Below, piece after piece: positions 1 to 37,495 of a stretch of DNA of 37,495 nt. Under the pieces are notes generated by a model. The model searched no databases, was not told where the DNA came from, and saw only the letters and a list, made by a program, of their open reading frames with translations. Source of the stretch: Thermoanaerobaculia bacterium (GTDB lineage Bacteria; Acidobacteriota; Thermoanaerobaculia; Thermoanaerobaculales; Sulfomarinibacteraceae); contig JAMOVQ010000106.1 of the NCBI GenBank assembly GCA_027067575.1, positions 1 through 37,495 on the forward strand, given 5' to 3'. A program made the translations under genes and the position numbers. The stretch's first letter is position 1. Each line of letters begins with the position of its first letter.

Positions 1-53
1 CGGCCGGCAGCGACGCCGCAGGCGGCGCCAGCGCGTCGCACGGGCGGCCCGGG

Positions 54-111
54 GGGAGCTCGCTCCCACCGGGACGCGCGGGCGAGGCGCGCAGCCCGCG
101 CGAAGCGCGGG
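54..111. other. GC-rich hairpin cluster at the window edge
   Basis: Two inverted repeats are visible. GGGAGC/GCTCCC (54-59 and 62-67) has a 2-nt loop. CCCGCGC/GCGCGGG (95-101 and 105-111) has a GAA loop. Bases 1-228 contain no convincing gene and are mostly GC-rich palindromic sequence. This could be the terminator region of a gene lying to the left or an intergenic repeat; the window edge prevents a decision. Confidence 0.4.
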
Positions 112-259
112 GGCCGGCCGCCGGTTCACCTCGCGGCAAGCCCTTCGTGCTCGGCCGGAGCGTGCAGCGCGCTGGGTTGGATTGCTTCGCCGTTCTCCGC
201 TGGAGTCCGGCTCGCCATGGCAGAAGGTTCAGCGGCGCCAGCGTTGAGCTGCGCCGTTC

Positions 260-288
260 TTGCATTCCCGATCACCCGATGCTAGGGT
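260..288 (+). promoter_or_regulatory. Possible sigma-70 promoter for the RRM gene
   Basis: TTGCAT (260-265) and TAGGGT (283-288) are separated by exactly 17 nt. The fit to consensus is only partial. If used, the transcript would start near 295 and carry a leader of about 130 nt before the RRM start codon at 425. RNA-binding and cold-shock genes often have such leaders. No other candidate promoter stands out in 120-424. Confidence 0.3.
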
Positions 289-424
289 TTGCCAAGGAGT
301 GAGACGTTGGATTCCCCCGCGAGAAACGAACGGTGCATCGAGGGCCGCCGGGCACGTGGGGGAGGTGCGCGCCGGGAGACCGGCGGCCGGCGGCCAGGTG
401 CAACGGTATGAGGAGTGAGCGCGC

Positions 425-706
425 ATGGAGAAGAGGTTGTTTGTCGGTAACCTGCCCTACAGCATGACGGATGCGGACCTGGAGAACACGTTCTCCGAAT
501 ACGGAACGGTCGTCTCCGCCCAGGTGATCCGCGACCGGGACACGGGCCGATCCCGCGGTTTCGGTTTCGTGGAGATGGACACCGAGGACGAGGCGATGGC
601 GGCCCAGCAGGCCGCCGACGGACTCGAGATCGAGGGCCGGCGCCTCCGGGTCAACGAGGCCCAGCCGCGGAGGCCCCGTCAGCCCCGCTACGAGGATCGC
701 TGGTAG
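425..706 (+). CDS. Small RRM-domain RNA-binding protein
   Basis: A 93-residue protein consisting of one RNA recognition motif plus a short basic tail. RNP2 is LFVGNL (residues 5-10) and RNP1 is RGFGFVEM (about 44-51), so the aromatic residues that stack on RNA are present. The last 15 residues are Arg/Pro-rich. This is the layout of the small bacterial RRM proteins of cyanobacteria and other phyla, often cold-induced, which bind single-stranded RNA in the cytoplasm. The ATG at 425 follows AGGAG (411-415) with 9 nt spacing. The gene stands alone, with a strong terminator hairpin just downstream. Target RNAs cannot be inferred. Confidence 0.93.
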   Translation: MEKRLFVGNLPYSMTDADLENTFSEYGTVVSAQVIRDRDTGRSRGFGFVEMDTEDEAMAAQQAADGLEIEGRRLRVNEAQPRRPRQPRYEDRW

Positions 707-731
707 CCCGGGACTTCTTCGATCGGCAACG

Positions 732-754
732 AGGCCCCGCCACCGGCGGGGCCT
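732..754 (+). terminator. Intrinsic-type terminator after the RRM gene
   Basis: A perfect 10-bp stem, AGGCCCCGCC/GGCGGGGCCT, with a 3-nt loop lies 25 nt after the RRM stop codon and is followed by a short pyrimidine run (TCGTCCGTCC). It is symmetric and could also stop leftward transcription of the gene ending at 852. Confidence 0.75.
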
Positions 755-851
755 TCGTCCGTCCGGACCCCTCGTTCCCGCCAAAGGACCCGGCACCGGT
801 CGCCGGGGACGGCGAGCCGCCCCCGGCGCATCCATGCCGGAGACCGATCTC

Positions 852-1703
852 CTACTGGTCCGGCCGCATCCGCTTGACGCCCCTGACGAAGAACGCATCG
901 TTGGTCGCGTTGTCCACCACCGAGGCGTAGGCGAACGTCTGGGCGTCCTCTGTTGTGGTCCGGATCCGGATGATGGCGTCCTCCCAGTTCCCTCCGTACG
1001 CACCGGCGAACGGGTCGGAGAGCTGGACCATGGAGAAGGGCGGCACCTCGACCGTGATCTCCCCGTCCGAGTTGTTGCCGGTGCGGTCGTAGATCACGAG
1101 ACTGTAGGTTGCGGCAACGTTCGAGGGGTTCACCACGCCGATGTTGACCCGGTACCGCCCGTCCGCAGTGTGTTTCATGGCGTAGAGCCACTGCTGCTCG
1201 TCGGCGTGCCACGGGGTGGAGTCGGGCGAGGCGTCCGCAGTCGGGATTCCCTCGATCATCTGCCCGTACGACGCCCTCCCGTCGGGACTAATGGAGTAGA
1301 CCCGGGCCCACACCTGGACGTTCTCGTTGCACATGTAGTGGATCGCCCCGAGCCAAGAACCGCCGCCGACGTGGAGGAACTCGTCCACGACGTCCTCGAA
1401 GTAGTAGACCTCCTGACCCTCCACAAGATCCACGGAGATCCCGTAGACGTCCGAGTTGTCCCGCCCCGAACGGTTGAAGTACAGCGTCATGGACGTGTTC
1501 TCCGCCGAACGGGCGAGGACGATCCAGAGGTCGGTCCTCCAGATCGAGCCGTTGTAGCCCGGCGCATGGACGGCGGCCAGGATCCAGCCGTTGTTGTGCC
1601 GGGTCTGGTTGAGCTGGGCCGAGGCCTGGCCCACGACGAGCAACGTGGCGAGGATGATGATGGTTACGATGGATAAACGATGGACCCGCGCGTTCGATAC
1701 CAT
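852..1703 (-). CDS. Secreted protein of unknown function (VDNAT-motif family)
   Basis: A 283-residue protein with a clear signal peptide: basic N-terminus, hydrophobic core around residues 9-24, and an AxA-type cleavage site near QASAQ. The start is the ATG at 1703, which has AAGGAGA upstream on the minus strand. An in-frame start further upstream would bury the signal peptide. The mature part looks all-beta and holds two related segments, one beginning APGYNGSIWRTDLW and one containing RVNIGVVNPS. It ends in SVVDNATNDAFFVRG. The same landmarks recur in the protein encoded at 23101-24351 (APGANGTYWSTTLW, TNVGVLN, SRVDNATGDAVYVLG), so the two are distant paralogues. No enzyme motif is recognised. 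It may be a cell-surface or adhesion-type module, but that is a guess. Confidence 0.8.
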   Translation of the reverse strand: MVSNARVHRLSIVTIIILATLLVVGQASAQLNQTRHNNGWILAAVHAPGYNGSIWRTDLWIVLARSAENTSMTLYFNRSGRDNSDVYGISVDLVEGQEVYYFEDVVDEFLHVGGGSWLGAIHYMCNENVQVWARVYSISPDGRASYGQMIEGIPTADASPDSTPWHADEQQWLYAMKHTADGRYRVNIGVVNPSNVAATYSLVIYDRTGNNSDGEITVEVPPFSMVQLSDPFAGAYGGNWEDAIIRIRTTTEDAQTFAYASVVDNATNDAFFVRGVKRMRPDQ

Positions 1704-1819
1704 GGACCTTCTCCTTCTTCCGGTTGTCTCGCACCAATCCTTGTCGACTTGTTGCCGAGAGCCATCGTACCACGCCACGCTACCGGAGCCGGCGCGAAGG
1801 CTCCGGGGCGCAGCGCCGC

Positions 1820-1825
1820 TATACT
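1820..1825 (+). promoter_or_regulatory. -10-like TATACT directly before the kinase gene
   Basis: TATACT ends 6 nt before the ATG at 1832, so transcription from it would begin at or next to that start codon, giving a leaderless mRNA. No clear -35 hexamer is visible. A second in-frame ATG at 1856, preceded by AGGG, would be served by the same promoter with a 24-nt leader. Confidence 0.4.
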
Positions 1826-1831
1826 CCTTCC

Positions 1832-3196
1832 ATGCGCCGGCAGGGTCCTCTCACCATGCGGCACCTCGCCGTGGCAGCGGTGGTCGTTCTCCTCGTCAAC
1901 GCCCAGCTGACCTGGTGGATCGTCTACGCGTTGCGGGAGAACCGGACCCGGTTGAAGCTGGAGCGGGAGCTCCTGCTCGAGAAGGCCCGCCTCCACGCGC
2001 TTCACGTCGTCTCCTGCCTCGAACACACGAGGACCATGCTGACGTTCGAGCTCCTGGCCGCAGCCGGACCGGTTGCAAAGCCGGAGACGCCAGGCGTCGC
2101 GTCCGTGGCTCCTGCGCCCGGGGAAGGTCCCTGCACCGAAGGCTGGTTCAGGCGGGACGGCGCCGTGGGCTACCGGCTGGTCACGCGCCACGGCTGTATC
2201 GAAGCAAGGATCGATCGGGACTGGTTGCGGGAGCGCCTCCACCCTCCGGAGGGACTGACCGTCGGCCCAGTGGATGACGGTATCCCCGGGGTACCCCTCC
2301 CTCCCCCGCTGGACACGATGGAGGTCCGGCCGGCCGGCCCGGAATGGAACGCGCTGCTCGACGCCTACCGCCGCAGGATCCTGATGGTCGTCTCGGAGGG
2401 CACCTTCTTCGCCGTCATGCTGCTCGTGGTGGTCTGGCTCCTGTGGAAGACGGTCCGGCGGGAGGTGGAGCTCGAACGGCAGCACCAGAACTTCCTCTCG
2501 GCCATCACCCACGAGCTCAAGTCGCCGCTCGCGGCGATGCGGCTGTCGCTGGAAACGGTCCTCAAGGGCCGGGCCGACAGCACGGCGTCGGTCCGGTTCC
2601 TCGAGAACGCGCTCCAGGACACGGAGCGGCTTCAGAGCCTCGTCCAGAAGGTGCTCGAGGTCACCCGGTACGGGCTGGCCGGCAAGGCGTTGACGCTCCG
2701 GACGACGTCGCTGTCCGACACCGTGGAGGAGGCCGTGGACCGGTTCCGGAGCCGTGCGATGTCCGCGGGCGCCAGGATGCACGTGGCGATCCGGCCCGGG
2801 CTGATCGCGCGAGCAGACGAGGAGGCGTTCGCCATCGTCGTCTCGAACCTGCTCGAGAACGCGATCAAGTACGGCGGCACGATCCCGGAGGTGACGGTCC
2901 GTCTCTTCGCCGAGAACGGCAGGGCGGTGCTCGAGGTCGGGGACAACGGCCGGGGGATCGCCGAGGAGGACGTCCCGTTCGTCTTCAACCGGTTTTTCAG
3001 GGGAGGGAACGAGATGACCCGGACGACCCAGGGAACCGGCCTCGGGCTGCATCTCGTGGAGCAGATCGTGTCAGGACACGGCGGCACGGTCCAGGTCGCC
3101 TCCACGGGGCCGGAGGGAACGGTGTTCCGGGTGGAGCTGCCGCTCGTCCGGATCGAGGACGCGGAGACGCTAGAATCGGGCAGGGAGGCCGTATGA
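1832..3196 (+). CDS. Membrane sensor histidine kinase
   Basis: A 454-residue kinase. A transmembrane segment (about 10-33) is followed by an extracytoplasmic sensor region to about 185, a second transmembrane segment (about 190-210), HisKA and HATPase_c. The phospho-acceptor is His227 in THELKSPL. The ATP lid shows the N box NLLENAIKYGG (about 339), the G1 box DNGRGI (about 371) and the G2 box GTGLGLHLV (about 404). The sensor region matches no known fold by eye. It contains two cysteines (GPCTEGW and RHGCIEA) that could form a disulfide. The stop overlaps the regulator start by 4 nt (ATGA), so the two form a coupled two-component pair. The ATG at 1856 is an alternative start that leaves the first membrane segment intact. 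Confidence 0.93.
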   Translation: MRRQGPLTMRHLAVAAVVVLLVNAQLTWWIVYALRENRTRLKLERELLLEKARLHALHVVSCLEHTRTMLTFELLAAAGPVAKPETPGVASVAPAPGEGPCTEGWFRRDGAVGYRLVTRHGCIEARIDRDWLRERLHPPEGLTVGPVDDGIPGVPLPPPLDTMEVRPAGPEWNALLDAYRRRILMVVSEGTFFAVMLLVVVWLLWKTVRREVELERQHQNFLSAITHELKSPLAAMRLSLETVLKGRADSTASVRFLENALQDTERLQSLVQKVLEVTRYGLAGKALTLRTTSLSDTVEEAVDRFRSRAMSAGARMHVAIRPGLIARADEEAFAIVVSNLLENAIKYGGTIPEVTVRLFAENGRAVLEVGDNGRGIAEEDVPFVFNRFFRGGNEMTRTTQGTGLGLHLVEQIVSGHGGTVQVASTGPEGTVFRVELPLVRIEDAETLESGREAV

Positions 3197-3900
3197 AGCG
3201 ACACATCCTCATCGTCGAGGACGAGGCGCACCTCGCCGAGGCGCTGGCCCACAACCTCCAGTTCGAGGGATACCTGACGACCGTCGCCCACGACGGTGAA
3301 GAAGGTCTCAGACTCGCCCAGACCATGAGCTTCGACCTCATCATCCTCGACATCATGATGCCCAAGCTCGACGGGCTCGAAGTCTGCCGTCGCCTCCGCT
3401 CCACGGGCAACCGCGTCCCCATCCTGTTCCTGACCGCCAAGTCCTCGGATGCCGACCGGCTCCTCGGACTCAAGGTGGGAGCGGACGACTACGTCGCCAA
3501 GCCGTTCCTGCTCGAGGAGCTGATTCTCAGGATCCAGGGGATCTTCCGGCGTCAGGACTGGTACCAGCGGCCCCTGGACGAACAGGAGGTCTACCGGTTC
3601 GGCGACAACGAGATCAACTTCCGGACGTTCCAGGCCACGGCCCACGGACGGACGATCACCCTGACCGAGAAGGAATGCATGCTGATGAAGCTGCTCGTGG
3701 AGCGGCAGAACCAGGTCGTGTCACGGGAGGAGATCCTCGAACGGGTCTGGGGGTACCGGTTCAGCACCTCCTCACGGACCATCGACAACTTCATCGTCCG
3801 GCTCAGACGGTACTTCGAGGAAAACCCCAAGCGGCCCCGCCACATCCATTCCGTCCGTGGCGTCGGGTACCGTTTCACGCCCGAACCTCCGGGAGAATGA
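3193..3900 (+). CDS. OmpR/PhoB-family response regulator
   Basis: A 235-residue regulator with an N-terminal receiver domain and a C-terminal winged-helix Trans_reg_C domain. Receiver residues are in place: acidic pair E9/D10, phospho-acceptor D53 in LIILDIMMPKLDG, T81 and K103. The DNA-binding half contains LTEKECMLMKLLVE and the wing motif HSVRGVGYRF, both typical of the family. It is presumably phosphorylated by the kinase encoded immediately upstream. Start and stop codons overlap both neighbours by 4 nt, so it is probably co-translated with an O-antigen ligase-like gene. That link suggests, but does not show, a role in cell-envelope control. Confidence 0.96.
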   Translation: MKRHILIVEDEAHLAEALAHNLQFEGYLTTVAHDGEEGLRLAQTMSFDLIILDIMMPKLDGLEVCRRLRSTGNRVPILFLTAKSSDADRLLGLKVGADDYVAKPFLLEELILRIQGIFRRQDWYQRPLDEQEVYRFGDNEINFRTFQATAHGRTITLTEKECMLMKLLVERQNQVVSREEILERVWGYRFSTSSRTIDNFIVRLRRYFEENPKRPRHIHSVRGVGYRFTPEPPGE

Positions 3901-5261
3901 TCACGGGCCGCGACCGCTGGCACCGCTGGGGTCTCGCCGCCATCCTCCTGGGCAACGCGGTGGGGTTCGCCGGAGTCGATCCGCCGGCGAGGGCGCTGAC
4001 CGCCCTTCTCATCCTTGCGCTCGTCCTCGACATGAAGGACGCCGTCCCTTCTCTCCCCCGGCCGGTCCGCCTTGCAGCGCTCGGGCTCGCGGCGACGGTC
4101 GTGCTCCAGCTCGTTCCGCTCCCTGCGGCCGTGCGCGGCCTCCTCCAGCCGGGCCTCGCCGATGTGATCTCACCGGGCTGGTCCCCCCTCTCCGTCGCAC
4201 CGTGGGCCACCATCGAGACGGCCGCCATATGGGTCCTCGCGGCCGGAATCACTCTCGTCGCCGCGAGGATGGCCCGGACCCGCTCGGGCCTTCCGGTGCT
4301 GCTCTGGATCGTGGCGCTCACCGGGGGCTTGCTCGCCCTGCTCGGCCTCGTCTCCGAGGCCGGCCTTCCGGACCGGGTCCTCCTGCTCCGTCCCAACGTG
4401 CAGGGAGGGAGTCCCTACGGTCCGTTCGTCAACGAGAACCATTTCGCCGTGGCGATGGAGCTGACGATCCCGGCAGCTGCGGCGCTCCTCGCCGTGGCGG
4501 CAAGGGGACTCGGAGCGGTTGGCGAGGCCCGCAGGCGCGCCCTGGCCTGGACGCTCGGCGCCGCCGTACTCGTCGTGCTCGGGCTCGCGGCACTGCTCCG
4601 GTGCCACTCCCGTGGCGGGATCCTCGCCATGGGGATCGCAGCGGTGGTGACGTTCCCCCTCTGGCGGCGGCGACGGCCGGGGAGGCGGCGACTGTGGACG
4701 GCCGTGGTCGTGCTCATCCTCGTGGGAGGAACCGTCCTGGCGTGGACACGGCTCCCCGCGCTGGCCGAGGACTTCAAGCAGCTCCTGGTAATCCGGGGCG
4801 TCGAGGGTAACGACCGCTGGGATCTCTGGCGGTCCACGCTCCGTCTCTGGACCCGGGCTCCCGCGCTGGGCACGGGGCTGGGAACGTACCGCCACGTCAT
4901 CGGCCTCGACGCGCCACCGACCGGGACTGCCGTCCTCGAACAGGCCCACAACGACTGGCTCGAATGGCTGGCGACGACGGGTGCTGCGGGCACCGCCGCG
5001 CTCCTCCTGGGCGTGGGATGGCTGGCCTGGTCGCTGCGGCCGGTCCGGCTCCGCTCGATGCGGTTCGAACGGCGCTACGCACTTGCAGCAGCCGCCATGG
5101 CCCTACTGGCGGCTGGACTCCACGAAACACTGGGGTTTGCGCTCCAGACGCCGCTCGACCGGTACCTGGCCGCCGTCTGGATCGGGCTCGTGGCCGGTCT
5201 CGAGACCCGCCGGCATCACGAACCGCCCGATGGGCGGCTCCCGGAGGAGGCAGACCGATGA
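3897..5261 (+). CDS. O-antigen ligase/polymerase-like membrane protein
   Basis: A 454-residue polytopic membrane protein with around ten or more hydrophobic segments and a large extracytoplasmic loop. Landmarks of the Wzy_C / WaaL family are visible: FVNENHFAVAMEL near residue 180, CHSRGG before the loop, and AHNDWLEWLATTG late in the protein, the region that normally carries the catalytic His. These proteins join or polymerise undecaprenyl-linked glycans on the periplasmic side of the inner membrane. Ligase cannot be told from polymerase by sequence alone, and no other glycan genes are nearby. The ATG overlaps the regulator stop by 4 nt, and its own stop overlaps the next start in the same way. 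Confidence 0.85.
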   Translation: MITGRDRWHRWGLAAILLGNAVGFAGVDPPARALTALLILALVLDMKDAVPSLPRPVRLAALGLAATVVLQLVPLPAAVRGLLQPGLADVISPGWSPLSVAPWATIETAAIWVLAAGITLVAARMARTRSGLPVLLWIVALTGGLLALLGLVSEAGLPDRVLLLRPNVQGGSPYGPFVNENHFAVAMELTIPAAAALLAVAARGLGAVGEARRRALAWTLGAAVLVVLGLAALLRCHSRGGILAMGIAAVVTFPLWRRRRPGRRRLWTAVVVLILVGGTVLAWTRLPALAEDFKQLLVIRGVEGNDRWDLWRSTLRLWTRAPALGTGLGTYRHVIGLDAPPTGTAVLEQAHNDWLEWLATTGAAGTAALLLGVGWLAWSLRPVRLRSMRFERRYALAAAAMALLAAGLHETLGFALQTPLDRYLAAVWIGLVAGLETRRHHEPPDGRLPEEADR

Positions 5262-5776
5262 CCCCCCTTCCCACCACACCGGACACCCTGCTCGCCCACG
5301 AGCGGCGTCTCCGAGTCCTCGTCGCCGCCGCGATCTTGCTGTTCGTCGCCCAGGCCGCCGTGGGGTTTCTCCTGCCCCGGGCCCGCCTGCTGCCCGGGCT
5401 CTCCTCGATCTGGATCACCGGACCCGCTCTCGCCGTGGGCCTGTGGCTGTCGCTCCGCGTCGACAGGGTCGCCGCACGGCTGGTGATCCGGGCACGGGAC
5501 CGGTACGTGATCTCCGGGAACGTCGACCGGCTCCTGAGGGATCACCTGCGCGTCTACCTGACCGTTCTCGCCGTACTCGAGGGGATCGGGCTGCTGGGGC
5601 TCCTCGTGGCCGTCTCCGGCGCAGGGCCGCGCGCCGCCCTCTGGTTCCATGGCGTCGCCGTGCTGCTCGCGGCCCTCGCCTGGCCCACCGACCACAAGGT
5701 CCGTCTCTACCTCGACCGCGCGGAGACGCTGCGGCGGCACAGGACGGACGCCGGAGCGGCCGAATCGGCGGACTGA
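5258..5776 (+). CDS. Small integral membrane protein, unknown function
   Basis: A 172-residue protein with four probable membrane helices in two pairs (about 18-35, 48-65, 98-118 and 124-140). The intervening stretch is rich in Arg and Asp, and the tail is charged. No family is recognised. It is the last gene of the kinase-regulator-ligase operon, starting inside the ligase stop (ATGA), and ends 57 nt before the convergent alaS stop. The coupling suggests a role with the ligase or in the same envelope response. Confidence 0.75.
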   Translation: MTPLPTTPDTLLAHERRLRVLVAAAILLFVAQAAVGFLLPRARLLPGLSSIWITGPALAVGLWLSLRVDRVAARLVIRARDRYVISGNVDRLLRDHLRVYLTVLAVLEGIGLLGLLVAVSGAGPRAALWFHGVAVLLAALAWPTDHKVRLYLDRAETLRRHRTDAGAAESAD

Positions 5777-5832
5777 CGGCGAAAGCCCCGGACGGCCGCC
5801 CGGGTCCCCGGCCAACCGCGGGCCTCCCCGGG

Positions 5833-8484
<2,652 letters not shown>

Positions 8485-8985
8485 GGTCTTCGGACTCCCT
8501 TTCCGCGGCCAGGCGGTCCACCGCCCGCCGCGCGTCCTCCGCGTCGAAGCCGCGTCGGACGAGGGAGCTTACCATCCGAGCCCGCTCCCGGGGAAGCCGC
8601 CACCAGCCCGACCTGGCCCGGACCTCCACCCGGGCCAGTGCCGACTCCAGCGCCGCCGCCTGGAGGCCGGCATCCACGGCCGCGGCCTCCGCGGCCACCC
8701 GGGACGGCGCACCGCGCCGCCGCAGCTCCTGCTCGAGACGGCGCCTGCCCCACCCCTTCCGGACGGCGTGGACCTCGACGAACCGCGCTGCCGTCCGGGC
8801 ATCGTCCAGATAGCCGAGCGCCGTCACACGGTCGAGCGCGGTCTCGACCTCCTCCGGCAGAAACCCGCGGCGGAGGAGCTTCGACTCCAGCTCAGCACGA
8901 AAATGGTCGCGCAGGGCCAGCAACGCCAGCGCCTTGGCGAGCGCCGTACCCGCCGGTGACCCGGAGCGTCCGCCCTGTTCCCGGC

Positions 8986-9513
8986 CTACTTGCCGCTCCC
9001 CTTCGCCTCGACCGTCCCCGTCCGGATCGTCCCCCGGCCGCGGAGCGCCACCGCGCCGCCAAACCGGAGGGCGCGGGGAGCGGCCTCGGGCAGTCTGTTC
9101 CACTGTTCCACTGTCAGGATCCGCCTCATGGCCTCCCAGTGGTCCATGATGGCCCTATCGAGGGCGAGAGCCGCTTTCTCGAGCTCCTGCCGCGCCTTGG
9201 CCACGGCGCCCGGATCAGGCTTCTCCGCCCCGAGAGCCTCCACGACGGCTGCATACGCCTTGCGCTCAGCCTTCCGCAGCTCAACGATCCGCCCACGGTA
9301 GACCTGCTGTTCCTCCTCGAGCGCGGCGATCTGCTGCTGGGTGAGCTTCATCGCCTGCTTCACCTTCTTCCGCTGAAACCAGACCTTCCGGCCACGTTGC
9401 CGGGCGTGAGCCTCGCCACGGCCGGAACCCATCTGATCGGCCGGAAACCCGCTGCCCGTCAGGAGAAGAGCGAAGGCTCCGGCCACGGCCATTGTCACAA
9501 CCCTTTTCCTCAT
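8986..9513 (-). CDS. Spy/CpxP-like periplasmic protein
   Basis: A 175-residue protein with a signal peptide (MRKRVVTMAVAGAFALLLTG). A helical, charged mature region follows, containing MKLTQQQIAALEEEQQ and later TVEQWNRLPE. These are the two LTxxQ-like motifs that mark the Spy/CpxP/heavy-metal-sensor periplasmic family, which act as chaperones or stress sensors. Similarity is by pattern only. The start at 9513 is supported by AAAGGGG upstream. It is the first gene of the leftward spy-like/recX/alaS unit, and its promoter appears to be the palindromic -10 shared with the divergent gene at 9587. Confidence 0.7.
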   Translation of the reverse strand: MRKRVVTMAVAGAFALLLTGSGFPADQMGSGRGEAHARQRGRKVWFQRKKVKQAMKLTQQQIAALEEEQQVYRGRIVELRKAERKAYAAVVEALGAEKPDPGAVAKARQELEKAALALDRAIMDHWEAMRRILTVEQWNRLPEAAPRALRFGGAVALRGRGTIRTGTVEAKGSGK

Positions 9514-9550
9514 GCTGTTCCCCTTTCTCCCCGGTTCATCGTCACGCGGA

Positions 9551-9560
9551 GAGTATACTC
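9551..9560. promoter_or_regulatory. Palindromic bidirectional -10 element
   Basis: GAGTATACTC is a perfect 10-bp palindrome that reads TATACT on both strands. It lies between divergent genes, 37 nt from the leftward start (9513) and 26 nt from the rightward start (9587). Both genes have a Shine-Dalgarno sequence in the intervening leader. No strong -35 is visible on either side. Confidence 0.5.
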
Positions 9561-9586
9561 GCCCACGGAAAACGGGAGGGTCCGGC

Positions 9587-12346
9587 ATGAAGGTTCGCCG
9601 TACGGCCGCCATCGTCATCATCGTCACTGGGATCGTGCTCGTCGGGATCACTGCCATCAGGCTTCTCGGCTCCCGAAACGAACGGGCGATCCGACTCGGG
9701 AAGCCCCGCTCCGGCCTCGACGTTCTGCTGATCACAGTGGACACGACCCGGGCCGATCACATCGGCTGTCTCGGTGGCGACGACAGCGTGACGCCGAACC
9801 TCGACCGGCTGGCCGAGCACGGCGCCGTCTTCACCCAGGCGATGGCCGCTGCGCCCCTGACCCTTCCGTCCCACACCTCCATGCTGACGGGTCTCTACCC
9901 GCCGCACCACGGCATCCGGAACAACGGGATGTTCTCCCTGCCATCCGGCGTGGAGACCCTGGCCACGGTGTTCCGGAAGGAGGGGTACCGGACCGGCGCG
10001 TTCGTCTCGGCGTCCATCCTCGCCCGGAAATACGGGCTGGACAGGGGCTTCGAGGTCTACGACGACGACCTCAGCAAGGGCCGGTGGGCCGGGAGATCCA
10101 TGGTGCCCACACGGACCGGCGACGTGACCGTCGGGGCTGCGGCGGCGTGGCTGCGCGACCTGCCGGAACGCGACCGGTTCTTCTGCTGGGTCCACCTCTA
10201 CGACCCGCACCAGCCGTACACGCCGCCGCCGGAGTTCGCGCGGCGGTTTCCGTCGGACCCCTACACCGCCGAGATCGCCTTCGCCGACGCCATGATCGGG
10301 AGACTGCTCGCCGGCCTCGAGCAGGAAGGGCGGCTCAGAAACACCCTGATCGCGGTGATCGCCGACCATGGAGAGGCCCTCGGAGAACACCGGGAACAGA
10401 CTCACGGCATCCTGCTCCACCAGGCGACGCTCCACGTGCCGTTCATCCTGGCCGGACCCAACATCACACCGGGTCTGCGGATCGCCCGCCCGGTCAGCGG
10501 CGTGGACGTGGCTCCCACCCTTGCACGACTGGCGAAGGTCTCGTCCCCGAACCGATCGCGGCTCGACGGCGCCGACCTCGCGGAGCTCCTCCGCCACGAG
10601 GAAACTCCCGGGAACGCCAGGGTGCTGTACGCGGAGACACTGCTGCCGCAGTTCCAATACGGCTGGAGCGCACTCCGTGCGGTCCGCCGGGGTGGGTGGG
10701 AACTGGTCATGGGAACGCGCCCCGCCCTCTACGACCTCGACCACGACCCGCGCGAGCTGGTGGACCTCGCGGACCGCGATCCCGCCATGACCCGCGACCT
10801 CGCGCGGGAGCTCAAGAGGTTCGAGACGCCCGAGACCCAAACGGAGAACGCCGCCAAGATCGCCCTCTCCCGCTCCGAGCTCGAACAGCTCCGGTCGCTG
10901 GGATACCTGGGCTCGGATGTGGCGCCCCGCCGCAATCCGCCCGATCCGAGGGACCTGATCGGAGCCCACGTTCACATGGAGCGGGGACGGCAGCTCGCTT
11001 CGCGAGGCCAGACCGAGGACGCCTTACGCGAGCTCAACGCCATGATCGGCGAGGATCCCGACAACGTGTCGGCCCGGCTGCTCAGGGCCCAGCTCCTCAC
11101 AACCCTGAAGCGATACGACGACGCCCGGGCGGACCTCGAACACTGCCTGGCCACGGACCCGGACAACGCCTCCGTGTACGCCCAGCTCGCCCAGGTCGAG
11201 CTGGCCCAGGGCCATCCGGCGAAGGCCCTCGAGCTCGCCCGGATCGGTGCGACCAAGCGCGGCGCCTTCGAGCGGCTGACGGTGATCCAGGCACGCGCCC
11301 TCGTGGCGCAGCACAAGAAGGGCGAGGCCGAACGCCTCCTCGACGCCCATCTGGCCGAACACCCCGACGATCCCGACCTGCTGACGGCCCGGGCCCGGCT
11401 CCTGATGGCGGACGGCGAGATGGAGCGAGCCGAGACCATGCTCCGGAAGGCGGTCTCGGTGGACGCCCTCCACCGGGGGGCGCGGCAAACGCTGGCCTCA
11501 CTGCTCCAGCAGCAGGGCCGGACGGACGAGGCCGCCAAGGTGTACGAGGAACTCCTCCGGATCCAGCCGGACAACGCCGATGCCCTGGCCGCTGTGGGCC
11601 GGTTCACGCTCGACGATCCCGAACGGGCCCGGCCGTACCTGGAGGAGGCCGTCCGGCTCCAGCCCGGACGGTGGCAGCCGATGGTCAACCTCGCGGTCTG
11701 CTACGTCAGGCTCGGTCAGCCCGAGAAGGCGGAGTCGTACCTACGCAGGGCCCTGGCCATCGAGCCGAAGGCGCCCTCGACGCGAACGACCCTGGCCGCC
11801 GTGCTGGCGCTCCAGAACCGCCACGACGAGGCCCAGAAGATCCTCCGCGAGCTGATCGCCGAGGGGCACGACAGCGCGGAGGTCCGGAACAACCTGGCGC
11901 TGGACCTTGCCCGCCAGGGGAAACTCGACGAGGCCGAACGCGAGGCCCGGAAGGCGCTCGAGTTGGCCCCGAAACTGCGGGACGCCCGGATGACCATGGC
12001 TTCCATCCTCCACGCCCGCGGGCGGTACGAGGAGGAAGTCTCGTTGCTGCGCTCCCTCGTAGCCGACACCCCCGGAGACGAGGAGGCCAGACTCCGCCTG
12101 GGCGTGGCGCTGGAGGCGGCGGGACACCCGCAGGAGGCCCTCACCTTCCTGGAACCGGGGCTGGCCAGTTCCGGGACGAACCCTGCCATCCTTCTGGCCG
12201 CCGCCCGGGCCGAGGAACGTGTCGGCCGGAAGGGCGAGGCGATGCGCCACTTCGAGGCGGCGGCGCAGCTGTGTCCGCCGGGGCCGTGCCGGGACGAGGC
12301 CCAGCGGGCCATCGAGCGGCTGGCGCTCCAGCTCCGCACCGGTTGA
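9587..12346 (+). CDS. Membrane-anchored sulfatase-fold hydrolase with long C-terminal TPR array
   Basis: A 919-residue protein with an N-terminal membrane anchor (about 6-28), an alkaline phosphatase/sulfatase-fold domain (about 44-440) and roughly a dozen tetratricopeptide repeats to the end. Metal-site residues are visible (TVDTTRADH with D52 and D57; IADHGEALGEH). At the nucleophile site the sequence is T92-L-P-S-H96 followed by TSMLTG, where FGly sulfatases have C/S-x-P-x-R. The formylglycine precursor is therefore absent, and Thr is the likely nucleophile, as in phosphoethanolamine/phosphoglycerol transferase-type members. Hydrolysis or transfer of a phospho- or sulfo-ester outside the membrane is inferred. 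The ATG at 9587 follows GGGAGGG. Confidence 0.85.
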   Translation: MKVRRTAAIVIIVTGIVLVGITAIRLLGSRNERAIRLGKPRSGLDVLLITVDTTRADHIGCLGGDDSVTPNLDRLAEHGAVFTQAMAAAPLTLPSHTSMLTGLYPPHHGIRNNGMFSLPSGVETLATVFRKEGYRTGAFVSASILARKYGLDRGFEVYDDDLSKGRWAGRSMVPTRTGDVTVGAAAAWLRDLPERDRFFCWVHLYDPHQPYTPPPEFARRFPSDPYTAEIAFADAMIGRLLAGLEQEGRLRNTLIAVIADHGEALGEHREQTHGILLHQATLHVPFILAGPNITPGLRIARPVSGVDVAPTLARLAKVSSPNRSRLDGADLAELLRHEETPGNARVLYAETLLPQFQYGWSALRAVRRGGWELVMGTRPALYDLDHDPRELVDLADRDPAMTRDLARELKRFETPETQTENAAKIALSRSELEQLRSLGYLGSDVAPRRNPPDPRDLIGAHVHMERGRQLASRGQTEDALRELNAMIGEDPDNVSARLLRAQLLTTLKRYDDARADLEHCLATDPDNASVYAQLAQVELAQGHPAKALELARIGATKRGAFERLTVIQARALVAQHKKGEAERLLDAHLAEHPDDPDLLTARARLLMADGEMERAETMLRKAVSVDALHRGARQTLASLLQQQGRTDEAAKVYEELLRIQPDNADALAAVGRFTLDDPERARPYLEEAVRLQPGRWQPMVNLAVCYVRLGQPEKAESYLRRALAIEPKAPSTRTTLAAVLALQNRHDEAQKILRELIAEGHDSAEVRNNLALDLARQGKLDEAEREARKALELAPKLRDARMTMASILHARGRYEEEVSLLRSLVADTPGDEEARLRLGVALEAAGHPQEALTFLEPGLASSGTNPAILLAAARAEERVGRKGEAMRHFEAAAQLCPPGPCRDEAQRAIERLALQLRTG

Positions 12347-12406
12347 GCCTCGGAACGACACGACGGCCTACCACTCCCCGTGCGCCGGCCGGGACGCCGA
12401 TGGTGG

Positions 12407-12412
12407 TATCCT
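12407..12412 (+). promoter_or_regulatory. -10-like TATCCT before the Gfo/Idh gene
   Basis: TATCCT ends 8 nt before the ATG at 12421, with no Shine-Dalgarno sequence and no obvious -35. If used, the message would have almost no leader. It matches the spacing seen before other genes in this window. Confidence 0.3.
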
Positions 12413-12420
12413 CCGGGGCC

Positions 12421-13377
12421 ATGAGCGGAACGGATCTCTCGCGCACCCTCCGTGCGGCCGTGATTGGAACCGGCCACCTCGGTCAGCACCACGTCAGGAT
12501 CCTCGCCTCCATGGACGGGATCGGCATGATCGGAGCCTGGGACACCGACCCCGGCCGGCTGGCCGAGGTGACCGCACGCCACGGCGTCCCGGCCCTCGGC
12601 TCCCTCGAGGATGCCGGTACGGCCGACCTCGTTGTGGTCGCCACACCGACGGTCACCCACCGCGAGATCGCCGGACGGCTCCTGGAGGCGGGCTGCCACG
12701 TACTCGTGGAGAAGCCGATCGCCGCGTCGGTCCAGGAGGCGGAGGAGCTCGTTACCCTCGCGTCGGAGGCGGGCCGCGTCCTGGCCGTCGGGCATGTGGA
12801 GTTCCACAACCCCGCCGTCCAGGCCGTGCTCGGCCTCGCGCAGGACGTCCGGTACCTCGAGGCGCAGCGGCTCTCTCCGTTCACGGCCCGTTCGGTGGAC
12901 GTGGACGTGGTGCTCGACCTGATGATCCACGACCTCCAGATCACCTTGGCCGTCGCCGGGGAGCCCCCCAGCGGGATCCGCGCGGTGGGAGTCCCGGTCC
13001 TGACGGACAAGGTCGACCTGTGCCACGCCTGGGTCGAGTTCCCCTCGGGACTCGTGGCCAACCTGACGGCCAGCCGGGTCTCCGCGGAACGGATCCGGAA
13101 GCTCAGGCTGTTCGCCCGCGACGCCTACTTCTCGGTGGACTACGCCGAACAGACCGTCGGCTCGGCCCGCCTGATCCGGTCGGCCGAGGGGAAACGGATC
13201 GAGCCGCGGCAGGTCGCGGTGGAGAAGGCCGAACCGCTCCGTGCGGAACTCGAGGCGTTCGTCGCCGCGTGCCGCGGGGACGGGGCGGCGATCGTGGACG
13301 GCCTAATGGGGCTCGCAGCCCTGGAGACGGCGATCCGGATCCGAGCCGGCGCCGAGACGAACACGACGGGATCCTGA
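12421..13377 (+). CDS. Gfo/Idh/MocA-family NAD(P)-dependent oxidoreductase
   Basis: A 318-residue cytosolic dehydrogenase with an N-terminal Rossmann fold (VIGTGHLGQHH, residues about 14-24), the family's EKPIA motif and a catalytic-region HDLQITL in the C-terminal sugar-binding domain. These enzymes oxidise or reduce a sugar hydroxyl, often on a nucleotide sugar. The GTGHLGQHH type resembles UDP-N-acetylglucosamine 3-dehydrogenase-like members found near lipid A genes in some diderms, but no lpx cluster is adjacent here, so the substrate is open. It lies 74 nt after the TPR-sulfatase gene and may be transcribed with it or from its own -10. Confidence 0.85.
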   Translation: MSGTDLSRTLRAAVIGTGHLGQHHVRILASMDGIGMIGAWDTDPGRLAEVTARHGVPALGSLEDAGTADLVVVATPTVTHREIAGRLLEAGCHVLVEKPIAASVQEAEELVTLASEAGRVLAVGHVEFHNPAVQAVLGLAQDVRYLEAQRLSPFTARSVDVDVVLDLMIHDLQITLAVAGEPPSGIRAVGVPVLTDKVDLCHAWVEFPSGLVANLTASRVSAERIRKLRLFARDAYFSVDYAEQTVGSARLIRSAEGKRIEPRQVAVEKAEPLRAELEAFVAACRGDGAAIVDGLMGLAALETAIRIRAGAETNTTGS

Positions 13378-13433
13378 ACGAGACCGCTGCACCGTCACTC
13401 CGTGGCGCGATGATCGAGGATCGAGAGGAAACC

Positions 13434-13509
13434 GGAGCCGCTTGCGCGGCTCCCCCGGGTCGCTGCGCTCCCCGGGGCCGTGCGGGCGGGGGCGCCCCCA
13501 CCCCCGCAC
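13434..13509. other. Three consecutive strong hairpins
   Basis: In 76 nt there are three stacked inverted repeats: GGAGCCGC/GCGGCTCC (13434-13453, 4-nt loop), CCCCGGG/CCCGGGG (13453-13477), and GTGCGGG/CCCGCAC (13480-13509), the last enclosing the palindrome GGGGGCGCCCCC. The first could terminate the oxidoreductase gene ending at 13377. The array as a whole looks like an intergenic repeat element. Confidence 0.55.
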
Positions 13510-13562
13510 CGGCCCGTTCCTCGTGGGGCGCTCGATCGTTGAATGGCGAAGGGCTCCGGCGT

Positions 13563-13712
13563 GGGGACAGTCCCGATCGTGACGGCCCTGGATTCTCTGG
13601 ATCGGCAACCGGAACATCGCTTCGCTCTTCCCTGGGTTCGTGGAGTGTGGGGCACCAGCTGGGAGTACTTCGTTTCGGCCGGGAATAGGGGAAGGGGACA
13701 GTGTTTGCCATT
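13563..13712 (+). repeat. Paired GGGGACAGT motifs in a gene-free island
   Basis: GGGGACAGT occurs at 13563-13571 (continuing as CCC to make an imperfect palindrome) and again in the same orientation at 13694-13702, followed by GTTTGCCATTT. Such motifs resemble intergenic sequences associated with REP/RAYT or IS200-like elements in other bacteria; this is from memory of the sequence style, with no search behind it. The 421-nt gap 13378-13798 holds no convincing gene besides these motifs and the hairpins at 13434-13509. Confidence 0.35.
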
Positions 13713-13798
13713 TGTCGGCACCGGTACTTGGCCGCTCCGGTGCTCCGGAACACCTGGCGGTGCTGGTACGATATCGGAACGATGGGGAAGGGGCTTCC

Positions 13799-14062
13799 GT
13801 GACGGACATCTTCGGGCTGATCGGCGTGGCGTTGCTGGCGGGGTGTTGGATCCCCCAGGTCCGGCATCTCCTCAAGACGCGGCGGGTGGAGGGGATCAGC
13901 GTAGGGTTCGCCTCGATGATCCTCGGGGCCAACGTCTTCCTGACGATCCACGCGATCCGGATCCACTCGCCGATCTTCGCCATCGTCAACGCGTTCTCGG
14001 GGCTGATGGCGGCGGTGCAGCTCGTGCTCGTGCTGCGCCACCGGGAGAAGGAGGCCGCCTGA
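13799..14062 (+). CDS. SemiSWEET/PQ-loop transporter-like protein
   Basis: An 87-residue protein with three transmembrane helices and the PQ motif in the first (GCWIPQVRHLLKTRRVEGIS). This is the half-size triple-helix unit of bacterial SemiSWEETs, which dimerise to move small sugars or other solutes across the membrane. The GTG at 13799 is chosen because GGGGAAGGGG precedes it by 5-6 nt and the membrane unit begins right after it. Its stop shares one base with the start of the molybdenum-hydroxylase FAD subunit (TGATG), so it is the promoter-proximal gene of that operon. It may import the hydroxylase substrate, which would be unusual for this family. Confidence 0.8.
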   Translation: MTDIFGLIGVALLAGCWIPQVRHLLKTRRVEGISVGFASMILGANVFLTIHAIRIHSPIFAIVNAFSGLMAAVQLVLVLRHREKEAA

Positions 14063-14931
14063 TGGACCTGCCCGTCGCATCCGTGCTGCGTCCGGAGACG
14101 CTGGACCGGGCGCTGGAGCTCCTTCACGCCGACCCGCCGCCGGTTCCGGTCTCCGGAGGGACGGACCTGGTGGTCCAGCTCCGCGCCGGACGCCGGAGCG
14201 CGCCGGTCCTGCTCGACCTCTCGCGGCTTCCCCTGGACGGGATCCGCGAGGAGGGGGGCGTCGTCGCCGTCGGCGCCACGGCGACGATGGACGCCATCGC
14301 CGCCTCGCCGCTGGTCCGCGAGGCGGCCCCGGCACTGGCGGAGGCGGCGGGACGTGTGGGCGCCTGGCCGATCCAGTGCCGCGCCACCCTGGGGGGCAAC
14401 CTTGCCAACGCCTCGCCCGCCGCGGACACCGCGCCTCCGCTGATCGCCGCGGGCGCCGAGCTGCTCCTCGCCTCGGCGTGGGGCCGCCGGACGGTACCCG
14501 TCGAGTCGTTCTTCACCGGTCCGGGCCGGACGGTGCTGGAACCCGGCGAGCTGATCCTGGAGGTTCGCGTTCCACACCTCTCCCGGACGCCCGGGGACGG
14601 CGCCGTGGACCGGTTCACCAAGCTCGGGCCGCGGCGCGAACAGATCATCTCGGTGGTCTCCCTGGCACTTCGTTCCGGGATCACGGCCTCCGGCGCCCTG
14701 GAGGGGTGCCGCATCGCCGTGGGGTCCGTCGCAGCGACCCCGGTCAGGGCCCGCAACGCCGAGGCGGTCCTGGAGGGCCGGACGCCGTCGGAGGCGGTCC
14801 GCCGGGAGGCGGCCCGGGCGCTCCAGCGGGACATCGCGCCCATCGACGACGTCCGCGCCCCGGCCCGGTACCGCCGGATCGCGGCCGCCGTCATGCTGGA
14901 CCGCCTGCTCGGGGAGGTGGCCGGTGGCTGA
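14062..14931 (+). CDS. Molybdenum hydroxylase FAD-binding (medium) subunit
   Basis: A 289-residue CoxM/XdhB-type subunit. The FAD-binding PCMH fold shows VSGGTDLVVQLRAG near residue 30 and the flavin motif QCRATLGGNLANASPAADTAPPL, with a C-terminal CO_deh_flav_C region. It takes electrons from the 2Fe-2S subunit and passes them to NAD+ or another acceptor in the cytoplasm. The gene order FAD, 2Fe-2S, Mo is that of coxMSL-type clusters, but the large subunit is of xanthine-dehydrogenase type. It overlaps the next gene by 8 nt. Confidence 0.93.
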   Translation: MDLPVASVLRPETLDRALELLHADPPPVPVSGGTDLVVQLRAGRRSAPVLLDLSRLPLDGIREEGGVVAVGATATMDAIAASPLVREAAPALAEAAGRVGAWPIQCRATLGGNLANASPAADTAPPLIAAGAELLLASAWGRRTVPVESFFTGPGRTVLEPGELILEVRVPHLSRTPGDGAVDRFTKLGPRREQIISVVSLALRSGITASGALEGCRIAVGSVAATPVRARNAEAVLEGRTPSEAVRREAARALQRDIAPIDDVRAPARYRRIAAAVMLDRLLGEVAGG

Positions 14932-15403
14932 GACGATCACGGTGACGCTGACTCTCAACGGCGAGGAGCGAACGTTCGAGGTCCCCCCCGGCCGGCGGCT
15001 CCTCGACCTGATCCGTGAGGACGCGGGGCTGACCGGCACCAAGGAGGGGTGCGGCGCCGGGGAGTGCGGCGCGTGCACCGTGCTGCTCGACGGCCGGCCT
15101 GTCACCTCCTGCCTCGTGCTCGCGGCCTCGTGCGAGGGGCGCGAGGTGGTCACCGTCGAGGGCCTGGGCGATGGCCGTCCGCACCCGGTCCAGGAGGCGC
15201 TGGTGGCCACCGGCGGAATCCAGTGCGGGTACTGCACGCCGGGAATCGCGGTCACCGCCGCGGCGCTCGTCGGCTCGGGCGCCACCGGCGAGGAGGAGGT
15301 CCGGAGGCGGCTCGCGGGCAACCTCTGCCGGTGCACCGGGTACCACAAGGTGTTCGAGGCGGTCCGGCTGGCGGCGGAGCGTGGGGAGGGCGGCGATGGC
15401 TGA
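14924..15403 (+). CDS. Molybdenum hydroxylase 2Fe-2S (small) subunit
   Basis: A 159-residue subunit with two [2Fe-2S] domains. The N-terminal plant-ferredoxin-type cluster has the ligands in CGAGECGACTVLLDG and a further Cys in VTSCLVL. The C-terminal four-helix cluster domain has CGYCTPG and CRCTGYHK. All eight expected cysteines are present. It relays electrons from the molybdopterin site to FAD. The start is a GTG (14924) inside the preceding gene, and the stop overlaps the next start by 8 nt, as expected for subunits made in fixed ratio. Confidence 0.96.
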   Translation: MAETITVTLTLNGEERTFEVPPGRRLLDLIREDAGLTGTKEGCGAGECGACTVLLDGRPVTSCLVLAASCEGREVVTVEGLGDGRPHPVQEALVATGGIQCGYCTPGIAVTAAALVGSGATGEEEVRRRLAGNLCRCTGYHKVFEAVRLAAERGEGGDG

Positions 15404-17696
15404 GCGTGGCGGTCCGCTGGGCGGGCGCCACCCGCGCCCCGACGCGATGGCCAAGGCCACGGGGAGCACGCGGTACACGGGCGACATCACCCTGCCCGGG
15501 ATGCTCCACGCGGCGGTGACCGTCTCCTCGGAGGCCTCGGCCCGCGTCGCCGCGCTGGACACCGCGCCGGCCCGCGCCGTGGACGGGGTGGAGGCGGTGC
15601 TGACCGCCGCGGACGTCCCCGGCGAGAACACGATCGGCGTCATCTTTCCCGACCAGCCGCTGCTCGTGACGGACCGCGTCCGGATGGTGGGCGACCGGCT
15701 GGCCCTCGTGGCGGCCCGGACCCCGGAGGCGGCGTGGGCCGCGGCCCGGGCCGTGCGCGTGGAGCTCGAGCCGCTGCCGGCGGTCCACGACCCGGTGGCG
15801 GCGCTGGAGCCCGGCGCGCCGCCGGTCCACGAGGGCGGCAACCTCGTCCACACGTTCCGTGTCGCGCGGGGGGAGGACCCGCAGGACGCCCCGGTGGTGG
15901 TCGAGGCCGAGTACCGGATCGGGGGCCAGGAGCACGCCTACCTGGAGCCCCAGGCGTGTCTTGCCGTGCCCGAGGGGCGGGACCGGATCACCGTCTTCGC
16001 CTCCTGCCAGTGCCCGTTCTACATCCAGCGGGCCGTGGCCCGGGTGCTCGGCCTCCCGCTGGCCGCCGTCCGGGTGGAGCAGGCCGTGACGGGCGGCGCG
16101 TTCGGCGGGAAGGAGGACTACCCCTCGGAGCCCGCCGCCTGCGCGGCGCTCCTGGCCTGGCACACCGGCCGGCCCGTGCGTTTCCTGTACCCGAGGGAGC
16201 ACGACCTCCAGGTGACCACCAAGCGGCACGCCATGGTGGTGCGCCACCGGTGGGGCACCGACCGGCGGGGCCGCCTGCGGTTCGCGGAGGTGGAGACGTT
16301 CGTCGACGCCGGCGCCTACGTGGGCCTTTCGACGGTGGTGGCCGAACGGGCCAACGTCTCGGCCATCGGGCCGTACCACGTGCCGCGGGTGGACGTCCGG
16401 ACCCACGTGGTCTCCACGAACAACCTGTTCGGCGGCGCGTACCGGGGGTTCGGGGCGCCCCAGGTCACCGTGGCCGCCGAGGCCACCATGGACCGCCTGG
16501 CCGCGGCGGTCGGGATCGCCCCGGAGGAGATCCGCCGGATCAACGCCCTCCACGACCGGCGCCGGCGCACCTGCACCGGGCAGAGCCTCCGGAAGCCGGT
16601 GCTCGTGCGGCGGTGCCTGGACGAGGCGCTCCGCCTCTCCGATGCGTGGCGCCCGCCGGCGGGGGACGACGGGCTGCTCCGCGGACGGGGGATCGGGCTC
16701 GTGTTGTACGGCGTCAACCTCCACCACGGGGGCCAGGCGCTGGACCGGTCGTCCGCCGTGGTCATCCTCCAGGGCGACGGGTCCGTCATCGTCCGGGTCG
16801 GGCTGACCGAGATGGGCCAGGGGCTGCTGGCCTCGGCGCAAACCGTCACGGCCCAGGCGCTGGGCGTGGCGCCGGAGCGCGTCCAGGTCTGGCAGCCGGA
16901 CACCACCACCGTGGGCGACTCGGGGCCGACCGTCGCCTCCCGCGGCTCCCACGCCTCGGGGCTCGCGATCCTGGACGCCGTCCGCCGGCTCCGGCGGCGG
17001 CTCGACCCCGTGGCCGCCGCCCTTCTGGGGTGCGAGCCGTCCGAGGTCGAGCTGGCGGACGGGAACGCGCGGGTGGCGGGCGCCCCGGACCGCTCCGTGC
17101 CGATGGAGCGCGTGGCCGCCGAGATGGCGGCGCGGCGGATCGAGGCCATCGCCACCGGCTGGTACCGGTCCCGGACCCGCCCGTTCGACCACGAGACGGG
17201 GCTCGGCGACCCGTACGAGTCGTACGCCATCGCCTGCCACGTGGCGCGGGTCGCGGTGGACCCCGGGCTCGGCATCGTCCGCGTGGAGCACGTGGCCGCC
17301 GCCCACGACGTGGGCCGGGTGATCCACCGGCACGGGATCGAGGGCCAGATCCAGGGCGGAATCGTCCAGGCGATGGGCTGGGTGCTGACCGAGGCGCTCC
17401 ACCTCGACCGTGGACGCCTCCTCAACCCGGGCTTCACCGACTACCTGATCCCGACTTCGGCGGATGCCCCGGAGATCGACATCGCCCTGGTCGAGGAGGG
17501 TCAGGGAATGGGGCCGTTCGGCGCCAAAGGGATCGGCGAGCCGTCGTTCATCCCGGCGGGCGCCGCTATCCGGAACGCCGTCTGCGACGCGCTGGGACGG
17601 GCCATCGACACCACCCCGCTCCTGCCCCACGTGATCGTGGACGCCATCGGCGGGGAGCACCCGTTCTCCTTCGTCCTCGAGGAGCTGCCCGGATGA
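15396..17696 (+). CDS. Molybdenum hydroxylase molybdopterin-binding (large) subunit, xanthine dehydrogenase type
   Basis: A 766-residue Mo-cofactor subunit. Active-site landmarks of the xanthine oxidase family are present: GGQEHAYLEPQ (Mo-proximal Gln), GGAFGGKED (substrate-binding Glu), AYRGFGAPQ, and the catalytic Glu in KGIGEPSFIP near the C-terminus. The CO-dehydrogenase signature AYxCSFR is absent, and AYRGFGAPQ is purine-hydroxylase-like, so a hydroxylase of xanthine, hypoxanthine or another N-heterocycle is more likely than CO oxidation. No XdhC-type cofactor insertase is in the window. The stop overlaps the next gene (ATGA). Confidence 0.92.
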   Translation: MAERGGPLGGRHPRPDAMAKATGSTRYTGDITLPGMLHAAVTVSSEASARVAALDTAPARAVDGVEAVLTAADVPGENTIGVIFPDQPLLVTDRVRMVGDRLALVAARTPEAAWAAARAVRVELEPLPAVHDPVAALEPGAPPVHEGGNLVHTFRVARGEDPQDAPVVVEAEYRIGGQEHAYLEPQACLAVPEGRDRITVFASCQCPFYIQRAVARVLGLPLAAVRVEQAVTGGAFGGKEDYPSEPAACAALLAWHTGRPVRFLYPREHDLQVTTKRHAMVVRHRWGTDRRGRLRFAEVETFVDAGAYVGLSTVVAERANVSAIGPYHVPRVDVRTHVVSTNNLFGGAYRGFGAPQVTVAAEATMDRLAAAVGIAPEEIRRINALHDRRRRTCTGQSLRKPVLVRRCLDEALRLSDAWRPPAGDDGLLRGRGIGLVLYGVNLHHGGQALDRSSAVVILQGDGSVIVRVGLTEMGQGLLASAQTVTAQALGVAPERVQVWQPDTTTVGDSGPTVASRGSHASGLAILDAVRRLRRRLDPVAAALLGCEPSEVELADGNARVAGAPDRSVPMERVAAEMAARRIEAIATGWYRSRTRPFDHETGLGDPYESYAIACHVARVAVDPGLGIVRVEHVAAAHDVGRVIHRHGIEGQIQGGIVQAMGWVLTEALHLDRGRLLNPGFTDYLIPTSADAPEIDIALVEEGQGMGPFGAKGIGEPSFIPAGAAIRNAVCDALGRAIDTTPLLPHVIVDAIGGEHPFSFVLEELPG

Positions 17697-18190
17697 CGGA
17701 GCGGCTCGCCATCCTCTCGGACACCCACGACCTCCTCTCCCTCGTCGAGCGGGCGGCGGACCGGCTCCGGGAGTGCGGGGTCCGGACCGTCGTGCACTGC
17801 GGCGACATCACGACCCCCGCCGTGGTCCGCGCGATGGGGGCCCTCGACGTCCACTGGGTGTTCGGCAACTGCGACGCCGACCGCCCGGGGCTGGAGGCGG
17901 CCATGGACGCCGCCGGGCACACCTGCCACGGCCTCCGGGGGGAGCTGCGGCTCGGCGGACGCTCCATCGGCTTCACCCACGGCGACCGCCCCGGGATCCT
18001 CGAGGCCCTCCTCGCCTCGGGGCACGACCTCGTCGTCCACGGCCACACCCACGTCCGCCGCGACGAGACGGCCGGCGGCGTCCGCATCGTGTGCCCTGGC
18101 GCGTTGGCCCGTGCTCTGTCCCCGGGGTTCGCCGTCGTCGAGCTGGCCGGCCTCACCGTCGAGTGGCTCGACCTCGCGCCCGCTCGGTGA
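17693..18190 (+). CDS. YfcE/MJ0936-type metallophosphoesterase
   Basis: A 165-residue single-domain calcineurin-like phosphoesterase. The dimetal ligands appear in order: SDTHD (residues 9-13), HCGDI, GNCD, THGD and GHTH. Members hydrolyse small phosphodiesters, including cyclic nucleotides or phosphonate analogues, but physiological substrates are mostly unknown. It is the last gene of the SemiSWEET/molybdenum hydroxylase operon, starting within the stop of the large subunit. This suggests a link to nucleotide or purine turnover, though such coupling can be fortuitous. Confidence 0.9.
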   Translation: MTERLAILSDTHDLLSLVERAADRLRECGVRTVVHCGDITTPAVVRAMGALDVHWVFGNCDADRPGLEAAMDAAGHTCHGLRGELRLGGRSIGFTHGDRPGILEALLASGHDLVVHGHTHVRRDETAGGVRIVCPGALARALSPGFAVVELAGLTVEWLDLAPAR

Positions 18191-18208
18191 GAACGCACGG
18201 CCGGCGGC

Positions 18209-18946
18209 TCACGCCTCCGGGGTTCCCTCGCGTGCCCCGGAGGCCTCGAGCCGCCACGAACCGTCCGGCTCGACCATGAACACGGTTCCCGTCTCGAGCC
18301 AGGCGGGGACCACCATCGCGAGCTTCCCGTCCTCGCCGGACGTCTCCCACGGCGTGTGGAAGTGGCCCCAGAGCAGGACGTCCACCCCCTCGGCCCAGGC
18401 CCGGCGGGCCTCCCGCTGGAGGGCCTCGACCGGCTTGACGTACCGGAACCGCCGGTTCGTCGTGGCCAGCCGTGCCTCCATCCCGGCGACGATCCGCCGT
18501 GCGAGAGGACGAGGAATCGCCTGCATCCCGAGGCGCGAGGCGAACGACTTGGAGACCGCCCGCCAGAACCGGTAGTTGAGGTCGCGCTGGTTGACCCGGT
18601 CGCCATGCACGCACCGGAACCGGCGGTCCCCGGCCATGAAGTCGTAGGTGAGACGGGAAAGGTCGCGCCGCCCGGCGAGGTCCACGTGATCGAGAAAGAA
18701 ATCGCGGTTGCCCTCGACGAGGACGATCCGGACATCCGCCGACCGCACCGCATCCCAGGCAGCCAGGACGGTCCGGACGGCCTCCGTCCACAGCTTCTCC
18801 ATCCCGATCAGGTACTGGAAGGCGTCCCCGAGGTAGACGATCTCGCCCACGCCAGCACCCGGAGCGGAGCGCACCAACGCCGCCATCTCCTCCGCATCGC
18901 CCGGCCGCTGCCCGACGTGCGCGTCGGCGATGATCCACCGTCTCAT
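18209..18946 (-). CDS. LpxH-like metallophosphoesterase
   Basis: A 245-residue calcineurin-like phosphoesterase with ADAHVG at the N-terminus, YLGDAFQYLIG, GNRDFFL, HGDRVN and WGHFHTP. The GNRDF motif and overall length are those of LpxH, the UDP-2,3-diacylglucosamine pyrophosphatase of lipid A synthesis on the inner membrane. The first motif is DAH instead of the usual DLH, and no other lipid A gene is nearby, so assignment to the LpxH reaction is probable but not certain. The ATG at 18946 lies 12 nt after the purA stop, which implies cotranscription with purA. Confidence 0.8.
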   Translation of the reverse strand: MRRWIIADAHVGQRPGDAEEMAALVRSAPGAGVGEIVYLGDAFQYLIGMEKLWTEAVRTVLAAWDAVRSADVRIVLVEGNRDFFLDHVDLAGRRDLSRLTYDFMAGDRRFRCVHGDRVNQRDLNYRFWRAVSKSFASRLGMQAIPRPLARRIVAGMEARLATTNRRFRYVKPVEALQREARRAWAEGVDVLLWGHFHTPWETSGEDGKLAMVVPAWLETGTVFMVEPDGSWRLEASGAREGTPEA

Positions 18947-18958
18947 CGGGGCATCGTA

Positions 18959-20329
18959 TCAGTCCGGCGACCCGACGATCCGCCGCAGGAAGCGCCCCAC
19001 GGGCCCGTCGCCCCGAAGGATCGTCTCGCGCCGGCGCGGTCCCGTCGAGACGAGCACCACCGGCACGCCGAGGAGCCGCTCGAGTTGGCGGACATACGCC
19101 ACGGCACCCTCCGGGAGATCGACCTCGTCCGTGGCGCCCGCCGAGCTCCCGGACCATCCCGGGAACGTCTCGTACACAGGCCGCAGTCGTTCGAACGCCT
19201 CGGAATCGCCCGGAGGAACATCCAGGCGGCGTCCCTGGCCATCCTCGTACGCCACCGCGACCTGGACCTCGTCCAGGCCGTCGAGCACGTCGAGCTTGGT
19301 GAGCGCCAGGGCGTCGATCCCCGCGACCCGCACGGCGTACCGGGCGGCCACGGCGTCGAACCATCCGCACCGCCTCGGACGGCCCGTGGTGGTGCCGAAC
19401 TCGGCGCCACGCTCCCTGAGGCGCTCGCCGACGGCATCCTCGAGCTCGGTCGGGAACGGCCCTCCCCCAACACGAGTCGTATACGCCTTCATGACGCCGA
19501 GCACGGGACCGACCATCCGTGGTGGCACACCGCACGAGACCGCCGCGAGTCCGGGCAGGCAAGAGGAGGAGGTCACGAACGGGTACGTGCCGTGGAAGAC
19601 ATCGAGCAGGATCCCCTGCGCTCCCTCGAACAGTATCCGCCCGCCTTCCCCGTGGGTCCGGAGGAGCGCCTTGCCCACGTCCCCGACCATCGGAGCCAGC
19701 TCCCGCGCCGCGGCCACCACGGCCTCCACGGCCCGGCCAAGGTCCACAGCCTCCGCACCGTGGAGCGACTCGAGCTCCCTGTTGTGCTCCGCCATCAGGG
19801 CCCGGGCTCGCTCTGCGAGCCGGCCCGGGTCGGTGAGGAGGAACGCCCGGAGCGCCCTGCGGCTGGCCAGGTCCTGGTACGCGGGACCGATCCCACGCCC
19901 CGTGGTGCCGATCCGTCCCTGGCCCCGCGCCCGTTCCCGGGCGAGGTCGAGCGCCCTGTGGGTCGGCAGCAGCAGGGTCGCCCGCTCCGAGACGAGCAGC
20001 CGGCCCTCCACCGAGACTCCCTGCTCCGCGAGATGACCGATCTCGGCGACCAGGGCCTCGGGATCCACCACCATCCCCGCGCCGAGCACGCACAGTGTCC
20101 CGTCGTGGACGATCCCCGACGGCACGAGGTGGAGGGCGAAGCGCCGCTCGCCGTACCGCACGGTGTGCCCGGCGTTGTGACCGCCGTTGTAACGCGCCAC
20201 CGCATCGAAGGCACCCGCGATCAGGTCGACGACCTTCCCCTTCCCCTCGTCACCCCACTGCCCACCCACGACCACCAGGGAACGCATCCCATCACTGGAA
20301 ACCACGACGACCTCCGGGACGCCCATCAT
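18959..20329 (-). CDS. purA: Adenylosuccinate synthetase
   Basis: A 456-residue cytosolic enzyme that joins IMP and aspartate using GTP, the first committed step to AMP. Visible signatures are the GTP loop GGQWGDEGKGK (about 22-32), NGGHNAGHT, IGTTGRGIGPAY, FEGAQGILLDVFHGTYPF, TTTGRPRRCGW and the guanine-binding TKLDVLDG. GGGAGG precedes the first ATG (20329) on the minus strand. An internal ATG at 20287 would give the more common N-terminus MRSLVVVGGQWG but has no ribosome-binding site. It is divergent from the gene at 20371 and heads a two-gene unit with the LpxH-like phosphoesterase. Confidence 0.98.
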   Translation of the reverse strand: MMGVPEVVVVSSDGMRSLVVVGGQWGDEGKGKVVDLIAGAFDAVARYNGGHNAGHTVRYGERRFALHLVPSGIVHDGTLCVLGAGMVVDPEALVAEIGHLAEQGVSVEGRLLVSERATLLLPTHRALDLARERARGQGRIGTTGRGIGPAYQDLASRRALRAFLLTDPGRLAERARALMAEHNRELESLHGAEAVDLGRAVEAVVAAARELAPMVGDVGKALLRTHGEGGRILFEGAQGILLDVFHGTYPFVTSSSCLPGLAAVSCGVPPRMVGPVLGVMKAYTTRVGGGPFPTELEDAVGERLRERGAEFGTTTGRPRRCGWFDAVAARYAVRVAGIDALALTKLDVLDGLDEVQVAVAYEDGQGRRLDVPPGDSEAFERLRPVYETFPGWSGSSAGATDEVDLPEGAVAYVRQLERLLGVPVVLVSTGPRRRETILRGDGPVGRFLRRIVGSPD

Positions 20330-20358
20330 ACCATCGGGCCCTCCCGGCTGTTCTCCGG

Positions 20359-20364
20359 TACGAT
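20359..20364 (+). promoter_or_regulatory. -10-like TACGAT before the DUF502 gene
   Basis: TACGAT ends 6 nt before the ATG at 20371. No Shine-Dalgarno sequence lies between, so a leaderless transcript is possible. No -35 match is evident. Confidence 0.35.
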
Positions 20365-20370
20365 ACGGTC

Positions 20371-21060
20371 ATGGCGGACACCACGGGATTCTTCCGGAGA
20401 CTGCGGGACCTCGGGGAACCGGGCGGACCCCACGACCGCCGCCCCCTCCGCCGGCTCGGCAACCGCCTGCTGATCGGGATGCTGGTGACCTTCCCGCTCC
20501 TGGTCAGCCTTTTCTTCCTGCGGTTCGCCTACCGGGTGCTCGACAGCTGGTTCCATCCGCTGTCGGTCGATCTCTTCGGGCGGGTCGTGCCCGGCATCGG
20601 GACGGCGCTCGCCCTCCTGGCCCTGGTCCTGATCGGCAGCCTGGCGACCAACGTCTTCGGGGGGCGCATCCTTGCGTGGGTGGAGCACCGGATCGCCAGA
20701 ATCCCGCTTCTCAGCCCGATCTACCAGGGGGCCCGACAGGTGACGGAGGTCCTGCAGGTTCGTGGGACGGAGCAGTTCAGGAGGGTCGTGCTGGTTCCCT
20801 TTCCCCACCAGGGAACGCTGACCGTCGGGTTCGTCACCCGCGAGCTCCCCGACGGTTCGGCGTTCTTCCCAGGCCCGGCGGCCCTCGTGTTCGTTCCAAC
20901 CACACCAAACCCCACCTCGGGGTTCGTGGTCTGCTACCCGGCCTCGGAGCTGATTTCCACGGCGATCACCGTGGAGGAGGGGGTCAAGTTCGTCGTCTCC
21001 GGCGGACTCATCGTTCCCCCGGAGTTACTCTCGCCGCCGGTACCGTCAGGACACCGCTGA
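20371..21060 (+). CDS. DUF502 family membrane protein
   Basis: A 229-residue protein with two transmembrane helices (about 32-53 and 72-93) and a C-terminal soluble region carrying the DUF502 signatures IPLLSPIYQGARQV, VVLVPFPHQGTLTVGFVT and VFVPTTPNPTSGFVV. The family is widespread in diderm bacteria and plants, and its biochemical function is unknown. The gene runs alone on the plus strand, and its last 15 nt overlap the 3' end of the convergent sigma factor gene. Confidence 0.92.
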   Translation: MADTTGFFRRLRDLGEPGGPHDRRPLRRLGNRLLIGMLVTFPLLVSLFFLRFAYRVLDSWFHPLSVDLFGRVVPGIGTALALLALVLIGSLATNVFGGRILAWVEHRIARIPLLSPIYQGARQVTEVLQVRGTEQFRRVVLVPFPHQGTLTVGFVTRELPDGSAFFPGPAALVFVPTTPNPTSGFVVCYPASELISTAITVEEGVKFVVSGGLIVPPELLSPPVPSGHR

Positions 21061-21687
21061 TCTGTTCTCGCCGAAGAACGAGGCGGCGTCGATCCCCCGG
21101 TCCCGCAGCTTCTCCGGAACGCTTCTGATGTAGTTGTACCGGATCCCGTACGCCAGCAGCGCCCGCTCGAGCAGCCGGCGGCCGCGGTACAGACGGGACA
21201 TGACCGTTCCCACGGGGATCCCGAGGATCGAGGCAACCTCTCTGTAGGCAAACCCCTCGAGGTCGGCCAGCAGCACGACGAGCCTGTAGTCGCGGGGCAG
21301 CTCCGAGAACGCCTTCTGGACCCCCTCGTCCATCTCCGTCTCGAGGAACCGCTCCTCGGGGTCGAGCGAGTCCTCACGGCCATCCGGGAGGACGATCCGC
21401 TCGAGCGAGCCTTCGATCTCGTCGAAGTCCACCTGCGCAGGCTGGAGTTTCTTCTTCCGGTACCCGTTGATGAACGTGTTCTTCATGATCCGGAACAGCC
21501 ACGCCTTGAAGTTCGTGCCCTCCTCGAACCGGTGGTAGTGCCGGTACGCCTTGAGGTACGTCTCCTGGATCAGGTCCTCGGCATCCTCCCGTGAACGGGT
21601 CATACGAAGTGCGGTCTTGAACAGCTGTTCACGGTAAGGAAGATCGTTCGAGTCAAAGTTCCAGGACTGCACGGCTGATCCCGACAT
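21046..21687 (-). CDS. ECF-type RNA polymerase sigma factor
   Basis: A 213-residue sigma-70 family factor. Region 2 is recognisable in REDAEDLIQETYLKAYRHY and NFKAWLFRIMKNTFINGYRK, and region 4 in LVVLLADLEGFAYREVASIL with IPVGTVMSRLYRGRRLL. The linker is longer than in minimal ECF factors. The ATG at 21687 is chosen because GGAGG lies 7 nt upstream; a TTG further upstream is less likely. No anti-sigma factor gene is adjacent, so activity may be set by transcription or by a distant partner. A near-consensus promoter precedes it. Confidence 0.94.
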   Translation of the reverse strand: MSGSAVQSWNFDSNDLPYREQLFKTALRMTRSREDAEDLIQETYLKAYRHYHRFEEGTNFKAWLFRIMKNTFINGYRKKKLQPAQVDFDEIEGSLERIVLPDGREDSLDPEERFLETEMDEGVQKAFSELPRDYRLVVLLADLEGFAYREVASILGIPVGTVMSRLYRGRRLLERALLAYGIRYNYIRSVPEKLRDRGIDAASFFGENRSAVS

Positions 21688-21708
21688 GTTCGCCTCCAAG
21701 CCGAAGGC

Positions 21709-21737
21709 ATTCTTGCATGAAGTTGAGACCGTGTCAA
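21709..21737 (-). promoter_or_regulatory. Promoter of the sigma factor gene with upstream palindrome
   Basis: On the minus strand, a perfect -35 TTGACA (21737-21732) is followed after 17 nt by AAGAAT (21714-21709). The palindrome GGAATGATTCC (21738-21748) abuts the -35 on its upstream side and could be an operator. The rest of the 356-nt gap 21688-22043 holds no gene except a possible 25-codon leader at 21970. Confidence 0.6.
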
Positions 21738-21969
21738 GGAATGATTCCTATTTTTGTCCCTCCCCTTTCACCTATCGTAGCTGACTCATCCTCTGCTCCT
21801 CCCCTTCACTGGCCACCACGTGGAGGCCGTTCCGCCCTGACCGGGGGAACGGTGGTGACTGTCGGCTTGAGTTTCCGCCAGGGTCCCGCAAGTCGGCAGG
21901 GCTCCCGCCCGGCGCCGGGGTAGAATGCCACCCTGTGCGGGCCGGCAGGCCGCGGCTGGGGAGGCGCTG

Positions 21970-22047
21970 ATGGACCGTCGAGGAGAGACCGGGGGACGCT
22001 GCACGAAGGGTGGCTTTTCGGCCGTCCGTTCCGGAACGTCCCGATGA
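21970..22047 (+). CDS. Possible 25-residue leader peptide before crcB
   Basis: A short frame starts at an ATG preceded 5 nt upstream by GGGGAGG, a better ribosome-binding site than that of crcB. It ends in a TGA overlapping the crcB ATG by 4 nt (ATGA). The peptide is Arg/Gly/Ser-rich with one Cys and is unlike anything recognised. The arrangement would let ribosomes finishing this frame re-initiate at crcB. It could equally be chance in GC-rich DNA. Confidence 0.35.
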   Translation: MDRRGETGGRCTKGGFSAVRSGTSR

Positions 22048-22430
22048 CTGCCGCCCGCATCCTGGCGGTGGCGGCGGGCGGCGCGGTGGGTGCCGTGGCG
22101 CGCTACGCCCTCTCGGGGTGGGTCGCCTTCTCGACCCGGACCTCACCGTTCCCGTGGGGGACACTCTCCGTCAACGTGGCCGGAGCGGCGGTGCTCGGAC
22201 TCGTCATGGGTGCCGTGACCTCGGGACGGCTCGTCCTGCCTCCGGCGCTCCGGGACTTCCTGACCATCGGCCTGCTCGGTGCGTTCACGACGTTCTCGAC
22301 CTTCTCCTACGAGACCGTCCAGGCTGCGCGGCTCGGGTACGATCGGGTGGCCGCCACCAACGTCGCGGCGAGCCTGCTGCTGGGGCTCGCGGCGTGCTGG
22401 ATCGGCCTCAGACTCGGGCGGGCGCTGTAG
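22044..22430 (+). CDS. crcB: CrcB/Fluc fluoride channel
   Basis: A 128-residue membrane protein with four helices and the family landmarks GGAVGAVARY, WGTLSVNVAGA and LLGAFTTFSTFSYE, the last containing the TTFSTF fluoride-path motif. Fluc channels export fluoride as antiparallel dimers in the inner membrane; one gene suffices for a homodimer. The start has only a weak ribosome-binding site and overlaps the stop of a short upstream frame. A DUF190 gene follows 21 nt later, a common partner of crcB. No fluoride riboswitch could be recognised upstream. Confidence 0.95.
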   Translation: MTAARILAVAAGGAVGAVARYALSGWVAFSTRTSPFPWGTLSVNVAGAAVLGLVMGAVTSGRLVLPPALRDFLTIGLLGAFTTFSTFSYETVQAARLGYDRVAATNVAASLLLGLAACWIGLRLGRAL

Positions 22431-22451
22431 CGCCCCGGGAGGGATCCCGCC

Positions 22452-22802
22452 ATGGGACGACACATCGAGGGCAAGCTCGTGCGGATCTTCATCGGCGAGG
22501 GCGACCGGCACGGCCACAGGCCGCTCTACACCGCGATCGTCCACCTGGCGCGCGAGATGGGGCTCGGCGGCGCGACGGTCCTCCGCGGCATCGAGGGGTT
22601 CGGCGCGGACTCGGTGCTCCACACGGCCCGCCTGCTGCGGCTGTCCGAGGATCTGCCCATCGTCGTGGAGATCGTCGGCACCGAGCAGAAGCTGGGCCCG
22701 TTCCTGGAGAGGGTCGAGGCCATGCTCGACGAGGCCGGGTGCGGTGGCCTGATGACCGTTGAGCGCGTGGAGGTCGTGCGGTACGGACCGGGGCGGGCGT
22801 AG
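22452..22802 (+). CDS. DUF190 family protein
   Basis: A 116-residue soluble protein of the DUF190 family (PII-like fold): GKLVRIFIGEGDRHGHRPLY, the glycine-rich LGGATVLRGIEGFG, and LPIVVEIVGTEQKL. Genes of this family often sit beside crcB, and a role in fluoride or ligand sensing has been suggested; none is established. The start has GGGAGGG 7 nt upstream. The last 68 nt lie inside the left copy of a 196-bp direct repeat, and a second copy of this gene end occurs at 24417-24484. Confidence 0.92.
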   Translation: MGRHIEGKLVRIFIGEGDRHGHRPLYTAIVHLAREMGLGGATVLRGIEGFGADSVLHTARLLRLSEDLPIVVEIVGTEQKLGPFLERVEAMLDEAGCGGLMTVERVEVVRYGPGRA

Positions 22803-22930
22803 GGGACCGCACGGCTCCCGTCCTCACAGTCCAGCCATCAGCAGTCCCGGGTTCTCGACGATCGCCACGAGATCGGTCATGAACCGGGCGGCCTGGGCGC
22901 CATCGATCCAGCGGTGGTCGAACGAGACCG
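22735..22930. repeat. Left copy of 196-bp direct repeat
   Basis: This matches 24417-24612 base for base except at three positions (GG for AA at 22804-22805, and C for G at 22832). The repeat covers the last 68 nt of the DUF190 gene, the 21-nt intergenic gap and the last 107 nt of the convergent E2 gene. Outside these limits the sequences diverge at once. Here the left part is continuous with the intact DUF190 gene and the right part is a truncated E2 end. Confidence 0.97.
22824..22930 (-). pseudogene. 3' fragment of the E2 (pdhC) gene
   Basis: It encodes the last 34-35 residues of the dihydrolipoyl acyltransferase, including the catalytic motif FDHRWIDG, and ends with the same stop. It differs from the intact gene by one change near the end (Arg to Gly in the third-last to last residues). 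It has no start codon or upstream coding sequence and is a by-product of the repeat duplication. Confidence 0.9.
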
Positions 22931-23019
22931 GGACGGGACGATCTCGGTCGCGAGGACCGGGAGACAACGTTTACTGCACGACAAGAAGCCTCGCCACCGG
23001 CCTCACCACACAGGCACTA

Positions 23020-23048
23020 TTGAGCAGTTCCGCATAGGAATGTATACT
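23020..23048 (+). promoter_or_regulatory. Strong sigma-70-type promoter inside the insertion
   Basis: TTGAGC (23020-23025), a 17-nt spacer and TATACT (23043-23048) give the best promoter in the window, in locally AT-rich DNA. The spacer contains the inverted repeat TTCC/GGAA (23028-23031 and 23037-23040), a possible operator. Transcription would start near 23055 and yield a leader of about 46 nt. Confidence 0.75.
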
Positions 23049-23066
23049 GTTTTCAGAATCGCTATT

Positions 23067-23083
23067 GGGCCCGCGGAGGGCCC
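23067..23083 (+). promoter_or_regulatory. Leader hairpin before the ribosome-binding site
   Basis: GGGCCC (23067-23072) and GGGCCC (23078-23083) can pair across a 5-nt loop, ending just before the Shine-Dalgarno AAGGAGGG (23086-23093) of the gene at 23101. It could stabilise the mRNA 5' end or modulate translation. Confidence 0.4.
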
Positions 23084-23100
23084 GGAAGGAGGGCACAATC

Positions 23101-24351
23101 ATGAAACATATGAGGATGCTGACCGCCATGGCGTTGATGGTTGCGGCCTCGACAGTCGGGGCCCAGAACCTCCTCACCAACGGTACGTTCGATTCCGACC
23201 TGTCCGGGTGGGAGACCTATGACGACCGGGCCTCCTGGCGCGGCGACATGGGCAATACCCTCACCGGGGGTTCGGGGCCGGGGGCCGTCGAGATCCGCGG
23301 TGATGGAGCCGACTGCAACGGCGCCACCACAATGATCGGGCAAACGGTTGCGGTGGTTCCGGGGAAAACGATGAAGGTGCGTGTGGCCGCGTTCCTCCCG
23401 GGAGGGGACAACGAAGCGCTGGCCGTCAGCGCGAAGGTATACTGGAAGGACGCCTCCAACAACATCATCGCCACCACCGAGCTCACCCCTCAGTCGGTGG
23501 AACGGGACCAATGGTTCTGGATCGAGGCGGTGACGCGCGTGCCAGAGGGTGCGGCATACGGGGAGTTCCTGTTCGGAACAAAACTGCCGACTGGGAATGC
23601 ATGCACGGCAGGAGCGTGGGCGATTTTCGATGATGCCTGGCTCGGCACCATACCTCCCGAGCTGTTCGTCCCCGCCGCGGCCTCGGCCCCAGGAGCCAAC
23701 GGCACATATTGGTCGACCACGCTCTGGGCGATCAATCCCAATGACGTCGAGGTCCGCCTCGATGGGGCGTTTCTCCCGGCCGGACAGGACAACTCGGGAG
23801 CCTTGGCCTCGCTCCGGGCGATCACGACGATCCCGGCGCACGGCGCGACAGAGGTGACGGACGTCGTCGCCGCGCTCGGTGGTTCGGGCGCCGGAGGTCT
23901 TTTCCTGAGAGTCGTGGACGCCGCCACCGGCGACTCCCCTCCGGAGGGTATCGACGTTGTCACCTACACCTTCACCCCAAGCTCCTCGGGAGGCGGCAAC
24001 TACGGTCAAGGGATACCGGCGGTGACGCCAGGTGAGAAGGAGTCGGTTCGCTGCCCCGGCGTGCGCCACGACGGTAGCTTCCGCACCAACGTCGGCGTTC
24101 TCAACACCTCCGGGGAACAGATCTCCGTCGAGGTCGAGATCCGCGGGACCGACGGCACGGTTCTCGGCTCGGAGAGCTGGACCCTCCCGCCGTACGGCCA
24201 GCGTCAGGAGTCTGTGGCATCGCTCGGAGTGACCGGACTCGTGGCTGGATACGCAGTGGTGACACGGACGGCCGGCAGCGGGGGGTTCCGCGCCTACCTC
24301 TCCCGGGTTGACAACGCCACCGGCGACGCCGTGTACGTTCTCGGCCGATGA
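23101..24351 (+). CDS. Secreted multi-domain protein carried by the insertion (VDNAT-motif family)
   Basis: A 416-residue secreted protein. A signal peptide ends near STVGAQN (about residue 22). The next 170 residues begin LLTNGTFDSDLSGWE, the usual opening of a carbohydrate-binding-like jelly-roll domain (CBM4/9-like or discoidin-like). The C-terminal part holds two related beta segments (APGANGTYWSTTLW; RTNVGVLNTSG) and ends SRVDNATGDAVYVLG. That part resembles the protein encoded at 852-1703, which lacks the jelly roll. ATG 23101 has a strong AAGGAGGG ribosome-binding site. No catalytic motif is seen; binding to a glycan or surface is inferred. The gene sits alone between the 196-bp direct repeats and is followed by a perfect hairpin. 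Confidence 0.88.
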   Translation: MKHMRMLTAMALMVAASTVGAQNLLTNGTFDSDLSGWETYDDRASWRGDMGNTLTGGSGPGAVEIRGDGADCNGATTMIGQTVAVVPGKTMKVRVAAFLPGGDNEALAVSAKVYWKDASNNIIATTELTPQSVERDQWFWIEAVTRVPEGAAYGEFLFGTKLPTGNACTAGAWAIFDDAWLGTIPPELFVPAAASAPGANGTYWSTTLWAINPNDVEVRLDGAFLPAGQDNSGALASLRAITTIPAHGATEVTDVVAALGGSGAGGLFLRVVDAATGDSPPEGIDVVTYTFTPSSSGGGNYGQGIPAVTPGEKESVRCPGVRHDGSFRTNVGVLNTSGEQISVEVEIRGTDGTVLGSESWTLPPYGQRQESVASLGVTGLVAGYAVVTRTAGSGGFRAYLSRVDNATGDAVYVLGR

Positions 24352-24357
24352 CCGAAC

Positions 24358-24387
24358 GGAGCGGGGTGCTCTGGAGCACCCCGCTCC
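24358..24387. terminator. Perfect 14-bp terminator hairpin
   Basis: Arms GGAGCGGGGTGCTC and GAGCACCCCGCTCC are separated by 2 nt, starting 7 nt after the stop of the gene at 23101-24351. There is no T-run, only a pyrimidine-rich tail. It lies between convergent genes and could act on both strands, stopping the leftward pdh operon as well. Confidence 0.8.
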
Positions 24388-24416
24388 TCCTCATCACCTG
24401 ACCTGGCTGCAAGGCC

Positions 24417-24484
24417 CCGGGTGCGGTGGCCTGATGACCGTTGAGCGCGTGGAGGTCGTGCGGTACGGACCGGGGCGGGCGTAG
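24417..24484 (+). pseudogene. 3' fragment of the DUF190 gene
   Basis: It repeats the last 21 codons and the stop of the DUF190 gene that ends at 22802, with no start codon, and follows directly on the cargo terminator region. It is the left part of the right-hand direct repeat. Confidence 0.92.
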
Positions 24485-24612
24485 GAAACCGCACGGCTCC
24501 CGTCCTCACAGTCGAGCCATCAGCAGTCCCGGGTTCTCGACGATCGCCACGAGATCGGTCATGAACCGGGCGGCCTGGGCGCCATCGATCCAGCGGTGGT
24601 CGAACGAGACCG
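24417..24612. repeat. Right copy of 196-bp direct repeat
   Basis: This is the partner of 22735-22930, offset by 1682 bp, with three mismatches. Here the E2 end is continuous with the intact E2 gene, while the DUF190 end is an orphan fragment. Confidence 0.97.
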
Positions 24613-25789
24613 ACAGGTGCATCATCTTCCGGACGACGATGGCGCCGTCGCGGACCACCGGACGTTCGGCGATGGTGTGGAGTCCGATGATCGCGAGCTC
24701 GTCCCCGTTGATGATCGGCGTGGCGAACAGTCCGCCGAGGGGACCGATGTTGGTGACGGTCGAGGTGCCGCCCCGCAACTCGTCCAGTCCGAGCCGCCGT
24801 TCCCGGGCCCTGGCCGCAAGGTCCCCGATCTCCCGCGCAAGCTCCACGATGCTCTTGCGCTCCGCGTTCCGGACGACCGGAACGATCAGCCCCTCCGGCG
24901 TGTCCACGGCGATCCCGATGTTGTGGTACCGGTGGAGGAGGAGCTCCCCACGCTCCTCGTCCACCGTGGCGTTGAATTCCGGGTGCCGCTGGAGCGCCAT
25001 CACCACCGCCCTGACGAAGAACGGGAGCAGTGTCGGCCTGACGCCGTACCACCCGGCCACGGGCTCCTTCGCCCGCTCCCGCAGCGCCAGGAGCTCCGTG
25101 ACGTCGGCCTCGTCCACGTGGGTGACGTGGACGTGCCGCTCGACGGACCGCACCATGGCCTGAGCGATCACCTTCCGCAGGTGCGTCAGCGGGATCCGCT
25201 CCACCGGACCGTCAGGGGTGGTCTCCAGGACGCCTGTCACGGCGGGCCCGGCCGCGGCCCCGCCCCTCTCCCCTCCCCCCGCTGCGAAGACCTGGACCGT
25301 ACCCGCGGCGGACTCCGCCGGGACCTCCGCGGCACGGCGGACGTCCTCGTCCGTGATCCGGCCGCCGGGCCCCGTGCCGCGGACCGCCGCGAGGTCCACG
25401 CCGAGCTCCCGCGCCAGCCTGCGGGTGCGGGGCGTGGCCAGTGGACGCCTGGGCGGCCCGGAGACGGGCGTGTCCGCGGCCGGCGGCGGCTCCGGCGGGG
25501 CGGGAGCGGCCCCGCTTCCCGTCTCCTCCGCCGGATGGCCGGACGCCTCGCCGGCCTCCCCGACGGTCAACAGCGGCGCGCCGACGGGGATGGTGTCCCC
25601 GGGGGCGGCGTGGAGCTTCAGCACCACCCCGGCGTACGGCGTCGGCAGCTCCACCACCGCCTTGTCCGTCTCCACCTTGACCACCGGCTGGTCCCGCTCC
25701 ACGGTCTCCCCCTCGGCGACCAGCCACTCGACGATCGTTCCCTCGGCGATCCCCTCGCCAACGTCCGGCAACTCGAACACGTGGGCCAT
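24506..25789 (-). CDS. pdhC: Dihydrolipoamide acyltransferase (E2) of a 2-oxoacid dehydrogenase complex
   Basis: A 427-residue E2 with one N-terminal lipoyl domain (K43 in VETDKAVVELP), an Ala/Pro linker, a peripheral subunit-binding domain (about 114-150, TPRTRRLARELGVDLAAV) and a C-terminal acyltransferase domain with the catalytic SFDHRWIDG. It transfers the acyl group from E1 to CoA in the cytosolic complex. Pyruvate and branched-chain complexes cannot be separated from this sequence, so the symbol is provisional. No E3 gene is adjacent. It starts 1 nt after the E1 beta stop. Its last 107 nt are part of the direct repeat, and this copy is the intact one. Confidence 0.9.
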   Translation of the reverse strand: MAHVFELPDVGEGIAEGTIVEWLVAEGETVERDQPVVKVETDKAVVELPTPYAGVVLKLHAAPGDTIPVGAPLLTVGEAGEASGHPAEETGSGAAPAPPEPPPAADTPVSGPPRRPLATPRTRRLARELGVDLAAVRGTGPGGRITDEDVRRAAEVPAESAAGTVQVFAAGGGERGGAAAGPAVTGVLETTPDGPVERIPLTHLRKVIAQAMVRSVERHVHVTHVDEADVTELLALRERAKEPVAGWYGVRPTLLPFFVRAVVMALQRHPEFNATVDEERGELLLHRYHNIGIAVDTPEGLIVPVVRNAERKSIVELAREIGDLAARARERRLGLDELRGGTSTVTNIGPLGGLFATPIINGDELAIIGLHTIAERPVVRDGAIVVRKMMHLSVSFDHRWIDGAQAARFMTDLVAIVENPGLLMARL

Positions 25790-25790
25790 C

Positions 25791-26819
25791 TCAGAACTCC
25801 AGGGTCTCGCGCACCGCGGCCACGATCCGGTCGCGGTGCGGCAGGTACAGCCTCTCCATCCTCGCCAGCGGCATGACGGTGTCGAAACCCGTGACGCGCC
25901 TCACCGGGGCCAGGAGCTGGAGCAGGCACCGCTCCATGATCAGGGCGGAGATCTCGGCCCCGACGCCGGCCTGACGGGGCGCCTCGTGGACCACCACCGC
26001 CCGGCCCGTCCGGCCGACGCTCTCCACGATGGCGCCACGGTCCATCGGGTCGAGGGTCCGGAGATCGAGCACCTCGGCCTCCACTCCGTCCCGCGCCAGA
26101 AGCTCGGCGGCGGCCAGGGCCTGGGGCACCATGGCGCCCCAGGCGATCAGCGTGACGTCACGCCCCTTCCGGGCGAGCCGGGCCGGTCCGATGGGCACCC
26201 TGTGGCTCCCCTCCGGGACCTCATCCCTGGAGGAACGGTAGATCCGCTTGGGCTCCAGGAACAGCACCGGGTCGTCATCGAAGATCGCCTCGAGCAGCAG
26301 CCCCTTCGCGTCGGCCGGCGTGGAGGGCACCACGACCTTGATCCCGGGTGAGTGGACGAACAGCGCCTCGTAGCTCTCCGAGTGGTGCTCGGGCGCATGG
26401 ATGCCGCCGCCGTACGGCATCCGGATCACCATCGGCACGCCGAACCGGCCGCGGGTCCGGTTCCGCATCCGTGCCGCGTGAGCCAGGATCTGGTTGATCG
26501 CCGGGTAGACGAACCCCATGAACTGGATCTCCACCACCGGCCGCCAGCCCGTCATCGCCATGCCGATGGCCGTCCCCACGATGCCGCTCTCCGCCAGCGG
26601 CGTGTCGATGACCCGCTCCGGGCCGAACTCCTCGTACAGCCCCTCCGTGGCGCGGAAGACGCCGCCGTTCGGGCCGACGTCCTCCCCCATCACCAGCACC
26701 GACGGGTCCCTCCGCATCGCCTCGGCCATGGCGTCCCGGACCGCCTGGACGAGCGTCCTCCGGGAGGTCTCCCGCCGCGTCTCCGCCACCGTCGTCTCCA
26801 CCGCGGTCGTGGTGCTCAC
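25791..26819 (-). CDS. pdhB: 2-oxoacid dehydrogenase E1 beta subunit
   Basis: A 342-residue transketolase-like E1 beta subunit: LVQAVRDAMAEAMRRDPSVL, MGEDVGPNGGVFRATEGL, DTPLAESGIVGTAIGMAMTG, VIRMPYGGGIHAPEHHSES, and the C-terminal transketolase domain. It forms a heterotetramer with E1 alpha and helps bind thiamine diphosphate and the lipoyl arm of E2. Translation probably starts at the GTG overlapping the E1 alpha stop by 4 nt (26819), which ties its synthesis to that of the partner. The first 20 residues are Thr-rich and poorly conserved. Confidence 0.93.
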   Translation of the reverse strand: MSTTTAVETTVAETRRETSRRTLVQAVRDAMAEAMRRDPSVLVMGEDVGPNGGVFRATEGLYEEFGPERVIDTPLAESGIVGTAIGMAMTGWRPVVEIQFMGFVYPAINQILAHAARMRNRTRGRFGVPMVIRMPYGGGIHAPEHHSESYEALFVHSPGIKVVVPSTPADAKGLLLEAIFDDDPVLFLEPKRIYRSSRDEVPEGSHRVPIGPARLARKGRDVTLIAWGAMVPQALAAAELLARDGVEAEVLDLRTLDPMDRGAIVESVGRTGRAVVVHEAPRQAGVGAEISALIMERCLLQLLAPVRRVTGFDTVMPLARMERLYLPHRDRIVAAVRETLEF

Positions 26820-27889
26820 CGCTCCACCTCCCGTTCCAGCTCCGACGCCTGCTCCTCGAGGTACTCCGGCATCCGGGCGAACATGTGTCCGAAGATCTCC
26901 CGGGGCGGCTGTGGTTCCATCGCCATCATCCGCGCCACCATCTCCTCCACGACCTCTGCCGCCGCGGTCTCCGCCGCCGCCTGTCTGGTGTCGTCCCACC
27001 AGCCGCGGCCCTCCATGAACCGCCTCAGCCTGTCCAGCGGATCCCGTTGCGCCCACGACGCCACCTCCTCCGGGTCCCGGTACCGCGAGGCGTCGTCCGC
27101 CGTGGTGTGGTCGCCCATCCGGTAGGTGACCGCCTCGATCAGCGTGGGCCCCCCGCCCGTCCGCGCACGCTCGAACGCCCCGCGGCACGCCGCGTACACG
27201 GCGAACACGTCGTTGCCGTCCACCTGGATCCCGGGGAACCCGTACCCCCACGCACGCTGCGCCAGCGTCTCCGAGGCGGTCTGCCGGGACAGCGGCACCG
27301 AGATCGCCCACTGGTTGTTCTGGACGATGAAGACGGTGTTCGCCCGGAACACCCCGGCGAAGTTCATCCCCTCGTGGAAGTCGCCCTCCGAGGTCGAACC
27401 GTCGCCGATGAACGCCACCGCCACGGCCTGCTCGCCCCGCATCCGAAGCGACATCCCGACGCCCGCCGCGTGGGGGAACTGGCTGCCCACGGGGACCGGG
27501 ACCGGAAAGACCCGCGTCCCCGGCGGGAACGCCGATCCCCGCTCGTCGCCCGCCCAGTAGGCCAGCAGGGTCTCCCCCGGCACCCCCCGGACGATCATGG
27601 CCACGTGCTCGCGGAACGCCGGGATCAGCCAGTCGTCGTCCTCCATCGCCGCGACGGCCCCGACCTGGACGGCCTCCTGTCCCCGGAGCGAGGCCCAGGT
27701 CCCCATCCGCCCCTGCCGCTGGAGCGTGATCGCCTTCGCATCGAGCGTCCGTCCGAGCAGCATCCAGCGGTGCATGGTCTCCACCTGTTCCCTGTCCAGC
27801 TGCGGCATCAACGCCTCGTCCACGGTCCCGTCCGGCGCCAGGACCTCCAGCCGCCGGGTCACCGCCTCGTGGATCGTCATCACCGGCAT
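26816..27889 (-). CDS. pdhA: 2-oxoacid dehydrogenase E1 alpha subunit (PdhA-like)
   Basis: A 357-residue thiamine diphosphate-dependent subunit that decarboxylates the 2-oxoacid and acylates E2. The ThDP motif runs from GDG (162-164) to NN (191-192). Other landmarks are GRMGTWASLRGQEAVQVG and the phosphorylation-loop-like YRMGDHTTADDASRYR. The N-terminal region, with a C-x-D-G-type strand followed by MPQL, resembles Bacillus PdhA, which favours pyruvate. AGGAGAGGGG precedes the ATG at 27889. It is the first gene of the operon and is transcribed leftward from the gap 27890-28342. A GATACT hexamer (27930-27925) may be its -10. Confidence 0.93.
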   Translation of the reverse strand: MPVMTIHEAVTRRLEVLAPDGTVDEALMPQLDREQVETMHRWMLLGRTLDAKAITLQRQGRMGTWASLRGQEAVQVGAVAAMEDDDWLIPAFREHVAMIVRGVPGETLLAYWAGDERGSAFPPGTRVFPVPVPVGSQFPHAAGVGMSLRMRGEQAVAVAFIGDGSTSEGDFHEGMNFAGVFRANTVFIVQNNQWAISVPLSRQTASETLAQRAWGYGFPGIQVDGNDVFAVYAACRGAFERARTGGGPTLIEAVTYRMGDHTTADDASRYRDPEEVASWAQRDPLDRLRRFMEGRGWWDDTRQAAAETAAAEVVEEMVARMMAMEPQPPREIFGHMFARMPEYLEEQASELEREVER

Positions 27890-28342
27890 CGCCTGTTCCC
27901 CTCTCCTCGTGATTCGCCCCGATCAGTATCGCGACATCTTCTCAACAATGCGCCGTACCAGTCCATTCCCCACACCGCGTGGACAGCACATCACGCCAGA
28001 CCGGGACACCCCGGTTTCTCCTTCCGCTGGAGTGCTTTCGAGGCGAACAATCCCTTTCGAACGGGTCTCGGAGCGGCATGGGACGTACTCGGCGGACCGA
28101 AGAAGAACCGCACCCCGGCAAGCGGTGCGTCCCGAAGCAGCGGCATGACCGCAACCGGACGATTGCGATCGTCTCGAACCAGTGCAACAACCTCGCTTCA
28201 GAGGCCGGACTGGGGTGCTCTGCTCAAACCAGCGGGACTGATGGAAATGGCGGAGAAGTCGGTGACGGGATGGAGAAGGGGGTGGGAGAACAGAGCAGTG
28301 CTCCTGCCTTGCGTGGAAGGAGAAGGAGCGATTCCCCGGAAC
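27890..28342. other. 453-nt intergenic region
   Basis: No convincing gene is seen on either strand. It should hold the promoter of the leftward pdh operon (a GATACT hexamer at 27925-27930 on the minus strand, with no good -35). Small inverted repeats occur at 28000-28015 (ACCGGG/CCCGGT) and 28158-28173 (GACGAT/ATCGTC). TGCTCTGCTC near 28214 and its near-complement around 28288 could form the terminator of the leftward SUMF1 gene. An 82-codon frame on the minus strand (27942-28190) has no recognisable product. Confidence 0.4.
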
Positions 28343-30763
28343 CTACTGTTCGTCCGCCGCGCAGCGGAACCCCGTGGTCTTGCTCCACGAGGCGGGAGCG
28401 CGGTGGCCGCGCTGGGAGACCCGGAGCTTCGCGGGAAAGTCGAGGTAGGAGCCGCCCCGGAGGACCCGGTCCGGCTCCTCGTCGCCGCTGCCGGTTATCT
28501 GAACCCACGGCCGGCCGTCCCGGGGAGCATCGCGGTAGCTCGGGTGGTAGACGTCCAGGATCCACTCCCGTGCGTTGCCGATCATGCCGAGCACACCCCA
28601 CCGGTTGGCGGGAAAGCTGCCCACCGGGGCGGAACCCATCCACTGGTCCGCCCCCTTGGTCCCGAACGCGTTGACCCGGTCCGGCAACCAGTCGGCGCCC
28701 CACGGGTAGCGCGTGTCCGCGCCGGCGCGCGCTGCGTACTCCCATTCGGCCTCGCTCGGAAGGCGTTTCCCGGCCCAGGATGCGTAGGCGCGCGCCTGGT
28801 ACCAGTCCACCCAGAGCACCGGGTGATCCGCGTAGGCGAGGTCGTCATACCGCTTCGTCTTGTGAGGCGGCGTACACCGGCCCGCCTCGACGCACCGGCG
28901 GTACTCGGCGTTGGTCACCTCGGTCCGGTCCAGCCAGAACCCCTCGAGGTGCACCGTGTGGGCCGGTTGCTCGTCCGTCTCGGCCTCGTCGTCCCCCCGC
29001 GAGCGCCCCATCAGGAACGACCCGGCAGGGATCCATACCATCGTCCGGCCGTCGCCTCTCCAGAGCCGTGCGGTACCGGCCCCGGGCACGAGGCTCGCCA
29101 TCAACGACCTCGAGGCTGTATCGGCGGGTGCCAGCTCGACCGCCAGGACGAGACAGCGGCGGGCACCCGCCGTGTCCTTCTTCCGTTCGAGCTCGGCCGC
29201 GGTCCGCTTGAGCACCCCCGCCACCGACTCGACGATCCGGGCCACCCGCTTCGCGACCTGCTCCGTGCCCTCCGACGCTGCCCTGAGACGGGCCAGATCG
29301 TCGCGCAACCGTCCAACCTCCGCCCTGGAGGCCGCATCGAGGAGATCTTTCTCGATCCGGCCGAACAGCTCGCTGGCCACCGGGTCCGACGGGTCCCGCT
29401 CCAGGATCGCCACGGCCCGGGGGAGCGCCTCCCACGGCCGCCCCTCGAGCAGGGTCCAGGTCAGGGCGCGCCGTTCGAGGTACCGCCGGTCGGCGGGATC
29501 GAACCCCGTCCCGTCCAGCTCTCGGCCGGGAACCGATTCAACGGGGAAGGCAGTGCGCGCCATCCCGAGGAGGACGTCGGACTCGATGGAGGGAACCGGG
29601 TCGGCAACACAGCGGAACCCCACGTCGTCGGTGAACGTCGTCGGGTCGAGCCACGCCCGCGCCGAGACCCGCGCCAGCTTGATGCTGCGGCGCCAGGATC
29701 CTCCGCGGATCACCCGGCCCCGGCCACCCTCGACCCACGCGGAACCGTCCTTCGGCGCCGCCACGATATTCTCGTGGTACGTGTCCTCACACCACTCCCA
29801 GGCGTTGGCCGCGAGATCGTACACACCCCAGCCGGTCCACGGAAACGAGGCGACGGGCGCCAGTTCCTCCCAGACGTCACGGCCCGAGGTACCCCGGACG
29901 TTGCACCGTTCACGCATCCGGTAGTTGCCCCACGGGTACCGCCAGTCCGTCCGCTTACCACGCGCCGCGCGCTCCCACTCGGACTCGCTGGGCAGCCGCC
30001 GTCCCGCCCAGCGGGCGTAGTCGGCGGCCTGCTCCCAGGTGACGTTCACCACCGGTTCCTTCGCGTGCGTCTCGTCCGCGAACGCATCCCCGTCCCGAGG
30101 CGGCGTGCACGCCCCGGACTCGACACACCGCCGGTACTGCCCGTTGGTCACCTCGGTCCGCTGGACCCAGAACCCGGGGCACCGCACCCACCGCAGATAC
30201 CGCTCGTCCGCCCGGCAGTCGCCGTCCTTCGGCGTGCACCCCATCAGGAACCGGAACGGCGGGAGCCACACGAGCTCGGCACCGTCGAGCAGCGAAACCC
30301 AGACCTGGCCCGGCTTCGGCCCCGACGGCGGCACGAGAAGCGCTGCGAGCGACTCCTCCACGCCGCACCCCGGATCGAGCTCGAGCGCCAGCGCCCACGC
30401 CCGCCCGGCCCGGTGCGGGTCCGTGGCCACCTCACGCCGCCCATACCGGGCAAGCTCCTCGGCGATGCGGTGCTCCACGCGGGAGACCCGGCTCGACGCG
30501 TCGGGCAGCGGGCTAAGAATCGCCTGGAAAGCGTCGAGGAGCATCCTGACCGCGGCCACGCGGCCCTCCCCGGCCTGGCGCACGAGGCTGACCTCCGCCC
30601 GTGCGAGAACCTTCCTGGCCTCCTGGTCCGAGGGGTTCTCCTGGAGCCTGGAGACGGCGCTCGGCAGTCTGCTCCACGGCCCGGCGCCTGCGTTGCCCGG
30701 GACCATGAGCAGAACGCCCGCGACGAGAAGGACGTGCATCGTTCGGGACGGAAGACCCTGCAT
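28343..30763 (-). CDS. Exported protein with two SUMF1 (FGE-like) domains
   Basis: An 806-residue protein with an N-terminal signal sequence, a helical region, a SUMF1/FGE-sulfatase domain (about 155-385), a helical linker with TPR-like character, and a second SUMF1 domain (about 575-806). Each has FLMG, EVTNxxYRRCVExGxCTPP, RLPSExEWExAAR and RGGS...GFRC. The paired active-site cysteines of formylglycine-generating enzymes, expected between RGGS and GFRC, are replaced (Ala/Arg in the first domain, Leu/Arg in the second), so FGE activity is unlikely. Such domains more often act as binding or scaffold modules. The start at 30763 is the first ATG before the hydrophobic core; ATG 30739 is an alternative. 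Confidence 0.85.
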   Translation of the reverse strand: MQGLPSRTMHVLLVAGVLLMVPGNAGAGPWSRLPSAVSRLQENPSDQEARKVLARAEVSLVRQAGEGRVAAVRMLLDAFQAILSPLPDASSRVSRVEHRIAEELARYGRREVATDPHRAGRAWALALELDPGCGVEESLAALLVPPSGPKPGQVWVSLLDGAELVWLPPFRFLMGCTPKDGDCRADERYLRWVRCPGFWVQRTEVTNGQYRRCVESGACTPPRDGDAFADETHAKEPVVNVTWEQAADYARWAGRRLPSESEWERAARGKRTDWRYPWGNYRMRERCNVRGTSGRDVWEELAPVASFPWTGWGVYDLAANAWEWCEDTYHENIVAAPKDGSAWVEGGRGRVIRGGSWRRSIKLARVSARAWLDPTTFTDDVGFRCVADPVPSIESDVLLGMARTAFPVESVPGRELDGTGFDPADRRYLERRALTWTLLEGRPWEALPRAVAILERDPSDPVASELFGRIEKDLLDAASRAEVGRLRDDLARLRAASEGTEQVAKRVARIVESVAGVLKRTAAELERKKDTAGARRCLVLAVELAPADTASRSLMASLVPGAGTARLWRGDGRTMVWIPAGSFLMGRSRGDDEAETDEQPAHTVHLEGFWLDRTEVTNAEYRRCVEAGRCTPPHKTKRYDDLAYADHPVLWVDWYQARAYASWAGKRLPSEAEWEYAARAGADTRYPWGADWLPDRVNAFGTKGADQWMGSAPVGSFPANRWGVLGMIGNAREWILDVYHPSYRDAPRDGRPWVQITGSGDEEPDRVLRGGSYLDFPAKLRVSQRGHRAPASWSKTTGFRCAADEQ

Positions 30764-30774
30764 CGGCGACTCAC

Positions 30775-30806
30775 ATTGTACCCCCATCCACGGACACGGG
30801 TACACT
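30775..30806. promoter_or_regulatory. Divergent -10 hexamers between two genes
   Basis: On the minus strand TACAAT (30780-30775) lies 11 nt before the SUMF1 gene start. On the plus strand TACACT (30801-30806) ends 6 nt before the GTG at 30813. No -35 is clear for either. The rightward message would be leaderless or nearly so. Confidence 0.4.
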
Positions 30807-30812
30807 GCCCCC

Positions 30813-31481
30813 GTGACGGACCGGGAACGGGAGATCGAGTACTACCGGCAGGTGGAGGACTTCTTCGCCGGTCTGCGGGGCGTCCCCCACGTCCTCTCGC
30901 CCAGGGACTTTCAGCTCCTCCGCGAATGGTGGCGCGACGGCGTCCCCCTGGCGGCCGTCCTCGGCGGCATCGCCGAGGTGTTCGAGAAGAAGCGGGAACG
31001 GAACGACCCGGATCCCGTGGTCAGCCTCACCTACTGTCGCCATGCGGTGGCACGGCACGCCCGCGCCCTCGCCGAGGCGAGGACGGGACGGCACGCCCCG
31101 TCCGCAGAAGCTCCGCCCGGCACGCCGCCCGGGGAGGCGCTGGAGGCCATCGCGGAGGCGCTGGAGGCGGCGGCCCGGGAGACCGGTGCGGCCGCGGCCC
31201 GCCGGGCCCTCTCCGGCGCGGTGGACCGGCTGCGCCGGACGGCCCCGCGCGCGGAGAACGAGGCCGAGGCCGCGGACATCCTGGCGTCGGTGGAGACGTG
31301 GCTCCTGGCCGCGCTCCGCGAGGCGCTGCCATCGGAGGAGCGCGAGGCGCTGGAGGAGGAGGCCCGGGCCCTCGCCCGCCGGAGCGGTGCCCGGGGCGAG
31401 GCGTTCGACCGGACGGTCCGGGCCGCGGAGGACCGCGCGCTCCGGAGGCGGTTCCGGCTGCCCAGGCTGGAGATCGAATGA
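30813..31481 (+). CDS. Conserved-looking protein of unknown function, helical
   Basis: A 222-residue protein. The N-terminal 70 residues (FFAGLRGVPHVLSPRDFQLL, WWRDGVPLAAVLGGI and SLTYCRHAV) recall replication-initiator or DnaD-like helical modules by pattern, but the match is weak. The rest is Ala/Glu/Arg-rich helix, likely coiled coil. The GTG at 30813 is chosen because it follows a -10-like TACACT by 6 nt and begins the first conserved helix. Its stop overlaps the RNA methyltransferase start (ATGA), so it heads the six-gene operon that runs to the window end. Confidence 0.75.
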   Translation: MTDREREIEYYRQVEDFFAGLRGVPHVLSPRDFQLLREWWRDGVPLAAVLGGIAEVFEKKRERNDPDPVVSLTYCRHAVARHARALAEARTGRHAPSAEAPPGTPPGEALEAIAEALEAAARETGAAAARRALSGAVDRLRRTAPRAENEAEAADILASVETWLLAALREALPSEEREALEEEARALARRSGARGEAFDRTVRAAEDRALRRRFRLPRLEIE

Positions 31482-32743
31482 CGGAGACGGTCCAGATCGA
31501 GGGGCTCGGGGGACGGGGACGGGGCGTCACGCATACCGTGGAGGGCGTCTGCTTCGTCCCCGGAGCGTTGCCGGACGAGACGGTGACGATCGGCGAGCCG
31601 CAGGCGCGGCACGGCGTGTGGGAGGCCCCCTTGCTGGGCGTCTCCGGCCCCGGCCATCCCGCACGGAACCCGGAACCGTGCGGTCACGCGGACCGGTGCG
31701 GCGGGTGCGACTGGCCCCACGTCCTGCCGGAACCCGGCGCCGAGCTCAAGCGGGAGATCGCCGCAGCGGCGGCCCGGACCCATCCGGAGCTCGCCGCACG
31801 CCTCCGCGAGGCCCCCGTGATCCCCTCGCCGCCGGCCTACCGCCTGCGCGCACGTTTTCACTGGGACCCGGGCCGCGGCGTCCTCGGGTTCTACCGCCGC
31901 CGGAGCTGGACTGTCACCGGCATCGCGGGGTGCCGGCTGCTCTCCCCCCGTCTCGCGAAGACCCTCCCCCGGCTCGAAGCGATCCTGCGCGACACCGTCC
32001 CCGGCACGGTGGACCTCGAATGGCTGGAGGACCTCGAGGGCCGGGCGGCTGTCGCCGCCCTGAGACCCGGCCGAGGCGGACCCGACGCCGTTCCCGAGGC
32101 GTGGCTCCCGCCGCGGTCCACGGCCGGCGAGCTGGTGGACGGCTGGCGTCTCCTGACCCGTTCGGGCCGTGACACCGGAGGCTGGGGCACGCGCTCGGTC
32201 ACCATGACGCTCCCCGTGCCGCTCTCCGTCCCCGTCGGCGCGTTCTTCCAGGTCAACCGGCACCTGGTCCCCGTCATCTTCCGGGAGACGGCCCGCCTCG
32301 TCGGCCCCGGGAACGCCCCGGTCTGGGACCTCCACGCCGGGGTCGGACTGCTCGCCGCCGCAGCCTCGACAACGGGCGACAGGCCACTCACCCTGGTGGA
32401 GCCGTTCCGGCCGGCCGGCCGGGCGGCCGCGGAGAACCTGCCGGCCGCCCGCGTGGTGGTGGGCCGGACGGCCGAAGCGTACCTCGCCCGGCACCGCAGG
32501 CTCGCCCGGGAGGCCGTCGTGCTCACCGATCCGCCGCGTTCGGGGATGACGCCGAAGCTCCGGCACCAGCTCGCCGGGTGGCACCCCGCGCGGATCGTCT
32601 CCATGGCCTGCAACGCCGCCACCTGGGCCCGGGACGTGGCGTTTCTCACCGCCCACGGCTACCGCCTGGCCGAGGTGATGCTCCTCGACCTCTTCCCGTT
32701 CACCTCCCACGTGGAGATCCTCTCGCGGCTGGAGGCCGTGTGA
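31478..32743 (+). CDS. RlmD/TrmA-family 5-methyluridine RNA methyltransferase
   Basis: A 421-residue SAM-dependent enzyme. An N-terminal TRAM-like RNA-binding domain (EGLGGRGRGVTHTVEG) is followed by the [4Fe-4S] ligands C68, C74, C77 and C152, and by the Rossmann MTase domain with DLHAGVGLLA, LTDPPRSGM and the nucleophile C378 in MACNAATWARD. Family members methylate C5 of uridine in 23S rRNA or tRNA. The presence of TRAM and all four cluster cysteines favours the RlmD/RumA group over TrmA, but the target base cannot be assigned. It is translationally coupled to both neighbours. Confidence 0.9.
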   Translation: MTETVQIEGLGGRGRGVTHTVEGVCFVPGALPDETVTIGEPQARHGVWEAPLLGVSGPGHPARNPEPCGHADRCGGCDWPHVLPEPGAELKREIAAAAARTHPELAARLREAPVIPSPPAYRLRARFHWDPGRGVLGFYRRRSWTVTGIAGCRLLSPRLAKTLPRLEAILRDTVPGTVDLEWLEDLEGRAAVAALRPGRGGPDAVPEAWLPPRSTAGELVDGWRLLTRSGRDTGGWGTRSVTMTLPVPLSVPVGAFFQVNRHLVPVIFRETARLVGPGNAPVWDLHAGVGLLAAAASTTGDRPLTLVEPFRPAGRAAAENLPAARVVVGRTAEAYLARHRRLAREAVVLTDPPRSGMTPKLRHQLAGWHPARIVSMACNAATWARDVAFLTAHGYRLAEVMLLDLFPFTSHVEILSRLEAV

Positions 32744-35004
32744 CCGCCGGGGAGCGCTCCGCGGCCGTGCTCTGGCCACTCCTCGCCTTCGCGGGGGGCG
32801 TCCTGGCGGGCGCCGCGCCGGCTCTTCACTGGAGCGCGACGCCACATCCGGCCGCCGCGGCAACGGCCCTGGCGGGCGCGGGTCTTCTCGCCGTCGGGTT
32901 CGGGCTCGTCCGGCCCGAGGGCAGGACACGGATGCTCCTGGCCGCCGGCCTGGCCCTCGGGTTCGCCTCGGGAACGGTCCACACCGCCCGCCGGGCGCGG
33001 CTCGTTCGGGCCGTCCCCGGCGGAACGGTGCTCCGCATCCGGGCCGTCCCCATCGAGGGGTGGACGCCCTCCAGGTGGGGCGTCGCCACGCGCGCGAGGG
33101 TCGAGGACGCCCGCGCCGGGAGCCGGACCGTCCGGCTTCCGTCGCCGCTCCGGCTCGAGCTCCGCGGACGCGTCCCTCCTGGAACGCTGCCACCACCCGG
33201 CACGACGGTGGAGGCACTGGTCCGGATTCGACACGTCGACCGTCCGGGAGGCCGGAGCGTCCTGGTGGCGAAGTCGGCCCGCCTCCTCCGGGCCGCCGGC
33301 CCCCCCGGAGGTCTCCCGGGGCTCCGGCAACGGCTCGCAAACCGGCTCTTCGAGGCGGCGGGAACCTCCGCGGCGGCGATCCGTGCCGCCGAGCTCGACG
33401 CGGCCCTCGCCCTCGGGCGGCGCGATCTCCTTCCCGCGGGTACGGTGGAGCGGTGGCGGGCGTCGGGCCTCGCCCACGTCCTCGCCGTCAGCGGCCTCCA
33501 CGTGGGGATCGTCGCCGGCCTGGCGTGGCTCGTTGGCACCGCAGCGGGCCTCGCGCCGGGGCCACGCCGCCTCGCCGTGATGGCCCTGATGCCCGCCTAC
33601 GCGCTGCTGGCTGGCGCCTCACCCTCGGCGATCCGCGCCACGGCGATGATCGAAATCTACCTGCTGGCCCGGCTCCTCGGGCGGCATGTCATCCCACTCG
33701 GAGCCGTCGCTCTCGCCGCAACCGTCATGGTGCTCGCCGCGCCCAGCCTCCTGCTCCGGCCCGGCTTCCAGCTGACCGTGCTCGTCACGGCCGCGATCCT
33801 CCGCTGGGCGCCGCCCCTCGCCCGTCGCCTTCCCTTGCCCGAGACCGCCGCGACCGCGGTCGCCGTTCCCGTGGTTGCCCAGCTCGCCGCCATGCCGCTC
33901 ACCGGGTGGTGGTTCGGGCGGGTCGTCCCGGCGGGGATCGTGACGAACCTCGCGGGACTCGCACTGCTCCCGGTCCTGATCGTCGCAGCACTGGCCGCAA
34001 CCGGCCTCGCCGCGATCCTGCCTCCCCTGGCGGCCATCCCGATCGCGGTCACGGGGGCCGCGTCCCGGCTCCTCGTCGCCGCGGGCACCCCGGCGCGTGC
34101 CCACGCGGTTCCGCTCCCACACCCTCCGGCCGCGGTCACAGCACTCGGCCTCGTCCTCGCGCTGCTCGCCATCCTGCCCGGTCGGACCGGGCGCCGGGCG
34201 CTTGGCGGAGCGCTGGTCGCCGGCGTCCTCCTTCTCCTCCTGCCGGCGAGCCACCGGAACCACGCACCGGTGACCCTGCTGCCGGTCGACGACGGCGCCG
34301 CGGTCCTGATCGACCTCCCGGACGGCCCGATCCTCCTGGATGGCGGCCGCCGGCCCCTTGAGGCGGACCGACTCCTGCGGGACGCGGGCGTCGGGCCCCT
34401 CCAGGCCGTGGTCGCCAGCCACACCGACGAGGACCACGCCGGAGGCATTCCCGCCGTGCTCCGGGACCATCCGGCCGGACTCCTGCTCCTGCCACGGTGG
34501 ATGGCATCCTCGCCGCAGGCCGTTCCCCTCCTCCGGGCCGCCCGCCACCGCGATACGCGGGTCGTCCCCCTCGTCCGCGGCGTCGCCGTCGCGATCGGGA
34601 CGACCCACCTGGAGACGCTCTGGCCCCCGGCCACCCCCCCGCCCGGGGGGAGCGGCAACGACCGCTCACTCGTGCTCCAGCTCCGAGCCGCCGACTGCAC
34701 GGCGCTGCTGCCGGGCGACACCACACGCCGGGTGGAGCCGCGCTACGCCACGGCCGTCGCCTCGGGCGGCCTGCTCGTCGTCCCGCACCACGGAAGCCGC
34801 AGCTCCTGCTCGAGCCTGCTCCTCGCCAGGGTGGCCCCACAGGCGGCACTGATACCCGCCGCCCCGGGAACCCCCTACCACCATCCGGCGCCGGAGACGC
34901 TGTCGCGGCTCCGAAGGGCCGGGATCCCGTTCCATGTCGCCCGCTGGACGCCCTGGTGCGGCGCGACGCCCGACGCCGCCGGGCGCTGGAGGCTCGAACC
35001 GTGA
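32740..35004 (+). CDS. comEC: ComEC/Rec2 DNA-uptake channel
   Basis: A 754-residue polytopic membrane protein. N-terminal membrane helices and an OB-like region come first (to about 200), then the Competence domain (GLAHVLAVSGLHVGIVAGL), and then a C-terminal metallo-beta-lactamase domain with H561-T-D-E-D-H566 and VVPHHGSRSS. ComEC carries single-stranded DNA across the inner membrane during transformation, and the lactamase domain may degrade the other strand. The full three-part architecture suggests functional competence, although no other uptake gene is in the window. The GTG start lies in the preceding stop (GTGA). Confidence 0.95.
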   Translation: MTAGERSAAVLWPLLAFAGGVLAGAAPALHWSATPHPAAAATALAGAGLLAVGFGLVRPEGRTRMLLAAGLALGFASGTVHTARRARLVRAVPGGTVLRIRAVPIEGWTPSRWGVATRARVEDARAGSRTVRLPSPLRLELRGRVPPGTLPPPGTTVEALVRIRHVDRPGGRSVLVAKSARLLRAAGPPGGLPGLRQRLANRLFEAAGTSAAAIRAAELDAALALGRRDLLPAGTVERWRASGLAHVLAVSGLHVGIVAGLAWLVGTAAGLAPGPRRLAVMALMPAYALLAGASPSAIRATAMIEIYLLARLLGRHVIPLGAVALAATVMVLAAPSLLLRPGFQLTVLVTAAILRWAPPLARRLPLPETAATAVAVPVVAQLAAMPLTGWWFGRVVPAGIVTNLAGLALLPVLIVAALAATGLAAILPPLAAIPIAVTGAASRLLVAAGTPARAHAVPLPHPPAAVTALGLVLALLAILPGRTGRRALGGALVAGVLLLLLPASHRNHAPVTLLPVDDGAAVLIDLPDGPILLDGGRRPLEADRLLRDAGVGPLQAVVASHTDEDHAGGIPAVLRDHPAGLLLLPRWMASSPQAVPLLRAARHRDTRVVPLVRGVAVAIGTTHLETLWPPATPPPGGSGNDRSLVLQLRAADCTALLPGDTTRRVEPRYATAVASGGLLVVPHHGSRSSCSSLLLARVAPQAALIPAAPGTPYHHPAPETLSRLRRAGIPFHVARWTPWCGATPDAAGRWRLEP

Positions 35005-35942
35005 CCCGCCCGACCCTCCTCGTGGTGGTGGGCCCCACCGGTTCGGGCAAAAGTCGTCTGGCCCTGGAGGCGGCCGAACGGCTCGGCGGAGAGATCGTCT
35101 CGGCGGACGCTTTCGCCGTCTACCGCGGCATGGACATCGGAACGGACAAGCCCGACGCCGCGAGCCGCGCCCGGGTACCGCACCACCTGATCGACGTGGC
35201 CGACCCGAGGGAACGGTTCTCGGCCGGGGAGTTTCTCCGGGCCGCGGACGAAGCCATCGCAGGAATCACCGCCCGCGGACGGGTGCCCGTGGTCGTCGGG
35301 GGTACCCACTTCTACGTCCGGGCGCTGCTCCTCGGCCTGTTCCCCTCTCCCCCGGTCGATCCGGCCGTGCGGGCGCGTCTGGAGCGCGAATGGGAGGAAA
35401 ACCCCCGCCACCTCGTGGCAAAGCTCCGCGAGGTGGACCCGGAGGCAGCCGGCCGGATTCCCCCAGCCGACCGCCAGCGCATCCTCCGTGCCCTCGAGGT
35501 CCACGAGTCCACCGGGATCCCGCTGACAGAGCACTGGCGGCGCCAGCGGCGCAAGCTCAGGTACCCCGCAGTGCTCGTCGCGCCGGAACGGGACCGTGCA
35601 GAGCTCTATGCTAGAATCGAGGCGCGCGTCGAAAGGATGTTCAGAAGCGGGCTGGTGGAGGAGGTGAGATCGTTGCTGGCATCCGGAGTTCCAGCCGGTT
35701 CCCACGCGATGAAGGCGATCGGCTACCGCGAGGTAGTGGAGTACCTCTCGGGGCGAACGGAGCTCGAGGAGGCGATCCGGCGGACGGCGATCGCCACACG
35801 GCACCTGGCCAAGCGGCAGATCACCTGGCTCCGTCACATGGAGGAAGGTCCCGTGCAACCGGTTCCGCCCGCCGAGGATGGTGGCGCCAACCACCTGGAA
35901 GCACTCTGGCGAAGGGCGAGAGAGGGCAGGACACGACCATGA
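35001..35942 (+). CDS. miaA: tRNA dimethylallyltransferase
   Basis: A 313-residue enzyme that adds a dimethylallyl group to A37 of tRNAs reading codons that begin with U. It has the P-loop GPTGSGKS (11-18), DAFAVYRGMDIGTDKP, VVVGGTHFYVRALLLGL, RILRALEVHESTG and the C-terminal AIGYREVVEYL plus RQITWLRH. The usual DS of the DSxxxY motif is DA here, which is probably tolerated. It begins in the ComEC stop (GTGA) and ends in the Hfq start (ATGA). The miaA-hfq pair is conserved in many bacteria. Confidence 0.97.
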   Translation: MTRPTLLVVVGPTGSGKSRLALEAAERLGGEIVSADAFAVYRGMDIGTDKPDAASRARVPHHLIDVADPRERFSAGEFLRAADEAIAGITARGRVPVVVGGTHFYVRALLLGLFPSPPVDPAVRARLEREWEENPRHLVAKLREVDPEAAGRIPPADRQRILRALEVHESTGIPLTEHWRRQRRKLRYPAVLVAPERDRAELYARIEARVERMFRSGLVEEVRSLLASGVPAGSHAMKAIGYREVVEYLSGRTELEEAIRRTAIATRHLAKRQITWLRHMEEGPVQPVPPAEDGGANHLEALWRRAREGRTRP

Positions 35943-36184
35943 CGAAACAGGCCAACACGACCATCAACGTCCAGGATCCGTTCTTCTACCAGCTGCGGAA
36001 GGAAGAGCGAATGATCCACGTCTACCTCGTCAGCGGCAAGCGGCTGACCGGGATCCTCCGCCGTTTCGACAAGTACGCGCTCGTCATCGAGACGCAGGGA
36101 CACGAGCAGCTCGTCTACAAGCACGCCATCGCGAACATCGTCCGGGCAACGCCCTACTCCGACCGCCATGCGGGTACGCCCTGA
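35939..36184 (+). CDS. hfq: RNA chaperone Hfq
   Basis: An 81-residue Sm-like protein that forms hexamers and pairs small RNAs with mRNAs. The N-terminal helix QDPFFYQLRKEERM is followed by Sm1 (VYLVSGKRLTGILRRFDKYAL) and Sm2 (LVYKHAIANIV), with the YKHA that lines the proximal RNA site. The C-terminal tail is very short, unlike the long enterobacterial tail. Four-nucleotide overlap with miaA and a 17-nt overlap with the following lipoprotein gene indicate one operon. Confidence 0.97.
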   Translation: MTKQANTTINVQDPFFYQLRKEERMIHVYLVSGKRLTGILRRFDKYALVIETQGHEQLVYKHAIANIVRATPYSDRHAGTP

Positions 36185-37460
36185 CGCCGTTCCCGGACCG
36201 GGGCCGCTCCTGGCCGGCCGCCTCCGGTGGACCGGCTGGGTCGTCGTGGTTTCCCTCGGCCTTCTGGCCGCCGCGTGCACGAGCACGGGGCCGGTGGCGA
36301 GGGGTGTGGAGCCGCCGTTCCCGTCACCGCTCGAGGGACCGGGCGTCCCTGAGGCGCCTCCGGCGGTCCGGCAGGCGGTGGCCGAGGGATGGAACGCCCT
36401 CCGCACGTCGGGCACCGACGCGGCGCTGGCCGCCTCGCGACGGGCGGGACGGCACCCGCTCGCCGTCCTCCTGGCCCACCAGGCGGCGTACATGGACGGT
36501 GCGACCGGCCTGACCGGTCCGCTGGAGGCGCTCACCGGCGACCATCCCGGCTGGGCCTCGGCGTGGATCACGCTCTCCTTCGCCGCCGAGCGGGAGGGCG
36601 ACACGGAGCTCGCGGCACGGGCCGCAGAGCGGGCCGCCACGCTCTGGGACGATCCACGGTGGACGGCGCGAGCCGCCCGTCTCCGGGACGCCTGGGCAGC
36701 GCCCCTCGTTGAGCAGGCCCGGATGGCACTCGAAAACGGGGATCCGGAGAGCGCGCTGGCAGCCCTCGGCCGGCTTGAGGAGGCGGGCATCCGGGACGAG
36801 GCAATCATGGAGCTCGAGGTCCGCGCCCTCATCGCCGCCGGTCGGGACACCGAGGCGAAGGCGCTCCTCCGGCAGTTGCCCAGGACCCCCGAGCGAACGG
36901 CGCTCGCCGCGAGTCTTGCCGAGAAGGACGGAAACTGGGTAGAGGCGCTCCGGCTGTACTCCGCCCTACCGGAGACGTGGCCCGGCCGGAACCGGAACCT
37001 CGCCCGCGTCAAGCTGCGGTGGCGTCTCGGAAACCTCCCGCCATCGGTCCGTGAAGCGTTCGAGAGTCCAGAGCTCGACCGTGCGAGGATGGCGACGATC
37101 CTCGTCGCACTCGTGCCCGAGATCGAGGCGGCGAACGACCGGGCCGTTCCGGTCATGACCGACGTGGTCGGCATCCCCGAGCAGCGGGAGGTTCTCGCCG
37201 TGGTGCGCGCGGGGATCATGGAGCCCCTGGGCTGGGACTCGAACTTCCACCCGGAACGCGTGGTTTCCCCGGAGTCCGCGGCCGAGATCATCGGCCGTCT
37301 CGCCTCCTTCCTTGGTAGGCCGCTTCCTCCCCCGTGCGGTTCCACAGCGACCCCGGACTGCCTCGGTTTCGAGGCGCCGGTGTCCGGCGCCATGGTCCGA
37401 AAGGCGATCTGGGCTATTCTGTTCCCGGAGGAGGCGCACGGTGACGATGGAAACCCATGA
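36168..37460 (+). CDS. TPR-type lipoprotein with C-terminal SLH-like segment
   Basis: A 430-residue protein with a lipoprotein signal peptide (hydrophobic core about 23-36, then AAAC with Cys37), a helical repeat region resembling tetratricopeptide repeats (about 60-290), and a C-terminal stretch (VMTDVVGIPEQREVLAVV, VSPESAAEIIGRLASF) like an S-layer-homology or similar helical domain. Anchored to a membrane leaflet facing the periplasm, it probably serves as a scaffold. It overlaps hfq by 17 nt and the next gene by 20 nt. Specific function unknown. Confidence 0.8.
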   Translation: MRVRPDAVPGPGPLLAGRLRWTGWVVVVSLGLLAAACTSTGPVARGVEPPFPSPLEGPGVPEAPPAVRQAVAEGWNALRTSGTDAALAASRRAGRHPLAVLLAHQAAYMDGATGLTGPLEALTGDHPGWASAWITLSFAAEREGDTELAARAAERAATLWDDPRWTARAARLRDAWAAPLVEQARMALENGDPESALAALGRLEEAGIRDEAIMELEVRALIAAGRDTEAKALLRQLPRTPERTALAASLAEKDGNWVEALRLYSALPETWPGRNRNLARVKLRWRLGNLPPSVREAFESPELDRARMATILVALVPEIEAANDRAVPVMTDVVGIPEQREVLAVVRAGIMEPLGWDSNFHPERVVSPESAAEIIGRLASFLGRPLPPPCGSTATPDCLGFEAPVSGAMVRKAIWAILFPEEAHGDDGNP

Positions 37461-37495
37461 GTTGCTCTCACGGATCGAGCTGTTCAAGGGGCTCG
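37441..37495 (+). CDS. Start of a probable cyclic-nucleotide-binding-domain protein (partial)
   Basis: Only the first 18 codons are inside the window. The GTG at 37441 has GGAGGAGG about 8 nt upstream; the next possible start is ATG 37447. The peptide METHELLSRIELFKGL is the usual opening of a cNMP-binding domain (helix before the first strand, as in Crp/Fnr-like and cyclic-nucleotide-gated proteins). The rest of the protein lies beyond the window, so its type is unknown. Confidence 0.5.
   Translation, partial: MTMETHELLSRIELFKGL

Follow-up and report, generated by a model that had tools for sequence, protein, structure and literature searches.

A secreted-protein gene flanked by a duplicated 196-bp convergent gene junction in a Thermoanaerobaculia bacterium

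In the genome of a Thermoanaerobaculia bacterium (assembly GCA_027067575.1), a single gene encoding a probable secreted protein was located between two direct copies of a 196-bp segment, which carries the junction of two convergent genes, one for a DUF190 protein and the other for the dihydrolipoyl acyltransferase E2. The whole stretch of DNA analyzed, hereafter the window, comprised 37,495 nucleotides of contig JAMOVQ010000106.1. The repeat coordinates, the 196-bp length, the spacing of 1682 bp and the three mismatches reported in the initial annotation were all exact on recomputation, and the repeat-flanked arrangement of this cargo gene was confirmed as real. It was probably generated by a single, recent insertion of a foreign transcription unit of lower GC content at the convergent DUF190/E2 junction, with duplication of the 196-bp target.

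The two copies were 98.5% alike, and the mismatches (positions 22804, 22805 and 22832; GG and C in the left copy, AA and G in the right) left uninterrupted identical blocks of 69, 26 and 98 bp. Both copies had the composition given for the left copy in Table 1, the gene ends including their stop codons, which lay 21 bp apart. The DUF190 gene was whole on the left of the insert and E2 was whole on the right, each reappearing as a fragment on the far side; this reading of the repeat, which had been made from the sequence at the outset, was borne out, and the Pfam identities of both neighbours held. The segment between the copies was 1486 bp long and contained one gene in one transcription unit, with a GC content of 65.3% compared to 71.2% for the window, which placed it in the lowest 2.5% of windows. 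No inverted repeat pair of at least 30 bp bounded the insert, and neither IS copies nor the long terminal inverted repeats of a transposon were found. No IS, transposase or integrase was detected on the insert, where the only gene matched CBM_4_9 and PHROG matches numbered 0, nor did the scanned window genes include a recombinase. The DUF190-E2 junction sequence had no further copy elsewhere in the genome, and no structured RNA was matched by Rfam in the window. The earlier proposal of a single-gene insertion between duplicated neighbour ends, made without a recombinase and with a repeat too long for a transposon duplication, was supported.

Table 1. Features of the cargo locus and its surroundings, in window coordinates
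Feature	Position	Strand	Basis or detail
crcB (fluoride channel family), upstream partner of DUF190	22044..22430	+	Pfam CRCB
DUF190 gene, intact left neighbour	22452..22802	+	Pfam DUF190, E 1e-36
Left junction-repeat copy	22735..22930	.	DUF190 3' 68 nt, 21-bp spacer, 107-nt E2 3'-end fragment
Orphan E2 3'-end fragment	22824..22930	-	One change, MAGL for MARL
Promoter-like site of cargo, TTGAGC-17-TATACT	23020..23048	+	Consensus match only, 9/12
Leader hairpin GGGCCC-GCGGA-GGGCCC, ahead of ribosome site	23067..23083	+	z -1.1 vs shuffles, not significant
Cargo gene, predicted 416-aa secreted protein	23101..24351	+	Signal peptide by inspection; CBM_4_9; C-terminal domain
Hairpin 3' of cargo, perfect 13-bp stem, without U-tract	24358..24387	+	-29.3 kcal/mol, z -5.4
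Right junction-repeat copy	24417..24612	.	Repeat comparison
Orphan DUF190 3'-end fragment	24417..24484	+	Sequence comparison
E2 (dihydrolipoyl acyltransferase), intact right neighbour	24506..25789	-	Pfam
E1 beta (ORF coordinates), same operon as E2	25791..27311	-	Pfam
E1 alpha, same operon as E2	26816..27889	-	Pfam
ComEC domain, DNA-uptake type protein	32578-35001		Domain match in window

The cargo protein was composed of a CBM_4_9 domain (residues 22-143) and a C-terminal domain (about residues 184-413), the latter matching more than 30 further times in this genome, and it is probably secreted and sugar-binding. No solved structure related to the cargo was found, and the single-sequence structure model, with a mean pLDDT of 45, did not enter a fold search. 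The signals of the transcription unit were weaker than first described. A promoter-like site was present in front of the gene and matched 9 of 12 consensus positions, and the folding of the leader hairpin was no better than that of shuffled sequences. The stem behind the gene was perfect as claimed; lacking a U-tract, it does not qualify as a canonical intrinsic terminator.

In order to judge the repeat against chance, 1200 gene-sized control intervals were drawn at random from the genome's own and related sequence. The flank-to-flank match at the cargo locus reached 341 bits compared to 45.5 bits for the best control, which excluded a chance origin. The initial annotation had suggested looking for other single genes with duplicated neighbour ends in the same genome. 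No other gene-sized unit was bounded by a comparable repeat in the 674 kb sampled, where the remaining repeats were tandem or, by appearance, internal to repetitive proteins. A 79-bp imperfect repeat (28864/30097) lay inside one protein with two sulfatase-modifying-factor domains at 28346-30805 of the window. Units of a family of about 137 bp were dispersed in the genome, often in tandem and near contig ends, and contigs seem to break in them (window 13562-13683; L164, L168, L173, L175, L185, L188, L194 and L199).

Since the genome is a draft of 191 contigs, the joining of two strains or the misplacing of a gene by the assembler was considered as a source of the arrangement. An exact terminal overlap of 127 bp was common to two contigs, and others showed 124 bp with an offset of 3, indicating assembly at k=127. 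The longest identical block of the repeat being 98 bp, all 127-mers across either copy are unique, so the assembler did not have to guess the path through the repeat. That the two copies stem from repeat collapse is unlikely, and an assembly error of any of these kinds was judged very improbable. Two other contigs of the genome (C75 and C145; L177 and L190) consisted entirely of N.

The age of the insertion was approached through the junction itself, by the comparison with related genomes which the initial annotation had suggested. The crcB-DUF190 pair and the E1 alpha-E1 beta-E2 operon were both conserved in the relatives read. DUF190 and E2 adjoined in no relative examined; within the loci read, this adjacency was present in the source genome alone, the gene after DUF190 in relatives being another one, and an empty DUF190-E2 site without cargo was not found among these loci. 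The search with E2 in GTDB contigs returned distant matches only. Furthermore, in 14 of 16 relatives the gene following E2 was E3, usually no more than a few bases away, while in the source genome E3 was placed on contig C158 among other genes, leaving the E1-E2 operon (24506-27889) without an E3 neighbour. These comparisons suggested an origin of the DUF190-E2 junction most likely within this lineage, and as each repeat copy holds the lineage-specific junction, its duplication would be younger still. In this way, the claim of a recent event gained indirect support. Near its end, the E2 fragment of the left copy carried G in place of the R present in the intact E2 and in most relatives; two relatives also had G. 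This change would fit a decaying left fragment.

In the relative with the closest DUF190 (G004), a low-GC insert of 5.3 kb was located directly behind DUF190, before a convergent uvrC, and was bounded by 54-bp, 89% copies of the uvrC 3' end (L059 11028-11081 and 16328-16381). This resemblance lends something to the idea that the cargo locus is an integrase-type island at a gene 3' end from which the integrase has since been lost. However, the repeat in the window consists of two gene ends and, with 196 bp, goes far beyond an attachment core; the insert carries one gene only, and an integrase with a short core in one 3' end was not found, which makes an island origin quite improbable. The insert of G004 carried a gene pair resembling VapBC. 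In another relative (G008, L105 about 4800-7000), a single convergent gene for a probable secreted protein separated the E2 and E3 genes of one operon, and no long direct repeat was found around it.

Full-length homologues of the cargo with both domains were detected in about a third of the genomes searched from the order, mostly at one locus per genome, and a sample of 396 genomes of the phylum yielded none outside the order. The nearest ones were 40-45% identical and occupied non-syntenic loci, and the loci of the homologues had no neighbours in common. Even in two genomes of the same genus (G009 and G013) the homologues were placed at different loci, a pair of 82% identity from two genera had different flanks, and the DNA similarity of the best pairs ended at the gene boundary. 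Flanking repeats above 50 bits were observed at 2 of the 12 cargo loci, counting the one in the window, compared to 0 of 1200 control intervals. The second case, 1 of the 11 other homologues, belonged to G034, in which the homologue lay between direct 92-bp copies, 96% alike, of its neighbour gene's 3' end (L159 6201-6292 and 7767-7858), beside a convergent gene. On this ground the two-domain CBM-type gene might be seen as a recurrent single-gene mobile unit of the order, which, free of any enzyme of its own, would enter gene 3' ends beside a convergent gene, leave long target duplications (196 bp here and 92 bp in G034) and be gained and lost precisely; we regard this as doubtful. The adjacent gene and the cargo homologue of G034 share the C-terminal domain, so that recombination between paralogous C-terminal domains is an alternative source of the 92-bp repeat and may have produced it. 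In G001, a 3359-bp contig whose two ends were identical over 88 bp (L160 1-88 and 3272-3359) also encoded a protein with the C-terminal domain of the cargo, together with two small genes resembling a toxin-antitoxin pair; the contig could be a circle or a repeat collapsed in assembly.

Two Helicobacter pylori genomes provided the description of insertion with long target duplication (Nobusato et al. 2000, Gene 259:99), on which Furuta et al. 2010 is a further source. In papers that cite this work (PMC1643837, PMC3031569, PMC3874152), such insertions often involve restriction-modification genes, and the duplications are given as long, variable in size and around 100 bp in order of magnitude. 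The present locus resembled this description in that a gene unit without a recombinase was flanked by direct target repeats of the order of 100 bp, had a GC content below that of the genome and was found near rearrangements. Differently, the cargo was a single secreted CBM-type protein in another lineage; restriction-modification genes, the usual cargo but not a defining one, were absent. With 196-bp, 98.5% direct target duplications and an insert free of IS, transposase and integrase, the locus has the anatomy of an insertion with long target duplication, as read from the repeats themselves. The event is ordinary in kind and unusual in cargo.

Based on this anatomy, a foreign unit of 1486 bp, consisting of promoter, secreted CBM-type gene and 3' hairpin, would have entered the DUF190/E2 junction once, and the 196 bp surrounding the entry site would have been duplicated, with one copy coming to lie on each side. 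Such an event would not be site-specific, with one or both ends joined without homology. The most likely route may be copying of incoming DNA during repair or replication that re-entered the target 196 bp behind the place where it had left; alternatively, a short-lived circle with one junction copy could have been integrated. Both template switching and small-circle integration fit as the molecular route. Since the window codes for a ComEC-type protein, taken-up DNA is a possible source. The search for Ku was negative, which makes non-homologous end joining unlikely. Naturally competent bacteria likewise join foreign DNA without a recombinase by homology-facilitated illegitimate recombination, but this process depends on homology at one side of the DNA that comes in (discussed in PMC2884548).

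Homologous recombination offers a further explanation, in which a 1682-bp circle made of one junction copy and the cargo, released from a cell that was already repeat-flanked, entered the chromosome by Campbell-type integration. Exactly the observed anatomy would result, and the 1.5% difference between the copies would fit two strain alleles. In Arabidopsis, a circle model was likewise proposed for single-gene transposition with flanking genic direct repeats (PMC2869330); there, too, one gene moved and the repeats were homologous to gene sequence of the target site, whereas the genomes are those of plants and the target was verified in a sister species. Nevertheless, the donor must already have possessed both junction and cargo, so this explanation accounts for spread and not for origin; a circle was not observed, and we consider this explanation unlikely; if true, the locus could come and go within the species. 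A point against the single insertion is that the three mismatches could also reflect the origin of one repeat copy in another strain.

As for the fate of the single insertion that we favour, selection would retain such inserts at convergent 3' ends because neither neighbour is harmed. Virtual deletion through either copy left DUF190 unchanged and E2 either unchanged or with the single change R426G, in agreement with the claim that recombination spares both neighbours. Clean loss of the cargo through the repeats is therefore possible in principle on these in silico products, and RecA could, at a low rate, delete the unit via the 98-bp identical block and so bring back the empty site. Such deletion would amount to loss and not to a regulated switch. 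Phase-variable or programmed excision between the repeats would benefit from the readable neighbours in both virtual products, but the scanned genes of the window include no recombinase, the genome has no additional junction copy, the locus was not observed in a second state, and re-entry of the circle would be a rare RecA event; such a switch was considered extremely unlikely.

Insertion with long target duplication, so far known mainly from restriction-modification genes of Helicobacter, would thus gain a case from an unrelated lineage in which the cargo is a plain gene for a secreted protein. The empty site is predictable base by base and can be searched for in population reads, and its frequency would measure the gain and loss of single accessory genes without mobile elements.
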